Below, one piece after another: positions 1 through 63,520 of a stretch of DNA of 63,520 bases. The translations under genes and the position numbers were made by a program. How positions within the stretch are numbered: the stretch's first letter is position 1; the number at the start of each line of letters is the position of its first letter. The notes beneath the pieces are model-generated. The model made no database searches. It was not told the DNA's origin and saw nothing but the letters and a program-made list of their open reading frames with translations. Source of the DNA: a virus; the IMG/VR virus record IMGVR_UViG_3300008954_000051, positions 1 through 63,520 of that record; one strand, written 5' to 3'.

Positions 1-1026
1 AATGGATTAAGAGCCAAATATCCATTAGACGTAGAAGGACCTGAAGAAGGACATTTCGTTAAATTTTATCCAGTTGACATTCGATCTCCAAGTTTAACTC
101 CACCGAAACCGACTGCTTCGGGAGGCGGTGGAGGTTTCTTTGGTAATTTAATTGGAGGGCTATCAGACCTGGCTGCTGAATTAGCAGTACAGAAGGTTAA
201 GGGTTTGGTTCTAGATAAGATAAATGATGTGATTCCTGATGAGTTAATTTCTGCTGCTGGAATATTAAGTGGGCTGTTAGATGACACCCAAGAAAAGGCG
301 AATAAAAGGAGATCTAGACTTAAAACTCTGGGGTCTATAACACTATACACTCCAATATCATTAACGGAAGATTTGCGGCCTGCTTGGACATCCACAGAGG
401 TGGGTACCCTTGGTGCAGAGTTTGGAGATTTGGTGAAAAATGGAGGAATAACTACAAGTATATTGGGCGATGCGCTGGCTAGCGTAGAGGGGGCGACCTC
501 GGTTGGAGTGCAGAGTGTTGTGCAGGAGAGATTGGGTAATGTTTTAGGGGGGATGATAAATAATAGTTCCGCCGCGGCTCAGGCACTAAAGGGAAGAGGC
601 CGAGCGGTGAACCCTCATCTAGAGGCATTTTTCAAAGGAGTTGATTTCCGAAGATTTTCTTTCAATTTCAAATTGGCTCCTCGTAGTGCAAAGGAGGCAG
701 TTGAAATTCAAACGATCATTGAAGGGTTTAAGTATCATTCGTTGCCCGGATATGCATCACTTAACACGGGAAAGGGGATACCATTTCTTCGCGAAGAAAC
801 CACGGAACATTTCTTTTCAAATCCTTCGGTATGGAATATTGTGTATCATAATTATGATAAGGCCCATAGATTTAAGCATTGTGCATTAACTGGAATTAGC
901 GTTAATCGAGGGGCTTCAGGAACTAATAGCACCTTTTTTGATGGGCAACCCGTAGAAGTTGATTTATCGTTAAACTTCATGGAACTTAGTATTATTACTA
1001 AACAAGACGTAGAAAAGGGTTATTAA
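1..1026 (+). CDS. 48: Baseplate tail-tube cap protein, gp48-like (5' truncated)
   Basis: The frame is open from the first base of the window, so the true start lies upstream and 341 codons are present. In T4, gp48 (with paralogue gp54) caps the central baseplate and nucleates tube polymerisation. The family signal is in the C-terminal 130 residues: FFKGVDFRRFSFNFKLAPRS, then a FxxHxxP-like stretch, and the end FMELSIITKQDVEKGY, typical of the T4 gp48/gp54 tube-cap family. A Gly-rich linker (positions 118-138) separates this from an Ala/Gly-rich middle. The next gene, gp53, starts one base after the stop, which fits a baseplate operon. It could be gp54 rather than gp48; the choice rests on its position before gp53. 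Confidence 0.75.
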   Translation, partial: NGLRAKYPLDVEGPEEGHFVKFYPVDIRSPSLTPPKPTASGGGGGFFGNLIGGLSDLAAELAVQKVKGLVLDKINDVIPDELISAAGILSGLLDDTQEKANKRRSRLKTLGSITLYTPISLTEDLRPAWTSTEVGTLGAEFGDLVKNGGITTSILGDALASVEGATSVGVQSVVQERLGNVLGGMINNSSAAAQALKGRGRAVNPHLEAFFKGVDFRRFSFNFKLAPRSAKEAVEIQTIIEGFKYHSLPGYASLNTGKGIPFLREETTEHFFSNPSVWNIVYHNYDKAHRFKHCALTGISVNRGASGTNSTFFDGQPVEVDLSLNFMELSIITKQDVEKGY

Positions 1027-1027
1027 T

Positions 1028-2242
1028 ATGCCTAGACAGTATTTTGAAATGTTTCCTAAAACATTATACGATATGGAAGGAAAATCCGAAGAACGTTTAC
1101 TTGTTTCAGACATAATGCGTCGGGTTAGAGTTAAATTTTCTGAGCTTGCAGATAAGATACACTATGAACAATATGCAATGCGGGATGGAGAAACTATAGA
1201 ACAGGTTGCTCATAAGTTATATGGTAACTCCAGATACCATTGGGTTTTGTTGCTGATCAATAATATAATAGATCCTATACACGATATAATATTAGATGAC
1301 ATTAGTTTCAGCGATCATTTGTATGGTAACTATGGGTCCATTAAAAATACCATCTCTACTGCATTGGGCTTAACTAGATGGGATGTTAATTCTGAATCTG
1401 TAGTCCATCATGGAAAAATTGTTGCGGGGGGCGGTCCTCTTTCTCCAATGCGACCTGATACTAGGTTTTATGTTCCTAGATTTGCGGGAATAACTCCTCC
1501 TGGCGCTGCAAGTTGGCCCATCCATCCATATTATGTGGATACGGAAACTATTCAGGATCCAAATAACATCTCCATTAACATTTACCAAAATAATTCTAAA
1601 ACCACTACATATTGGTTTGAGCCTTCGGCCGAAGACCAATTATTGTCTGAGGAAGATGCTACTCCTACAATTCCAAGCACTATTAATGTTGGTGATATTG
1701 TAATCATATCCTTTCCATATACTTGGTGGGAACCAAAGGTGGGTAAAGAGAAACAGCTTAAAAGGTTGGGATATGGTGTCCCCCAACAAATTATACATAA
1801 GACTAATTTTTCAATCACCACAGATTTAGATTCTAGAAGTATTCCTGAGGTGGACATAGATGCTTCTTGGATTAATGATGGCTCTACAGGTGTTACTAAT
1901 AATGATCTTATAGTTTTAGGTGAAAATAGTTTTCTTAACAGAGTTGTGCATGATCCGGCATTGAAATTAGGGGTCGGTGAAGGTGGGTTGACTATTTTCA
2001 CAAATACTGATCATTTTGTAAAGGCCGAATACGATTCTAGTGGAAATAAAACACATGATATAATTGTTGATGTGAAGGCATATGAAAATCCTACACTAAA
2101 TCCTCTTTATGGTTCAGTTCGGCCCATTAGCATTTTTGAACAGGAAACGGCCGAAAATGATGCCAAGCGAATAATTATGGTGTTGCGTCAGGAATTATTA
2201 TTAGATTTTGTTAATGAATTTGAACAACTTATATCGAGATAG
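1028..2242 (+). CDS. 53: Baseplate wedge protein gp53-like, with large insertion
   Basis: gp53 binds the wedge-hub interface in T4 and triggers joining of wedges around the hub. The N-terminal part carries a LysM-like segment at about residues 45-85 (MRDGETIEQVAHKLYGNS followed by YHWVLLLINNI), which is the recognisable core of gp53. The C-terminus (RIIMVLRQELLLDFVNEFEQ) also looks like the family end. At 404 residues it is about twice T4 gp53 (196); the extra sequence, roughly residues 100-350, is a beta-rich insertion I cannot assign. The ATG is one base after the gp48 stop, with AAAAGGG upstream. Its place between the tube cap and the hub gene supports the call. Confidence 0.75.
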   Translation: MPRQYFEMFPKTLYDMEGKSEERLLVSDIMRRVRVKFSELADKIHYEQYAMRDGETIEQVAHKLYGNSRYHWVLLLINNIIDPIHDIILDDISFSDHLYGNYGSIKNTISTALGLTRWDVNSESVVHHGKIVAGGGPLSPMRPDTRFYVPRFAGITPPGAASWPIHPYYVDTETIQDPNNISINIYQNNSKTTTYWFEPSAEDQLLSEEDATPTIPSTINVGDIVIISFPYTWWEPKVGKEKQLKRLGYGVPQQIIHKTNFSITTDLDSRSIPEVDIDASWINDGSTGVTNNDLIVLGENSFLNRVVHDPALKLGVGEGGLTIFTNTDHFVKAEYDSSGNKTHDIIVDVKAYENPTLNPLYGSVRPISIFEQETAENDAKRIIMVLRQELLLDFVNEFEQLISR

Positions 2243-2245
2243 ATT

Positions 2246-3568
2246 ATGGCAATTGAATATAAACCCGGACAAGTAAATATAGATGACATTAGCATTTCTA
2301 CTCATAATGGAAGACAGATGTCTATAACGGACATGGTTACACTTGTTAAATTTACATATGGAATATATCATGCGACTATGTTTGGTGAGATTACTATAAA
2401 CGATGCTGCTGGGTTTGAGGAAAGAATGGGAATACATGGGGAAGAGGTGTTGTACCTTAAGCTCCGTGTGCCTGCTTTAAAGGACTATACTGTTGCTTTT
2501 GAGGCTGACATAATAGGTATGTTAGCTAAAGTTCAAATTCGTGATAATTTTTATTCTTATAAATTGAGTTTTGTTAGCAAGACTCAGCGCCGAAATATGG
2601 AGATCAGATTACAAAAAACTTTAAAGAAGAATACGCCTACAAGAATGGTCGAAAGTATATTCAATAACTATTTAAAGGGGTCTTCTGATAATAATGTTTT
2701 TGCAGAGTCGCCCGTTCCAAAAAGCATCACAATTTTAGACCAAAGCATCGATGCTTCCCCGCTAGTTTGTCCTGGAATTTCTCCAATACGAGCCATAAGA
2801 AGGCTTGCATCAAAAGCCAAATCTGAAAAATATGGTACAGGATCAAGCTATCTATTTTTTGAGAATCTAACTTCGTTTGTTTTTGGATCTTTAGGTTATT
2901 TGATGACAAGAGATCCTGTAGATAGACAGTTTAAAGTTCCGGGCCCTCAGAGTAGTGTAACGAGTAAAGATATTACACACCGCACTATGGCAGACGTTTA
3001 TCACACATTTCAATCTTTTTCAGTAAGATCTATGCCGCGGGTTGATGTTTCAGTTCAAGCCGGAACATATACTGGAAAGGCAATATCACACGACCCTGTA
3101 AGGAGAACTGCTCTTACTTCTGATTACAATTATTTTAACCAATTTAATAAACAAATACATTTGAATGCGACTCGACTAGTTGATGATGTGGATTTAGGAA
3201 AATCTCATTCTACTAATATTATTTCTTATCCTAAGCAATATGGAATGTGGGAGTTTGATGATTCAGACGAATATGGGCCCAAAGAATTTTTGCATAGAAA
3301 TGCAGTTATGACTCAACTATATAATGGTGTAAAATTTAATGCTGAGTTGTATGGATATCCAGCATTATTTCCTGGTCAAATTTTATATATCAAAATGCCT
3401 TCGGTCGGAGCGGCTCAGGATTTTGGTGATAACTTAATGTATACTGGAAAATATATAATTACTGCAATTGAACATGTGATTAGTCGTGATATGACGCAAG
3501 AAAATCCTGTTCCTGAAATGAGAAGTAACTTAGTTTTGGCTAGTGACACTTATGGAAGTCGAGCATAG
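2246..3568 (+). CDS. 27: Baseplate hub protein, gp27-like
   Basis: A 440-residue protein in the place of the central hub subunit, which in T4 forms the trimeric cylinder linking the tube to the gp5 spike. The N-terminus has the tube-like fold pattern (IDDISISTHNGRQMSITDMV, then YGIYHATMFGEITINDAAG), followed by a second beta domain with SYKLSFVSKTQRRNMEIRLQ. The C-terminal part (FPGQILYIKMPSVG, YTGKYIITAIEHVISRD) resembles hub proteins of contractile tails. T4 gp27 is 391 residues. It starts three bases after the gp53 stop and is followed by an OB-fold spike gene, the usual hub-spike order. No catalytic residues are expected. Confidence 0.75.
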   Translation: MAIEYKPGQVNIDDISISTHNGRQMSITDMVTLVKFTYGIYHATMFGEITINDAAGFEERMGIHGEEVLYLKLRVPALKDYTVAFEADIIGMLAKVQIRDNFYSYKLSFVSKTQRRNMEIRLQKTLKKNTPTRMVESIFNNYLKGSSDNNVFAESPVPKSITILDQSIDASPLVCPGISPIRAIRRLASKAKSEKYGTGSSYLFFENLTSFVFGSLGYLMTRDPVDRQFKVPGPQSSVTSKDITHRTMADVYHTFQSFSVRSMPRVDVSVQAGTYTGKAISHDPVRRTALTSDYNYFNQFNKQIHLNATRLVDDVDLGKSHSTNIISYPKQYGMWEFDDSDEYGPKEFLHRNAVMTQLYNGVKFNAELYGYPALFPGQILYIKMPSVGAAQDFGDNLMYTGKYIITAIEHVISRDMTQENPVPEMRSNLVLASDTYGSRA

Positions 3569-3580
3569 GAGTATTTGGTT

Positions 3581-3892
3581 ATGATGTCTGATGGCAAATT
3601 TTTTTGGTTTTCGGGAATAGTAGAAGATAGAAGAGATCCTTTAGGTATTGGTAGGGTTCGTGTTCGTTGTTTAGGTATAGATAATGATAATAGAAAAATA
3701 CAGCCCACAGGAGAACTTCCTTGGGCGTATCCTATGTTGTCATTTAATAATGATCAAACAGTACACCCTCCCAAAGAAGGCACTTGGGTGATTGGTTTTT
3801 TTAGAGATGGTGAAAGCGCACAAGATAGAATTGTGTTAGGCACAATAAATACAGGAGCGTTTGACAAAAGCTCTAGTACGGAAGTGGAATAG
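3581..3892 (+). CDS. Spike OB-fold protein (gp5 N-terminal domain as a separate gene)
   Basis: A small (103-residue) protein made of one OB-fold like the N-terminal domain of T4 gp5 or VgrG. It has the strand pattern FFWFSGIVEDRRDPLGIGRV, then RVRCLGID, LPWAYPMLSF, PPKEGTWVIGFFRDGES and IVLGTINTG. In T4 this domain seats the spike on gp27. The lysozyme and beta-helix domains that follow it in T4 are missing here, and the beta-helix is encoded two genes later. I choose the ATG at 3581 because AGGAG at 3567-3571 gives a 9-base spacing; an in-frame TTG at 3575 is poorly placed. Confidence 0.75.
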   Translation: MMSDGKFFWFSGIVEDRRDPLGIGRVRVRCLGIDNDNRKIQPTGELPWAYPMLSFNNDQTVHPPKEGTWVIGFFRDGESAQDRIVLGTINTGAFDKSSSTEVE

Positions 3893-3904
3893 GAGGGTAT
3901 AAAA

Positions 3905-4609
3905 ATGGGTGTAGTTACTGGTGGTGAATGTCATGTGAGTATGTTTCCCGACGTTGATTTCTTTGATCCGGCGTCCATATTTACTGTCTTCGAGGCATTA
4001 GAAAAGGGTGTTAATACTCAGGTAGAAAAGGCCGGAAAATTAATGACAAAGGTTACAACCGCATTGGCAAATCCAACCGATGTATACAATAGTGCAAAAA
4101 AAGCATTAAGTAAATTGGTTGATAGAATTATCTTAGAGGCAGAAAATCTTCTTGAAACTTTGATAGAAAAGGCAATGGAGAAGTTGTTAGAAGAGTTTAA
4201 TAAGTTAATGCAGGCTTTATATGAAACCTTTCTGGCTATCAAAAACCTTATTAATTCTATTATAGAGGGGTTTGTTCAAGGTGTTTGTGATGTGATAGAA
4301 GGTGTTTTAAATGTATTGAAACATTTTGTTGATGCTATTAAGGCTGGAATTGATACTGTAACTGGTCCCATCTTCAATCTTATTGACAAGGTGGAGGCTT
4401 TTAATGTGCAGATGGCAAAAGATGCGGCGGAAAGGGAACTGGAGGGATCTAAGCCCGAAGAAGAAAAAAATGTAGAAATGAAATATTTAACCTTTAAGAA
4501 TGGAAAATTGGAACTTGCTAATAAGACAATTAACATTAATGTTGATCTTGGTGTTCACGATAAATTGGGTCCATTTCTTGGAGGTACTGTGGACCAAAAT
4601 GCCAACTGA
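3905..4609 (+). CDS. Unknown helical protein inside the spike gene cluster
   Basis: I do not recognise a family for this 234-residue protein. It is almost entirely predicted helix. Residues about 25-95 are amphipathic and charged (ALSKLVDRIILEAENLLETL), residues about 95-160 are more hydrophobic (FVQGVCDVIEGVLNVLKHFV), and a polar tail has EGSKPEEEKN. There is no signal peptide. AGGAGGG stands at 3891-3897, a strong ribosome-binding site. It lies between the OB-fold and beta-helix genes, where T4 gp5 has its lysozyme domain, and overlaps the next gene by 11 bases. It could be a coiled-coil collar, an internal tube or needle component, or a membrane-active factor; none is shown by the sequence. 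Confidence 0.6.
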   Translation: MGVVTGGECHVSMFPDVDFFDPASIFTVFEALEKGVNTQVEKAGKLMTKVTTALANPTDVYNSAKKALSKLVDRIILEAENLLETLIEKAMEKLLEEFNKLMQALYETFLAIKNLINSIIEGFVQGVCDVIEGVLNVLKHFVDAIKAGIDTVTGPIFNLIDKVEAFNVQMAKDAAERELEGSKPEEEKNVEMKYLTFKNGKLELANKTININVDLGVHDKLGPFLGGTVDQNAN

Positions 4610-5927
4610 CACTAAATCATATCCTTATGGCTCATTGCGACAAACTAAACTCGGCGCACAGACATGGCGCGACCGAGAGGCGGGAGTTATGGCATTTGGT
4701 GATCAGGCCCTGTATGATAATCGGGTTCGCCTGCCTGGTGGTGTAGTTCCTGGGGCTCCTAGAAAATTTAAGATTAAAACGGACGAAGAGTATGCAGATG
4801 GTGGTATAGAGGTTTCTGAAAATTATCCTTTCGCAGATACGTTAAAGAAGAAGGTGTTAGAATCAAATACACACAGGCTAACCAGGGGAATTAGACAGGG
4901 CACAGTTTCGGATGCATCTAAAGATGGTGAAGTTTCCTCTGATGGAGGAGGCCATAATGCCACGCACACATTTTTCGCCGGCCTACCCGCTACCGCCGCA
5001 TTTGGACCGAGCATTAGAAATCCTATTATTGCATTTCCTCCTGAACAGGCTTCTCCAGAATATCCTTATAATTCTGTTCGTTCAACAGAGAGTGGCCATT
5101 TATTTGAAGCTGATGATACGCCCGGATACGAAAGAATTAAAGAGGCCCATAGACGAGGAACGTTTTATGAAATCTTACCTGACGGAACAAAAGTAACTAA
5201 AATAGTAAGGGACAATTTTTCTTTAGTTGTTGGTAATGATTTTGTGAATGTTCGTGGTGCTGCAATAGTTACTGTTGAAGGAGATTGCAATCTATATACA
5301 AAGGGAAATCTTACTCAACAGGTAGATGGTGATTATAATCTTAGGATTAAAGGTGCGTATAACATGAAATGTAAGGATGACGTTTCTGTTAAGGTTGGTG
5401 GAAATTATCATGAAACTATTGATAAGAGTAAAAATAGTGATATTAAGCATGATAAAAAAGTAGATATTGGGGCCAATGAATCTAGAACAATTGGAGCAGG
5501 TATGATGTTTGGTGGTGCGCTTAGTGTAGGCTTTTTAGGTATGGGTAATAGAAGTATTTCTGTTGTGGGAACAGAAAACAAGAAGGTTAGATTGAAGAAA
5601 TCTACATTTGCTGTAATGCACGAATCTGATGGGATGACATTTGAAAAGACGGCATTCTTTAAAGACAGTTCTCTTACGGTTTTAGGAAACACCACTTTAA
5701 CCTCTGGAGGATTTACATCGCTGATAGGAGATTTGGGTTGTAATATGTATTCTGGTGTATTGATGTCTAAAGTGGATTATATTAGTACACCCACAAGCAC
5801 CATATCAGTAAGCCCCTTTATGGCTTCAGTAAATTCTAAATTGATTACTAGAGTAAAGGGTATGTTAACAGAAGTCAATGCAGATAGTTTATTAAGATTG
5901 AGTGGTGGTATAATCACTATTAATTAG
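4599..5927 (+). CDS. Spike/needle beta-helix protein (gp5 C-terminal-like)
   Basis: A 442-residue protein whose middle (about residues 205-300) shows short alternating-residue repeats such as NFSLVVGNDFVNVRGAAIV, NLYTKGNLTQQVDGDYNLRI and SVKVGGNYHETIDKS. This is the octad-like pattern of the T4 gp5 triple-stranded beta-helix and of VgrG needles. It would form the membrane-piercing spike together with the PAAR tip gene that follows. The N-terminal 150 residues (MPTDTKSYPYGSLRQTKLG onward) are unlike gp5. I use the ATG at 4599, with GGAGGT at 4580-4585; a longer frame starting at 4500 lies wholly inside the previous gene. No lysozyme motif is seen. Confidence 0.7.
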   Translation: MPTDTKSYPYGSLRQTKLGAQTWRDREAGVMAFGDQALYDNRVRLPGGVVPGAPRKFKIKTDEEYADGGIEVSENYPFADTLKKKVLESNTHRLTRGIRQGTVSDASKDGEVSSDGGGHNATHTFFAGLPATAAFGPSIRNPIIAFPPEQASPEYPYNSVRSTESGHLFEADDTPGYERIKEAHRRGTFYEILPDGTKVTKIVRDNFSLVVGNDFVNVRGAAIVTVEGDCNLYTKGNLTQQVDGDYNLRIKGAYNMKCKDDVSVKVGGNYHETIDKSKNSDIKHDKKVDIGANESRTIGAGMMFGGALSVGFLGMGNRSISVVGTENKKVRLKKSTFAVMHESDGMTFEKTAFFKDSSLTVLGNTTLTSGGFTSLIGDLGCNMYSGVLMSKVDYISTPTSTISVSPFMASVNSKLITRVKGMLTEVNADSLLRLSGGIITIN

Positions 5928-5938
5928 GAGTATTTTAG

Positions 5939-6253
5939 ATGGGTATTGCTGCAACAATTACAGATATGTGTACTGGACATCCTCCCTGGCCACCTAGGAA
6001 TTGTATTGGTCCTGGTGTTCCAACTGTATTGGTGGGCGGCCGCCCCGCCTCTGTTATGGGTGATATGTATAATGTACATTGTGCTATGTTGGGGATGACG
6101 CTTGAGTGTCATGTTGGTTCTGTTGTTATGGGTTCTGGAACTGTTCTTATAGGAGGAAGACCAGCAGCTAGAATTGGGGACCAAATTGCTGGTGGTTTAT
6201 GTGTGTCAAAGATTATGGGTCCAGGCGTTCCTACGGTTATTATAGGGGGATGA
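5939..6253 (+). CDS. PAAR-domain spike tip protein (gp5.4-like)
   Basis: A 104-residue PAAR protein, the sharpening cone that caps contractile-tail needles (T4 gp5.4, type VI secretion PAAR). The family pattern is clear: the repeated GPGVPTVLVGGRPASVMGD, then GSGTVLIGGRPAARIGD and a final GPGVPTVIIGG. Cys and His residues (CTGH near the N-terminus, NVHCAM, LECH) are placed as candidate ligands for the metal that PAAR tips hold. The GPGVPT and GGRPA units occur twice, reflecting the pseudo-repeated cone. AGGAG at 5926-5930 precedes the ATG. Following the beta-helix gene, it completes the spike. There is no C-terminal extension that could be a toxin. Confidence 0.88.
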   Translation: MGIAATITDMCTGHPPWPPRNCIGPGVPTVLVGGRPASVMGDMYNVHCAMLGMTLECHVGSVVMGSGTVLIGGRPAARIGDQIAGGLCVSKIMGPGVPTVIIGG

Positions 6254-6254
6254 T

Positions 6255-9200
6255 GTGTCTATAACGGCAAATACGCGGGCTGTTAATGCAGTACGAAACA
6301 TGGTCGACAATGATGATGTTTTCGTAAATCCATATTTGCGTCCTCCTGTCGTAGGAGGATATACTTTAACTGATATTGTTAACGGTTCATTAGAACAGGC
6401 ATCAAAATTACATGCGGCTTTTTGGCAAGGTATAGTTGACCCCACAGGCGAAGTAAGCAATGGAAAGCTGCGGGGGGATTTAGCATCTGTTGGTCCTGGG
6501 GGTTTTGCATACATAGCTGAACCGACCGAAACTATTCCAGATCCTAATGATTTCAATTTAACTATACCTAATTGGATGTATCCTGATGCTAATGGGGTTT
6601 TATTATATGATAGCACAGATTGGGCTGTCGATCCAACTACTGGTGCTAGATCAACTACACATCCTTCTGGTCATGCAAATTCATTTACAATGTATCATCT
6701 TGGTTTAATTATGACTGCATTGGGGGATAGACATCATGTTTTAGATTTTAGTCCACAGATAACTGCGCCTATTGTGCCCAATTCTGGTGTTGCGCCAGGG
6801 GCTTATAATATTCATTCATCTGTTAAGAATTTTATCCAACACACAAATGTTCGATCTGGTGTGAAGTCACATGATGATACTTCTCATCTTAACTCAGCCG
6901 AAAATAGTGCGTTTGGAGATCAAATGCAAGCATATGTTGAATATAGGGTTCCTGGAACATATAAACTTTCTTTAGAAAGAGAGTTTTTGGGCCATCAGCA
7001 TAATATTGTGAATTTATTAGGCCTAGGGTCTACTTATGATAATGATCAAAATATAGGACGCCTTTCGGCTATAGAAACATATACCTCTGGTACAGGAAAT
7101 GTTATTTCTTTTGGACCTGATGCAAATACGGTTACTCTGAGTAATTTGAGTAAAATTTCTGGAATTTATAATGGTGCAATATTAACGATAGGTAAGGAAG
7201 GTTCACAAACTTTCGATCCCAAAGAATTTGCACAGCCGGGTGAAAAGTCTCCTGATGTTCTTGATGCAGACGGAAATGTTCTTCAAGCAGGAAAGCCCAT
7301 ACCTCCTGAAGCACTTGCTGCTGTTAAACCGCTTTCTAATGATTTTATGCCCAGCATTTCTTATGATGTTCCATTGGGCGCAGATGGCAGCCAATCTCAA
7401 GAATTTACTATTATAAGTGGCCCTACGGTCGAAGGGGGGAGTGATGTAATAACCGATCCTGATGTTATTGATTTTATAGATGTGGTCGCAATTGAACGGG
7501 ACGATCCTGACTATATTGTTCCTGATTATAGGTATAATGTGGATCAGGTTTCCAGAATAACCAATTTTAATTGGACTATGAATAAGTTGAATGTGAATCC
7601 CTTTGTTCTGGGTCTGAGAAGTTTGCATTATAGGGGTACTGTGAATGCCCAAGTCCCGGCCGGAGTTTACTATGGATTGAATGCCTTTTTGGATGATACA
7701 TATACTACATTAGATGAAGATGGTGACGTTATACAGCCAACGATATCCTTACCTGTTGAGACACAGGGTCTTGAGCATGATTCTGACGTATTTACTCCTG
7801 ATGGAGGTAAGGCATTTTTTGAGAATGATAATGTTTGGTCGTGGTCTGATAGATATGTGTTTGGGCCCCCTCAAGCAACCCATCCAAGTATTTCTCCAAA
7901 TGGACTTAATGTGGCCTTTTCGGGTCGATATTTAGAATATGATATTTCTTATAGCGGAGCATTCCCATACCAATGGGACGCACACGACGGAACGGCTTCA
8001 CATGATTTTACCTCTTGGAATGGAGGTCCAACTATACTAGATGCCTATAATGATGACGGGACTGGTTCTGGATTTAAGGGAGATTTCCTACCAGAGCTTA
8101 CGCTTCCTGAAGCACATCTTTTAAGTCGCCTTACTGGAGAGGGATCAAGAACACATTGGCAATATGAGGCATCCTCGGTCCACGGGGCCTCTGGTGAGGG
8201 TTGGAGGCAGGGGATGAACAACCATATAGATGCTGTGGCATTTAGGACAGGAATATGGATATCACCCATTCACCATAACAATCAATATCAAGATCAATAT
8301 TCTATTCTTCCTCCAGATTTGGTTAATATAACTCGTACCGCAAATAATTTCTTTCCGGGCCCGTATGGATATAATCCAGCGACAGACAGTTCGGCTATAT
8401 CATATCCTCATTTTTGGGACAATAAGGCTGATATAGGTAGAGATACTTTTGATCCAGATTGGTCTCCTGACGGAAATAAGATTGCGTATACAAATTGTAT
8501 GTTCGCCCATTATCCAGTTGATGTTCTTAAGGCGGCTCCGAAGTTGTATTATCAAGTAGCAGGGGCTGATGATTGGATTATACCTCCTACGAACTTTCCT
8601 ATAGAATACGAAGCCGGCGGGCCCGACAGGGCTTTTACGGACGATGATATTCGCGGAGCCGTTTGGGGTAGGTGTAGGGTTATTTGGCCAAATATAACTG
8701 AGTTTACATGCTTACCAGATACATTTGATGACTGGAGTGCCTTCGGTTGGATTCCAGAAAGTATTCATGATAACTATACGCCTGCGGGGTTAGCATATTA
8801 TAGAAATAAGTTAATGTTCTATGCGACCCCGGCCTACACTAAGTTAGGAATGGCCGCCCGTGGGTGGAGGAAGTCTGATTTAGATCGAAGCGATGCTGGT
8901 TTTCCTGGTGGGCAATTTTTACCCCAATGGTCAACTCCAGGACAAGCATCGGGAATGTGGGGTGATCAGACAGACCGGGAGGTCACGGGACCTCGAAGAA
9001 ATAGGAAAACCTCGGCAGGCACTATACAGGTCATGCTTAATACTGGTACGGGGCCTGATGGAACAGTTAAGCCGGTGAATGTCATTGGAGGAAACACTAC
9101 TATAAATGAAATTGCAACTACTTATAAAAATAATGTAAGGGATGATCATTGGTTTAAAAAATATATTGATAGTGATACATATTCTGAGGTAATGGGGGAA

Positions 9201-11360
9201 TTGGGGGATAATATAATAACCGCCTTTCCCTATTGTTGGCATCCATCATGGGCCCCAAGTGGGGATGAGATTATATTTGTGTCTAATCGTGATTCCCCTA
9301 TTGATTGGATTCCAGCAGGTGTTGTGGATCCTTTGCACAATCATTTTGCTTTAGAGGATCCCGACGATGAGACTAAGCAAATGGCATACGGAGAATTATC
9401 TCAGCATTTTAAATCGCAATTGATGGCTTTAAATTTTTCACCAGAAGATATAGATAAAGCCGCAATGGAGCTTATTGTAAAACAATGGGAGCCTATTCCA
9501 GTAATAGGATATCGATATTATATGGGCCCTGGAATAGATCGTGCGTTGGCAGAAACCCATAGGTCTTCGGAGATCGCTGATGCGGGGTCAAGTTGGATTA
9601 GTGATGATGGTTTTCTCAAATTTTATATGAATATATCTGCTAATCATGGTTGGGCGGGCCCCATATTTGTTTCTAAAGACATTAGGTTTAGAAGCCCTAG
9701 TCAACCTAAAGGTTATGTTGGAGAATTTTATTCTACACTAGCCACGGGACACGCCTCCTCGGCCGCCGGCATCGGCGGCACAGATTTAAGTCCTCGTTTA
9801 TTTGATAGTGCAGTCTCTTATACAACTCCTGGATTAATACCGTCTCCTACTGCACCGGGTGGATTTGAATTTGATACTACACTTTATGGCGCTTCCAGCA
9901 CTACTCTTAACGAGCTTCCTGGAACCCATCGCAAACAAACGACTTTATATGGAAGATCCCTACGAGCAGTAATGGATACTGATTATAATGAATGCCCACA
10001 ATACTATCCAAATGATATTTATATTATCGGTTGCGATCAGACTAATCCAGAGGCTAATACTCCTGCAAATATGATTAGGTTGACTACTGAGACTGGAGCA
10101 TATGGTCGACCAGTATTTTCTCCAGATGAAACTATGATCGCTTATGAAAAGTGGGCTTTGGGCCCAGATGGCCAGCTTGAACAGGGGAAATATTCTCAGA
10201 TATGGATAATGGATTTTGATAAGACTACAAAAGTTTCCAGTAATCATAGGGTGGTTGTTTCCCAAGCGGCTTCGTTTAGACCAAGGTGGTCTTCAGACTC
10301 TAAGCGAATTTTATATTCTTCTAATTTAAATAGGGAAGGGTTGAACTCGGTTGGGGTGATTTATGGGGGCAGAAAGGCTCCTGGGCCTACTGGAGGTAAT
10401 GATAAGTATAATACGGTTGATAAGAGGAAGGCGTTTTATCCAATTCACAATTTAACGTCTTGGGTTTTAGATCTTGATAATAACAATATCGCCAGAATGG
10501 ATGACAAACAACTTTCAACTGGTAATATTATTGTACAGGATTACACAATGGCGGATTGGCACGAAGGTCCTAACGGAAAGACGCATCTTGTATATCAGAC
10601 AACATCCCATTCTGATAACTATAGTCATCAAAATGCATTTGAATTGGCAACCGCTGAAGTTAGATTTCATAATGGGCCTTCGATCCGACTTTCTAGAGAT
10701 AGGTATAGGCCGAAACTTGATGGGGTTGAATTTAAAATTTCTAATCCTGACGGCACTACGTTCTTGCCGACTCCGCCTGCGTCTAGTGGAGAAGCAATGC
10801 TTCCCATATGGACTTCTCTTTCTAGCGATTCTCAGAGGTTGGTGCTTGACCATATTCCTGCCCCAGCAAATTCTACTCATAATAGTTCCACTACTATCCC
10901 TGCTGAAGACTATTATAAGCGAATTAACGCAGCCGCGGCAGGCTCTGGAACTACGGTGAAGGATGAGGCCGAAGCAATTCTTGCAGAAATTTACAACCAA
11001 GGATTAGGGCCTTCTATAGACTTGGGGTGGAATTCTATAGTTCCGGCCGCACCGCCTCCCGTGCTTGGAGGAATCTTTAACATTATTCTAAGGAGGGCTG
11101 TGTACATTACACCATCCGCGGCGACCATTGATATTGATTTTATTATAGATCGAGGACCTTCTTTGGCTGCTAGTCTTTATTATTTGGTTGGAGCTGATGT
11201 GACTCAAACCAATATAATTTCTAGAGAGGTGCAGGAGGTGTCTCAAGCAAAGACTATACTTTCTATGACAGAATCTTCTGGTAGTGCAAATGTAATGGCC
11301 GGAATAACTTCGCTTGAATTTAGATCAGTTGCCAACTTAGTTTCTAAATCTTCCTTATAA
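6255..11360 (+). CDS. Giant tail-associated protein with TolB/PD40-like propeller motifs
   Basis: A 1701-residue protein with a GTG start (6255) two bases after the PAAR stop. It is the only possible start because TAG at 6243-6245 closes the frame upstream; AGGGGG lies just before. Six short motifs of the PD40/TolB type are spread along it: ISPNGLNVAFSG (~545), WSPDGNKIAYTN (~733), WAPSGDEIIFVSNRD (~996), FSPDETMIAYEKW (~1285), WSSDSKRILYSSN (~1343) and LSSDSQRLVLDHI (~1517). They suggest a six-bladed propeller with long insertions. No T4 counterpart is known to me. Lying between the spike tip and gp25, it is probably a baseplate or tail-tip structural protein; receptor binding is an inference. 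No catalytic site is recognised. Confidence 0.65.
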   Translation: MSITANTRAVNAVRNMVDNDDVFVNPYLRPPVVGGYTLTDIVNGSLEQASKLHAAFWQGIVDPTGEVSNGKLRGDLASVGPGGFAYIAEPTETIPDPNDFNLTIPNWMYPDANGVLLYDSTDWAVDPTTGARSTTHPSGHANSFTMYHLGLIMTALGDRHHVLDFSPQITAPIVPNSGVAPGAYNIHSSVKNFIQHTNVRSGVKSHDDTSHLNSAENSAFGDQMQAYVEYRVPGTYKLSLEREFLGHQHNIVNLLGLGSTYDNDQNIGRLSAIETYTSGTGNVISFGPDANTVTLSNLSKISGIYNGAILTIGKEGSQTFDPKEFAQPGEKSPDVLDADGNVLQAGKPIPPEALAAVKPLSNDFMPSISYDVPLGADGSQSQEFTIISGPTVEGGSDVITDPDVIDFIDVVAIERDDPDYIVPDYRYNVDQVSRITNFNWTMNKLNVNPFVLGLRSLHYRGTVNAQVPAGVYYGLNAFLDDTYTTLDEDGDVIQPTISLPVETQGLEHDSDVFTPDGGKAFFENDNVWSWSDRYVFGPPQATHPSISPNGLNVAFSGRYLEYDISYSGAFPYQWDAHDGTASHDFTSWNGGPTILDAYNDDGTGSGFKGDFLPELTLPEAHLLSRLTGEGSRTHWQYEASSVHGASGEGWRQGMNNHIDAVAFRTGIWISPIHHNNQYQDQYSILPPDLVNITRTANNFFPGPYGYNPATDSSAISYPHFWDNKADIGRDTFDPDWSPDGNKIAYTNCMFAHYPVDVLKAAPKLYYQVAGADDWIIPPTNFPIEYEAGGPDRAFTDDDIRGAVWGRCRVIWPNITEFTCLPDTFDDWSAFGWIPESIHDNYTPAGLAYYRNKLMFYATPAYTKLGMAARGWRKSDLDRSDAGFPGGQFLPQWSTPGQASGMWGDQTDREVTGPRRNRKTSAGTIQVMLNTGTGPDGTVKPVNVIGGNTTINEIATTYKNNVRDDHWFKKYIDSDTYSEVMGELGDNIITAFPYCWHPSWAPSGDEIIFVSNRDSPIDWIPAGVVDPLHNHFALEDPDDETKQMAYGELSQHFKSQLMALNFSPEDIDKAAMELIVKQWEPIPVIGYRYYMGPGIDRALAETHRSSEIADAGSSWISDDGFLKFYMNISANHGWAGPIFVSKDIRFRSPSQPKGYVGEFYSTLATGHASSAAGIGGTDLSPRLFDSAVSYTTPGLIPSPTAPGGFEFDTTLYGASSTTLNELPGTHRKQTTLYGRSLRAVMDTDYNECPQYYPNDIYIIGCDQTNPEANTPANMIRLTTETGAYGRPVFSPDETMIAYEKWALGPDGQLEQGKYSQIWIMDFDKTTKVSSNHRVVVSQAASFRPRWSSDSKRILYSSNLNREGLNSVGVIYGGRKAPGPTGGNDKYNTVDKRKAFYPIHNLTSWVLDLDNNNIARMDDKQLSTGNIIVQDYTMADWHEGPNGKTHLVYQTTSHSDNYSHQNAFELATAEVRFHNGPSIRLSRDRYRPKLDGVEFKISNPDGTTFLPTPPASSGEAMLPIWTSLSSDSQRLVLDHIPAPANSTHNSSTTIPAEDYYKRINAAAAGSGTTVKDEAEAILAEIYNQGLGPSIDLGWNSIVPAAPPPVLGGIFNIILRRAVYITPSAATIDIDFIIDRGPSLAASLYYLVGADVTQTNIISREVQEVSQAKTILSMTESSGSANVMAGITSLEFRSVANLVSKSSL

Positions 11361-11363
11361 ATA
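11356..11363 (+). promoter_or_regulatory. Late promoter box before gp25
   Basis: Exact TATAAATA, the -10 element read by T4-type gp55 late sigma. It overlaps the stop of the previous gene and ends 24 bases before the gp25 start. Confidence 0.7.
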
Positions 11364-11387
11364 GATATAATAACATTAGGATTAAAT

Positions 11388-11768
11388 ATGGCAATTTATA
11401 CCGATTTAAATTTAGATTTTAAAATACACCCAAATACAAAAAATTTAGTTTTAAGTAAAGATGATTTGGCTATCCAGAGGGCTGTTGCATATTTATTATT
11501 AACTAACAAGGGAGATCGGTTATTTGAACCGGATATTGGATGTGATATAAGGGGCCTATTATTTGAACCGGCTACCATTTCTACTGCATATGATATTGAG
11601 ACTACTATACATGAAACTATTACTAATTTTGAACCTAGGGTGAATATTATTTCAGTTAGTGCGCTCCCAGCAGTAGATCGAAATTCATATGAAATTTCGA
11701 TTAAATTTAAGGTTATAAATAAATCAACGGTGCGTAATTTAGAGTTTACGCTAGAGAGATTACGGTAA
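11388..11768 (+). CDS. 25: Baseplate wedge protein gp25
   Basis: At 126 residues it is the size of T4 gp25 (132) and belongs to the gp25/TssE sheath-initiator family, which joins the wedge to the first sheath ring. Seen are LAIQRAVAYLLLTNKGDRLF, EPDIGCDIRGLLFEP, and the family's EPR motif in TNFEPRVNIISV (about residues 82-93), followed by the beta strands at the end. A late promoter box lies directly upstream. The TAATG at 11766-11770 couples it to gp6, which follows it as in other contractile-tail clusters. Confidence 0.92.
   Translation: MAIYTDLNLDFKIHPNTKNLVLSKDDLAIQRAVAYLLLTNKGDRLFEPDIGCDIRGLLFEPATISTAYDIETTIHETITNFEPRVNIISVSALPAVDRNSYEISIKFKVINKSTVRNLEFTLERLR
11714..11721 (+). promoter_or_regulatory. 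Possible internal late promoter before gp6
   Basis: Exact TATAAATA inside the end of gp25, 46 bases before the gp6 start. It encodes VINKS in the gp25 frame, so it may be chance; its distance is within the range of the intergenic boxes. Confidence 0.35.
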
Positions 11769-13660
11769 TGGCATCTAAAATCAATAAAATTAATGTAGCA
11801 GAATTGGATTTTGATAACATTAAAACCACCCTTACAGAATATTTGCGACAACAGGAAGAGTTTACAGATTATGATTTTACTGGTTCTGGGCTATCAGTCC
11901 TTATAGACCTTTTAGCATATAATACACATTATAATGCATATTATACTAATATGATTGCTAATGAGATGTTTTTAGATAGTGCGGCTGATAGAAACAACGT
12001 TGTTTCTAGAGCAAGACAATTGGGATATGTTCCATCTTCTTCTCGCGGAGCAGAAGTCTCAGTTAATGTTGTTATAGATCAGCCCAATCCGACCTCCACG
12101 GGGGGAGGAGGAATTTCTTCCCTGACTATAGTAAAGGGGCATCCGTTTATAACAACAATTGAGGGCACTCCGTACACGTTTTTAGCAAAATCTTCTGTTA
12201 ATATGGAACTTAAACCTGATCCGGATCCTACGGCTCAGCAGGGCAGTAAAATATTTACGGGCGATGTTGATCTTGTTGAGGGGATTCAATTTGACATTAG
12301 TTACATAATGTCGTCCAATCTTAGCAAGAAGTATATTATTCCTAATTTGGGGGTAGATGTTAGTTCTATTTCTGTTCTCGTAAGAGATTCTGTTACAGGA
12401 ACGTCTGCAACTTCATATACACTAGCATCTAATTTGGTCGAAGTGTCTGGAAGCGATACTGTGTATTGGTTGGAAGAAGGTCCTGATGGAAAATATCAGT
12501 TGTATTTTGGGGATGGTATTATTGGGAAAAGCCCAGAAGCGGGTAGCGTTATTCAAATAACATATAATATATGTAATGGTGAACTAGGTAATGGTTCTAG
12601 GATATTTAATATCACTCCTATTCCATATCTATATGGAACTGAAGAGATTCCCCGTACTGCAACCGAGGGTGCTATAGTGACAACATTAAGCGATTTTGCT
12701 TCTGGGGGAGCGTCTAGAGAATCTATAGGTTCCATTAAATATCTTGCTCCTCTGTCGTATGAAACTCAAGGAAGGGCAGTTACTGCTGAAGATTATAAAT
12801 CTAGGTTGCTACAAGAATATAGTGACATAGATTCGATACGGGTGTGGGGAGGCGAAGAACAAACGCCCCCCGACTATGGGGCAGTATATATTTCCATTAA
12901 ACCTAAATCAGGATTGGTGTTGACTGATTCTCAAAAAACTTCTATAATCAAAGATATTTTAGATAAAAATAGTGTCGTTTCTGTTAGAAAAACGATTGTG
13001 GATCCCGAATATATTCATCTTATGTTGACTGTAATTGTGAAATATGATAGTACGATAACTACATTGACTCAAGACACATTGAAAGCGTTGTCCTTACAGA
13101 CCCTATTATCTTTTGGCCAAACTGAATTGGATCAATTTGAGTCTTATTTTAGATACTCGTCTATATTAAGAGAACTTGATCTTTCCGATTCTGCCATCAC
13201 AAATAGTTTAGTTGATGTTAAGCTCAAAAAACATATTACCCCCACCTTTACGAAAAAAGAAACACATGTTGTTGATTTTGCAAACCCCATATACAATCCT
13301 CATTCTGGGCATAGAGGTGCTATTACTAGTACCTCTTTTGTGTATAATGATAGTAGAAACTCTGTCGTTACTATTACTGATAGGGGTACCGGAAGGTTAA
13401 TTTTAAGTGAAGTTGGAACCGGTAGGGAGGTGATCAATGATATTGGGAGTGTAGATTATGATACGGGAACATTAACTATTCGACTAGATCCTAAATCTGC
13501 GAGTGACAATATAATATCAATTACTGTGGTTCCAAAACATCGTGATGTTGTGACCAATACTAATCAAATTCTTTCTCTCGCCTCTGAAAACATAACTATA
13601 CAAATGGTTGATGATTCTTCTTCTGGTCAGGGAACAACGACTAATCCTAATTATATATAA
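11768..13660 (+). CDS. 6: Baseplate wedge protein gp6
   Basis: A 630-residue homologue of T4 gp6 (660), the dimeric wedge protein that forms the continuous inner ring of the baseplate and belongs to the baseplate-J superfamily. The N-terminus is characteristic: FTDYDFTGSGLSVLIDLLAY, NTHYNAYYTNMIANEMFL, then SAADRNNVVSRARQLGYVPS. A J-like middle (RESIGSIKYLAPLSYETQGR, then VTAEDYKSRLLQEYSDIDSI) follows, as does the C-terminal dimerisation part. It starts in the gp25 stop (TAATG), and gp7 follows after 23 bases. Confidence 0.92.
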   Translation: MASKINKINVAELDFDNIKTTLTEYLRQQEEFTDYDFTGSGLSVLIDLLAYNTHYNAYYTNMIANEMFLDSAADRNNVVSRARQLGYVPSSSRGAEVSVNVVIDQPNPTSTGGGGISSLTIVKGHPFITTIEGTPYTFLAKSSVNMELKPDPDPTAQQGSKIFTGDVDLVEGIQFDISYIMSSNLSKKYIIPNLGVDVSSISVLVRDSVTGTSATSYTLASNLVEVSGSDTVYWLEEGPDGKYQLYFGDGIIGKSPEAGSVIQITYNICNGELGNGSRIFNITPIPYLYGTEEIPRTATEGAIVTTLSDFASGGASRESIGSIKYLAPLSYETQGRAVTAEDYKSRLLQEYSDIDSIRVWGGEEQTPPDYGAVYISIKPKSGLVLTDSQKTSIIKDILDKNSVVSVRKTIVDPEYIHLMLTVIVKYDSTITTLTQDTLKALSLQTLLSFGQTELDQFESYFRYSSILRELDLSDSAITNSLVDVKLKKHITPTFTKKETHVVDFANPIYNPHSGHRGAITSTSFVYNDSRNSVVTITDRGTGRLILSEVGTGREVINDIGSVDYDTGTLTIRLDPKSASDNIISITVVPKHRDVVTNTNQILSLASENITIQMVDDSSSGQGTTTNPNYI

Positions 13661-13683
13661 TTAGATAGGATGATATTTTATAA

Positions 13684-16600
13684 ATGTCCATTAAAATAAA
13701 AACCTCATCTGTTGTTCAAAGTCAGGCACCAGATTTTGTTAAAAGTGACTATCCGTTGTTTCTTCGATTCTTAGAGTCGTATTATGAGTATATGGAGCAT
13801 AAAAGCCCTCCAATAATATTGGATCTGAATGTTAAAGTTCCAGTTTTTACTCTTTCTCAACCCAATATAGATAATTATGGCCCTTCTCATTTTTCGATGG
13901 GGGAATTAGTAGAACAGCGGGCCGACATTAACAATCCTGGTGTGGTAACTGGAACCGGAGAAGTGTTTGGGATTAATTTGGATGGAGATATTCCTACTCT
14001 TTCGTTGATCAATATTTCTGGTCGAGATAAAAAATTCATACCTTTTACTATAGGTATGGAGGATCCAAATTTATCAGTAATTAGGGGGGTTGAAACTGGC
14101 TCTACTGTTACTTGTAAATCTGAAGTGAAAAGTAATATAGCAGGGGCACTAAATGCTTCTCATAGTCTATTAGATTATCAAAATTTTGATACTACTCTTG
14201 ATGAATATATGGAATTCATTAAGAAGGAATTTTCGCCCACTTTTCCATTGACACTCGATCCTGATGTTGATGCACGAAAGGTGTTTATGGGATTGAGGGA
14301 TTTTTATCGAAGTAAGGGTACTGAATCTTCTTATAAGTTTTTGTTCAGGGCACTTTTTAATGAAGAAGTCGACCTTTACTTTCCAGAAAAGAATGTGCTG
14401 CGTGCTTCGGGAAGATTGCGAAATCAGTTTCCATCAGAATATGAGTCACAGACACCACAAAGAACCAGTATTAAATTAAATATTATAGCAGATGTTATTT
14501 CTGAAACTAAACAATTATCTTCAGGAACTATAGTTCCAATTTCAGACTTAAAAGGCCGAACTATTTTAGGTAAGACTTCTGGCGCAACAGCAGTAATTGA
14601 TAATATTTACAAACTGCAATATCCTACTCGGGCTGTGATTGGTATTGAAGGAATCAATGTGATCGGCGGCCCGTTTCATTCCTTCGAGAAAGTGACTACG
14701 GTAAATGTTCCAGGAGAGATAGATATTGATAATTGGAATATTTTGGGTGGTGTAGGTACTGCCGAGCTTATTGATTCGGGCACAGGATATTCTCTTGGCC
14801 AAAAGGCGATTATTACTGGTGGTGGTGGAACTGGAGCTGAAGTGAGGGTGTCGGAGATTGGAAAAGTTGGAGAGATAAAGAGATTGGAAGTAACAAACCA
14901 AGGTGTTGGATATTCTTCAGAAATACCAATCAATGTTGACCTATCTTACTCTGATATACATTCCGAATCTTCATTTACTACTGGTGGTGTTAATGTTTCG
15001 TTGAATGAGCCCTTTAGGTTTGACGACCCAATACTTATGCTATCTCCTGACGATAAATTGGGAAGAGGAAATACAGCATTATCTGCGCTATTATCTTCCG
15101 ACCCCTGGCAAGGTAATATTAAAGATCTTGGAGATCTTGTTCCATTGGCAGGTGTGTCGCGAAAGAATTCTAAACAATTTATCAGTTTTGATGTTTGGCT
15201 CCCCGACTTTACGGCCTGGTCCCAGGCCTGGCTCTCCGGGCCTCTTCTTGATTTCACTAATGTTCCGGGCAGGGATAATGTGGATGCAGATGGTGGTGGG
15301 GGATATGTTATTGGGGCCCCGAAGATGTTAGATGTTTCTGGTGAAAACAAACATGCAGTTGCTCCAAGAGTCAATAGCTTGGGATATACTCTTAATACTG
15401 CCAATTTATTTTATGGAAATAATCACGACCTTAGTGTCGATTCGATTGCAGGAAGAAGCTCGTTAAATATTAGAATTTTAGATGATACTGTAGCGGAGAC
15501 TACTCCCGGCATTGGGTTACAAAGCCATGATGAGGTTTCAATACAACGTAATCAAACTTGGAATTTTTGGTATAAGCCCACATCGAATGTTGCGACCGGG
15601 GGGAGAATTATTGCAAGAGATTCTGGTTGGCCAGACGCTAATGGATTTTTTGCATTATCAGTAAACACTTTTCCTGCGGTGGATGCAACTGGCTATTGGG
15701 ATACGGCGAATCTAGATTTTCATACAAGAACGACATCTCCTCTTGACCCGTCAACTCCAAATTATGCTGCTCATATTCCAGATGGTCTTCATCAAAATGA
15801 ATGGCACATGTTTACAATAACAGAACATTATGATCGTTTCGGGACTCTTCCCGGAGAAACATCATTATACATCCATTATACGGATAGTGTTACTCCCACA
15901 TATGTCAATACTTTTACTACGATTACTGGAGCAAATTCATTTGTTGCGGATAATGGAGAAAAGTGTGCAGTAGTTCTTGGTGGAATAAGTGATGGTGTGG
16001 ATAAAAATTCTGCTAATGTTTATGGTGGTCATGGTGCAGCAGGGTTATATGATGAGTTTAAATTTTATGATAGGCCTATAATTAAAAAGGTGGCCGATAA
16101 ATTATTTAGAAATCCTGGGGAAATTAAATCCCTTACTGGAGATTGGTTTGTTTCTCTTACAGAAGATGTTTCTAATAATATTTTTCATCAAGCCTATTCT
16201 TTATTCAATGAAAAGGATGCTAAATATAATTATTTCACATATGGAACAGATGCAGATCACATTTTAGGAGAATCTGCTCCTACTTGGACGACATTAGTTA
16301 ATCCAAGTAAAATAGTAACTGCTAATGGCCATGATCATGGAGGTTCTGTTGGATTTGAAAATAGAGATTCTTTGGGGCTTAGTGCTGATGAATATGATTT
16401 GATTAATTCAACTAAAAGCATAAATGATCGAGCATATGATCCGGGTGCAAAGTTTAAAATAACATCTCGTTCTATGAATGCAAGTGATGCATCTACAATA
16501 TATCACCACTCTTTTGGAACACAAATTGTTAAGCGAGATTCTATACCTGGAGCTGTCCCCAAATTTGGGGAATCTGTTCTCAGAATAGTAAATTCAGCAA

Positions 16601-19095
16601 ACGCATCAGGCTCCGTATCTGGCACCGGGCAAGTTCAGAATAGGTATAGTAATACTACTGTTACTATTGGCGCGAATCACGGTTATCATGAAAAGAGTAG
16701 GGTCACTTTAAATACTACCAAAGACAGTCCATGGTCATTTCCATTTTTAAGTTTTCCCAACAATAAAAGGTACATATTATCGTGGTATTATAAAACCTCA
16801 AATGGACACTTGTTTGATTCCGGGGTAAATCATCTGCCCGCTGCTTCTGGTTTAAGTTCTCCCACAGTTAAATTTATTGTAAGTGATGGTCATCAAGATA
16901 CCACAAATCAGAGATATGCAGTAATCACAAAGCCAGGCGCAACTCTTTCTAGTTTAGGTGTGGCTGCCTCCAATTCAAGCTATCATAATTGGGTTCGTGA
17001 TCATATGATTCTTGATTTTGCATCTGCCGCTAGTGTTACTGGTGGGGTAGGAGATGCCAACACTAGTGCGACTATTGTTACAGGAACAGATTCTGCGTCA
17101 GGAACTTTAGCTAGGAATAATATTATTGAAGGATTTATTGAATTTAGCATATCGGCTAATGACGATGGTTCTGGAGGAAGAAGTTGGAATACTTTGGTGG
17201 ATTATTATGATGAAGTTTACATTGATGGCGTGCAGCTAGAGGAAGTTGAATCAACAGTCAACTTTCCCACAACATACAATATTTGGCCTCGTAGTTATCC
17301 AGAAAATATATTCAATTTTGTTCCCGATACGACAGCAACATCTAATACTAAACTTGTGGTGTCTGGTCCTGAAGTGCATTTTAGTTACGCCAATAATATT
17401 CCATATGATAAGAAGGCATTATATAAAATATCGGCCCGCGTAAATGGTACTGCATATGGAACAGGAAACATTTCTGTAGGTGTTATTGGAATAGAACATG
17501 CTGATGGTGTGGGAAAATATGTCACCCTTGGTGAAAATTATGATGCCTTTTCTTCAGGGGTTTCTAGATATGAGGCACCTATTGCACAGTCTAACATGAC
17601 CTTAAATACAGGAGGTGGTTGGACAACAATCAATGCATATTTTCAAGGAACACAGACTAAGAATTATATTCCTAGGGCATATAGATCTTTTGAGGCCAAT
17701 AATTATGCTTTTGGGTCTGTTGTTATGTCTAATGGTTTAGGAACAAATGAAACAAGCACACCACCATATTCAATATTTCTTAGAGGTCGGTCGACTGGAG
17801 GCATTGGATATGCAAATGCTGTAATCGATACCACATTAGGATACGGTGGAACATCAAGTCTTCGACATTATATTCCTACTCAGAATCCTTGGGAGCCTCG
17901 GTTTGTATCTTTTGCAAATTCATTGGCAATTAGTGGTACGGATGAATATGTAGGTTCTGCTTGGGGTGATGATGATGGGGCGGATTGGGTGATCAAGATC
18001 CCTAAAGCAAAGAGATGGATATTTTCTTATTATGCTCGTTCAAATAGTGCAGCAGGATTTCCAACATCAACGGGGTTAAGTACACAACTATATCTTAGAA
18101 ATTCTGATAAACCTGAAGCGAACGTGGCTTTGATTGCTGGTGTGGCTCCTGCGATTACTGTTGCTGATACGTGGCAGAGATTTTCAGGAGTTCTTAATTT
18201 TACGCAAAGTTCTGAGCTTGATGCCTCTGATCATTCTAACTGGGTGACTGTCATTGATACTTATGCCAATTCTTCTATAACATCATTTACTTCTGCTCAT
18301 GCGCTTAAAGGAAGTGATGTTAATCAAATTATTCTTAATGTTGGTCCAAGTGCATCTGTAGGTGGGACTGGATTGAATACGGACGATTCTGGAAATACTG
18401 TATGGTATGATGGATTTATGTTGGAGGAACAAGCCAACACTCTTATCACAACTCCTTCAGAATATTATTCTGGTAATTGGAATGGACCCGGGTTTGGATA
18501 TTCAAATCCCGCACCATTAGGAGAAGAAACGACCCATATTAGACCGTATATAGCATTCAATCAGGGCCCGGGTTATACTGGATATGATACTATAGATCTT
18601 GATTATGTTAAGTTGGAGTATGCAACTAACGCTACCGCAACTCTTGGGATTACAGGTAACTATATTGGATTGGGGAGGCAGGTGGATACAACGGCTGAGA
18701 TTAGTGGCAGGCAGAGATTATATGATAATAATTATTATCAAATCTTTTCATATCTAATTAAGTCTGGTGTTTCTGTTGATAGATATGAGAGTATTGTTAA
18801 GCAGTTGGTGCATCCTGCGGGTATGAAAATGTTTGGGCAAGTGTTTCTAGAAAGTGAAATGGATTCAATTTGGCCACATAGTTCTGAATTTGGTCCCGGA
18901 CAAACAGCAGAAATGTTTCCCACTAATGCTGCATTGCTTGATTCAAATGTAGATGGTATTTTCGGTGGAGTTGCACAAATACTTAGATCATTTTTCTTTG
19001 GACCCCAAACAATTTCTGAACTTGGTGGGGATACTTTAATAGCAGGAGAAAATTCTTCTGTGATATGGGATTTTAATCCTGGAGATAACGATTAA
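13684..19095 (+). CDS. 7: Baseplate wedge protein gp7, greatly expanded
   Basis: A 1803-residue protein; T4 gp7 is 1032. The gp7 identity rests on SKGTESSYKFLFRALFNEEV (residues ~208-227), which matches the T4 KGIEASYKFLFKVLYNEEV segment, and on the C-terminal SVDRYESIVKQLVHPAGMKM (~1698-1717), equivalent to the T4 segment ending in RFVHPVGF. Between these family blocks lies more than 4 kb of extra sequence: a LamG-like domain (~617-799, with WNFWYKPTSNV and YDEFKFYDRP) and two copies of a jelly-roll-like module (~961-1199 and ~1386-1596). These look like carbohydrate-binding modules facing outward from the wedge. It overlaps the next gene by TAATG. Confidence 0.85.
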   Translation: MSIKIKTSSVVQSQAPDFVKSDYPLFLRFLESYYEYMEHKSPPIILDLNVKVPVFTLSQPNIDNYGPSHFSMGELVEQRADINNPGVVTGTGEVFGINLDGDIPTLSLINISGRDKKFIPFTIGMEDPNLSVIRGVETGSTVTCKSEVKSNIAGALNASHSLLDYQNFDTTLDEYMEFIKKEFSPTFPLTLDPDVDARKVFMGLRDFYRSKGTESSYKFLFRALFNEEVDLYFPEKNVLRASGRLRNQFPSEYESQTPQRTSIKLNIIADVISETKQLSSGTIVPISDLKGRTILGKTSGATAVIDNIYKLQYPTRAVIGIEGINVIGGPFHSFEKVTTVNVPGEIDIDNWNILGGVGTAELIDSGTGYSLGQKAIITGGGGTGAEVRVSEIGKVGEIKRLEVTNQGVGYSSEIPINVDLSYSDIHSESSFTTGGVNVSLNEPFRFDDPILMLSPDDKLGRGNTALSALLSSDPWQGNIKDLGDLVPLAGVSRKNSKQFISFDVWLPDFTAWSQAWLSGPLLDFTNVPGRDNVDADGGGGYVIGAPKMLDVSGENKHAVAPRVNSLGYTLNTANLFYGNNHDLSVDSIAGRSSLNIRILDDTVAETTPGIGLQSHDEVSIQRNQTWNFWYKPTSNVATGGRIIARDSGWPDANGFFALSVNTFPAVDATGYWDTANLDFHTRTTSPLDPSTPNYAAHIPDGLHQNEWHMFTITEHYDRFGTLPGETSLYIHYTDSVTPTYVNTFTTITGANSFVADNGEKCAVVLGGISDGVDKNSANVYGGHGAAGLYDEFKFYDRPIIKKVADKLFRNPGEIKSLTGDWFVSLTEDVSNNIFHQAYSLFNEKDAKYNYFTYGTDADHILGESAPTWTTLVNPSKIVTANGHDHGGSVGFENRDSLGLSADEYDLINSTKSINDRAYDPGAKFKITSRSMNASDASTIYHHSFGTQIVKRDSIPGAVPKFGESVLRIVNSANASGSVSGTGQVQNRYSNTTVTIGANHGYHEKSRVTLNTTKDSPWSFPFLSFPNNKRYILSWYYKTSNGHLFDSGVNHLPAASGLSSPTVKFIVSDGHQDTTNQRYAVITKPGATLSSLGVAASNSSYHNWVRDHMILDFASAASVTGGVGDANTSATIVTGTDSASGTLARNNIIEGFIEFSISANDDGSGGRSWNTLVDYYDEVYIDGVQLEEVESTVNFPTTYNIWPRSYPENIFNFVPDTTATSNTKLVVSGPEVHFSYANNIPYDKKALYKISARVNGTAYGTGNISVGVIGIEHADGVGKYVTLGENYDAFSSGVSRYEAPIAQSNMTLNTGGGWTTINAYFQGTQTKNYIPRAYRSFEANNYAFGSVVMSNGLGTNETSTPPYSIFLRGRSTGGIGYANAVIDTTLGYGGTSSLRHYIPTQNPWEPRFVSFANSLAISGTDEYVGSAWGDDDGADWVIKIPKAKRWIFSYYARSNSAAGFPTSTGLSTQLYLRNSDKPEANVALIAGVAPAITVADTWQRFSGVLNFTQSSELDASDHSNWVTVIDTYANSSITSFTSAHALKGSDVNQIILNVGPSASVGGTGLNTDDSGNTVWYDGFMLEEQANTLITTPSEYYSGNWNGPGFGYSNPAPLGEETTHIRPYIAFNQGPGYTGYDTIDLDYVKLEYATNATATLGITGNYIGLGRQVDTTAEISGRQRLYDNNYYQIFSYLIKSGVSVDRYESIVKQLVHPAGMKMFGQVFLESEMDSIWPHSSEFGPGQTAEMFPTNAALLDSNVDGIFGGVAQILRSFFFGPQTISELGGDTLIAGENSSVIWDFNPGDND
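15535..16080 (+). other. LamG-like lectin domain inserted in gp7
   Basis: Concanavalin/LamG-like sequence: WNFWYKPTSNVATGGRIIAR at the start, HQNEWHMFTITEHYD in the middle, and AAGLYDEFKFYDRPI at the end, the usual opening and closing strands of Laminin_G_3-type domains. A similar opening (YSLWYKPTSE) occurs in the next gene. Confidence 0.6.
16567..17280 (+). repeat. Jelly-roll-like module, copy 1 (in gp7)
   Basis: Most divergent of three related modules. Landmarks: NKRYILSWYYKTSNG near the start third and EVYIDGVQLEEVESTVNFPT at the end. The pattern (aromatic-rich strand, then a closing DGxxLEE strand) resembles CBM4/9-type jelly rolls found in phage fibres. Confidence 0.55.
17842..18471 (+). 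repeat. Jelly-roll-like module, copy 2 (in gp7)
   Basis: Landmarks: VIKIPKAKRWIFSYYARSN, ADTWQRFSGVLNFT, and NTVWYDGFMLEEQANTLITT followed by PSEYY. It aligns block by block with copy 3 in the neighbouring gene. Confidence 0.65.
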
Positions 19096-22000
19096 TGGAA
19101 AATAAAAAAACCTGGCGGGGTCTCCCTTTTTTATCAAGCTCAACTTCAACTTCAATTGGCAATCCAGGAGAGGGAAAACATAGATCTGAAATTATAGCAT
19201 TTGGTGCACAATCAAAATGGTCGTTAGATTCATCAAGCATTGTTATAGCCCTCGATTCAAGATCACCCACTTGGGAAATAGGGGGTGAGGAGGTGGTGCA
19301 AGGAAACCTTCTTTCGTTTGGTTATCATTCGATAGTAAGCGCAGATGTGCCTTCCGCGGTTCCCCCTGGAACGGCGAACTTTTACTTTAGGGATGCGATA
19401 TTGCCGGAGGGAATTCTTCCCGCTATGATCGGGTCCAAAAATAAATTTGTTAGAATGAAGGTGCGAAGGTTGTCAGCACCAATTAAAGCCAATACTGGTT
19501 CTCAAATTTATAATAGTGTTGGCCTGCAATACAAATCTGCTGCTAATATTCCATCACCAATTTTTATTCCTAATAATTTAGAATCAACCGAACTGTCTTC
19601 AGGCTCTGGTGAATGGAAAATTTTTGAGTGGAATTTAGCTTATCCTATGATAGCGAATACTGTTACAATGGGAATAGAATCGTATACGAAAACTATAGAC
19701 AATAACACAGACATAAATCTTTGGACGAATACTGTTGTTAGGGGAATGCGATTTTTATTCGATGCATATAGAAGTTCAGAAAGATTTTCTTATGTGTGGA
19801 AACCAAAAAGATTAATCAGTCCTGCTATGGCCATAAAAGAATTTCCTTCATCCACAGGTCAAGAGCTTTGGCCCGTGCCGTCAGGAAACAAAAAAATTGT
19901 TAGGTTGACTGCAAATGTTTCTTATTCTAGAGGAACTACCGTTGTTACAAATGAATCGGCCTCCCCCGTTCATGTAGATATGCCCCAGGTTGCCACCGAA
20001 CTGTTCGGGGGTGACACTACCGCACTCTTTAATTATGTGCAGGAAAACTTAGTTTATGTATTTGGGAACCCTCTTGCTAGTGATATTCGGTTAACAACCG
20101 ATGGCCGTAGTTCAGGTGGGTTTGCTACCCTACCCCAAACAAATCATTTTCTAGATCCTCCCGGCATTGACATAATAGTATATTATAAAAAAACAGACGG
20201 AACTCGATCTACTATTAGACATGATTTTAGTGGTACCCTTCCCGGTGTTGCAGATACCTTGTGGGATAGTTTGGCCAACGATGTCCTGCCGATCTTATTG
20301 ACCTTCAGCAGCATGGGCACATTAGGCTCTGCTAACTGGGCAAGTAATTGGAATGGAGAAAAATGGAGGAGTGGAGATGCAGTCGAGCTTGATTTTACTA
20401 AGCTGATCGGGATGAGTGGTGTTGATGAAATCGATAGCATTGAGGCTATTGTTGTGAGTAAAAAGAATCACCAACAAGAGATAGGAAATCCTAATAATAG
20501 AAATATATTATATGTGGATAGTGTTGCTCTTCATTTGTCTGACGGGACCGAAGTTAGAATTCCTGCATCAGAGGCCATATATCAAACGAAATGGTTTGGA
20601 ACATTAAGTGGACATATAGATCCGGGATTAAATATTAATCATACTGGATCCTATGTTGCTATGCCATATACAGGAGATTTGGTGTTTCCTGGAGGGCAGT
20701 CTTTTGATGGTTTCATGATGGATGAAACGTCAAATTACAAGTTGGCGACTACTAGAGGACTAACTTCCCATAGTGGACCCTTAAAATTAGTTCCTGGATT
20801 GACTGATGATTATAAAGTTATAGATATGGCGACCCCCAGAAGATCGTGGATTCATTCCCAAGATGAATTGTTCCCTTGGTCCGATCCTGTTCCAGATCCA
20901 CAGAACCCTGGAGGATTTCAGGTTGTTTCTGATAGTATTGATGCGGGTTTAAGAGATTTATTATTGTTGACCCAGAATACTGCTTTTGATTTTGATTATA
21001 CTGACGGTCCAGGAGGGTCTCCACTAGTATTATTCAGACCCAACTTAGAATTACTGGAAGGGGAAAGAATACATGGCCCCAAGGCTGCACATCTTGCCGC
21101 AGATAGCAATTTTCATCTGACCATATTAGACCATGATGATATAAGAAATACTAACACTCAATCATATTCCCTTTGGTATAAGCCCACTTCAGAAAGGGTT
21201 GGAAAGTATTATCCTGGTTTGGCTTCGGCTTCAACAACAATGGCCGAAGCAGCAAGAATTATTACACGGGACAGAAGCGAGTTTTGGTCTTTGGCTGCAC
21301 ATCATGGAAAGAATTGGATGCCGGCTGCGTATTCGACTTTTAATAAGAATCCCGATGATTATATTATTCATAATTCCACCGTGAGTGAACCCTCAACCAC
21401 TCTGGCCAATAAACATTATTTAAATTATAATAGTGATAACCGGATTGAAAGTCTTACTGTAAATACTTCATTTGGTCTGTTTGGCAATTCGAGTCTAGAA
21501 GCTACTAGTAAAAATGAGACCGCCGATGCGGCGCAGCCTTTATGGTCAAATGCTCCATTTACTTTAGGTCCTAGAAGGGTAGGCCATCGAGCCAATTATG
21601 ATTCGTATTTTAATCCAGATGTAATACGAATACCAAAAGGAAAGCGTTGGATCATTTCATACTATGCATATACTGATGGTCCAGGTGGCGGGAGCCAATT
21701 AGTTCTACATGGAAAGGATAGTGAAAATCCTGCATCTAAAGTATGTAAAGCTATGGCGACGACTTCGAGCGCGCATACTGGCATCCCTGGTTCATCTGGA
21801 ACAATAACCACGCCAGGAACGTGGCAAAGATTTTCTGCGGTTGCTGATTTAAGTGTGGACTCCATAATGACGGGAGCAGATGGATACGGTGGAAGCCTAA
21901 CATATGGTAATATTGGTAGACATGAAACGAAAAGAAATGAAGTTGATAGTTTAAGCATTAGACTTGATGTAGATACCGCAGCCAATACAGTATTGTTCGA

Positions 22001-24299
22001 TGGAATCATGTTAGAGCAACAGCCTGATACAGGTATTACTACTCCTTCAGACTTTGTTGCACCAAGCGAATATCTAGATTTATATTTTTCTGGAATATCA
22101 AATACGATTAATGGTGGTTCTGCTAGCGACACACACGCCTTGGATTATTTGTTGACTTCTAGTGTGGCTAATCAAATATCATCGTTTACTGCTGGTGGAT
22201 TAAAACTAGATGCCTGGAACTATATTGCACTTACGTTTGACTATGATACAAGTAACACTTCAATATATGTGTACAATGTCGATGATGGACTTACATATGC
22301 AAACACATTTGAGTTACCAAGTTCTTATACTGCAAATGTTGGAGCAGCCCCGAATTGGCCCACAAGCGCATCAGTTTATCCTGGAACAGAAGGTCGCGGA
22401 GTGGCTCTTGCGGGAGGCGTCGAATCGGCCAATGCTGTTGGTGGGCTAATTTCTTCGGCTGATACTCTATCTGCTTTAGGAACATATGACAACATTAAAT
22501 ATTGTGCCAGAACACTTTCTTACGATGAAATAAATGATGCATTTTATACCAGAGATGAATATGTTACTGGCCCTACATATGAGATAGATTGGGTGGAAGT
22601 ATCTAATGATCCTTTTGAAGATGCGTTGGCCAATAAACGAATTTCAGATACGACTGTAGATATGGCTGGTCATCAGCCCGAGATCGAAGTGTTTGTTCCT
22701 CCGTACACATTATATGTAGCAAATTCTACCTACACTTTAGATAACGATAGTGGGCAACAAGGAACAGGCACAATATATAAGGTGACTTCCAATACTCAGG
22801 ATTTTCATACGGTCGAAGTGACCCCATATGCACAATCAACCTTCATTTTAGCCGAAACTGATAGTAGTCATTTAATAGGTCCTGTTCATATGGTTGCAGA
22901 CAAGGCCGATAATCTTTTTGCATTATATTACGAAGGGACTTCTGGGGCTGCTGAACCCAATTACGGTCAATCGTGTCATATATATCAATTTACCGCAGAT
23001 TGTAATACATATAATATATCACATTCTACTCATGTTAAGGTTTATAGTGGAAATAGAACATCCATTCCTGTTGCCTCGCCCGGCCAATATAATTCTCAAT
23101 TAAATGTTTTAGAGGATAGTTATGATCCATATGGACAGAATGGATTTGATTTAGATGAATCTACAGGTGCATTGTATTTGGGTAGTCCAAATAGTTATCG
23201 CTCTGAATCTTCCAATTCTGGAATCAGATCTAGTAGTCTAAATGATCCATATAATCAAACCGGAAATATAATTAAAATTATTCCATCGACTCTAGGTTAT
23301 GAAAAATCTTCTGTCATAGAGATTGCAAATTCAATAACGACTGGCCACAGTTGTCGGGTAAGTAAAGTGTTTTCTGGTCCTGAAAATTCTGTGTTTTACA
23401 TATATGAGGACACTAATTTCTATCCCCCCAGAAAAAATCTCAATCAACTCATACATACTGGTATAGACAATATATATAAAAATATTGAAGTTATGGGAAC
23501 CAACAGTTCGGTTCCATATACAGTTAACGCGAACACAGTTTCTTCTTTGTCAAATGGTGTTGGTGACGTTAAAGCAATGGTGTTTGGTTTAGATGGATCT
23601 TTGTATGTAAGTCGAGCAGCATTGCGGACTGAATATGGGGGAGGTAATGATTTGCCTTTTGGGGAAAATCTTGGGTGGATATTTAGAATTGTTCCTGATG
23701 AGAGGGGCAGTTATGCTGTAGAAGATTCTGAAATTACTATTATTGCAGAAAATGTGGGTGTAGTTAATTCTCTTGATGTTAGTGATATTAATAACATCTT
23801 TGCATTTTCGTCCAGTAATAATGTGACTTATGATGCCAATACGATTAGCACTCCGATATATCATTTAACTCCCAATACTGTTCCTGGGTTATATCAATCT
23901 TTTGTGGTGATGGAGGGGGCTTCTGTATCGGCCTCAAATACAGGAACGGTTATGAGGCCAAGTTCAGAAAATACAAATTTTGATGGACTTAATCTTTCAG
24001 GGGCCCCGTTGTCTGGAACTATATTAGCATCTTCTAGAAAAACTATGAATGTGTATTCGTCTGATGGTGCTTCTACTGATACAGATTATTTGTATGAAGG
24101 CGCATTGTGGATAAAATCAGTTTATTCCAACACAGTAATTCGTATTACTCCAGATGCCAATGGGTCATATTCGTCGGCTTCGGCAAATGTTCATGGAATT
24201 ATGGGGACTGGATATTTAAGTGATGGGAGTTGGTCGAGTATTTCTAATAATGGTGAAGGATTCATGTCACCTATTGCATTAAAGAAGGTGTGGAGATAA
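19095..24299 (+). CDS. Giant adhesin-like tail protein (LamG, jelly-roll and NHL-like propeller)
   Basis: A 1734-residue protein between gp7 and gp8 with no T4 counterpart. From N to C: a jelly-roll-like region (~1-230); a second beta region (~230-550); a LamG-like opening QSYSLWYKPTSERVG (~684) whose rest (KLDAWNYIALTFDYDTSNTS, ~1036) appears only after an inserted jelly-roll module (~796-987); and a C-terminal region (~1200-1734) with propeller-like motifs such as GPVHMVADKADNLFALYY, VKAMVFGLDGSLYVSRA and EGALWIKSVYSNTVIRITPD. The modules point to a host-surface binding or decoration protein; this is inference. The ATG overlaps the gp7 stop. Copy 3 closely resembles copy 2 of gp7, so the genes have exchanged or duplicated sequence. 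Confidence 0.6.
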   Translation: MENKKTWRGLPFLSSSTSTSIGNPGEGKHRSEIIAFGAQSKWSLDSSSIVIALDSRSPTWEIGGEEVVQGNLLSFGYHSIVSADVPSAVPPGTANFYFRDAILPEGILPAMIGSKNKFVRMKVRRLSAPIKANTGSQIYNSVGLQYKSAANIPSPIFIPNNLESTELSSGSGEWKIFEWNLAYPMIANTVTMGIESYTKTIDNNTDINLWTNTVVRGMRFLFDAYRSSERFSYVWKPKRLISPAMAIKEFPSSTGQELWPVPSGNKKIVRLTANVSYSRGTTVVTNESASPVHVDMPQVATELFGGDTTALFNYVQENLVYVFGNPLASDIRLTTDGRSSGGFATLPQTNHFLDPPGIDIIVYYKKTDGTRSTIRHDFSGTLPGVADTLWDSLANDVLPILLTFSSMGTLGSANWASNWNGEKWRSGDAVELDFTKLIGMSGVDEIDSIEAIVVSKKNHQQEIGNPNNRNILYVDSVALHLSDGTEVRIPASEAIYQTKWFGTLSGHIDPGLNINHTGSYVAMPYTGDLVFPGGQSFDGFMMDETSNYKLATTRGLTSHSGPLKLVPGLTDDYKVIDMATPRRSWIHSQDELFPWSDPVPDPQNPGGFQVVSDSIDAGLRDLLLLTQNTAFDFDYTDGPGGSPLVLFRPNLELLEGERIHGPKAAHLAADSNFHLTILDHDDIRNTNTQSYSLWYKPTSERVGKYYPGLASASTTMAEAARIITRDRSEFWSLAAHHGKNWMPAAYSTFNKNPDDYIIHNSTVSEPSTTLANKHYLNYNSDNRIESLTVNTSFGLFGNSSLEATSKNETADAAQPLWSNAPFTLGPRRVGHRANYDSYFNPDVIRIPKGKRWIISYYAYTDGPGGGSQLVLHGKDSENPASKVCKAMATTSSAHTGIPGSSGTITTPGTWQRFSAVADLSVDSIMTGADGYGGSLTYGNIGRHETKRNEVDSLSIRLDVDTAANTVLFDGIMLEQQPDTGITTPSDFVAPSEYLDLYFSGISNTINGGSASDTHALDYLLTSSVANQISSFTAGGLKLDAWNYIALTFDYDTSNTSIYVYNVDDGLTYANTFELPSSYTANVGAAPNWPTSASVYPGTEGRGVALAGGVESANAVGGLISSADTLSALGTYDNIKYCARTLSYDEINDAFYTRDEYVTGPTYEIDWVEVSNDPFEDALANKRISDTTVDMAGHQPEIEVFVPPYTLYVANSTYTLDNDSGQQGTGTIYKVTSNTQDFHTVEVTPYAQSTFILAETDSSHLIGPVHMVADKADNLFALYYEGTSGAAEPNYGQSCHIYQFTADCNTYNISHSTHVKVYSGNRTSIPVASPGQYNSQLNVLEDSYDPYGQNGFDLDESTGALYLGSPNSYRSESSNSGIRSSSLNDPYNQTGNIIKIIPSTLGYEKSSVIEIANSITTGHSCRVSKVFSGPENSVFYIYEDTNFYPPRKNLNQLIHTGIDNIYKNIEVMGTNSSVPYTVNANTVSSLSNGVGDVKAMVFGLDGSLYVSRAALRTEYGGGNDLPFGENLGWIFRIVPDERGSYAVEDSEITIIAENVGVVNSLDVSDINNIFAFSSSNNVTYDANTISTPIYHLTPNTVPGLYQSFVVMEGASVSASNTGTVMRPSSENTNFDGLNLSGAPLSGTILASSRKTMNVYSSDGASTDTDYLYEGALWIKSVYSNTVIRITPDANGSYSSASANVHGIMGTGYLSDGSWSSISNNGEGFMSPIALKKVWR
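21481..22053 (+). repeat. Jelly-roll-like module, copy 3 (inside a LamG domain)
   Basis: Landmarks: VIRIPKGKRWIISYYAYTD, PGTWQRFSAVADLS, and NTVLFDGIMLEQQPDTGITT followed by PSDF. It matches copy 2 of gp7 in the same order and spacing. LamG-like sequence flanks it on both sides. Confidence 0.65.
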
Positions 24300-24370
24300 A
24301 GTTTAATTTAAATCAACCTGTTATACTAAATAGTGATAACGGTATCTTTTTTCTTTGGAGTATATAAAAT

Positions 24371-26164
24371 ATGCCCGCAGTTATAACTAATAATTTTCGC
24401 TTACTAAATGCTCGAAATTTTGTAGATAGTTTCCCGGCTTCTGCAAACTCTTCTGTATATCTATACATAGGAAGAACACATAGTTGGGATAAGAACCCCC
24501 ATACACATGCTCCAACGTATAGTGATCAGAACGTTCCTTCTCCGGACAACTCATTTAAAAATAATGATTATATCATTTGGGATACTTTAACCTCATTAGT
24601 ACAACTAGCCAATACTGATGTATCTTTTGCCACGAAAAAGGTGACATGGGCTGGTGGGAGGACATATGAAAAATGGAATGATACAAATAGTAATTTGGTA
24701 AATTTAACTGATGGTGCTTCTGATTTCTTTGTAATAAACAGTAGCAATGAAGTTTTTAAGTGTTTGGATAATAATGGGGGCGCCCTTTCGTTGAGTGAGC
24801 CACAGCCTGATCCGGCTTCAGTCGCATCACTATATTATGCGGCTGATGGTTATGTGTGGAAATACATGTACAAAATACCATCAGAGTATAATACTAAGTT
24901 TACTATGAATAATTATATGCCAGTAAGAACCCTTACTGTAGCTGAAAGGGCTGCAATGGGATCCAACGACCCGTGGATAGTATTAAAGGACATTCAAGAT
25001 GCGGCAATTCCAGGAACGATTGATAGTGTAACTTTAACTGCTCCAGGATCTGGATATCCAGGATCAAACGGTACGATTGGTACCATTGCCTCAGACGGTG
25101 TAGATTTTACGTTGCCATTACTTCCATCATCACCTAGTTTGTGGGACAATAATATTGACAACCGCTTTGCTAATAGTACCATTATAATATCAAACTCCAC
25201 ATTTGAAACGTCTACAACAGTAGAAACGTCAGACGCATCTGATGGATCCATTACAATAGACGCTTCGGCGAATCCTAATATAATTACAGGGTCGGCCCAT
25301 CAATATACTTATATAATGGGCCCAGAAGCAAAGATTATAGGCGATGGGACAGCTGGATTGCTTTATGCAACAGTTTCTGTTCCATCTGGAGTAACAACTT
25401 CAGAGGGCCCCATTAGTGCAGTTGGGGTAGCAAATAGTGGATATGGTTATACCTTTGCTGATATTGAGATTGTTCCTGTTGATAATCAACAAGCGCCGCC
25501 CGTCAGTCAAGTTTCCCCTCCTGCTGGCCAGGGCGCCCGGGCTACTTCAATTTTATCTCCGCCCGGAGGGCACGGGTCTGATCCTGTTCGCGAGTTATCT
25601 GCGTATCATGTGGCCATTGCGACTGAGCTTGTGAATGAGGGTCATAATGGTACGCTGATTGTGGGGTCTCAAGATTATAGACAGATTGGAATAATAAAGG
25701 ATGCTAAAATATTCGGAGGGGCTCATATAGCCAATTCTGCTCCTGGATATGATCAAACGTTAAGAATTGTTGCAAACAGTTCATCTATTGGGTCCAGTAC
25801 ACTTTGGGTTCCTGCCCTAGATGAAATGTTAATAGGGGCGACAAGCAATGCTATAGGAATTGTGGTTGACTATGATCAACCTGCTATTACGGACTCGATT
25901 ATAAGGTTGACTGGGGTGCGGGCCAATAGCACCGGGGGAAGTTTTGAAGCAGAAGAACTTTTACATCCATATTCCTTTGAGACAGGAAAGGATGAAGCAA
26001 AGGCTTTGCGGGCGAATACTCTGGGATATCTTGGGGTAGGTGCTTCTATTATTTCCCCAGATTTAGACAAATACACGGGGTCAATTATATACAATGAAAA
26101 TAGGTCTCCCATATCAAGAACTTCTGATCAGAAAGAAGATATTAAGATTCTTGTTGAATTCTAA
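24371..26164 (+). CDS. 8: Baseplate wedge protein gp8
   Basis: A 597-residue protein; T4 gp8 is 334. gp8 dimers sit on the wedge beside gp7 and gp10. The N-terminus (VITNNFRLLNARNFVDSF, then VYLYIGRTHSWD) matches the T4 gp8 start pattern of a residue run ending in xFGRSEPW. The motif AADGYVWKYMYKIPSEYNTK corresponds to T4 GDGYVWEYLFEIP, and the C-terminus YTGSIIYNENRSPISRTSDQ with KEDIKILVEF matches the T4 end with MENRPPI and EEINILFTF. Extra sequence lies in the middle (~220-430). The 71-base gap upstream has TTGGAG as ribosome-binding site and no exact late box. Confidence 0.88.
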   Translation: MPAVITNNFRLLNARNFVDSFPASANSSVYLYIGRTHSWDKNPHTHAPTYSDQNVPSPDNSFKNNDYIIWDTLTSLVQLANTDVSFATKKVTWAGGRTYEKWNDTNSNLVNLTDGASDFFVINSSNEVFKCLDNNGGALSLSEPQPDPASVASLYYAADGYVWKYMYKIPSEYNTKFTMNNYMPVRTLTVAERAAMGSNDPWIVLKDIQDAAIPGTIDSVTLTAPGSGYPGSNGTIGTIASDGVDFTLPLLPSSPSLWDNNIDNRFANSTIIISNSTFETSTTVETSDASDGSITIDASANPNIITGSAHQYTYIMGPEAKIIGDGTAGLLYATVSVPSGVTTSEGPISAVGVANSGYGYTFADIEIVPVDNQQAPPVSQVSPPAGQGARATSILSPPGGHGSDPVRELSAYHVAIATELVNEGHNGTLIVGSQDYRQIGIIKDAKIFGGAHIANSAPGYDQTLRIVANSSSIGSSTLWVPALDEMLIGATSNAIGIVVDYDQPAITDSIIRLTGVRANSTGGSFEAEELLHPYSFETGKDEAKALRANTLGYLGVGASIISPDLDKYTGSIIYNENRSPISRTSDQKEDIKILVEF

Positions 26165-26177
26165 AGGACAATTATAA

Positions 26178-29100
26178 ATGCCTAAAATAACATCACAGAC
26201 CCCATATAATGATGATTTTAATGAAAGCAAGAATTATCATAAAATTCTTTTTCGACCTGGATATGCAGTTCAGGCTAGAGAATTAACTCAACTTCAGAGC
26301 ATTTTAGAATCACAGCTTTCGCACCATGGTCGATCTCAATTTCATAATGGAGATGCTGTGCTGGGCGGCCAGACCGCATTTTTGAGGGATGTAGAACACA
26401 TTAAAGTTTATGATCATATTGGGGCAGGAAATGATAATACTAGTGCTAAATTAGATTTAAGCGATCTTTTCAACACCACTACAGGTCGGGGTGTGGTTAT
26501 TAGCAAAGGAGAACATACCAAAGGACAGCGAGATAGTCGAAGAAAACCCAGAGCAACAGTAATGGCAGTTGTAGAAAATAATGGTTCAGATCCTGCAACA
26601 TTGATTGTACAATATGCAAATAGCTGGAGGTTTATGGCCGGAGATGCAATAGTTGTCTCTAATATTCCATTAGAAACCTCAGATCCTGATCACATTGTTG
26701 TTGCAAGAGTTCGTGATGAAAACTATGGAGGCGATCCTACTCCTACAGGACCTGCTTCTTTATTCACAGTCGAACCTGGAATTTATTTTATAGATTCAAC
26801 ATTCATTAGAACTCCTCGACAATCTATAGTTTTAGGTAAGTATACTGACAGACCAACTTATGCTATTGGATTTATTAAGTCTGATGAAATTGTTACAGAT
26901 GCTGATGATTCCACTTTGTTAGATAATGCCTCTGAAAGTTATAATGTCAATTCTCCTGGCGCCCATCGGTTAAAAACTAGCATAAAACTTGCTGTTCATC
27001 CACTTTCAGATGGAATTACCCTTCCGTCGGCCGGGGCTGTGGGTTTCCACACTATATTTAAAATTGCTAATGGTGTTCCTATCATTGAAGATATAACCAC
27101 GCAAAATTCTGAGTTTTTAAACTTATTGGCAGAGAGAACGCATGATGAGAGTGGAAATTATTCAACAGTTCCTTTTAGGGTTGATGTTCTAGAGGGGGCC
27201 ACCAGTTCTATTATTGCAAGTTCCGCAGAACTTCAATCGGTAGTTACGGGGCTTGCCCAGAACGATGACGACATTACACAGACCACCGCGCCTGAAGGGG
27301 GAACGCAATATGGGCCCAAGGGGAAAGGCAAAAAGCGGGGCGGCCGCCGTGGCGGCGCCGGGTTCCGAAGACTACAGCAAGCCTTTAATGCCTTTTCAGT
27401 CACTCAGCCTACTGAGGCTGATAAATCTAATTTTAGTGTGAAAATTAATCCAGGAACCGCATATGTTAAGGGATATAAAACTAGACTCAATGAACCTTTA
27501 ATTTTAACTGCTCCTAAGGCAAGAACGACAAAAACAGGAGTCGCCAATAATAATTTGGGATTTGGATTATATTTTAAAATTAAGGATCCGTCAGAACCCG
27601 GACTTTGGAACGTATCAAATTTGGAAGTGGTTAATTTTCATCTAGGTAATGTGGCTAGCTTAACTTCACAACAGGTGAAAGATTCTACGCGGATAGGTCA
27701 GGCCCGGGTTACTGACATGCAAGTGAAAACATTTCCTGAGGGTGAGGCGGAAACTGTTTATTATCACCTCCATATGCTTGATATGAGAACGACCCCTATT
27801 CAAAATACTGCTGGAGAAAGTGATTCTACTAGCATTATCTGTTCAAACTTAACCCCGACTGACACTAATCAATATGTTGGTGGATATATCAAGATGATTG
27901 GGGGCCCTGCTAATAATGAAGTGCGTAGAATTGTTGGATCGACCACCGGAGGTGTGATTAATGTAATTCCAGCATTTAGCACAACTCCAACTGGAACTGG
28001 CGCGGGTTTTGGTAATAATTTTCAAATCACTTTTGATAGCAGCTTTGTAGGGTGTATTGCAAATACTGTTGTGGATTCGGCTATGGCAGATGTTGCTAAT
28101 GTTGGGAAGGTGGGCACAGTATCTACAGGAGAAACAATATTATACGGAAGAAATCAAACCAAGAATTATGTTCCGATAGGACCTGAGGTTATTTCTTCTA
28201 TTGATGGGGTATCATATGATATTGTGTATAGAGACAGCCAAACTCCTGCTGGTGCGGTGGTTAATTTTCCTAGACGCAACGTTAATGAAACTATATCAAC
28301 CAATGATAATGATCATATTTTTACAGGCGGGCCCGGGGCGTCCGGGATATTATCACCAGTTTCAGTTGATTCTGATGGTTCTGGTGGAATTGATGTTACG
28401 TTTGGCGTTTCCCCAGGAACAGACGTTATAGGCATATTGAGGGCCAAGACGAACACTCTTGCCCGACAACTGTTCTCTAACATACAAGGTCCTAGATCAA
28501 ATACTGATGTTGTCTCTGGAGCTGCGGGTGCAGTTAGCTTAAATGATACGCTACAAACAGCCAGAGGAATTGGGCTTGTTGTGATTGACACTCCAAATTT
28601 GATTACGAGCGGTCTTGATAATTTAGGAATACCTAACGTATATAACATACATAAAATTATTGATACTGGAGATATTGGAACCCCTCCAGCGTGGAATGGA
28701 GATGTTTGGGATGCAACAAGAAGCAGACATTCGGATGTTACTTCTAATTATGTGTTAGACTCAGGGCAGCGTGATTCACATTTTGATTACTCTTCAATCC
28801 GATTAAAGCCTAATGTGACTCCTCCTGGAGGACAACTTTTAGTCCTATGCGATTTTCTAGAGCCGCCCCTTGGGGGAACTGTACCGCAGTCTGGTTTTTT
28901 TGATGTAGAATCATATGTGGGTGCTATTGCATATGACGATATTCCAGTCTATGAAGATTCTTCTGGAATAAGATCTCGTCTACAGAATGTTATGGATTTC
29001 AGGCCTGTGAGAAAGGCCAATAACGTTGTGGGCTCTCCAGTAGACATCTCAATAAATCAACCATTTCATAATACCAAACGATTTCCAAAGGTAGATGGTG

Positions 29101-32100
29101 TATTAGACATAGACGAAGCTTCACATTTCTTGTCTCGAATAGATCATATTGTATTAACTTCGACCGGAAGATTTCAACATATTTCGGGGGTTCCTTCTGA
29201 TTTTCCTGTGCCCCCGGAAAACGATGATGATAATCTATTGCTTTCGACCTTGAGGGTTCCAGCATACACATTTAGTTATAAAGACATTATAATTGATCCT
29301 GCGGAAAATAAACGTAAAACAATGAAAGATATTAACAAAGTTGCTCGGCGTGTTGATAGATTGGAATATTTCACTTCATTGAATTTGTTGGAAAAACAAG
29401 CTGCCGATATGAATATTATTGATTCTACTGGAGCTTATACGAGATTTAAGAGTGGAATTCTTGTTGATAATTTTACAGGCCATGGGGTAGAGTCTCAAAG
29501 TGCTGGGGATTATGGTTGTTCTATGGATAGAGCGCGAAGGGAGCTTCGCCCAGCATTCACGATGCGTGAATTTAGATTTAATTTTGATGCTATTAACAGC
29601 CAAACGACTCGGAGAACAGGTGAAATTGTAACTTTAAATTGGACTCCTGTTGAATGGCAGAAACAATTAGCGGCTACACATGCAATATCTCCAAATCCAT
29701 TTTCTTTAAAAAGTTATTTTGGTACTCTTATACTACAGCCGACTGAAGATGTTTGGTTTGAAACGAGACATAAAGACCCCGTGGTATTTAATCTTGCTGG
29801 AGATAATGATAATTTAGAATTCCTTGTTGAACACCTAAACAATAATTTACCAATTGGTACTGATTGGGATCAATGGGAAACAAATTGGCTCGGAGTTAAT
29901 GAAGCAACCAATGTTGAATTTGGTGTAGGTTCTTATGTTGGATCTTGGTCTAGGCGACATTGGAATAATGAAACTGTAACTACTACTGATACACATTTTG
30001 GTGTGATGACTAGGCAGGGGATTGAGCATAATTTTACTGTTGAAAACACCACAACATCACTAGGTAATAGGGTTGTAGATTCATCGATAATTCCACACAT
30101 GCGACAAAAAGGTGTATTTTTCAAGGCGCGGGGGTTGGAGCCAAATTCCAGTAATCGCGTATACTTCGACGGGGAGGATGTTTCGGTCAACTGCGCCCGA
30201 GCAAATGAAATATTTGTTAATCCAGTTGTAGGTGGGATCCCCTTTATTGCAGATGGCCCCTGGCCAGATAATGCAGCGGCCATTGGTGAATATAGACCAA
30301 ATGGAGGTCTTTTTCAAGAGGTGATCCAAACAAGCACTACAAGTGAAGGTGATGCCGCGGGTAGGGTTGTATCTGCGGTTGGGAACACCATTCATATTGT
30401 AACCGCAAATGGAGTATTTGTTCCTGGAGACGAACTAATCGGAGAATCGCTTGCTACTGGAGTTCCATCTCCAGCAGTTACTGTGGCCAGTTATAAACAT
30501 TATTCTGGTTTTTGTAGAGCGGCTAACAGTACGTCTATAACTCTAGAAGAGGCCGCCAACGCTGCAATAGGATTTTTGTCCAATGAGGAGGCTGATGGAA
30601 CAATAAACTTTATTGGCGCTGCTGACATAGCCGACGAAATAAAAGATAGGGCAATTTCTATTATTTCTGGAACTGGTGTCGGCCAGACGAGGAAGGTTTT
30701 AGGATATGATCCTGCTACTAGGGAAGTTGTGTTTGATCAAGAATATTCTGTCACTCCATTAGGAGCAGCAACACAAAGCGTTGTGGATCCAGCTGTAACT
30801 AGTGCATACTCTATAGGTGAGAAGTTAAATTCAGCCCTTACCAATGATAATAATGATGGTTCACCTTTTACCGCCTCGGATGCTGGAATTGCCACAGGAG
30901 TTTTTGTTATACCTGCTGATACATTTTATGCTGGAGAAAAAACATTCATGATCCGCGCAGTTGTACCTGGGGGGTCTCTTGCTAGTGAAACTATATCTAC
31001 AGCCCAAGCATCATTTTATGCTCAGGGAATTCTCCAGACCGTAGAAGAGATTTCTGTACAAACGCAAAGTATTGGAACAGCAAGCCATGTAGTTACTGAA
31101 TCACAAGACATTACTCAGGATGTAACCAGAACAGAAAATACAGGGCGTCTTGTGGTTACAGGATATTATGATCCTTTGGCGCAAACTTTCTTATGTGATG
31201 CACAGGATCATCCAGATGGAATATTTGTTTCAGATATTGATCTATTCTTTGCTTCTAAACCAACAACACAAGAAGAAATCACTTGTGAAATTAGGTTGGC
31301 TACAGACGGCACGCCAAGTGCTACTCAAATTCTCGCATCAAAAACTTTGTATCCAGGAGATGTGGTTATAACTGCTGATGCAAATCCAGATTCCCCCACC
31401 AAATTTGAGTTTTCAACACCAGTTCATTTAGAGCCTGGAAAAGAATATGCAATGGTAATAAGGACAAATGATGTTTCGGCTGATGATGGTGAAGGCGAAA
31501 ACTATACTTTGTGGATTGCCTCAGGAGAGCCGGTCACCAACGAAACGACCGGAGAAATTTTCATAAGGGAGATTGTGGGCAATGCCGAAGAAACCTACGC
31601 ACCAACTTCCACACTAGGAATGTTGTTTAAATCACAAAACACCACAACTTGGACCGAAAATCAATATGAAGATTTGATGTTCAGAATTAATAGATGTAGC
31701 TTTGAGACTGGTTCAGGTATTGCGAACTTCAAAAACAGCATAGATATTGGTCTATTAGATGCATATGGTCAGACGGCAGTTATAGATCAAAGTTTTGATT
31801 ATGATGTGCTGAATATTCAGTCTCATGATGCATTTTTCCCAGAGACTTCTGTAGAATATGATTTTTCGGGGTTAATTGAGGAGACTGGAACTACTTCGGC
31901 TACAGTATCTATTCCTGCCAATAGAAACCTATATCTAGACCAAAGGCTTCGTGTAAATTCACTTGCAGATGGTTCATTGTTAGTTGGGGCCACGTTAACG
32001 GGAATAACAGATGAAGTCTCTCCATTCATTAGAATTCCTGGACTTCATGCAATTACTGTACAAAATTTTGTTAATAATGCTGAACTAAGCAATAGTCATT

Positions 32101-32801
32101 TTAGAATAGTTGAAGGTGGAACAACTTATTCCAACACCGACATAATGGAAATACAATCTAACCGTACTGGTACTCCTACGATAGATGCCTTTCATGTAAA
32201 CACGAATCCTGCTGGTAATGTTGTTGCAATTTGGGCAAACACAGAAGCTGGATTCTTGAATGCCAATCCTTATCCTGGTGGATATGGATTTTTTGATAAT
32301 CCTAATACAGATATTATCACAACCTCCACAGGATCTGGAGCTGTCGTTGTGTATGATGGAGAAACTGGAATTTCGGGTGGAAATGTAATTGCAAGATATA
32401 GCACCAGAGAAGTTACTCTCAATCCAGAGTTTTCTGCAAAGGATCTGCAAGTTTTCTTAACAGCACATAGACCTAGTGGAACTAATGTTCAGGTGTATTA
32501 TAAGATAACTAATTCTAATGATCCAGAGAGATTCTTAGATAAAAATTGGGTGTTGATGGATCTAGAAACGTCAGAGGCCTCTGCTACTTCCTCGTCAGGT
32601 GAAACGGCAGACTATTGGAAAGAGTTGAAATTTATTCCTTTTGGCCATGCAAACGATTTGGAATTTCCTATGAAATATGATTCGGCGGAGGGTCACACTC
32701 ATACCACGTTCAATTCCTTTGCCATTAAAATTTGTTTATCTGCAACCAAACACACTCAAGTACCTTTAGTTAGGGCTCTAAGGGCAATTGCATTGGATTA
32801 A
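26178..32801 (+). CDS. DUF4815-type large tail/baseplate protein
   Basis: A 2207-residue protein opening with YNDDFNESKNYHKILFRPGY and AVQARELTQLQSILESQLSH, the signature of the DUF4815 domain found in large virion proteins of marine T4-like phages. It has an internal helical signature (DINKVARRVDRLEYFTSLNL, then GILVDNFTGHG, ~1050-1110) and a beta-rich C-terminal half ending QVPLVRALRAIALD. These proteins are virion components, probably at the baseplate periphery or fibre base in the place of T4 gp10; the exact role is unproven. Odd: residues ~379-396 form a basic KGKGKKRGGRRGGAGFRR patch encoded by a GC-rich island. The start is ATG after AAAGGACA. Confidence 0.75.
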   Translation: MPKITSQTPYNDDFNESKNYHKILFRPGYAVQARELTQLQSILESQLSHHGRSQFHNGDAVLGGQTAFLRDVEHIKVYDHIGAGNDNTSAKLDLSDLFNTTTGRGVVISKGEHTKGQRDSRRKPRATVMAVVENNGSDPATLIVQYANSWRFMAGDAIVVSNIPLETSDPDHIVVARVRDENYGGDPTPTGPASLFTVEPGIYFIDSTFIRTPRQSIVLGKYTDRPTYAIGFIKSDEIVTDADDSTLLDNASESYNVNSPGAHRLKTSIKLAVHPLSDGITLPSAGAVGFHTIFKIANGVPIIEDITTQNSEFLNLLAERTHDESGNYSTVPFRVDVLEGATSSIIASSAELQSVVTGLAQNDDDITQTTAPEGGTQYGPKGKGKKRGGRRGGAGFRRLQQAFNAFSVTQPTEADKSNFSVKINPGTAYVKGYKTRLNEPLILTAPKARTTKTGVANNNLGFGLYFKIKDPSEPGLWNVSNLEVVNFHLGNVASLTSQQVKDSTRIGQARVTDMQVKTFPEGEAETVYYHLHMLDMRTTPIQNTAGESDSTSIICSNLTPTDTNQYVGGYIKMIGGPANNEVRRIVGSTTGGVINVIPAFSTTPTGTGAGFGNNFQITFDSSFVGCIANTVVDSAMADVANVGKVGTVSTGETILYGRNQTKNYVPIGPEVISSIDGVSYDIVYRDSQTPAGAVVNFPRRNVNETISTNDNDHIFTGGPGASGILSPVSVDSDGSGGIDVTFGVSPGTDVIGILRAKTNTLARQLFSNIQGPRSNTDVVSGAAGAVSLNDTLQTARGIGLVVIDTPNLITSGLDNLGIPNVYNIHKIIDTGDIGTPPAWNGDVWDATRSRHSDVTSNYVLDSGQRDSHFDYSSIRLKPNVTPPGGQLLVLCDFLEPPLGGTVPQSGFFDVESYVGAIAYDDIPVYEDSSGIRSRLQNVMDFRPVRKANNVVGSPVDISINQPFHNTKRFPKVDGVLDIDEASHFLSRIDHIVLTSTGRFQHISGVPSDFPVPPENDDDNLLLSTLRVPAYTFSYKDIIIDPAENKRKTMKDINKVARRVDRLEYFTSLNLLEKQAADMNIIDSTGAYTRFKSGILVDNFTGHGVESQSAGDYGCSMDRARRELRPAFTMREFRFNFDAINSQTTRRTGEIVTLNWTPVEWQKQLAATHAISPNPFSLKSYFGTLILQPTEDVWFETRHKDPVVFNLAGDNDNLEFLVEHLNNNLPIGTDWDQWETNWLGVNEATNVEFGVGSYVGSWSRRHWNNETVTTTDTHFGVMTRQGIEHNFTVENTTTSLGNRVVDSSIIPHMRQKGVFFKARGLEPNSSNRVYFDGEDVSVNCARANEIFVNPVVGGIPFIADGPWPDNAAAIGEYRPNGGLFQEVIQTSTTSEGDAAGRVVSAVGNTIHIVTANGVFVPGDELIGESLATGVPSPAVTVASYKHYSGFCRAANSTSITLEEAANAAIGFLSNEEADGTINFIGAADIADEIKDRAISIISGTGVGQTRKVLGYDPATREVVFDQEYSVTPLGAATQSVVDPAVTSAYSIGEKLNSALTNDNNDGSPFTASDAGIATGVFVIPADTFYAGEKTFMIRAVVPGGSLASETISTAQASFYAQGILQTVEEISVQTQSIGTASHVVTESQDITQDVTRTENTGRLVVTGYYDPLAQTFLCDAQDHPDGIFVSDIDLFFASKPTTQEEITCEIRLATDGTPSATQILASKTLYPGDVVITADANPDSPTKFEFSTPVHLEPGKEYAMVIRTNDVSADDGEGENYTLWIASGEPVTNETTGEIFIREIVGNAEETYAPTSTLGMLFKSQNTTTWTENQYEDLMFRINRCSFETGSGIANFKNSIDIGLLDAYGQTAVIDQSFDYDVLNIQSHDAFFPETSVEYDFSGLIEETGTTSATVSIPANRNLYLDQRLRVNSLADGSLLVGATLTGITDEVSPFIRIPGLHAITVQNFVNNAELSNSHFRIVEGGTTYSNTDIMEIQSNRTGTPTIDAFHVNTNPAGNVVAIWANTEAGFLNANPYPGGYGFFDNPNTDIITTSTGSGAVVVYDGETGISGGNVIARYSTREVTLNPEFSAKDLQVFLTAHRPSGTNVQVYYKITNSNDPERFLDKNWVLMDLETSEASATSSSGETADYWKELKFIPFGHANDLEFPMKYDSAEGHTHTTFNSFAIKICLSATKHTQVPLVRALRAIALD

Positions 32802-32805
32802 AATA

Positions 32806-33069
32806 GTGGATGAGAATATTCCTCACATATTAAACAAAACTAAAGTGACCACAGAAAAAGATGGGCTTGTTCGTGAGATTTCATCAAAAGGTTTGTTGGC
32901 CTCTGATCGAAATGCCTTAGAGCAACATAGAATGTATGTTAATAGGGTAAAGGAACAACAAAAGTCATCAATTGAGATAAATATAATGAAAGACCAAATT
33001 GCTGGTGTTGAGCGAGACATAAAAGAAATTAAAGACTTGTTAATATCACAACTTAAAAGAGAAGAGTAA
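32806..33069 (+). CDS. Small coiled-coil protein
   Basis: A protein of about 87 residues with heptad-like helix over its C-terminal half (QQKSSIEINIMKDQIAGVER, then DIKEIKDLLISQLKREE). I take GTG at 32806, five bases after the upstream stop; TTG at 32788 would overlap that gene, and neither has a strong ribosome-binding site, so the start is uncertain. It lies between the DUF4815 protein and the tail fibre, so a connector or fibre chaperone is possible, but no family is recognised. Confidence 0.6.
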   Translation: MDENIPHILNKTKVTTEKDGLVREISSKGLLASDRNALEQHRMYVNRVKEQQKSSIEINIMKDQIAGVERDIKEIKDLLISQLKREE

Positions 33070-33075
33070 CGATTA

Positions 33076-36000
33076 ATGCCTACTAACACAAAACAAGTTG
33101 CAAATGTTTTTTCTTCTGACACACTTAATACTTGGCGAGAAAAAACAAATGAATTGATCAAAATAGTAAATGCTATTCCTGGTGTTCCTATTGGATCTTT
33201 GAATCGCCGGGGTGGTGTAATTGATGGTCAATCAGATTCTATTGCTAGTACCATCGGTCCGGAAGGAACGCTTTTAGTTATTGCAGGTCCTTCATCTACA
33301 TTTGCACCTTCTGTGGGTGTTGGTGATTATGCAGCACATTCTTCATGGCCAGCAGGACCTAAATCATATACACTAAGCGTAAATCGTATTGCTTCAGGCG
33401 CTTGGGCCAATGTAGAATTAACCGCAGATAAAACCGGCATTAATGCTAATGGCATATCAATAACCAATGGGCTTCTTACTATTGATGTACACGCCTCAGA
33501 CTTAATCGGCGCCAATTCAAACGATGCTGTAATTACAATAGGGGCCGGCGATGGTGCGGCATCTAGAGGAACACTTGGTGATCCCAATATAATTAATTTG
33601 TGGGACAGTCAGACTGGTCTGCCTTCTATAAATGCTTATGGTTTTGGTGTTAATGATCAGACTTTAGGATATACTTCTTTTGAACAGCACGCCTTTTTCA
33701 CAAAACGTTCTAGGCAAAATACTGATAATCCAGACATCCAGCGCCTTTTCACAATAAATGCAACTGGTATTTTTACACAATCTAATACATTTGTATTGAC
33801 TGCCCAGACGCCTGCTACAGGCGATCTTTATGTGCAAGGCAATGCTCATTTTGGAACAAGTTATAATGGTGTTGTAATCTCCAATAACATGGTTCAAATC
33901 GACACCCTTGCCGATGCCAATCCTGCCATTGATTTAACTCCTTCCACCGGGCACACGAATACTACTCGCGATACAGACAAAATTAGAATATGGTCGTCTG
34001 GATCAGATACAATGGGATTTGGTATAAGTGCAGATTCTCTAGATTATGTTGCGACTGCCAATCATGTATTTCATTCGGGGTCGACAGGATCTTTAGGTGA
34101 AAATGCAGTAATTAATTCATTGGGAATATATGCGACTACTGATATAACCGCAGGTAGTGATGTTATTGCAACTGGAAATGTTGTTGCAACGAATGTTTAT
34201 GTTGGTGCGTCTGAAGGTGTTGTAATTTCAGATCAATTGATTGAAATTAATACTGCCTCAGGCGAACCTGGGCTTGCTTTTAGTACACAATTTGATGCTA
34301 CTCTTAATACTGACAAAATACGATTATGGACAGATGGTTCCCGTGAATATGGCTTTGGTATGCGAACCAACATTTTGGATTATATGGGCAACAACCATGT
34401 CTTTAGTGATGCTAATCCAAGTGCGGGTCCAGAGTGGGCGCGAATTAACTCTACAGGTATTTTCTCAGAGACAAAGGTTACTGCGGCGACTGGACTTGTT
34501 ATTGGTTTGAACGAGCTTAGTTCTACCGAGCTTTCTATCAACTCGGGCCAATCTGTACTTGGCACTCAGGTTGATAGTGACGGATCTTCAACATCACGCA
34601 GTAAGTTGGCCCTTCAAGGTGGAGCAAATGTTGCGGCTATCGTTGTTGATTCCCCCACAACTTCTGCTGCAATTAATCCGAACATTTTAGAAATTCTTTC
34701 AGGTGGTGCTAGTGCAAATACACATGGCATAGGGAGAGTGGGCGGTGTTCAAACATATCATGCTGCCAATGCACATAATTTTTATATAGATGTGCCATCG
34801 GAGGAAAGTACACGAAGAGAAGTTCTTTCGATAACACATGATGCGATTACTGGTAATATTTTTACGCAGTTTACATCTAATGCATCCTTTTCGGGAGACA
34901 TAACTTTTTCGGGCGAGGTAACCACAACTGGTGAATCAATATTAGACCTCGTTACTGCCACCGATCCCAATGGGCCCAGCACATTTGCTCATCCTATTCA
35001 TGTAATGGGCACCCATATAAATTCTACTTCATATCTTACGCCCGGCGGGCTCACCCCATCACTCACATTTACCGGACCTACTTATATTAATGATCCGACC
35101 ATTGATCGTATTGATCTCTTCAATTCGGCCGCAGGAACGATTGGGTTTGGTATTTGGAAACCGACAAACGTGGCCGCTGGCGAGGGGATGATGTTACGCA
35201 GCAAGGCGCAGGGTCCTTTTGGATTCTATCATGGCACTATCCTTACTGCAAATATTGTGCCCGATGGAATTGAGACTGGTGGATATGTTAATGCCGCTGG
35301 AGGTTTTGATACTAGTGGAAACATTTATAATAATGAACAACCTTGGTTTTACGGTTCATCGAATACTGTATTATTAGATAACCCCGGACATATAAGCCTA
35401 GTTGGTGGCTGGACTGGCGCGGCCTCGCTTCCTGGTCCTCTAGGGTGGCACAGCGGCCGAATATATATAGAAACACTTGGCGCCGGCGGAACAGGATTGA
35501 ATATAAATTCAATATCTTCTGGCAGCGCCCACGTCGCCGTGGGGGCTAATTCAGAGGGCACCGGAGCTATTACGTTAACTCATGGTGGCATAACTATGAA
35601 GAAGGGTTTGATCATTGACGGTTCTGAAAGAATCACCCAAGCAGGCAAGTTTAATGCAACAGCATTTGAGCTTACTGGAAGCGATCTTGAACTTGGAACC
35701 GGAACCAGTCTAAATCTTTTCAGTACAACGAGTAATTTATATGTTGGAGGGAATGCACAATTTGGATCTGCTGCATCCAATGGTGTCGCTGTTCTTGCAG
35801 GAGTTCCTCGTTCTGCTGATATTATTAATGCCATCGACTTAAATCATGGTGCTACGACTAATAATGAATATGGAATGGGGCTTGATCTTGGTACTGGTAG
35901 TGTATCTTATCACACCATGAATACTCACTCTTTTTATATTGATTTTGTAGGAAAAGAAGAAAAAATGACAGTCAACTCTACTGGACTTTTTGTTCATGGA

Positions 36001-39000
36001 GTTGGTGGCAATCAAGCAAATATATATGCTGATCATATACATGGAACTAGTACGACTACTGGAACATCTACTGCAACAAATTTGGATCTTACTGGAGACA
36101 TAGACACAGAAGGAAGTGTGTTTGTAGGAAGTTCTGTTGCTGGGGCGAAGGATGGCCCTATAAGTATGCAAAAAGTTACCAGTGGCGCCGCCACCTGGGG
36201 CCGCATCGCAGCAGACGAGGTTCTTGCGTCAGGTCCAGGGAAAGGTTTTACGCACACATTTACCTCGGGAGATAATGGGGCATATTATTCAGATTTAGAG
36301 GATGCTTTCAACGACAGCGGGCCCTGTGCTTTCCTTCATAGCGGAGTTAATAATGGATATTTTGCCTCCTCGGGGGTGGGCCCGCTGGTGAACCGTACAT
36401 TAGTTTCATCATCTACTCATGATACTGCTATACTGCTGGCCCTGGGTGGAATAGGAATTAAAAAATCGTTAGAGGTTGATGGGGCCCCAATAATAGTGCC
36501 CCAATCCACAGGCAAGTCGAATGCTATAAACATTCAAACTATTGCTGCAACTCAATATGATATGTACAACGATAATGGTACTAGTACATTTCCCTTATTT
36601 ACAAAGGTCGCCGGCACAAGTACTGTTGATTTCAATGGTGCTGTCCGGAATATTCTGACGGCCGGCACCATTGAGGCTATGGGCGGCAGTAGTGAGATCC
36701 TCGCCCGGCAAAAAATATCAGCCACCGGCGATACTGCCAGCACGGGTATAGTTCAGGCTAAGCGACAATTTCAGGCTAATAATATACTAACCATATCCGC
36801 ACAAGACACGGGCAAGGCGAATCTTGTAAATATTGAAAGTGTTGATGCACAGAGATATTATAGAAACGGCCAAGAAGTTATTGATAGTAATTTAGAGGCC
36901 ACCTTCATGGGCATTAATGTATTTGATAATGGCGCCGGCGGTACCCAAGGCACAATTGCATTGCAAAATAACCTTTATTTGGGGCGCGCCTCCGATGTGG
37001 GGCACATCGGCGTGACCCAGGGCCTTTTTATAAATGATTCATTGGTACTTAATTCGCAGCGCAATTTAACTAATATTGTTGGGATCACCCTCGCTGGAAA
37101 TCTAATTTCTTCAGGCGGACCAATCCTATCAACATGGGGAACAACTGCTACCACCAATGCGATAAAAACAAATAGTGGTCGAATTGTTTCCAACTCAACA
37201 GCTGACAGCGCATTTTATGCTCCTATGGGCGGTATTACTGCAAACAGCTATACTACTGTAGGTGGGTTTGAGGTTATTAATTCAGACGGAGAAATTAATG
37301 TTCCTGTACTAAAGAGTGGGCCGGGAACATCTTTGCTGCAAGCTACCTCGGGTGCTATTGTGTCAACTGATGATGGTCCTATTGTGTCAGATGGCGCGAT
37401 GATTGCAAATAACACGGGAACAGGAACTGCACTTACAGTTACTACAGGAACAATTGATGTAGCAGATTCCACTTCTGCTGATGCTATTAAAGCTACATCT
37501 GGTGGCATAAGTGCAAATACTGGATTTAGCTCTAACGGCGCTCTTATAATAGATTCTCAACCTTCAGGCAATGTCAATATTGGATTTGTTGATAATCTTG
37601 ATACGGCAAACCTCACAACAACTAGTAATGTGAGCATGATAACTACTGGCAACCATGAAGTTGCTATTGAAGGCTCTGAAATTACTAATACATTTGATGG
37701 CACCGGCCGTCTTATTATAAATGCACACAGTACCTCTGGGGGGGTAGAAACTGTACATTTTACGGACACTGGCCCGGCGCAGGTTGCTGCAATCAAGGTG
37801 TCTAAAGATAATCTTGCTGCCGCATTTGCAGATTCTCCAGCCACTCTACAGAGTAGGGTGTCGTTTCAATCAGGAACTAATAACCAAGGGCCCGAATCAT
37901 TTAAATCCCACGCTGGGGGCATGAGTGCGAAGCTCGGTTTTACTGCTAACGGTGTTCTTGTAATAGCTCCTCAGAATAACGGAAGATCGGATCTTCAGAA
38001 TATTGGGGCAATAGGTGCAAATTCCCTAACAATCTCTGGGGCAACTATTATCACCACAGGTCAGCCAGCAGTAAGTGCAGATATTGACAATATTAGAAAT
38101 TTCAAAAGTATTGGAACAACTTCTACCTCGATTGATACTGATGGTGGTATTTCTAGCAAAACTGGATATTGGTCTAATACTGAGCAGATTATAGTGCCCA
38201 CAGCCTCTGGCTCAAACATTAATAATATTAACGACATTTCAGCAAAAACAATTAATATTAATGGATCATCGTTTGTAGATTCTTCTAGAAATATTAGTGC
38301 TTCTTCAATTTCCGGTTCTTTGATAGCGAGTGCTAGTCATATTGATGCATCTGGAGGAAATATACAAACAAGTGGTGTGACAAGAATATCTTCTACTGGA
38401 GCTTTTACTGGCACCGGTCTTGATGTTGGGGCAACTAATATAGATAGTGACGGAGCCGTTAGTGTCGGGGACATACCCGGTGGACTCGGCACTTCTCCTA
38501 TAAGTGTTACAGGCTCCTCTCCGCATAATTCTGCTATTGAAGTATCTCATTCATTTGTGTCCGCCGCATTCTCGGACGCCCCGCCGTCCCCGGGAACCCG
38601 GGCTTCCTTCGCATCGGCCAGCAACGCCACGGGTCCTAACACATTCAGATCTTGGGGTGGTGGCATGAGCGCAAAGACTGGCTTTAGTGCAAACAGCATT
38701 CTAACTATAAATCCGACTATAACAGGAAGATCAAACCTAGAAAAAATTGAGCGAATAAATGCTGTTTCGATTGCAATGGAAGGTGCTTCCACCTCAAATG
38801 TGATTGCTACGTTTACTGAGGGTTTTGGGACCTCAATGGGTAACATCAAACAAATTGGTGGTATGCAAAACGCAGATAATAGCTATCAAGATATGTTGGT
38901 TAAGGGTAAGATTAAAAATTATGGAACACAAACTTTATGGTTGCCTGTGGGAAGTTTTTTCGATATGGCTGGAACAGATCCATCAACGCTATCGACAACA

Positions 39001-39720
39001 GGAGGATCGCAAGCCTCAGGCACTACGGCTCCTCACTATGGATCTCCATATAGCTCTAGAACATTTACCGCACCACAGGCCACAGTTTTCACTCCTGCAA
39101 ATTTTAAGAGTGTTTTTACTGATATTGTATTTCCAACCTCTTGGGCCGGACCAGGAAGTAATGTTTCTGTTATAGGAACATATAGTCTTGACGGAGTTCC
39201 AGACTTTTCTGTTAACACCACACAGCAAGCAGAATTAATGTATACTTTACATTGTGTTAAGAACATGGAACCAACTGGGGTAATTAATGGAACTGCAAAT
39301 TCTCAAACTGTTGCTGAAGGGGTGTGTGTTCAGAGATTGTCAAGCGTTTCTTCATATGGATCCATTAACACACAATATACTGGTCATGATAATCATGCAT
39401 CGGCTAATTGCCATGTTAAGGTTCCCACAAGAGTTGCTAGCAATACTGCAATACCTCTTATCAGCAGCTATCCAGCAGCGGAACAAGATCCTTCTCAATA
39501 TAGGTGGATATTAAGGATTCACAGAAGAGATATTATAGATTCTATAGGTAATGGTTCATCTCCAGCAAAAGCCGGTACTGGACTTGAGGCGTCTGGATTT
39601 ACCAGTTCCGTTGCAGCCACACAAATTAATGCTGGAATCAAATTGATGGGGGTTTCTGTACAATATGAAACTACTCACCTTACTGATACTCCATTGGGCG
39701 ATTATAAGGGATTATCATAA
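33076..39720 (+). CDS. Long repetitive tail fibre
   Basis: A 2214-residue protein whose N-terminus (VFSSDTLNTWREKTNELIKI) resembles the virion-attachment end of marine phage fibres. The rest is Gly/Ser/Thr/Asn-rich beta sequence in diverged repeats. One series (residues ~300-600 and ~870-960) has KIRIWSSGSDTMGFGI, KIRLWTDGSREYGFGM and EYGMGLDLGTG. Another (~1130-1910) has an ILTI-type strand followed by xTGRSNLxNI. Two 58-codon blocks in the second series align without gaps (37792-37965 and 38536-38709). The C-terminal ~300 residues (from about 1910) are unrepeated and may be the tip domain. No chaperone cleavage motif was recognised. Confidence 0.75.
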   Translation: MPTNTKQVANVFSSDTLNTWREKTNELIKIVNAIPGVPIGSLNRRGGVIDGQSDSIASTIGPEGTLLVIAGPSSTFAPSVGVGDYAAHSSWPAGPKSYTLSVNRIASGAWANVELTADKTGINANGISITNGLLTIDVHASDLIGANSNDAVITIGAGDGAASRGTLGDPNIINLWDSQTGLPSINAYGFGVNDQTLGYTSFEQHAFFTKRSRQNTDNPDIQRLFTINATGIFTQSNTFVLTAQTPATGDLYVQGNAHFGTSYNGVVISNNMVQIDTLADANPAIDLTPSTGHTNTTRDTDKIRIWSSGSDTMGFGISADSLDYVATANHVFHSGSTGSLGENAVINSLGIYATTDITAGSDVIATGNVVATNVYVGASEGVVISDQLIEINTASGEPGLAFSTQFDATLNTDKIRLWTDGSREYGFGMRTNILDYMGNNHVFSDANPSAGPEWARINSTGIFSETKVTAATGLVIGLNELSSTELSINSGQSVLGTQVDSDGSSTSRSKLALQGGANVAAIVVDSPTTSAAINPNILEILSGGASANTHGIGRVGGVQTYHAANAHNFYIDVPSEESTRREVLSITHDAITGNIFTQFTSNASFSGDITFSGEVTTTGESILDLVTATDPNGPSTFAHPIHVMGTHINSTSYLTPGGLTPSLTFTGPTYINDPTIDRIDLFNSAAGTIGFGIWKPTNVAAGEGMMLRSKAQGPFGFYHGTILTANIVPDGIETGGYVNAAGGFDTSGNIYNNEQPWFYGSSNTVLLDNPGHISLVGGWTGAASLPGPLGWHSGRIYIETLGAGGTGLNINSISSGSAHVAVGANSEGTGAITLTHGGITMKKGLIIDGSERITQAGKFNATAFELTGSDLELGTGTSLNLFSTTSNLYVGGNAQFGSAASNGVAVLAGVPRSADIINAIDLNHGATTNNEYGMGLDLGTGSVSYHTMNTHSFYIDFVGKEEKMTVNSTGLFVHGVGGNQANIYADHIHGTSTTTGTSTATNLDLTGDIDTEGSVFVGSSVAGAKDGPISMQKVTSGAATWGRIAADEVLASGPGKGFTHTFTSGDNGAYYSDLEDAFNDSGPCAFLHSGVNNGYFASSGVGPLVNRTLVSSSTHDTAILLALGGIGIKKSLEVDGAPIIVPQSTGKSNAINIQTIAATQYDMYNDNGTSTFPLFTKVAGTSTVDFNGAVRNILTAGTIEAMGGSSEILARQKISATGDTASTGIVQAKRQFQANNILTISAQDTGKANLVNIESVDAQRYYRNGQEVIDSNLEATFMGINVFDNGAGGTQGTIALQNNLYLGRASDVGHIGVTQGLFINDSLVLNSQRNLTNIVGITLAGNLISSGGPILSTWGTTATTNAIKTNSGRIVSNSTADSAFYAPMGGITANSYTTVGGFEVINSDGEINVPVLKSGPGTSLLQATSGAIVSTDDGPIVSDGAMIANNTGTGTALTVTTGTIDVADSTSADAIKATSGGISANTGFSSNGALIIDSQPSGNVNIGFVDNLDTANLTTTSNVSMITTGNHEVAIEGSEITNTFDGTGRLIINAHSTSGGVETVHFTDTGPAQVAAIKVSKDNLAAAFADSPATLQSRVSFQSGTNNQGPESFKSHAGGMSAKLGFTANGVLVIAPQNNGRSDLQNIGAIGANSLTISGATIITTGQPAVSADIDNIRNFKSIGTTSTSIDTDGGISSKTGYWSNTEQIIVPTASGSNINNINDISAKTININGSSFVDSSRNISASSISGSLIASASHIDASGGNIQTSGVTRISSTGAFTGTGLDVGATNIDSDGAVSVGDIPGGLGTSPISVTGSSPHNSAIEVSHSFVSAAFSDAPPSPGTRASFASASNATGPNTFRSWGGGMSAKTGFSANSILTINPTITGRSNLEKIERINAVSIAMEGASTSNVIATFTEGFGTSMGNIKQIGGMQNADNSYQDMLVKGKIKNYGTQTLWLPVGSFFDMAGTDPSTLSTTGGSQASGTTAPHYGSPYSSRTFTAPQATVFTPANFKSVFTDIVFPTSWAGPGSNVSVIGTYSLDGVPDFSVNTTQQAELMYTLHCVKNMEPTGVINGTANSQTVAEGVCVQRLSSVSSYGSINTQYTGHDNHASANCHVKVPTRVASNTAIPLISSYPAAEQDPSQYRWILRIHRRDIIDSIGNGSSPAKAGTGLEASGFTSSVAATQINAGIKLMGVSVQYETTHLTDTPLGDYKGLS
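37792..37965 (+). repeat. Tail fibre repeat, copy A
   Basis: 58 codons aligning without gaps with copy B at 38536-38709; shared blocks include GGMSAK, GF.AN and an AF.D.P segment. About half the residues are identical by my count. Confidence 0.75.
38536..38709 (+). repeat. Tail fibre repeat, copy B
   Basis: Second copy of the 58-codon block. It carries a GC-rich island around 38575-38615 (with two CCCGGG sites) that copy A lacks. Confidence 0.75.
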
Positions 39721-40068
39721 ATGGCTAGAACGATAAATTTAATTGTGGATCAAGGAACAGATTGGTCGGCTAATTTGGTGGCTAGAACTTTGGATGATTC
39801 TTCTGTATTAAATCTTGCAGCATATACCAAAGGTCAAGCCCAAATTAGAAAAGCATATACATCGACCGCCCATACTGCAAATATTGTTGTAGATATACAT
39901 CAAGCCAATACATCAGGCCTCGTAATTTTATCTTTGCCGAATGCAACTACTTCAGATATTGTGGCTGGACGATACCTATATGATGTTGAAATAGTAGATA
40001 GCAGTAGTAAAATATTTCGTATATTTGAAGGGTTTGTTGATGTTCAGCCAGAAATCACAAAATATTAG
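39721..40068 (+). CDS. Small beta-rich structural protein
   Basis: A 115-residue protein starting directly after the fibre stop. Pattern: INLIVDQGTDWSANLVARTL, a lipocalin/Ig-like series of strands, and the close YLYDVEIVDSSSKIFRIFEG then FVDVQPEITKY. The shape (polymerisation-blocking-type YDVEI strand and a final G.V.V.PE) resembles the small beta domains at the N-terminus of lactococcal-type BppU baseplate proteins and small fibre-associated proteins of marine T4-like phages. I infer a structural role, possibly fibre attachment. No T4 symbol can be given. Confidence 0.65.
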   Translation: MARTINLIVDQGTDWSANLVARTLDDSSVLNLAAYTKGQAQIRKAYTSTAHTANIVVDIHQANTSGLVILSLPNATTSDIVAGRYLYDVEIVDSSSKIFRIFEGFVDVQPEITKY

Positions 40069-40081
40069 ATAAGGTATAAAA

Positions 40082-41083
40082 ATGGCAAGTCCTACTACAA
40101 GAGCAGAATTGTCTAACTGGTGTCTTAGAAAATTAGGATCGCCAGTAATAGATATTAATGTAGATGAAGATCAAGTTTCGGATCGTATTGATGAGGCGTT
40201 CCAATGGTATTATGATTATCATTATGATGCTGTGGAGAAGGTATATGAAAAGTTTGAGATAAATTATTCGATACTAAAATTTGCTGATTCTATGACTACG
40301 TTTATGGATGGCATTGTAGCCGACACTAAAATTCCTATGGATGCTCCCCCTGGTTTTGAAGATACAGCAAATCTTACTGGGCTAACAGTTGTTGACATTC
40401 ATCCAACCAATCCTAATTGGATATATATCAAGTGGGATAAAGATACTGCTATACCTAGAACTGGAAATTGGTTGAATAATGCTGGGGTACTTTCACCCGC
40501 AATTTCTGGATTTTCTTCAGGTTCATTGGATACTCAATATGTAGAAATTCCTGACAATATTATAGGGATCACTAGAATATACAAACCAACTACAAGCAGT
40601 ATTGGTATGTGGGACATTAGATACCAAATGCGGTTGAGTGATTTAACCACTTTTGGATCATATACGGGAGGGTATCAATTACTTTCTTATGAAATGAGAA
40701 TGAAAAACATAGCTTTGATCGAAGAGCTTCTTACTGGAGAAATACCTATTCGGTATAATCGTCATTTAAACAAACTGTTCATTGATTGGGATTGGCCAAA
40801 TGATGCGATTCGGGGAGAGTTTATTATCATAGAGGCTTCCAAAATTATAGATCCGAACACTTATTCAGACACTTATAATGATCGGTGGTTAAAAGAATTT
40901 GCTACTGCTTTAATTAAAGAACAATGGGGAATTAATTTATCTAAGTTTGATGGTGTGCAACTTCCTGGCGGAGTTACTTTAAATGGTCGAACTATATTGG
41001 AAGACGCAAAGGCCGAAATCGACAAGCTTAAAGAGGAGTTGTCTCTTCGTTACGAGCTTCCTGTCGATTTTATGATGGCGTAA
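40082..41083 (+). CDS. 13: Neck protein gp13
   Basis: A 333-residue protein; T4 gp13 is 309. gp13 closes the filled head and joins it to the tail. The N-terminal signature TRAELSNWCLRKLGSPVIDI, then NVDEDQVSDRIDEAFQWYYD, then YHYDAVEK corresponds to the T4 segment with LKDVILRRLGAPI and EYHFDGV. The C-terminus (WLKEFATALIKEQWGINLSK, then GVTLNGRTILEDAKAEIDKL) is typical of marine gp13. It is followed directly by gp14, as in T4. Ribosome-binding site AAGG upstream, ATG at 40082. Confidence 0.9.
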   Translation: MASPTTRAELSNWCLRKLGSPVIDINVDEDQVSDRIDEAFQWYYDYHYDAVEKVYEKFEINYSILKFADSMTTFMDGIVADTKIPMDAPPGFEDTANLTGLTVVDIHPTNPNWIYIKWDKDTAIPRTGNWLNNAGVLSPAISGFSSGSLDTQYVEIPDNIIGITRIYKPTTSSIGMWDIRYQMRLSDLTTFGSYTGGYQLLSYEMRMKNIALIEELLTGEIPIRYNRHLNKLFIDWDWPNDAIRGEFIIIEASKIIDPNTYSDTYNDRWLKEFATALIKEQWGINLSKFDGVQLPGGVTLNGRTILEDAKAEIDKLKEELSLRYELPVDFMMA

Positions 41084-41102
41084 CTGTTGGAAGGAATAAA
41101 AA

Positions 41103-41783
41103 ATGCCTACCAATGTTTATGTTAATAATTTTTCAAATCAGAATGAACAGAGTCTGATTGAAGATTTAATAATAGAGTCTATAAAATTTTATGGTACTGA
41201 TATATACTGGTTGCCTCGGACTCTTGTGGAACAGGATGCGGTGTATGGAGAGGATAGATTGTCCCGGTTCAATTCAGCAATTGGATTTGAAGTGTACATC
41301 AAAAATGTAGAGGGTTTTGAGGGTGAGGGCGATTTTCTTTCTAGATTTGGTTTAGAGATTCGTGATCAAATTACATTCACCACAAGCATACGTCGGTTTC
41401 GACAGGTGGCGGGTCCTAGGGACTACAGTACAGATAAGATACGACCTAATGAGGGGGATTTAATTTGGTTTCCATTGGCTAGAGAAGGAACGGGCCATAT
41501 GTTTGAAATTAAATTTGTGGAGCATGAGGCGATGTTTTATCCTTTAGGAACACTTCCTGTTTATGATCTTAGATGCGAATCTTTTGTTTATAGTAATGAG
41601 GTTATTGCTACCGGAATTAAAGACATAGATCATCTATATAATATAACAGCACAAGATTACTTAGTTCCAGAGGGAACAACCACTACAGAACTTCCTTCTG
41701 GTCCTGGAGATGATAATGTGGATATTCAAAATGAAGCAAATACTATTTTAGACACATCGTCAAATCCATTTGGAGACTTTTAA
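41103..41783 (+). CDS. 14: Neck protein gp14
   Basis: A 226-residue protein; T4 gp14 is 256. It joins gp13 in the head-closing neck. Seen are NEQSLIEDLIIESIKFYGTD, YWLPRTLVEQDAVYGED, FLSRFGLEIRDQITFT and RPNEGDLIWFPLAREG, all matching the family pattern, plus the end block LPVYDLRCESFVYSNE. GGAAGGAAT precedes the ATG. It sits between gp13 and gp15. Confidence 0.92.
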   Translation: MPTNVYVNNFSNQNEQSLIEDLIIESIKFYGTDIYWLPRTLVEQDAVYGEDRLSRFNSAIGFEVYIKNVEGFEGEGDFLSRFGLEIRDQITFTTSIRRFRQVAGPRDYSTDKIRPNEGDLIWFPLAREGTGHMFEIKFVEHEAMFYPLGTLPVYDLRCESFVYSNEVIATGIKDIDHLYNITAQDYLVPEGTTTTELPSGPGDDNVDIQNEANTILDTSSNPFGDF

Positions 41784-41785
41784 TT

Positions 41786-42973
41786 ATGTTAGGAACCACT
41801 TTTTCACATGGCATCATTAGGTCATATGTTGTGGCTTTTGGTACTTTATTTAACAATATCTCCATCAATAGACCGAGTGATACTTTTGGTATGAGTCAGA
41901 ATGTAAGGGTTCCAATTTCATATGGACCTAAAGAGCGATGGATGGTTCGATTGACTCAGGACCCAAATTTAGATCGTGATGTGTCTATAACACTTCCCCG
42001 AATATCTTATGAACTCATGTCAACAGTATATGCTCCAGATCGAAAACTCAACACTATGCAAAAAGTGACTTTACCTTCATTGGTAGACTCTGGCAAGGCG
42101 ATGTCTGGATTTTCAGCGGTTCCATATGATTTTGCGTTTACACTTAGCATAATGGCAAGAACTAATGCGGACGCTTCTGCTATAGTTGAACAAATTTTAC
42201 CATATTTTACCCCAGAGTTTACTCTCACAATAAAAAATATGACGGCCGTGGGTGTAGATGTTGATGCCCCAATTATATTGAATAGTATAAATAAAGAGGA
42301 TATGTGGGAAGGATCTTTTGATGAAAGAAGAGCGATTATTTGGACGCTAGATTTTACTCTGAAGGGGCTATTTTATGGTCCTATTAAAGAATCTAAGATC
42401 ATTAAAAGAGCATATGTCGATTTCTTTAATGCAACATCATCGAGTTTGCTAACCGGAAATGTTAATTCTATAGGAACTGGCCTCACATTACAACAATTTC
42501 AATTACCAAAGAAAATAGCATCCCCTATTGATAACATATATCAAGGAGGTAAGGTTACTATTTTGGCCGGACCCGGTTCAGGAGATGTGAGAAATATTGT
42601 AAGCTATGATGGAACCAATCGTCTTGTTACAGTAAGTACAAATTTTTCAGAAACCCCCAACACACTATCATCATTTAGTTTAGAGTATCTTCCTCCATTG
42701 GCTCCTGCATCTGCTTTTACCGAAGCAGAAATTGCAGGGAGTAAAATTGTAGCTAGGGTTACTGTTGAACCTGGAGTAGATGCCACAAACTTTCTACCCA
42801 CGACAGATAGGACCGCAACATTGGCCCTGGAGGACATCTCAGCTAATATGGAATATGGTTATGTTACTACCATACAAAGTGCAAATTCAACAGGAGGAAT
42901 ATCTCCAATTGATTTGGGATTTATAGATCCTTTTGGGAACTTTGGTAGTGGAGAGGTAGGGGGAGGAATGTGA
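41786..42973 (+). CDS. 15: Tail terminator / sheath-stabilising protein gp15
   Basis: A 395-residue protein; T4 gp15 is 272. gp15 caps the sheath and tube and binds the neck. The N-terminal 220 residues match the family: FSHGIIRSYVVAFGTLFNNI, VRVPISYGPKERWMVRL, LPRISYELMS, AIVEQILPYFTPEFTLTIKN, and RRAIIWTLDFTLKGLFYGPI. The last ~160 residues form an extra beta-rich region absent from T4. Its stop overlaps the start of gp16. Confidence 0.9.
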   Translation: MLGTTFSHGIIRSYVVAFGTLFNNISINRPSDTFGMSQNVRVPISYGPKERWMVRLTQDPNLDRDVSITLPRISYELMSTVYAPDRKLNTMQKVTLPSLVDSGKAMSGFSAVPYDFAFTLSIMARTNADASAIVEQILPYFTPEFTLTIKNMTAVGVDVDAPIILNSINKEDMWEGSFDERRAIIWTLDFTLKGLFYGPIKESKIIKRAYVDFFNATSSSLLTGNVNSIGTGLTLQQFQLPKKIASPIDNIYQGGKVTILAGPGSGDVRNIVSYDGTNRLVTVSTNFSETPNTLSSFSLEYLPPLAPASAFTEAEIAGSKIVARVTVEPGVDATNFLPTTDRTATLALEDISANMEYGYVTTIQSANSTGGISPIDLGFIDPFGNFGSGEVGGGM

Positions 42974-43413
42974 TGAGTATTGATAATAAAGATGTGATTA
43001 GAGAAATAATAGACGACACTATGGCTCCATTGAAAACTGTTGCCTCAGAAATTAAAAATATGGAACCTGATTCTAATGCTGTTATTGACGCTAATAATAA
43101 AAATGATGATACTGATGTTGATTATAACTTCATTAGGGGAAATTTAAAAGAGCTTGTAGATAAAGGCAACGAAGCTTTAGATGGAATTTTAGAGTTGGCT
43201 CAAGAGAGTGAACACCCAAGAGCATATGAAGTGGTCGGCCAATTGATAAAGACTTTGGCGGATGCGAATAAAGACATAATGGATCTCCAAAAAAATGTCA
43301 AGAGTGTTAAGGGAATTTCAGGAAAAGGACCCAATAAAGTTACTAATGCACTTTTTGTGGGAAGCACTCATGATTTACAAAAAATGATAAAGCAAGAGTC
43401 TTCTAAGGATTAA
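42973..43413 (+). CDS. 16: Terminase small subunit gp16
   Basis: A protein of about 146 residues (T4 gp16 164), mostly helical, with a central coiled-coil pair as in the ring-forming small terminase: YNFIRGNLKELVDKGNEALD, then HPRAYEVVGQLIKTLADANK and DIMDLQKNVKSVKG. It recognises DNA and stimulates the large subunit. I take ATG at 42973, overlapping the gp15 stop (TGATG), with GGGAGGA at 42961-42967; a GTG at 42970 is equally in frame. The TAATG at 43411-43415 couples it to gp17. Confidence 0.85.
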   Translation: MSIDNKDVIREIIDDTMAPLKTVASEIKNMEPDSNAVIDANNKNDDTDVDYNFIRGNLKELVDKGNEALDGILELAQESEHPRAYEVVGQLIKTLADANKDIMDLQKNVKSVKGISGKGPNKVTNALFVGSTHDLQKMIKQESSKD

Positions 43414-45053
43414 TGGTGTCGAATATTCAGGCTGAAACTAAAACGGGATATTTGGGAAATCCTTTACTTAAAGGGGTGGGGTTAAATGTAGAGTGGACTC
43501 CAGACACCATAGAAGAGTATATTAAATGTTCTAAAGATCCTGTATATTTTGTCCAAAGATATGTTAAAATTGTTCACCTAGATCGAGGATTAGTTCCCTT
43601 TGATTTGTGGCCATTTCAAGAAAATATGGTAAAGACTTTTCATGAGAATAGATTTACTATTGCTAAACTCCCAAGACAGTCTGGAAAAACAACTACAGTC
43701 ATTGCATATTTTTTATGGTTCATTCTTTTTAATGAAGATGTGACAATTGCGATCTTGGCGAATAAGGGTTCTTTGGCAAGAGATATTTTGGGAAGACTTC
43801 AATTAGCGTATGAAAATCTTCCGGGATTTCTTCAACAAGGAATTAAAGTTTGGAATCGAGGCGATATTCATTTAGAGAATGGTTCTAAAGTAATTGCTGC
43901 CTCTACCTCGTCAAGTGCAATTCGTGGTGGTTCTTATAATATGATTCTTTTAGATGAATTTGCATTTGTTCCAAAAAATATTGCCGAAGAGTTTTTTAGT
44001 TCTGTATATCCAACAATATCTTCTGGTGCTTCAACTAAAGTGATTATTGTAAGCACACCTTGTGGTATGAATCATTTTTATAAGTTGTGGACAGATTCTT
44101 GTGAAAATAGAAATCATTATGTTCCAATTGAAGTGCATTGGTCTGAAGTTCCAGGAAGAGATGTGAAGTGGAAACAAGAAACGATTGCCAACACCAGTAA
44201 GGATCAGTTTCGGCAAGAATTTGAATGTGAATTTATAGGATCGGTCAATACTTTAATTACACCTGCGAAGCTGAGAACACTAGCGTATGTATCTCCAATA
44301 GAAGCTCGCAGCGGTCTTGATATATATGAACTCCCCAAAGAGGATCGGATTTATACGATGGTGTGTGATGTTTCTCATGGAGAGGGGTTAGATTATTCTG
44401 CATTCTCTGTTATAGACTCAACCGAATTGCCATACAAACAGGTGGCAAAATATCGTAGTAGTAATATATCCCCATTGTTATATCCTAATATAATAATTGA
44501 TGTTGCCAATAAATATAACGAGGCCTATGTTTTGGTGGAGACCAATGACATAGGGCAGCAAGTGGGCGAAATCTTACATGGAGACCTTGAATATGAGAAC
44601 TTAATGATGCTTTCAACAAGAGGTCGGGCCGGGCAAGTATTGACTGGAGGATTTGGTCCTGGAAAATCTCATGTTGGAATTAGAACGTCTAAAAAGGTAA
44701 AGCAAATTGGGTGTCAGAATCTCAAAAATTTAATCGAAGATGAACAACTTATTGTACAAGATTTTGATACTATTTCAGAGATGACTTCTTTTGTGGCAAA
44801 AGGAACATCATATCAAGCAGAACCTGGATATTATGATGATCTTGTAATGACGCTGGTTCTTTTTAGCTGGGTTGCACTACAGCCATATTTCAAAGAGATG
44901 AATGATGTTGATGTTAGAAAAAGACTATATGATAACAAAATGCAGGTGATAGAAGATGATGTACTGCCCTTTGGGTTTACGGATGATGGGGTAACGATAG
45001 AAGATAAATATGTGGATAATGATGGACAAGTATGGCACGTGGTTGACCCATGA
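43413..45053 (+). CDS. 17: Terminase large subunit gp17
   Basis: A 546-residue DNA-packaging motor (T4 gp17 610). The ATPase domain carries Walker A LPRQSGKTT (~86-94), Walker B MILLDEFAF (~176-184) with its catalytic Glu, and the coupling motif VSTPCG (~215). The RNase-H-like nuclease follows with CDVSHGEGLDYSAF (~317, first Asp), VLVETNDIGQ (~373) and the last acidic site GYYDDLVMTLVLFSW (~472). It acts on concatemeric DNA at the portal. No intein or insertion is seen. The 86-base gap after it holds a late promoter for the sheath. Confidence 0.96.
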   Translation: MVSNIQAETKTGYLGNPLLKGVGLNVEWTPDTIEEYIKCSKDPVYFVQRYVKIVHLDRGLVPFDLWPFQENMVKTFHENRFTIAKLPRQSGKTTTVIAYFLWFILFNEDVTIAILANKGSLARDILGRLQLAYENLPGFLQQGIKVWNRGDIHLENGSKVIAASTSSSAIRGGSYNMILLDEFAFVPKNIAEEFFSSVYPTISSGASTKVIIVSTPCGMNHFYKLWTDSCENRNHYVPIEVHWSEVPGRDVKWKQETIANTSKDQFRQEFECEFIGSVNTLITPAKLRTLAYVSPIEARSGLDIYELPKEDRIYTMVCDVSHGEGLDYSAFSVIDSTELPYKQVAKYRSSNISPLLYPNIIIDVANKYNEAYVLVETNDIGQQVGEILHGDLEYENLMMLSTRGRAGQVLTGGFGPGKSHVGIRTSKKVKQIGCQNLKNLIEDEQLIVQDFDTISEMTSFVAKGTSYQAEPGYYDDLVMTLVLFSWVALQPYFKEMNDVDVRKRLYDNKMQVIEDDVLPFGFTDDGVTIEDKYVDNDGQVWHVVDP

Positions 45054-45071
45054 GTCCTCTCAAGATGTGAT

Positions 45072-45083
45072 TATTTATAAATA
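45072..45083 (+). promoter_or_regulatory. Late promoter box before the sheath gene (palindromic)
   Basis: TATAAATA at 45076-45083, 56 bases before the sheath ATG. It is part of the perfect palindrome TATTTATAAATA, so the same box reads on the minus strand. Confidence 0.65.
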
Positions 45084-45139
45084 TTGTCAGAGTACGCAAT
45101 TTTATGCATATAAATTTTCGATAATCGAGGAGATTTAAG

Positions 45140-47128
45140 ATGGCCACATTTCCAACCGCACCAGGAGTTCATGTTACCGAGAAGGATTTATCTACAATTG
45201 TTCCTGCTGTATCAACTACAGACGGGGCCCTGGTAGGTTACTTCAAGTGGGGCCCTGTTGAAGATATAAAATTAATTAGTAGTCAAGAAGAGTTATCAAA
45301 TGCTTTCGGAAAACCTTATCGAAATGCTAACGGAACCTTTTTTTGGTCTGCATCAAACTTCTTGGATTATAGTAATAGAATTCATGTGATGCGAGTTTCT
45401 GATGGAACTAATGCAACATGGGATGGAACGGCCGCTACTGTACTGAATGATGCCGACTATGTTACTAAATTTGATGCTGGGTCTATTGGAGCTGGATATT
45501 TTGTCGCAAAATATCCGGGAACATTGGGAAATTCTATTCAAGTCTCAATGGTTGATGGTACAGAAGGATTTAATAGTAGGGGTGTGAAAGTAGGTAGTAC
45601 AATATCCCTCTCATCGGGAGACACTACTATTGACTTTTCTAACAAGTACACAGATGATACTATAAACCAAGCCAGGGATGTTTTTACTGTTGGAGATAGT
45701 CTTACGATTGGCGGCCGGGTGGGTTGGGGCCGCAGACGAAGCACCTCTGCACTTTCTGGAGAATTTAAAGTTATAAATGTTGGCGGGCTCGCCGGCGCCG
45801 GGGATGCGAATACCATTACTATTAGCAACCCAATTACCCGAACTCTTACGTCTACTACAGTTTTCAGAAAATGGGAACATTATCATAATTTTGATAATGG
45901 TCCTTCTACATCAAACTTTTGTAAGGCCCGGGGAATAACAGATGATGAACTTCATATTATAGTGTCAGATAAGGATGGAGGAATCTCTGGTGTTCCTGGA
46001 ACAGTATTGGAACGATATATGCACGTTTCAAAGGCATCTGATGCTACAGATTCTGAGGGAGCGACCATTTATTTTAAGGATGTGATTGATGCACAATCTA
46101 AGTATATTAGAGTTTCGCGAAATGAACCCACTACAAACTGGGGCAACAGCACATCAGATTTATCCGGAACCTCATATACTGCATTAAATCCTGGGGTGTT
46201 TAGTAATACGTTTAGTGGAGGCACCGATCACACAGCCACAGAGACTTTGTTAGAAAATGGATGGCAGCTAATGGCAGATGCCGACCAAAAGGATCTTTCT
46301 CTTCTAGTAGGATCTGCTCCTGCTACAAATAATATTAATAGAACTATTGTTGAAGTTGCCGAAGATAGAACTGATTGTGTGGCATTCATTTCACCCCATT
46401 ATTCTGATGTTGTTGGATTGGTAGACCAAGAAGATATTGCACAAAACATCATAGACCATAGAAATGATGGGCTGTTGTCACTAAGCTCATCGTATGGAGT
46501 TATGGATTCTGGATGGAAGTATCAATTTGATAAGTATAATAACATATATCGATGGACACCGTTGAATGCAGATGTGGCGGGGCTTTGTGCAAGAACAGAT
46601 ACTGTTAGAGATGCGTGGTGGTCTCCAGCTGGATTCCAAAGAGGTAATATCAAAAACGTTGTTAAATTGGCTTGGAATCCCTCAGAAGTGTTTAGGGAAG
46701 AACTTTATAAGAATGGAATTAATCCTGTAGTTACCTTCCCAGGACAAGGTACCGTTCTATTTGGTGACAAGACAATGCTTACCCGTCCGAGCGCATTCGA
46801 CAGAATTAATGTTCGCCGTTTATTCATTGTGCTTGAAAAGGCTATTTCAAGAGCCGCGCAGTATTCGTTGTTTGAATTTAATGATGATTTCACTCGCGCA
46901 CAATTTAAAAATATGATCGAACCTTTCTTGAGAGACATCCAAGGAAGACAAGGAATATACGATTTCAGAGTTGTTTGTGATGAAACAAATAATACTGGGC
47001 AAGTTATAGACTTAAATCAATTTGTTGGTGACATTTACATCAAGCCTGCTCGTTCAATCAACTTTATTCAGTTGAATTTTATTGTAGCAAGATCGGGTGT
47101 GGATTTTACAGAAATTACGGGAAGATGA
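45140..47128 (+). CDS. 18: Tail sheath protein gp18
   Basis: A 662-residue contractile sheath subunit (T4 gp18 659). Family landmarks: TAPGVHVTEKDLSTIVPAVS, TDGALVGYFKWGPVEDIKLI, the central VAFISPHYSD, and the C-terminal core INVRRLFIVLEKAISRAAQY, FEFNDDFTRAQFKNMIEPFL and RDIQGRQGIYDFRVVCDETN. The C-terminal block holds the strands that interlink neighbouring subunits. GAGGAG precedes the ATG. Two short GC-rich islands (45712-45735 and 45781-45806) encode Gly/Arg-rich surface loops. Confidence 0.95.
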   Translation: MATFPTAPGVHVTEKDLSTIVPAVSTTDGALVGYFKWGPVEDIKLISSQEELSNAFGKPYRNANGTFFWSASNFLDYSNRIHVMRVSDGTNATWDGTAATVLNDADYVTKFDAGSIGAGYFVAKYPGTLGNSIQVSMVDGTEGFNSRGVKVGSTISLSSGDTTIDFSNKYTDDTINQARDVFTVGDSLTIGGRVGWGRRRSTSALSGEFKVINVGGLAGAGDANTITISNPITRTLTSTTVFRKWEHYHNFDNGPSTSNFCKARGITDDELHIIVSDKDGGISGVPGTVLERYMHVSKASDATDSEGATIYFKDVIDAQSKYIRVSRNEPTTNWGNSTSDLSGTSYTALNPGVFSNTFSGGTDHTATETLLENGWQLMADADQKDLSLLVGSAPATNNINRTIVEVAEDRTDCVAFISPHYSDVVGLVDQEDIAQNIIDHRNDGLLSLSSSYGVMDSGWKYQFDKYNNIYRWTPLNADVAGLCARTDTVRDAWWSPAGFQRGNIKNVVKLAWNPSEVFREELYKNGINPVVTFPGQGTVLFGDKTMLTRPSAFDRINVRRLFIVLEKAISRAAQYSLFEFNDDFTRAQFKNMIEPFLRDIQGRQGIYDFRVVCDETNNTGQVIDLNQFVGDIYIKPARSINFIQLNFIVARSGVDFTEITGR

Positions 47129-47136
47129 TATAAATA
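47129..47136 (+). promoter_or_regulatory. Late promoter box before the tube gene
   Basis: Exact TATAAATA one base after the sheath stop, 21 bases before the tail-tube start. Confidence 0.7.
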
Positions 47137-47157
47137 GTATCATATAGGAGAAAAAGA

Positions 47158-47706
47158 ATGGCCTTTAATGTAAATGATATTAGATCTAGATTAACGGGTG
47201 GTGGCGCTCGGCCTAATCTATTTAAAGTTTCAATGCCCTTTCCGGTTATTGCAGGAGGCGATAATGCAGCAGCCGCTGAAAAATTGACCTTCACTTGCCA
47301 TGGCGCCCAAATTCCTTCTGGGGATATAGGATCAATCGACATTCCATATTTTGGCAGATCTGTTAAGATGCCTGGAAATAGAACCTTTGGTGAATGGAGC
47401 CCTAACATATACAATGATGAAGACTTTATGATTTATGATTCAATACAGGCATGGATGAATGCGTTAAATTCTCATGTGACTAATGTTAGATCACCCAATG
47501 CATTATCATCTGTAGATTACACAACAGCCGCAGATGTTACACATTTTGCAAAAGACGGTTCAGAAATTAAAACTGTTCGATTAATTAATGTGTGGCCATC
47601 ATCATTAGCGGCAATTGATTTAGATTGGGGAACCAATAATCAATTAGAAGAATTTACCTGCACCTTTCAGTATGATTACTGGGAAGCTGTCGGTCTGACA
47701 ACTTAA
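47158..47706 (+). CDS. 19: Tail tube protein gp19
   Basis: A 182-residue inner tube subunit (T4 gp19 163). Seen are ARPNLFKVSMPFPVIAGG, LTFTCHGAQIPSGDIGSIDI, PYFGRSVKMPGNRTFGEWS, NIYNDEDFMIYDSIQAWMNA, and the final strand LEEFTCTFQYDYWE. These are the standard gp19 landmarks. AGGAG upstream and its own late promoter fit a protein needed in high copy. The gap after it holds a mini-ORF and a hairpin ahead of the portal gene. Confidence 0.95.
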   Translation: MAFNVNDIRSRLTGGGARPNLFKVSMPFPVIAGGDNAAAAEKLTFTCHGAQIPSGDIGSIDIPYFGRSVKMPGNRTFGEWSPNIYNDEDFMIYDSIQAWMNALNSHVTNVRSPNALSSVDYTTAADVTHFAKDGSEIKTVRLINVWPSSLAAIDLDWGTNNQLEEFTCTFQYDYWEAVGLTT

Positions 47707-47729
47707 TATAATAATTTTTTGGTGAAAAT

Positions 47730-47771
47730 ATGTTTAGTCGTGTAAGGTTTGATCCTTATACACAACTATAG
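47730..47771 (+). CDS. Possible 13-codon leader mini-ORF (MFSRVRFDPYTQL)
   Basis: ATG at 47730 opens 13 codons ending in TAG at 47769-47771, with GGTG just upstream. It runs through the 5' arm and loop of a hairpin and stops inside the 3' arm, next to the portal ribosome-binding site. Expression is unproven; the placement suggests a translated leader. Confidence 0.3.
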   Translation: MFSRVRFDPYTQL

Positions 47772-47776
47772 GGATC
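47751..47776 (+). promoter_or_regulatory. Hairpin covering the portal ribosome-binding site
   Basis: Arm GATCCTTATA (47751-47760) pairs with TATAGGGATC (47767-47776) over ten positions, one of them a T-G pair, with a six-base CACAAC loop. The AGGGA at 47770-47774 is the likely ribosome-binding site of the portal start at 47785, and it is inside the stem. No T-run follows, so it is not a terminator. Confidence 0.55.
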
Positions 47777-47784
47777 ATTATAAT

Positions 47785-49302
47785 ATGGCAGTAAAATTAT
47801 TCGGATTTACAATCGGCAGAGAGGATGAACAGGAAGAAAAAAAATTTCAATCGTTCGCCGCTGCGGATATTGATGATGGTGCATTAGAAATTACCCCCAC
47901 CGCAATTGGTGGTGCCTGGGGGGCTTATCTCGATATAGAAGGCACCGCTAAAAATGAATCTGAGCTTGTCAGTAGATATAGGGAGATGGCACTATATCCG
48001 GAGTGTGAATACGCTGTTGATGATATTGTCAACGAAGCCATCATCATGGACGAAAAAAAGCCACCGGTGTCTATTGTTTTAGATAACCTTCAACAACCAG
48101 AATCTATTAAAATTAAGATACAAGAAGAGTTTGACAATATTTGTAGGCTTTTAGATTTTAATGAGATGGGCTATGAAATTTTCCGTAGATGGTATATTGA
48201 TGGTAGATTATTTTATCATGTGATTATTGATGTTGAATCACCCAAAAAAGGTATTCAAGAACTTCGTCCAGTCGATCCTAGAAAAATGAAGCTTGTGCGA
48301 GAAGTTAGAAAGAAGGGTATGGATGGAAACCCTTCTGCGGTGTTGTACGCCAAGCCTAAAGAATATTATATTTACAATGAAAAGGGTGCTGCATCTGGCC
48401 AGGGCACCAATATCAAGATCGCCAAAGATAGTATTTGTTTTGTGCATTCCGGGCTTTTGGATGCAGCAAGAAAAATGATTATTTCTCATCTACACAAGGC
48501 TATTAAGCCTTTCAATCAATTACGAATGCTTGAAGATGCTGTAGTGATTTATCGTATCTCTAGGGCACCTGAGCGCCGTATTTTTTATATTGATGTGGGA
48601 AATTTACCTAAGATAAAAGCCGAGCAATACCTTAAAGATGTTATGACCAAATTCAAAAACAAATTGGTTTATGATGCATCTACAGGTGCAGTTCGTGACG
48701 AGCGCCAGCACCGAACCATGTTAGAAGATTACTGGCTTCCTCGAAAAGAGGGTGGTCGCGGTACTGAAATAACAACCTTGCCTGGCGGACAAAATTTAGG
48801 TGAAATTGAAGATATTGTATATTTTCAACGAAAGCTTTATAAGTCATTAAACGTTCCTGTTTCTAGATTAGAACCAGAGAGTGGATTTAACTTAGGAAGA
48901 TCTGCTGAGATTAGTAGAGATGAGGTGAAGTTTGGTAAGTTTGTGGGAAGGGCCCGGAAAAGGTTCACCCATTTATTTTCAGATCTGTTAAAAACTCAAC
49001 TTCGTCTTAAAGGAGTTATAACCATAGATGATTGGGATGAATTAAAAGAAGGAATACAATTCAGTTTCTTAAAGAATGTTCATTTCGCAGAATTGCAAGA
49101 GGCTGAAGTTTTTAGAAATCGTGTTGAATTGTTGCGTGACATGGAAGAATATAAAGGAACATATTTTTCTGGAGAATGGTTGCGTAAAAATGTCTTACTT
49201 CAGACTGATGCTGATATTGAGATTATAGACAAGCAGATTAAGAGCGAAGGCCTTGATGCAGAATCTGAAATGGGTTCAGAAGAAGGTTTAGACCAAAGGT
49301 GA
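47785..49302 (+). CDS. 20: Portal vertex protein gp20
   Basis: A 505-residue portal (T4 gp20 524), the dodecameric ring that starts prohead assembly and through which DNA is packaged. Landmarks: SRYREMALYPECEYAVDDIV, NEAIIMDE, DGRLFYHVIID, VDPRKMKLVREV, FNQLRMLEDAVVIYRISRAP, ERRIFYIDVGNLPKIKAEQY, PGGQNLGEIEDIVYFQRKLY and SLNVPVSRLEPESGFNLGR. I start at ATG 47785 (MAVKLFGFTIG); an in-frame TTG at 47749 would put poorly conserved residues in front. Translation may be controlled by the upstream hairpin. Confidence 0.96.
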   Translation: MAVKLFGFTIGREDEQEEKKFQSFAAADIDDGALEITPTAIGGAWGAYLDIEGTAKNESELVSRYREMALYPECEYAVDDIVNEAIIMDEKKPPVSIVLDNLQQPESIKIKIQEEFDNICRLLDFNEMGYEIFRRWYIDGRLFYHVIIDVESPKKGIQELRPVDPRKMKLVREVRKKGMDGNPSAVLYAKPKEYYIYNEKGAASGQGTNIKIAKDSICFVHSGLLDAARKMIISHLHKAIKPFNQLRMLEDAVVIYRISRAPERRIFYIDVGNLPKIKAEQYLKDVMTKFKNKLVYDASTGAVRDERQHRTMLEDYWLPRKEGGRGTEITTLPGGQNLGEIEDIVYFQRKLYKSLNVPVSRLEPESGFNLGRSAEISRDEVKFGKFVGRARKRFTHLFSDLLKTQLRLKGVITIDDWDELKEGIQFSFLKNVHFAELQEAEVFRNRVELLRDMEEYKGTYFSGEWLRKNVLLQTDADIEIIDKQIKSEGLDAESEMGSEEGLDQR

Positions 49303-49315
49303 AGTTGAATAATAT

Positions 49316-49323
49316 TATAAATA
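49316..49323 (+). promoter_or_regulatory. Late promoter box before prohead core genes
   Basis: Exact TATAAATA, 28 bases before the start of the gp67-like gene, in the 49-base gap after the portal gene. Confidence 0.7.
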
Positions 49324-49351
49324 GAATTACAATACCTAAGAGGAGATAAAG

Positions 49352-49756
49352 ATGTCTGATGATCTTATGAAGCATATTAGAAGAGAAGATCCTGTGGGAT
49401 TTAGATCTGCGGTTCATGATGTCCTAAACTCTAAGGTATTTGACGCATTGGAACTTAAAAAAGTTGAAGCCGCTACTGAGTATTTGGATCAAGAAGAACA
49501 AGAAGAAGTTGTGGAGGGTCGAGCCGAAATCGGCGACGATCATAGAGAAGCACAGCGCAAGGCTATGCATGGTGCGAACGATGGTGCGTTGAAGAGTGGA
49601 ATGATTAATCGTACCGTCCACAGAACGGTACAAAATAACATCACAGCCGGTCATCATGATTCTGATAATCCAAATCGACAGCCGAGAATGGGGCGCCACC
49701 AACACCTAATCCAGCAGGCCCGTCGAGCGGCCCGCCCACCGTCACTAGAAAAATAA
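49352..49756 (+). CDS. Prohead core protein, gp67-like (candidate)
   Basis: A 134-residue polar protein. The N-terminal half is helical and resembles small core proteins of marine T4-like phages (REDPVGFRSAVHDVLNSKVF, then DALELKKVEAATEYLDQEEQ). The C-terminal half is rich in His, Asn and Arg (MGRHQHLIQQARRAARPP). In T4 the genes between portal and protease are 67 and 68, both core proteins processed by gp21. The position is the main argument; sequence likeness to T4 gp67 itself is not clear. AAGAGGAG precedes the ATG. Confidence 0.5.
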   Translation: MSDDLMKHIRREDPVGFRSAVHDVLNSKVFDALELKKVEAATEYLDQEEQEEVVEGRAEIGDDHREAQRKAMHGANDGALKSGMINRTVHRTVQNNITAGHHDSDNPNRQPRMGRHQHLIQQARRAARPPSLEK

Positions 49757-49768
49757 GGACTATAACAA

Positions 49769-51460
49769 ATGGCAAAAACATTTACTAAATTCAGAAGTGA
49801 TCTTGACGAAGATATTTTAAGTCTCTTGGAAGATGATGAAACTGAACTCAAGGTTCAGGCTAAGACACCAGGTGTGGCTGCTAGTCTTCCTACGGACGAG
49901 GATGAATTGGAAGATGATGATTATGCCGAATGGGAAACCGTAGATGCAATTCCTCAGACATATGTTAGAGGTAAGAATGGTACAGTAACTCATCATGATG
50001 AGGGTGTGGGACAAAAAGGTGCAGAGATTCCAGAAGCCGAAATGGCAGAGGATTTAGATGAAGCCGATGAAATTTCGGAGGTACTTAATCAAGATGATAT
50101 ACATGAACCTGGGTCAAGGGCAAATCAAGACACCAAGACTCTTGAACTTAATGATAGAATTCGCCAACGTTCTCCGGAATACCGTAGGGAGCAGGCGGCC
50201 AAGAAGAAAAGGCGGGATGCTGAACGGGCCGCAGAGAAGGCCGATCCAGGAGGAATCAAACGAGGCAATGCTGAGAGACTTGCCAAGGCGAAGGCCGACG
50301 CGGCTCGCCGCAAGAAGGAGCGCCTAGCAGCAAAAAAGTCTGGTAAGGAAGTACCATCCCCTTATACTGCTCATGCTGGGACTGACCGGGCCCGCCCCGC
50401 TGCGCCGAGAAAATCTAGGGCCGGGCTGGCCAGCGACTACACCCCCGACAATCATGGGGAGGCTCTTGATGAGACAGATAGCCTGCACCCCGACGACCTA
50501 AAACGTGTTAACAAAACTCATCCAGGTAGCCCTCAATCTCGGGCCAAAACACGGGCCGAATATGATGCTCCACGGACCAGGGGTGATGTGGGGGACGATA
50601 TTAATAGAGCAAAAGAAATTAAACGCTTAAAAGCAGCACGAAGAGCCCGCGAGTTGGCATCTGATTACACCCCCGACCATGGGGAGACTCTCGGTGAAGA
50701 GGAAACCATCAATGAACTTTCCAAGAAGACATTGGCCAGCTATATTCAAAAGGCTGTCGGTGATATAGGTGTTAACAATCGAGTCAAAGGGCATCGAGGC
50801 GGGGTGAGTAGGGGAGTGGAAATGGCCACAGGCAAAACTGCTCCTAAGGGCCCAAGCAATAAAAGAATTAACCGAGAATTACTAAATCGTAACGCAGGGG
50901 TTGCTCAGGCTCTCAAAAAATTACTTAAACAAGGAGATGAGATCCTTGATCATGATGAAACATTTGCAGAAGCAAATGAGGTAATTTTCACCAAAAAAGA
51001 AAAAAAGGCCGCAGCCAAAAGAGCAAAAAAGAATAGAAAGACTCGGGCAGATAAAAGAAAGGCCAATGAACCTGATGATTCTGATTATGATAAGGGAAAT
51101 TATCCTGGATACTGGGGCCGCAAGCCAGATGGTTCACCTGCGGACGAAGATTATCACCCAAGCTTTAAAGAATTTCGAGATAGTTTTAAAGAAGAGCCTG
51201 TGTATGAAAATGTAATGGACAGCCTAAAGAAGATTGTTTCTAGGAATCAAAAATCAAGCCTGACCTTTGAGGATGGAACGGGAACTGATGTTGATCCAAA
51301 ACAGGCAACTAATATTTTGCAAGTATATGGTGCGCTTAGTAAAAATAATCAACCTAAAATGGCTGCTATGATAGCTAAAGATGGTGCGGGATTTTCTAAG
51401 GCATTAAGTTTCGCCCAATCTCATGATGGTGAGTCTCATCTCGCCACAACCGAACTTTAA
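49769..51460 (+). CDS. Highly charged prohead-core/scaffold-like protein (gp68 position)
   Basis: A 563-residue, very charged, low-complexity protein: an acidic N-terminus (DEDELEDDDYAEWETV), a long basic Ala/Lys/Arg middle (residues ~125-215), and a helical C-terminus. It has an internal repeat, LASDYTPDNHGEALDE (~223) and LASDYTPDHGETLGEE (~296). The second leads into INELSKKTLASYIQKAVGD; LSKKTLxSY is a short motif I recall from phage proteins of unknown role. A related DHDETFAEAN unit follows near residue 391. Such charge and position fit a core protein cleaved by gp21 or an internal DNA-condensing head protein. It is much larger than T4 gp68 (about 140), so no symbol is given. Confidence 0.55.
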   Translation: MAKTFTKFRSDLDEDILSLLEDDETELKVQAKTPGVAASLPTDEDELEDDDYAEWETVDAIPQTYVRGKNGTVTHHDEGVGQKGAEIPEAEMAEDLDEADEISEVLNQDDIHEPGSRANQDTKTLELNDRIRQRSPEYRREQAAKKKRRDAERAAEKADPGGIKRGNAERLAKAKADAARRKKERLAAKKSGKEVPSPYTAHAGTDRARPAAPRKSRAGLASDYTPDNHGEALDETDSLHPDDLKRVNKTHPGSPQSRAKTRAEYDAPRTRGDVGDDINRAKEIKRLKAARRARELASDYTPDHGETLGEEETINELSKKTLASYIQKAVGDIGVNNRVKGHRGGVSRGVEMATGKTAPKGPSNKRINRELLNRNAGVAQALKKLLKQGDEILDHDETFAEANEVIFTKKEKKAAAKRAKKNRKTRADKRKANEPDDSDYDKGNYPGYWGRKPDGSPADEDYHPSFKEFRDSFKEEPVYENVMDSLKKIVSRNQKSSLTFEDGTGTDVDPKQATNILQVYGALSKNNQPKMAAMIAKDGAGFSKALSFAQSHDGESHLATTEL

Positions 51461-51479
51461 ATTTTAGAGAGTATCCAAA

Positions 51480-52127
51480 ATGAAACTTATAACAGAACAT
51501 ATAGAAGACATCGAATATATCGTAGAAGAATCTGCCGGTGAAAAGAATCATTTCATCAAAGGGATTTTTATGCAAGCTGAACAGAAAAACCGAAATGGTC
51601 GAGTGTATCCTATATCCACTTTAAGAAAAGAAGTAAAGCGATATGGTGATACATATGTTAAAAATAATCGAGCATTTGGTGAACTTGGGCATCCAGATGG
51701 ACCAACTATTAATCTTGAACGAGTTTCACACATGATTACAAGCCTCGAAGAAGATGGCTATAACAACTTTATTGGCAAAGCAAAGGTTATGAATACGCCT
51801 AATGGAAATATTGTAAAGAATTTGATGAAAGAGGGCGCCAAGTTAGGTGTATCTTCACGCGGCATGGGTTCTTTAAAGTCCTTGGGGGGATCAAATATTG
51901 TACAAGATGATTTCTATCTTGCAACTGCCGCAGATATTGTTGCAGACCCTTCTGCTCCAAATGCATTCGTTGAAGGCATCATGGAAGGAAAGGAATGGGT
52001 CTGGGACAATGGACGTTTGAAAGAGCAGGAAATTTCCAATTATAAAAGAACAATTGACACCACACCTCAAAAGCAGTTAGAAGAGCGAAAGTTAGAAATT
52101 TTTAAGGATTTTCTTTCAAAATTATAA
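51480..52127 (+). CDS. 21: Prohead core protease gp21
   Basis: A 215-residue serine protease (T4 gp21 212) of the herpesvirus-assemblin-like U9 family, which matures the prohead by cleaving scaffold and capsid N-termini. Candidate catalytic residues are His in RAFGELGHPDGPTINLERV (~70) and Ser in AKLGVSSRGMGSL (~124). N-terminal landmark: HFIKGIFMQAEQKNRNGRVY followed by P. Position between core genes and gp22/gp23 is as in T4. Confidence 0.95.
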   Translation: MKLITEHIEDIEYIVEESAGEKNHFIKGIFMQAEQKNRNGRVYPISTLRKEVKRYGDTYVKNNRAFGELGHPDGPTINLERVSHMITSLEEDGYNNFIGKAKVMNTPNGNIVKNLMKEGAKLGVSSRGMGSLKSLGGSNIVQDDFYLATAADIVADPSAPNAFVEGIMEGKEWVWDNGRLKEQEISNYKRTIDTTPQKQLEERKLEIFKDFLSKL

Positions 52128-52131
52128 AAAT

Positions 52132-52154
52132 GATAAATAGAGATAGAATAAATA
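52132..52154 (+). promoter_or_regulatory. Degenerate late promoter boxes before gp22
   Basis: GATAAATA at 52132-52139 and AATAAATA at 52147-52154, each one base off TATAAATA at the first position, ending 37 and 22 bases before the gp22 start. They are candidate weak late promoters. Confidence 0.4.
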
Positions 52155-52176
52155 TCTCACTTTAGGAGAACTGAAC

Positions 52177-53409
52177 ATGGCAACTCAAACAGAAATCTTA
52201 CAAGAAGGGGAACTTGTTACTGAGGCGGGTGTGGCTACCCCCGGAAACTCTTCCTTTCCTAGAGAAGGCTCAACCCCAGGGAAAGCAAATGCTCCCAAGG
52301 CAAAGGCTAAGGTTGGACCACTTCCTCCTGTTACGACAGATCCTGAAGTGAGAAATAAGGATGCTGCTAAGGTTGCACATCAAACTAAAAAGGCCGCTGA
52401 GCCACAAGATGCCAAAAAGACTGGCGACCAAACAGCGGATAAGTTAAAAGAAGATGAAGATCATGATGGTGCCGAGTTGGTAGAGGGTGAAGATGTTCCT
52501 CTCACTAAAGCTGGCATGGCCATGGCCATTTTCGACGCACTACGCGAAATGGATAAAGATGATTTGGAAGCTTCTTTTGGTAATATTGTAAATGCTATCT
52601 ACGAGCAGCCAGAAGAAGAAGAAGATATTGATGTTTCTGAAATCGAAGAAGAGGTTGCTGAAGATCGACAGCCACGATATATTTCAGCCGAAGATATTGA
52701 CCTTTCTGATGATTTAGGTGCAATGACACAAGACGAAGACCTGTCGGAAGAGTTTAAGGGTAAGGCTAAAATCATTTTTGAAAGTGCTGTTGTTGCTAAG
52801 GTTAATGAAGAGATTGATCGACTTGAGGAAGATTATCGAGCAGAGTTGGTTGAGGCCATTCAAACAATTTCTGAAGATCTTTCAAAGAAGGCCGATGATT
52901 ATCTGACTTATGTAGTCAAGGAATGGATGGAAGAAAATGAATTGGCTGTTGAACGCGGTCTCAAGACTGAGGTTACAGAAGATTTCATTCAAGGGCTAAA
53001 GGATTTGTTCCAAGAACATTATATCGATCTTCCTGAAGAACAAGTAAATGTTGCAGAGGCTTTGGCTGATAAGGTAGATACTCTAGAAGCCGCTCTAAAC
53101 GAAGCCATTGAATCTAACATTGAACTCAATAACGGACTTAGCGATTATAAGAAATTTGATGTGTTAGCAGACCTTTCTGATGGTTTGGCTGATACTGAAA
53201 TTGAAAAACTCCGCAGTCTTGCTGAAGGGGTTGAGTATGAAGACGAAGATCAATATACAGCGAATTTACTGACCATACGAGATAATTATTTTCCAAAAGC
53301 GCCGCGAGAAAGTATCGAAGAGACAGTCGAGGAAGGTGGTCTTCTAAATGAAGATATTTCCCCAGTTATGGCTGCCTATTCAAATGCACTAAAAAGAACT
53401 ACCAAATAA
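52177..53409 (+). CDS. 22: Prohead core scaffold protein gp22
   Basis: A 410-residue acidic helical protein (T4 gp22 269), the main internal scaffold removed by gp21. The N-terminal third is low complexity (Pro/Lys/Ala). From ~residue 105 long helices run with ALREMDKDDLEASFGNIVNA, AEDIDLSDDLGAMTQDED, FESAVVAKVNEEIDRLEEDY, and ETVEEGGLLNEDISPVMAAY then SNALKR at the end. The middle coiled coil and final segment are typical of marine gp22. TTAGGAGAA precedes the ATG, and gp23 follows after 31 bases. Confidence 0.88.
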   Translation: MATQTEILQEGELVTEAGVATPGNSSFPREGSTPGKANAPKAKAKVGPLPPVTTDPEVRNKDAAKVAHQTKKAAEPQDAKKTGDQTADKLKEDEDHDGAELVEGEDVPLTKAGMAMAIFDALREMDKDDLEASFGNIVNAIYEQPEEEEDIDVSEIEEEVAEDRQPRYISAEDIDLSDDLGAMTQDEDLSEEFKGKAKIIFESAVVAKVNEEIDRLEEDYRAELVEAIQTISEDLSKKADDYLTYVVKEWMEENELAVERGLKTEVTEDFIQGLKDLFQEHYIDLPEEQVNVAEALADKVDTLEAALNEAIESNIELNNGLSDYKKFDVLADLSDGLADTEIEKLRSLAEGVEYEDEDQYTANLLTIRDNYFPKAPRESIEETVEEGGLLNEDISPVMAAYSNALKRTTK

Positions 53410-53412
53410 ATA
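53405..53412 (+). promoter_or_regulatory. Degenerate late promoter box before major capsid gene
   Basis: AATAAATA overlapping the gp22 stop, 28 bases before the gp23 start, the same spacing as at other late genes. It differs from the exact late box at its first base. Confidence 0.4.
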
Positions 53413-53440
53413 GGTATCACAAACAAGGAGAAACAAATAA

Positions 53441-54838
53441 ATGCTTCTTTCTGAAGAACTTCAAAAGAAATGGCAGCCAGTTCTCGACCATGAGTCTCAA
53501 GAGCCGATTACAGACCCACTAAAGAGATCCGTGACTGCTACCCTCCTCGAAAACCAGGAGCAGGCTCTTCTATCCGGTCAGGCCGGTGAAGGGCGTGGTC
53601 TTCTTTCCGAGTCCCCCATAAACGTAACCGGCGGCTCTACAGATGCTGGTGTTGGTGTTGATAACTACGATCCCGTTCTTATCAGCCTAGTTCGACGCGC
53701 AATGCCTAATCTTATTGCGTATGACATTTGTGGTGTGCAGCCAATGACAGGCCCAACCGGCCTCATCTTTGCAATGCGTGCCTCTTATGCAAATAGCACA
53801 CTTCGTGATCCGGGCGACACCAATGCTGGTGGCTTTGGTCCTGGTGCTGATCCAAACTCAGGTCCATCAAGCGGTAAGCCCCATGAAGCTCTATACTGGG
53901 AAGCCAACACGGCCTTCTCTGGTGCTGGAACTCAGACTGGCCAGGCTGCTAATGCTGCTAGTTCAACTACTGGTACTAGTATGTCCACATCTAGTGCAGA
54001 GACCCTAACTGGTGATGCATTTCCTCAGATGGGCTTCGTCATCGACAAGGTGTCTGTTACTGCTGGTTCCCGCGCACTCAAGGCTGAATACAGCATTGAG
54101 CTTGCACAAGACTTGAAGGCAATTCATGGTCTTGATGCAGAGACTGAGCTTGCGAACATTCTTTCGGCTGAAATTCTTTCAGAAATCAACCGTGAAGTTG
54201 TTCGTACTGTTGTTGTTACTGCGAAGCAAGGTGGCCAGCAAGGTCTTGCTACAGATGGGATCTTTAACCTTGACGTTGATGCAAATGGTCGTTGGAGTGT
54301 TGAGAAGTTCAAGGGCCTCATGTTCCAGATTGAACGTGAAGCAAACCAAATTGCTAAGGACACTCGTCGCGGCAAGGGGAACATCATTATTTGTTCCTCA
54401 GATGTTGCGTCTGCTCTCAGCATGACTGGTTCGCTTGATCATGCTCCAGCACTCAAGGACAACTTGAACGTTGATGATACTGGCAATACCTTTGCTGGTG
54501 TTCTAAACGGCAAGTATAAGGTCTATATTGACCCCTATCACAATGGTGGTTCGGTAGACACAACCTTAGGTCACGTTGACTATGCTGTTGTTGGTTATCG
54601 TGGGTCTTCGGCCTATGATGCTGGTCTGTTCTATTGCCCATATGTTCCGCTCCAGATGGTGCGTGCAGTTGGCGAGAACGACTTCCAGCCAAAGATCGGA
54701 TTCAAGACTCGGTACGGCCTTGTCAACAATCCTTTCGCAACCACGAACGGCCTAGGTGTAATTGACACCTCGGGCCCCGTCACGGCGGCCGATCAGAATG
54801 TTTACTATCGTAGACTTTTGATCACAAACCTACTCTAA
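53441..54838 (+). CDS. 23: Major capsid protein gp23
   Basis: A 465-residue HK97-fold capsid protein (T4 gp23 521). Landmarks: LLSEELQKKWQPVLDHES, NYDPVLISLVRRAMPNLIAY, DICGVQPMTGPTGLIFAMR, SRALKAEYSIELAQDLKAIH, GLDAETELANILSAEILSEI, NREVVRTVVVTAKQG, and FQPKIGFKTRYGLVNNPFAT near the C-terminus. The N-terminal propeptide region would be cut by gp21. Codon use is more GC-rich (many GCC, CTC, AAG) than in its neighbours, as expected for the most abundant protein. AAGGAG is the ribosome-binding site. A strong terminator follows. Confidence 0.97.
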   Translation: MLLSEELQKKWQPVLDHESQEPITDPLKRSVTATLLENQEQALLSGQAGEGRGLLSESPINVTGGSTDAGVGVDNYDPVLISLVRRAMPNLIAYDICGVQPMTGPTGLIFAMRASYANSTLRDPGDTNAGGFGPGADPNSGPSSGKPHEALYWEANTAFSGAGTQTGQAANAASSTTGTSMSTSSAETLTGDAFPQMGFVIDKVSVTAGSRALKAEYSIELAQDLKAIHGLDAETELANILSAEILSEINREVVRTVVVTAKQGGQQGLATDGIFNLDVDANGRWSVEKFKGLMFQIEREANQIAKDTRRGKGNIIICSSDVASALSMTGSLDHAPALKDNLNVDDTGNTFAGVLNGKYKVYIDPYHNGGSVDTTLGHVDYAVVGYRGSSAYDAGLFYCPYVPLQMVRAVGENDFQPKIGFKTRYGLVNNPFATTNGLGVIDTSGPVTAADQNVYYRRLLITNLL

Positions 54839-54858
54839 TACAGTAAGTTTGTCGCAAT

Positions 54859-54895
54859 AAAAAAAGGGCATCCTCTTCGGGGGGTGCCCTTTTTT
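54859..54895 (+). terminator. Rho-independent terminator after major capsid gene
   Basis: An A-run and GGGCATCC pair with GGGTGCCC and a T-run. The loop is TTCG closed by C-G, the very stable cUUCGg tetraloop form. The A/T runs make the stem long and possibly functional on both strands. It lies 21 bases after the gp23 stop. Confidence 0.92.
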
Positions 54896-54905
54896 AGGTT
54901 TGTGT

Positions 54906-54913
54906 TATAAATA
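54906..54913 (+). promoter_or_regulatory. Late promoter box after the capsid terminator
   Basis: Exact TATAAATA 18 bases before the next start; it re-initiates late transcription just beyond the terminator. Confidence 0.7.
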
Positions 54914-54931
54914 TAGATATAAGGAGATATT

Positions 54932-55441
54932 ATGCCAGAGCCGACTAATAAAAATTTTCTATCCCCCGTTGGATTTAGATTTTCAATCGAACGCTTACCT
55001 CATGTCAATTGGTTTGCTCAATCCACAAATTTACCTGGAGTCACTTTAGGTAGAATTGATATGCCGACCCCTTTTGTCGATGTAAATGTTCCAGGAGATA
55101 AGTTAGATTTTGAAGATCTAAACATTAGATTTAAAGTAGACGAAGACTTGAAAAATTGGGAAGAAATTCAAAAGTGGATTTTTGGTTTAGGTTTTCCTGA
55201 AAGCTTCGATCAGTATGACAATTTGATTGATTCTGCCCGACCGGGTCAAGATGCAAGATATTCTGATGCCACAATGCATATCTTAAATAGCAACATGAAT
55301 CTAAATTATGAGGTACACTTTAGAGATTTATATCCAACCTCTGTATCATCTTTACAGTTTGATTCTACCGTTAGTGATATTGATTATGTTACTGCGGATG
55401 CTACCTTTCGTTATCTTTTATATGAATATAAAAAGGTATGA
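54932..55441 (+). CDS. Tail-tube-fold structural protein (in the gp3 position)
   Basis: A 169-residue protein with the gp19/gp54 tube-fold pattern: PVGFRFSIERLPHVNWFAQS, TNLPGVTLGRIDMPTPFVDV, DKLDFEDLNIRFKVDEDLKN, WEEIQKWIFGLGFPESFDQY and a closing strand DATFRYLLYEYKKV. In marine T4-like genomes I recall a tail-completion gene (gp3) between gp23 and uvsY, and this could be that gene, but I cannot show homology to T4 gp3. It has its own late promoter and AAGGAG, which fits a virion protein. A tube terminator or minor tube subunit is the best guess. Confidence 0.65.
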   Translation: MPEPTNKNFLSPVGFRFSIERLPHVNWFAQSTNLPGVTLGRIDMPTPFVDVNVPGDKLDFEDLNIRFKVDEDLKNWEEIQKWIFGLGFPESFDQYDNLIDSARPGQDARYSDATMHILNSNMNLNYEVHFRDLYPTSVSSLQFDSTVSDIDYVTADATFRYLLYEYKKV

Positions 55442-55453
55442 TTCGTTTTCCCC

Positions 55454-55481
55454 TTGACAAAGTGTGATTTCGTGCTATAAT
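55454..55481 (+). promoter_or_regulatory. Sigma70-type promoter for the uvsY block
   Basis: TTGACA (55454-55459) and TATAAT (55476-55481), both perfect, with a 16-base spacer, just after the previous stop and about 31 bases before the uvsY start. It would let host RNA polymerase transcribe the recombination block early. Confidence 0.85.
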
Positions 55482-55512
55482 AAGTATAATTATATCATTG
55501 GAGCGGTGCAAT

Positions 55513-55956
55513 ATGAAGATGGAAGAAATTGAAGAGGCATGGTCTAACGATTGTGGTATGGATGATACTGAACTAGATATGGAATCTATTAAGATTCCTC
55601 AGTTGCACAATAAGTATCTTAAAATCTATAACCGTGAAAATATTCTGCTTCGCAAAATGAAATACTCCCATAAACAATTGGAGCGAGATAAGTTTGAATA
55701 CTATTCGGGTAAAATGGATCAATCTGAGTTGGAAGATCGCGACTGGAAACAATTTGACCATCGCCTTCTAAAGCAAGATGTTCCTAGGTATATGGAAAGT
55801 GATGTTGATTTGATCAACGTTTTAATTAAGCTCGATCAACAACAAAGTAAAGTTGATTATCTTAAAGCTATTATATCATCAATCAATAACCGAAGCTTTA
55901 ACATCAATAATGCTATTAAGTGGCGCCAATTTATAAACGGAATAGGTCAACTGTAA
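55513..55956 (+). CDS. uvsY: Recombination mediator UvsY
   Basis: A protein of about 147 residues (T4 UvsY 137) that loads the UvsX recombinase on SSB-coated single-stranded DNA. The sequence is helical and charged, with RDKFEYYSGKMDQSELEDRD resembling the T4 segment with ARLDYYSGRGD, and the end ISSINNRSFNINNAIKWRQF matching T4 LDAIKSRGFAIKHIQDMRAF. I start at ATG 55513, with GGAG at 55500-55503; a TTG at 55498 is less likely. It is followed by uvsW, as expected in this family. Confidence 0.85.
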   Translation: MKMEEIEEAWSNDCGMDDTELDMESIKIPQLHNKYLKIYNRENILLRKMKYSHKQLERDKFEYYSGKMDQSELEDRDWKQFDHRLLKQDVPRYMESDVDLINVLIKLDQQQSKVDYLKAIISSINNRSFNINNAIKWRQFINGIGQL

Positions 55957-56005
55957 AACATCTACATTATATGTAGTATAACGCAAGCAGTAGAAAGTTA
56001 TCCAA

Positions 56006-57514
56006 TTGAGCAGCGAGCTATTATCGTCGCACAATCTTAGAGAGACTTTAATTATATCACAAGAAAGTTCCGCATATATTACTCTTGATGCTGAACCCCA
56101 TATAATTAAAGAAATGTCGGAACATTTTACTTTTTATGTTCCTGGCTATAAATTTATGCCTGCATATAGAAATCGCACTTGGGACGGAAAAATACGATTA
56201 CTTGATACTCGAAAGAGAAGAATATATGCAGGGCTATTAAAATATATCGAAAAATTTTGTGAAGAGCGAGAATATAATGTTGTTATAGATCACACCACAA
56301 TAAAGGGTGATGTTGAGTTTTCGTTAAAGGAAGCACAAGATTTTATTAACACGTTGAAGCTTCCGTTTTCAGTAGCAGAATGGCAACTTAAAGCCTTTGT
56401 TCATGCAGTTCGTAAAAAAAGATGCTTGCTTCTTTCTCCCACCGCATCTGGAAAATCTTTGATCATTTATCTTCTCATGAGATTTTATGAGAATAAGAAA
56501 AAGCTGATCATTGTTCCAACGACATCTCTTGTTGCACAAATGTATCATGATTTCGGTCATTATGGTGAACCAGAAGGATGGAAATCAGAAAATCATGTCC
56601 ATCAAATTATGGCAGGTCGAGAAAAGGAAACTGACAAGAACATTGTGGTTTCAACTTGGCAATCATTATTTCGTATGCCAAAAGAATATTTTGATCAATA
56701 TGATGTTGTTATTGGTGATGAGTGTCATTTGTTTAAGTCAAAATCCTTGACCACAATTATGACCAATATGACCAATGCCGAATATAGAATTGGAACGACA
56801 GGAACTTTAGATGATACGCAGACACACCAATTGGTTTTAGAGGGACTATTTGGTCTAGTAAAGGCTGTCACTACAACAAAAGACCTGATAGACAAACAAT
56901 TTTTATCTGCATTTGAGATTAAGGCTATAACACTATCTTATCCAGAAGAAATCCGAAAAGAACTTAGTAAAGGTAAATATCAAGATGAGGTTGATTTTCT
57001 TGTAACAGATACTAAAAGAAACAATTTCATTCGTAATTTAACCCTAAGCCTGAAGGGAAATACTCTGGTTCTTTTTCAATATGTAGAAAAGCATGGTAAG
57101 CCTCTTTTTGAAATAATTAAAGAACAGGCTGATCCTTCTAGAAAACTATTCTTCGTCTATGGTGGAACAGATGTGGAACAAAGAGAAAAGGTCCGAGCTA
57201 TTGTAGAATCTGAAAAAGATGCTATAATAGTAGCATCAAATGGGGTTTATTCTACCGGAGTGAATATTAAGAATTTACATAATATCATATTCACCCATCC
57301 TGGTAAGTCTAAAATACGAACCCTTCAGAGTATTGGTAGAGGATTAAGAAAAGGTGAAAATAAGATAGCTGCGGTATTATATGACATCGTGGATGATCTT
57401 TCATATAAAAAGCGTGCCAATTTCTCTGTTCGCCATTTTTCAGAAAGATTCAAATATTACAAGGCAGAAAAATTTTCTGTTAAAATTTATAAAGTAGATT
57501 TACTATATAAATAG
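56006..57514 (+). CDS. uvsW: DNA/RNA helicase UvsW
   Basis: A 502-residue superfamily-2 helicase (T4 UvsW 587) that remodels replication forks and branched recombination structures and unwinds R-loops. The N-terminal UvsW domain has FYVPGYKFMPAYRNRTWDGK and IRLLDTRKRRIYAGL. Helicase motifs follow: Q-like VAEWQLKAF (~127), Walker A LSPTASGKS (~143), DECH in VVIGDECHLFKS (~235), TGTLDD (~268), and motif VI QSIGRGLRKGE (~440). The frame is closed at 55991 by TAG and has no ATG before the conserved region, so TTG at 56006 is the likely start, a rare start that may limit expression. Confidence 0.93.
   Translation: MSSELLSSHNLRETLIISQESSAYITLDAEPHIIKEMSEHFTFYVPGYKFMPAYRNRTWDGKIRLLDTRKRRIYAGLLKYIEKFCEEREYNVVIDHTTIKGDVEFSLKEAQDFINTLKLPFSVAEWQLKAFVHAVRKKRCLLLSPTASGKSLIIYLLMRFYENKKKLIIVPTTSLVAQMYHDFGHYGEPEGWKSENHVHQIMAGREKETDKNIVVSTWQSLFRMPKEYFDQYDVVIGDECHLFKSKSLTTIMTNMTNAEYRIGTTGTLDDTQTHQLVLEGLFGLVKAVTTTKDLIDKQFLSAFEIKAITLSYPEEIRKELSKGKYQDEVDFLVTDTKRNNFIRNLTLSLKGNTLVLFQYVEKHGKPLFEIIKEQADPSRKLFFVYGGTDVEQREKVRAIVESEKDAIIVASNGVYSTGVNIKNLHNIIFTHPGKSKIRTLQSIGRGLRKGENKIAAVLYDIVDDLSYKKRANFSVRHFSERFKYYKAEKFSVKIYKVDLLYK
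57506..57513 (+). promoter_or_regulatory. Late promoter box before the Sm-like gene
   Basis: Exact TATAAATA overlapping the uvsW stop, 18 bases before the next start, so this gene and those behind it (including gp55) may also be expressed late. Confidence 0.6.
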
Positions 57515-57531
57515 AAAGAGAAGTGTAAACT

Positions 57532-58023
57532 ATGGAAAACACAACAGTCTCTTACAAATACCTGAAGTTGATTACTGGAGATGAACTAGTATCTGCGGTT
57601 CATGTTTCCGATGATAATCCTTCCACCCTTATGTTGGAGAGACCTTTAAGATTGATATTCATGCCTGATCATGCTTCTGGATCTTTATCCAGTTTTTATA
57701 TTTCCTTAGGACCGTGGATACCCTGTTCAGATGATATTCACTTTACCATCAAGAAGGATAATGTGTTGGTTATGTCTAATGTCAGTCCAGAGATGATTCG
57801 GCAATATAAGATCTCTAATAAGGATATTGGCGGTAAAATTGTAAGCCCTGAAGAATCTAAAAAAATGATTGATAAGGAAATGCTTGAGGCTGATGAAAGG
57901 ATTGTAAATTTGTTAGATGGTTTATCTCAACTAGAAGCGTTGTCTGATCTGGAAGACTATGATACCTCTACAGGAAAAACTTCATTCCCTCCAAGAAAAA
58001 AGGGCAAAAAACTTTTAAATTGA
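57532..58023 (+). CDS. Sm-like small protein between uvsW and gp55
   Basis: A 163-residue protein whose first ~100 residues have an Sm/Hfq-like strand order: KYLKLITGDELVSAVHVSD, TLMLERPLRLIFMP, SSFYISLGPWIPCSD and NVLVMSNVSPEMIRQY. The C-terminus is a charged helix and a basic tail (FPPRKKGKKLLN). The Sm reading is by pattern only. Similar-sized genes sit here in marine T4-like phages as far as I recall, function unknown. Position beside the late sigma factor and an RNA/DNA helicase would suit an RNA-binding role, but this is inference. Confidence 0.6.
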   Translation: MENTTVSYKYLKLITGDELVSAVHVSDDNPSTLMLERPLRLIFMPDHASGSLSSFYISLGPWIPCSDDIHFTIKKDNVLVMSNVSPEMIRQYKISNKDIGGKIVSPEESKKMIDKEMLEADERIVNLLDGLSQLEALSDLEDYDTSTGKTSFPPRKKGKKLLN

Positions 58024-58045
58024 CACTATATAATGGTGCTATATT
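58020..58045 (+). promoter_or_regulatory. Weak sigma70-like promoter before gp55
   Basis: TTGACA at 58020-58025 and TATATT at 58040-58045, 14-base spacer, which is too short for a strong promoter. A TATAAT at 58029-58034 is too close to the -35. It overlaps the end of the preceding gene. Confidence 0.3.
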
Positions 58046-58065
58046 GATTAGGATAAAATAATACA

Positions 58066-58632
58066 ATGGAAAAAACAAAATCTAATACTAAAGCTAAAGC
58101 CAATCATTATGTTGATAATACATTGTTTTTAGATGAAATGTTAAAGTTTAGAAATTCAGTTATTGAATCTAAGCTCAACAATACCGAAAGGCCTCAGGTT
58201 CCTAATTATGTTGGAGAATGCTTTCTGAAGATTGCAGAACATCTTTCATATAAACCCAATTTCATCAACTATACCTTCAGAGAAGAAATGATTTCAGATG
58301 GAATTGAAAATTGTTTACAGTATATTGATAACTTCGATCCCGAGAAATCTAGAAATCCCTTTGCATATTTTACTCAAATAATTTACTTTGCATTTTTGCG
58401 AAGGATCCAAAAAGAAAAGAAACAGCTTTATGTGAAGTATAAATCATTAGAAAGGTCTGGAATGATGGAAGGTATTATGGCTCAACAGGCGCCCGGCGGA
58501 GGAGATGAATTTCGTTTAGGTAAATATAACGACAGCATTTATTCCAATCTCTATGATTTTATCGAGGAGTTTGAAGCTAAAGCGACGGCCAATAAGAAAA
58601 AGGCGGCCGCAAAAAAGAAGCCAAAGGCATAG
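58066..58632 (+). CDS. 55: Late-transcription sigma factor gp55
   Basis: A 188-residue minimal sigma factor (T4 gp55 185). It directs host RNA polymerase to TATAAATA late boxes, helped in T4 by gp33 and the gp45 clamp. The region-2-like core is seen at ~81-130: REEMISDGIENCLQYIDNFD, then KSRNPFAYFTQIIYFAFLRR and IQKEKKQ. Landmark before it: MLKFRNSVIESKLN. The C-terminus is Ala/Lys-rich (KATANKKKAAAKKKPKA) and carries a GCGGCCGC palindrome in its DNA. Its presence matches the late boxes in this window. Confidence 0.92.
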   Translation: MEKTKSNTKAKANHYVDNTLFLDEMLKFRNSVIESKLNNTERPQVPNYVGECFLKIAEHLSYKPNFINYTFREEMISDGIENCLQYIDNFDPEKSRNPFAYFTQIIYFAFLRRIQKEKKQLYVKYKSLERSGMMEGIMAQQAPGGGDEFRLGKYNDSIYSNLYDFIEEFEAKATANKKKAAAKKKPKA

Positions 58633-58668
58633 TTGATATAATAAACATAATGGAAGGAGCATCTTACG

Positions 58669-59745
58669 ATGGCTAAGATTGTTCTATTGACGGATACGCA
58701 TTTTGGCGCCAGAAATGATTCTGCTATATTCAGAGAGTATTTTTTCAAGTTCTATAATGAATTGTTCTTCCCCTTTCTTGAAGACAATAACATTAAAACT
58801 GTTGTACATTTAGGTGATATTGTAGATCGCCGAAAGTATATTAACTTCAATACCCTAAAATCATTTCGCGATGATTTTGTATTTCGATTAGGTAGGATGG
58901 GAATTGACACCCATATTATTATAGGCAACCATGACTGCCACTATAAGAATACCAATCGTATTAATTCAATGGATACTTTATTTAGCACATTAGACGGTAA
59001 ATATGAACCTTGGATATATTCATCGCCTACTGAAGTTAATATCGACGGTTTGAATATTCTTATGGTTCCTTGGATTAATTCTGAAAATTATGACGAATCT
59101 GTTGATCTCATAAAAACCAGTGCGGCTCCTGTTCTTATGGGGCATCTTGAGATTAAAGGGTTTTTAATGGACCAAAAGATGAGAAACCCTATAGGTTTGA
59201 ACGCATCATTGTTCGATAGATTTGACATGGTTATGTCTGGTCATTTTCATCATAAGTCTGATAATGGAACAATCTTTTATCTTGGTAATCCATATGAAAT
59301 GACATGGATTGATTATAATGATAAACGAGGATTTCATACCTTTGATACTGAAACTAGAGAACTAGAGTTCATTCAAAATCCTTATCGAATGTTTCATAAG
59401 ATTTATTATGATGATACCGATAAGACATTTGAAGAGGTTACGATACAAGAATTCGAGAAATATAAGAACACGAACGTTAAAGTTGTGGTTCAAAATAAAA
59501 CGAACCCTTATTGGTTTGATATTATGTTGGATGGTCTGTATAAAGTGGGGCCGAATGATGTGAAAATTGTAGAAGACTATAGTGAAGTTATTTTAGAGGA
59601 TGAGATGGGTGTTGATCAAGCCGAAGATACTATGAGTATTTTAAACACATACATTGATTCTTTAAACTCTAATACAGATAAGACTAAGTTGAAAAGTTTG
59701 TTTAAAGAGTTGTACCAAGAAGCTAATACCCTTGGAACTGAATAA
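58669..59745 (+). CDS. 47: Recombination nuclease subunit gp47 (Mre11/SbcD-like)
   Basis: A 358-residue metallophosphoesterase nuclease (T4 gp47 339) that works with gp46 in end resection and host DNA breakdown. All motifs are present: TDTHFGAR (~8), VVHLGDIVDRRK (~45), IIGNHDCHYK (~84), LMGHLEIKG (~157) and MSGHFHHKSD (~184), giving the two-metal site. The C-terminal part would bind gp46. GGAAGGAG precedes the ATG, and gp46 begins nine bases after the stop. Confidence 0.95.
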   Translation: MAKIVLLTDTHFGARNDSAIFREYFFKFYNELFFPFLEDNNIKTVVHLGDIVDRRKYINFNTLKSFRDDFVFRLGRMGIDTHIIIGNHDCHYKNTNRINSMDTLFSTLDGKYEPWIYSSPTEVNIDGLNILMVPWINSENYDESVDLIKTSAAPVLMGHLEIKGFLMDQKMRNPIGLNASLFDRFDMVMSGHFHHKSDNGTIFYLGNPYEMTWIDYNDKRGFHTFDTETRELEFIQNPYRMFHKIYYDDTDKTFEEVTIQEFEKYKNTNVKVVVQNKTNPYWFDIMLDGLYKVGPNDVKIVEDYSEVILEDEMGVDQAEDTMSILNTYIDSLNSNTDKTKLKSLFKELYQEANTLGTE

Positions 59746-59753
59746 GGATTAAT

Positions 59754-61472
59754 ATGGCATTGGAATTTCAGAAGGTTCGTTGGAAAAATTTCCTTTCTTC
59801 GGGAAATAATTTTATTGAGATTGAACTAAACAAATCAACCAGAACACTTATTATAGGAAAAAATGGTTCAGGAAAAAGCACACTTCTTGATGCCATTACC
59901 TTTGGTTTGTTTGGAAAGCCGTTTCGCAAGATTAGTAAACCCACGCTGATCAATAGTATTAACGATGGATCGTGTTGCGTTGAAATTGAGTTTTGTATTG
60001 GGAATAAACGGTATCATGTGGAGCGAGGAATTAAACCCAATTTATTTAATATAACAATAAATGGAACTACACTCGACCAGGCGTCTAGTGTAAAAGATGC
60101 ACAGGAATATTTTGAAGAACAAATTTTACACCTCAATTATAAGTCGTTTACCCAGGCTGTTATTTTGGGAAGCGCAACATTTCTTCCTTTTATGCAATTA
60201 ACAGCAGCCCATAGAAGAGAAGTGATTGAAGACTTGTTGGATATTAGAATATTTTCAGGAATGAATTCTATTCTGAAAGAACGCATTAGTGAGGTTAAGT
60301 CTAAAATTTCTGATAATACACACAACATAGAACTAACTGAAGAAAAAATAGAAATTCATAATAATCATCTTAAAAAATTACAGACGAACCACCAGGCAAA
60401 ATTAGAAAAAAATAGAGAAGAGATAAAAGAGTCCCATGAAACTATCGTGGCACATAAATCTGAAATAACAACTCTTTCCAATCAAGTGCAAAATTTAAAT
60501 GTCACAATTACAGATCAAGATAAATTACAAAAATCTAAAAAATCTATAGAGGGGCTGTTGTTTAAAATACAAACAAATGAGTCTAAGATAAAAAAGGAAA
60601 TTGATTTTTATACGGACCACGATGACTGCCCGACTTGTGAACAAAAAATTGATGCAGGATTTAAATCAAAGACTATTGAAAATAAGTCTCTTAAATTAAA
60701 TGAATTAGAACAAGCATTGCTTGATCTTGAGGAAAAGGTTAAAGGAGTAGACAAGAGACTGTCAGAAATTTCTGGTGTGAAAGATCAAATTAACGAATTG
60801 CAAAATTCGATCAATGTGGAAAATAATTCGATTTCTGCTTTGACGCAGTATGTCAAAAAAATACAAGAGGAAAATGAAACCTTACAGGAAACAAAAGGTG
60901 ATCTTAATAAGGAAAAAGAAACCATAAAAACATTGTTGTCCGAAACAAAAGAATTGGAAAAATCACAAGAGGCACTATCGAATACAAAATCATTATATCA
61001 AACGGCTGGTGATCTATTAAAAGATTCAGGAATAAAAACATTAATCATAAAGCAATATATTCCTATCATTAATAAACTAATCAACCAACACTTGGCTGAT
61101 ATGGATTTTTTCGTTCACTTTACTCTAGACGAAAACTTTCAAGAGACAATTAAAAGTAGGCATAGGGATCAGTTTTCGTATTATAATTTTAGTGAAGGTG
61201 AGAAGAAGAGAATTGATCTTGCCCTTCTGTTTACCTGGAGGTCTGTGGCACGACTTAAAAATTCAATCAACACTAATCTTTTGATTTTGGATGAAGTTTT
61301 TGATAGTTCATTAGACATGGATGGTACTGAAGAGTTTATGAAAATTTTATATTCATTAGGTGAAGGACAAAACGTGTTTGTAATTTCCCATAAAACAGAC
61401 ATGCTGCATGATAAATTTGACGCATCGATTAAGTTTGAAAAAGTAAGAGGTTTTAGTCAGGTGGCTGCATGA
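59754..61472 (+). CDS. 46: Recombination ATPase subunit gp46 (Rad50/SbcC-like)
   Basis: A 572-residue SMC-like ATPase (T4 gp46 560). Walker A LIIGKNGSGKSTLLDAITFG (~31-50), a long coiled coil (~190-440) broken by a zinc-hook DDCPTCEQ (~290-297, CxxC), the signature YYNFSEGEKKRIDLALLFTW (~477-496), and Walker B NLLILDEVFDSS (~505-516). It forms the resection complex with gp47. It overlaps the next gene by ATGA at 61469-61472, so the accessory gene behind it is translationally coupled. Confidence 0.96.
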   Translation: MALEFQKVRWKNFLSSGNNFIEIELNKSTRTLIIGKNGSGKSTLLDAITFGLFGKPFRKISKPTLINSINDGSCCVEIEFCIGNKRYHVERGIKPNLFNITINGTTLDQASSVKDAQEYFEEQILHLNYKSFTQAVILGSATFLPFMQLTAAHRREVIEDLLDIRIFSGMNSILKERISEVKSKISDNTHNIELTEEKIEIHNNHLKKLQTNHQAKLEKNREEIKESHETIVAHKSEITTLSNQVQNLNVTITDQDKLQKSKKSIEGLLFKIQTNESKIKKEIDFYTDHDDCPTCEQKIDAGFKSKTIENKSLKLNELEQALLDLEEKVKGVDKRLSEISGVKDQINELQNSINVENNSISALTQYVKKIQEENETLQETKGDLNKEKETIKTLLSETKELEKSQEALSNTKSLYQTAGDLLKDSGIKTLIIKQYIPIINKLINQHLADMDFFVHFTLDENFQETIKSRHRDQFSYYNFSEGEKKRIDLALLFTWRSVARLKNSINTNLLILDEVFDSSLDMDGTEEFMKILYSLGEGQNVFVISHKTDMLHDKFDASIKFEKVRGFSQVAA

Positions 61473-62617
61473 TGGAAGAAAAAAAACCATGGATGAAAGG
61501 TTATGAGTTAGAATACCTTAAAGAAATAGAAACATTTTATTCGTATTATAATACATATGCCATGTCTCCTTTTAATTCATTCAAAAAGAATAATGTAGCA
61601 GAAGGATTGCACGACAAATCATTATACTTTGATGGAGATGTTGCATTTACTAGTAAAATTTCAAAAGCTGCTTCTCCTATTAATATGTACCGTGGTGTAG
61701 TTATTGGGAACAAACAAAAGGGCGACTGTACTATAAAAAACTTAGCATGGAAAGAGGGCTGTCAATCAAAAGCCCTTGCAATTTTAAAAGAACATGAGAT
61801 TGATAAACCATGTTGGCTTTATGTTTGGGGGGAGGATGCGAATTCAAAAGAAGTTGCTTTGAAGGCAGGATTCTCTTGGGTTGGAACAAAAATTACAACC
61901 TTTGCTGAATTATATGGAATTTATTTCAGACCATCATTAACAGATAATGCGTTGTTTGATGTTCCAAGAATACATCCAGACAGGTTGCCTGAAGAGGATT
62001 TTTCTTTAGAAAAACTTTCGTTAGATGATGTGACTCCTTTGATTGAATTTTTATCAGAGCAAATTCAAAATTTGGACTTAGATTTCACGAATCATTATTC
62101 AAACTATAATAAAAATGGTGCATGGTCGGCACTATCGCTTCGTGGTTATACTCCTGATCCTGAATTTATTACCAAACCTATTGAGATGAATAAAAAGTGG
62201 AAAGAAGAACACGCAGACAAAATATTTGAAATGCAGGACACAATACTTAGAATGAATCTGGCTTCAGTCGAACTTATACTAGATTTGATTCCAAGCACAT
62301 TTCATCGAATTAGAATTATGCGACTTGCTCCTGGAGGAGGGGAACTTGAAAGACATACTGATCAAGTTGATCCCGATTCTGGTATTCAAGACGGAAAAAT
62401 TATGCGATTGCACTTTCCAATTATCACCAATGACTCTGTTGTATTTACCACATGGAATGTTGATGGTACTAAAAAAAATGTACATATGAAGGTGGGGGAA
62501 TGTTGGTATATTGATACTCGCAAGCCTCACCAGGCCATAAATACTGGAAAAACAGATCGACTTCATTTGGTTGTTGATGTTGATGCAAATGATGATGTGA
62601 GAGGATTATTATGTTAG
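61469..62617 (+). CDS. GNAT-like / 2-oxoglutarate-Fe(II) oxygenase fusion
   Basis: A 382-residue two-domain protein. The N-terminal ~150 residues end in a GNAT acetyltransferase-like block (PCWLYVWGEDANSKEVALKA then GFSWVGTKI). The C-terminal ~130 residues look like the Asp/Asn beta-hydroxylase-type cupin: RIMRLAPGGGELERHTDQVD with HxD (His ~295, Asp ~297), MRLHFPIITNDSVVFTTWN, GECWYIDTRKPHQAINTG (second metal His ~354), and DRLHLVVDV (Arg ~364, the usual 2-oxoglutarate ligand). Such enzymes hydroxylate protein or peptide side chains; the substrate is unknown. It overlaps gp46 and the next gene (7 bases). The oxygenase call is firmer than the GNAT call, whose acetyl-CoA loop is not clear. Confidence 0.7.
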   Translation: MMEEKKPWMKGYELEYLKEIETFYSYYNTYAMSPFNSFKKNNVAEGLHDKSLYFDGDVAFTSKISKAASPINMYRGVVIGNKQKGDCTIKNLAWKEGCQSKALAILKEHEIDKPCWLYVWGEDANSKEVALKAGFSWVGTKITTFAELYGIYFRPSLTDNALFDVPRIHPDRLPEEDFSLEKLSLDDVTPLIEFLSEQIQNLDLDFTNHYSNYNKNGAWSALSLRGYTPDPEFITKPIEMNKKWKEEHADKIFEMQDTILRMNLASVELILDLIPSTFHRIRIMRLAPGGGELERHTDQVDPDSGIQDGKIMRLHFPIITNDSVVFTTWNVDGTKKNVHMKVGECWYIDTRKPHQAINTGKTDRLHLVVDVDANDDVRGLLC

Positions 62618-63399
62618 ATGGTAATGACGCAGAATACTACCTTCAAATTGTGAAAGATTGGATTGATCCAAATCCTGAGCCAGTTCTTAAAATGCACGAA
62701 GATTATATCGTGCTTCGAGATGACCTTTTAGGTGCCGGGACCAAAGTTCGAGGTGTAGATTATCTAATCGGACATATGCCAGAGTTTAAAGAAACCAAAG
62801 AGTGGGTTTTTGGTAGTTGTCCTGCCACAGGATATGCACAAATTAGTCTACCTGTGGTATGTGGCAAGTATGATAAGAAGGCTGTGCTGTTCATGGCAGA
62901 GCGAAAGCGAGAAAACCTTCATGGCTATCAGATTAAAGGATTGTCGTTGGGGGCAGACTATCGTTGGGTCCCTAATGGAATGTTAAATGTGACACAGAAA
63001 CGCGCCAAAGATTATGTAGCAGAGAATCCAACAGAACGTGCAGTTTTGCCTTTAGGCTTAGAGCATCCATCGGTGATTGGTTCTTTCATTAAAGTTGCCC
63101 GAGCGTTGCCTATTGAACCTAAAGAAGTTTGGACTGTAGGATCTAGCGGAACGCTTAATCGTTCTCTTCAATTGGCTTGGCCTGATGCAGAAATTCATGT
63201 GGTATCTGTTGGACATAATATGAAGGAACGTGAGGTTGGACGTGCTATATATCATAGAAGTGAATTAAAATTTGACAAACCTGTCAAGCCAGAAGACGCG
63301 CCTCCCTTTCCATCAGCGCCCACTTATGACGCCAAGGCATGGAAATTTATACGAGAACACGCATCTTCAGGAGCATTGTTTTGGAATGTAGGAGCGTAA
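62611..63399 (+). CDS. Short PLP fold-type-II-like enzyme (ACC deaminase/desulfhydrase-like)
   Basis: A 262-residue protein; enzymes of this fold are usually over 300. VLRDDLLGAGTKVRGVDYL (~34-52) resembles the RxDLTGxxxGGNKxRK segment of ACC deaminase and D-cysteine desulfhydrase, so Lys45 may hold pyridoxal phosphate. Next, SCPATGYAQISLPVVCGKYD fits the substrate-loop helix that follows in that family, and EVWTVGSSGTLNRSLQLAW (~172-190) has the Gly/Ser loop that would bind the PLP phosphate. It starts inside the preceding oxygenase gene. Activity and substrate are unknown; a non-catalytic, phosphate-binding relative is possible. Reads to a normal stop, not truncated by the window. Confidence 0.5.
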   Translation: MLDGNDAEYYLQIVKDWIDPNPEPVLKMHEDYIVLRDDLLGAGTKVRGVDYLIGHMPEFKETKEWVFGSCPATGYAQISLPVVCGKYDKKAVLFMAERKRENLHGYQIKGLSLGADYRWVPNGMLNVTQKRAKDYVAENPTERAVLPLGLEHPSVIGSFIKVARALPIEPKEVWTVGSSGTLNRSLQLAWPDAEIHVVSVGHNMKEREVGRAIYHRSELKFDKPVKPEDAPPFPSAPTYDAKAWKFIREHASSGALFWNVGA

Positions 63400-63400
63400 T

Positions 63401-63520
63401 GTGAGAAAAGAACAAACAAGAAGACAAGCATTGAAAGAAACAGTTGTAACTCGTTTTGTTGGATTTACAGCCGCCCTTATAACGGCCGAACTATTTGTTT
63501 ATGAGATGTTTGGAGTCACA
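63401..63520 (+). CDS. Membrane protein, N-terminal part (3' cut by window end)
   Basis: Forty codons from GTG 63401 to the end of the window, starting one base after the previous stop; AGGAGCG lies just before. The start RKEQTRRQALKETVVTRFVG runs into a hydrophobic segment, FTAALITAELFVYEMFG, so a membrane protein is likely. The Lys/Arg pattern before the helix recalls DUF2061 proteins, but too little is present to be sure. Confidence 0.5.
   Translation, partial: MRKEQTRRQALKETVVTRFVGFTAALITAELFVYEMFGVT

Follow-up and report, generated by a model that had tools for sequence, protein, structure and literature searches.

A hairpin predicted to mask the portal gene start behind the tail tube gene of a marine T4-like virus

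The window, that is, the whole 63.5-kb stretch of DNA analysed here, is a fragment of a marine T4-like virus. Among its late genes are those for terminase, the sheath (gp18), the tube (gp19) and the portal (gp20). The gp19 tail tube gene (47158..47706, with its stop ending at 47706) was assigned by its PHROG tail tube match (E 2e-56), while gp20 (47785..49302) is a T4-type portal (Pfam Portal_T4, E 9e-178); these and all other features described below lie on the plus strand. The portal forms a ring of 12 subunits through which DNA enters the head and which starts head assembly, and the tube gene is an abundant one. How T4-like phages separate the two outputs is seldom asked. We place the true portal start at the ATG at 47785, since relatives start with MAxxLFGF. 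An extension of the portal from the TTG at 47749 was ruled out, as its frame is closed by a TAG in the close relative L110 and relatives use the ATG. The two genes are separated by a gap, or leader, of 78 nt (47707..47784), which contains the entire element and is equally long in L110.

The original prediction held that a ten-position stem buries the AGGGA ribosome-binding site (SD, 47770..47774) of the portal gene. This stem is present and is really 11 bp long. GATCCTTATA (47751-47760) pairs with TATAGGGATC (47767-47776), and a further pair, U47750-A47777, extends the helix, so that folding and pairing define a 5' arm (segment B, 47750..47760) and a 3' arm (segment C, 47767..47777), with one G-U pair, a 6-nt loop and the portal SD within the 3' arm. 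Folded alone, the 53-nt leader reached -12.8 kcal/mol, which 7 of 200 shuffles equalled. The stem was regained in none of 2000 shuffles of the 3' arm only, and in 0.07% of shuffles running from just past the leader ATG to the portal start. The local hairpin beats its shuffles, but a wider fold of 131 nt was unremarkable, with a z of only -1.18. Opening the portal SD costs 7.4 kcal/mol, the third rank among 34 gene starts in the window, and when only the upstream 30 nt were shuffled, the masking had a P of 0.066 in the window and 0.38 in L110. As in the T4 e/soc/I-TevI type, the longer transcript is predicted to form a stable helix that takes in the SD or AUG; an Rfam scan returned no family match above the gathering score for the hairpin or leader. 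We regard the predicted masking of the portal start by this hairpin as well supported, and we lean towards the view that it is functional.

L110, which is the same contig as L190 and L244, was the sole true close relative found (78% identical in the tube, 82% in the N-terminal part of the portal). Relatives were sought with the portal, the sheath, the tube and a two-genome tube profile, with three DNA patterns in IMG/VR and with one GTDB scan. No further close relatives emerged from these profile and DNA-pattern searches of IMG/VR or from the GTDB scan; IMG/VR held near-identical copies of the window virus (99.95%), and other DNA-pattern matches fall in unrelated contexts. Conservation is therefore judged from only two independent genomes, the window and L110. 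The first 36 nt of the gap, which contain a T6 run, an SD-like site and the leader ATG in both genomes, are 92% identical, and the next 45 nt, at 69%, are its most diverged part. Within this diverged part, 8 of the 11 pairs of the hairpin are the same in L110, two are altered on both sides (A-U to G-C and U-A to G-U) and a deletion removes a base from one, so that L110 keeps all comparable pairs. Slid registers pair in 24-57% of cells, versus 100% for the true register. All four arm substitutions lie in two complete pairs, for which our own estimate of the chance is 0.001-0.004. Column shuffles reached the observed pairing score in 121 of 500 cases, a comparison in which two sequences are too few to be decisive.

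One alternative is that an AT-rich leader folds by accident over a chance ORF, and that both were kept by descent in a recently diverged relative. This is a minority possibility that we take seriously, because there are two genomes only, because ATG-started ORFs over hairpins are common in such gaps and because 16% of random window positions are as structured as the portal SD. It has to contend with a pairing that was held through coordinated changes while the surrounding sequence differs at almost one base in three, and with local shuffles that almost never regain the stem.

A second part of the original prediction concerned a mini-ORF, MFSRVRFDPYTQL, of 13 codons (47730..47771), said to be read through the 5' arm and to stop inside the 3' arm. 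The window sequence agrees: the ORF starts at the ATG at 47730, and its TAG (47769-47771) lies inside the 3' arm. It is preceded by an SD-like GGTGA (47721..47725), located after the T6 run with a 4-nt spacing to the ATG. A 13-codon ORF is unremarkable in a gap as AT-rich as this one. Among the 207 relatives' gaps of ordinary length, about 25 have an ATG-started ORF, 5 or more codons long, that overlaps a hairpin, and only that of the window has a 5-nt SD. In L138, L136 and L172, ATG ORFs of 11-18 codons start just past the gp19 stop and cross a hairpin that leaves the portal SD uncovered.

The window thus has the short ORF with an SD, reading into a masking stem, that is typical of leader-ORF attenuators. 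The leader ORF of L110 is likewise open, but its SD is weaker (AGTGA instead of GGTGA). The leader ATG lies 55 nt from the portal ATG in both genomes, and a 1-nt insertion before segment B shifts the mini-ORF frame in L110 (MFGIGVLGSLYISIGPL). The resulting peptide of 17 residues is unrelated to that of the window and ends at a TAA 1 nt before the portal ATG, so that the stop within the stem is not kept; neither a conserved leader peptide nor conserved stall codons were found between the two genomes. For the 53-nt leader of L110, an alternative fold is almost as stable, and the SD is paired there too. Of the two losses in relatives that had been named as telling against the prediction, that of the stem pairing and that of the mini-ORF frame, L110 shows only the latter. 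Because pairing and start are kept while frame and peptide changed, selection, if any, would act on the pairing and perhaps on the openness of the ORF, not on the peptide.

We modelled a ribosome on the leader, obtaining static energy estimates rather than kinetics. With the ribosome on codons 5-9, the cost of opening the portal SD drops to about 1.5 kcal/mol. On codons 1-3 the cost rises to about 10 kcal/mol, and past codon 9 the ribosome covers the portal SD, so the modelled effect is more complex than the proposed opening of the stem by a ribosome on the mini-ORF. Opening of the stem by leader translation is plausible, though unproven, and is compatible with both genomes; that leader translation belongs to the mechanism seems to us less likely than not.

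The 5' arm can also pair elsewhere. Segment A (GTGTAAGG, 47740..47747), which spans mini-ORF codons 4-6, can form a helix with 47754-47761, which would release the SD; CCTTATA (47754-47760) is common to both hairpins. In RNA cut before the 3' arm, the A:B hairpin of the window has 8 bp and -10.4 kcal/mol (z -3.1). L110 combines a different A sequence with the same B in a hairpin of 9 bp and -9.4 kcal/mol (z -2.5); by hand alignment, segment A differs at 2 of 8 positions there, both still forming standard pairs. Shuffling A gave P values of 0.012 in the window and 0.058 in L110. The A:B and B:C hairpins are mutually exclusive in both genomes, as the alternative hairpins of an attenuator are. 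In modelled nascent RNA, A:B persists to about 68-72 nt of leader, after which B:C wins. Its pairing in both hairpins explains why segment B is better conserved than the rest of the variable stretch. That the A:B switch is part of the mechanism is possible, though we are doubtful. The distant relatives L218 and L219 may offer a second two-state leader: upstream sequence pairs with their portal SD as well, and their nascent RNA can adopt a rival fold.

Turning to transcription, an exact TATAAATA late promoter precedes gp18 and gp19 in both the window and L110, and another precedes the gene after gp20 in the window. The copy in front of the tube gene (47129..47136), in the gp18-gp19 gap, is the presumed source of a read-through mRNA; it occupies the loop of a 6-bp hairpin (ATGATA/TATCAT, 47125-47143). 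No consensus late promoter for the portal was found in the tube-portal gap of the window or L110, where the best late-promoter-like sites are TATACACA (two mismatches) and TATACATA (one mismatch), respectively. The only sigma-70 promoter-like pair in the gap was rejected, its -10 being at the portal ATG itself. The search for an intrinsic terminator in the window gap found 0 sites; the B:C stem is followed by TTATAATATGG, and the combination of a GC-rich stem and a T-run is absent. With neither a terminator nor a consensus late promoter in the gap, the tube mRNA probably serves the portal as well. If so, nothing in the gap other than the hairpin can be seen that would reduce portal output.

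This conclusion would change if TATACACA (47757-47764), in the 5' arm and loop, were a late promoter after all. As in the T4 e/soc/I-TevI type, RNA starting from about 47770 would then be made without the 5' arm, the SD would be masked only on read-through RNA, and the portal would be made only from its own late transcript. The site is well placed, 28 nt before the portal ATG compared with 29 nt for gp19, and its L110 counterpart has only one mismatch. Late promoters lie inside hairpins in 34 of the 163 relatives' gaps examined first, in one cyanophage-like lineage a CTAAATAG promoter is enclosed by pairing between CCTAC and the SD GTAGGAG, and the combination of promoter and hairpin is proven in T4 (PMC3014915, PMC2988022). 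Nevertheless, TATACACA departs from the consensus at two positions, and of 50 listed T4 late promoters all but two have at most one mismatch (PMC2988020). The window phage uses the exact motif for gp18, gp19 and the gene after gp20, and the conservation of CCTTATAC is already accounted for by pairing with both A and C. No late promoter giving RNA without the 5' arm was recognised in either gap, and we judge this explanation quite unlikely.

We compared 212 distinct tube-portal gaps from T4-like relatives, 207 of them of ordinary length and 5 holding an extra gene. Insertions of about 500 nt between gp19 and gp20 occur in L031, L032, L054, L074 and L124, where four of the loci have a small extra gene and L124 has another ORF, which resembles an HNH-type endonuclease. 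About a third of the gaps of ordinary length (72 of 207) have a terminator-like hairpin, about a third of the whole set (67) have a late-promoter motif of the TATAAATA type, and 40 of the 212 have no terminator-like hairpin, late promoter or hairpin of any kind. The T4 gap contains two GC-rich hairpins and, after them, TATAAATA; in syn9 the late promoter is within a hairpin, and in HTVC008M a hairpin ends in TATAAATA; the L193 gap holds a consensus late promoter and a strong hairpin distant from the SD. In L226, L228, L235, L211, L055, L224 and L351 (syn9), TATAAATA, CATAAATA or GATAAATA occupies the loop or upper stem of strong gp19-gp20 hairpins. In the cyanophage-like lineage (L043, L057, L077, L080, L081, L084 and L093), the 3' arm contains the portal SD and the loop contains the late promoter, which is the layout of T4 gene e and I-TevI, apparently on gp20. 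SD masking from upstream is not a general property of the tube-portal gap: 11 of 63 gaps reached P<=0.1, where about 6 would be expected.

Given how frequent terminator-like hairpins are in this gap, T4 included, the window hairpin might be a remnant or variant of the terminator or mRNA-stabilising hairpin with which the tube transcript ends in many relatives, its overlap with the SD being incidental. Its stem is AT-rich, with no T-run after it and no terminator-like site anywhere in the window gap, and the nearest outgroups, L191 and L111, have gaps of 14-16 nt without a hairpin; we regard this origin as decidedly improbable. The tube-portal gap is a control point that lineages have solved differently, by terminators, by late promoters, by promoters in hairpins and here, apparently, by RNA masking. 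Judged from sequence, the window phage probably relies on a folded RNA, which a short leader ORF may open, where relatives use transcription signals to separate tube and portal.

Our favoured explanation, to which we give an even chance, is that an RNA element acting in cis attenuates translation of the portal on the tube-portal read-through mRNA. The tube mRNA would read through into the portal, and segment B would pair with C, hiding the portal SD and keeping portal translation per mRNA well below that of the tube. During RNA synthesis A:B would form first, leaving the portal SD briefly free, and a ribosome crossing the mini-ORF would strip B from C and then terminate near the portal start. 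We infer each of these elements, namely read-through transcription, masking in the cell, the timing of A:B and mini-ORF translation. A more elaborate version seems unlikely to us. Here the portal-to-tube ratio of a lytic T4-like phage would be set by a three-segment switch (A:B versus B:C) that ribosomes operate while translating a leader ORF, whatever peptide it encodes. In such a switch, a ribosome at the leader start would block A and lock the portal off, and one at codons 5-9 would open it. If true, the switch would amount to translational attenuation of a virion structural gene, sensing translation itself, and would take the place of the terminator and late promoter found in this gap in relatives. 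In line with the original statement that no such control was known for a T4-like portal gene, we found no described portal control by start-site masking or a leader in the literature (open papers).

Several known systems resemble parts of this arrangement. In resistance leaders of the cat and erm type, a short ORF that has its own SD runs into a hairpin hiding the next SD, and an alternative pairing frees that SD. The window likewise has a short ORF with an SD entering an SD-masking hairpin and an alternative pairing that would free the SD, but it has no drug or stall peptide, its peptide is not conserved, and ribosome passage, not stalling, would have to act. Phage gene-to-gene coupling (T4 dsbA-33; coat-lysis of RNA phages) also has upstream translation exposing or feeding a masked downstream start; there the coupling ORF is a protein gene, whereas here it would be a non-conserved leader of 13-17 codons. 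The masked starts of T4 e, soc, 49 and I-TevI are documented (PMC3014915, PMC2988022), and their hairpins, like those of segB and Aeh1 mobE, share with the window a late-gene SD paired on read-through RNA. In T4, however, a consensus late promoter makes RNA without the 5' arm, whereas the window lacks a consensus promoter and the gene concerned encodes a structural protein of the head and follows another late gene. Finally, the gp19-gp20 terminators and late promoters of T4, syn9, HTVC008M and relatives occupy the same gap, with the same presumed uncoupling of tube and portal output; those signals act on transcription, whereas the window element would act on translation.
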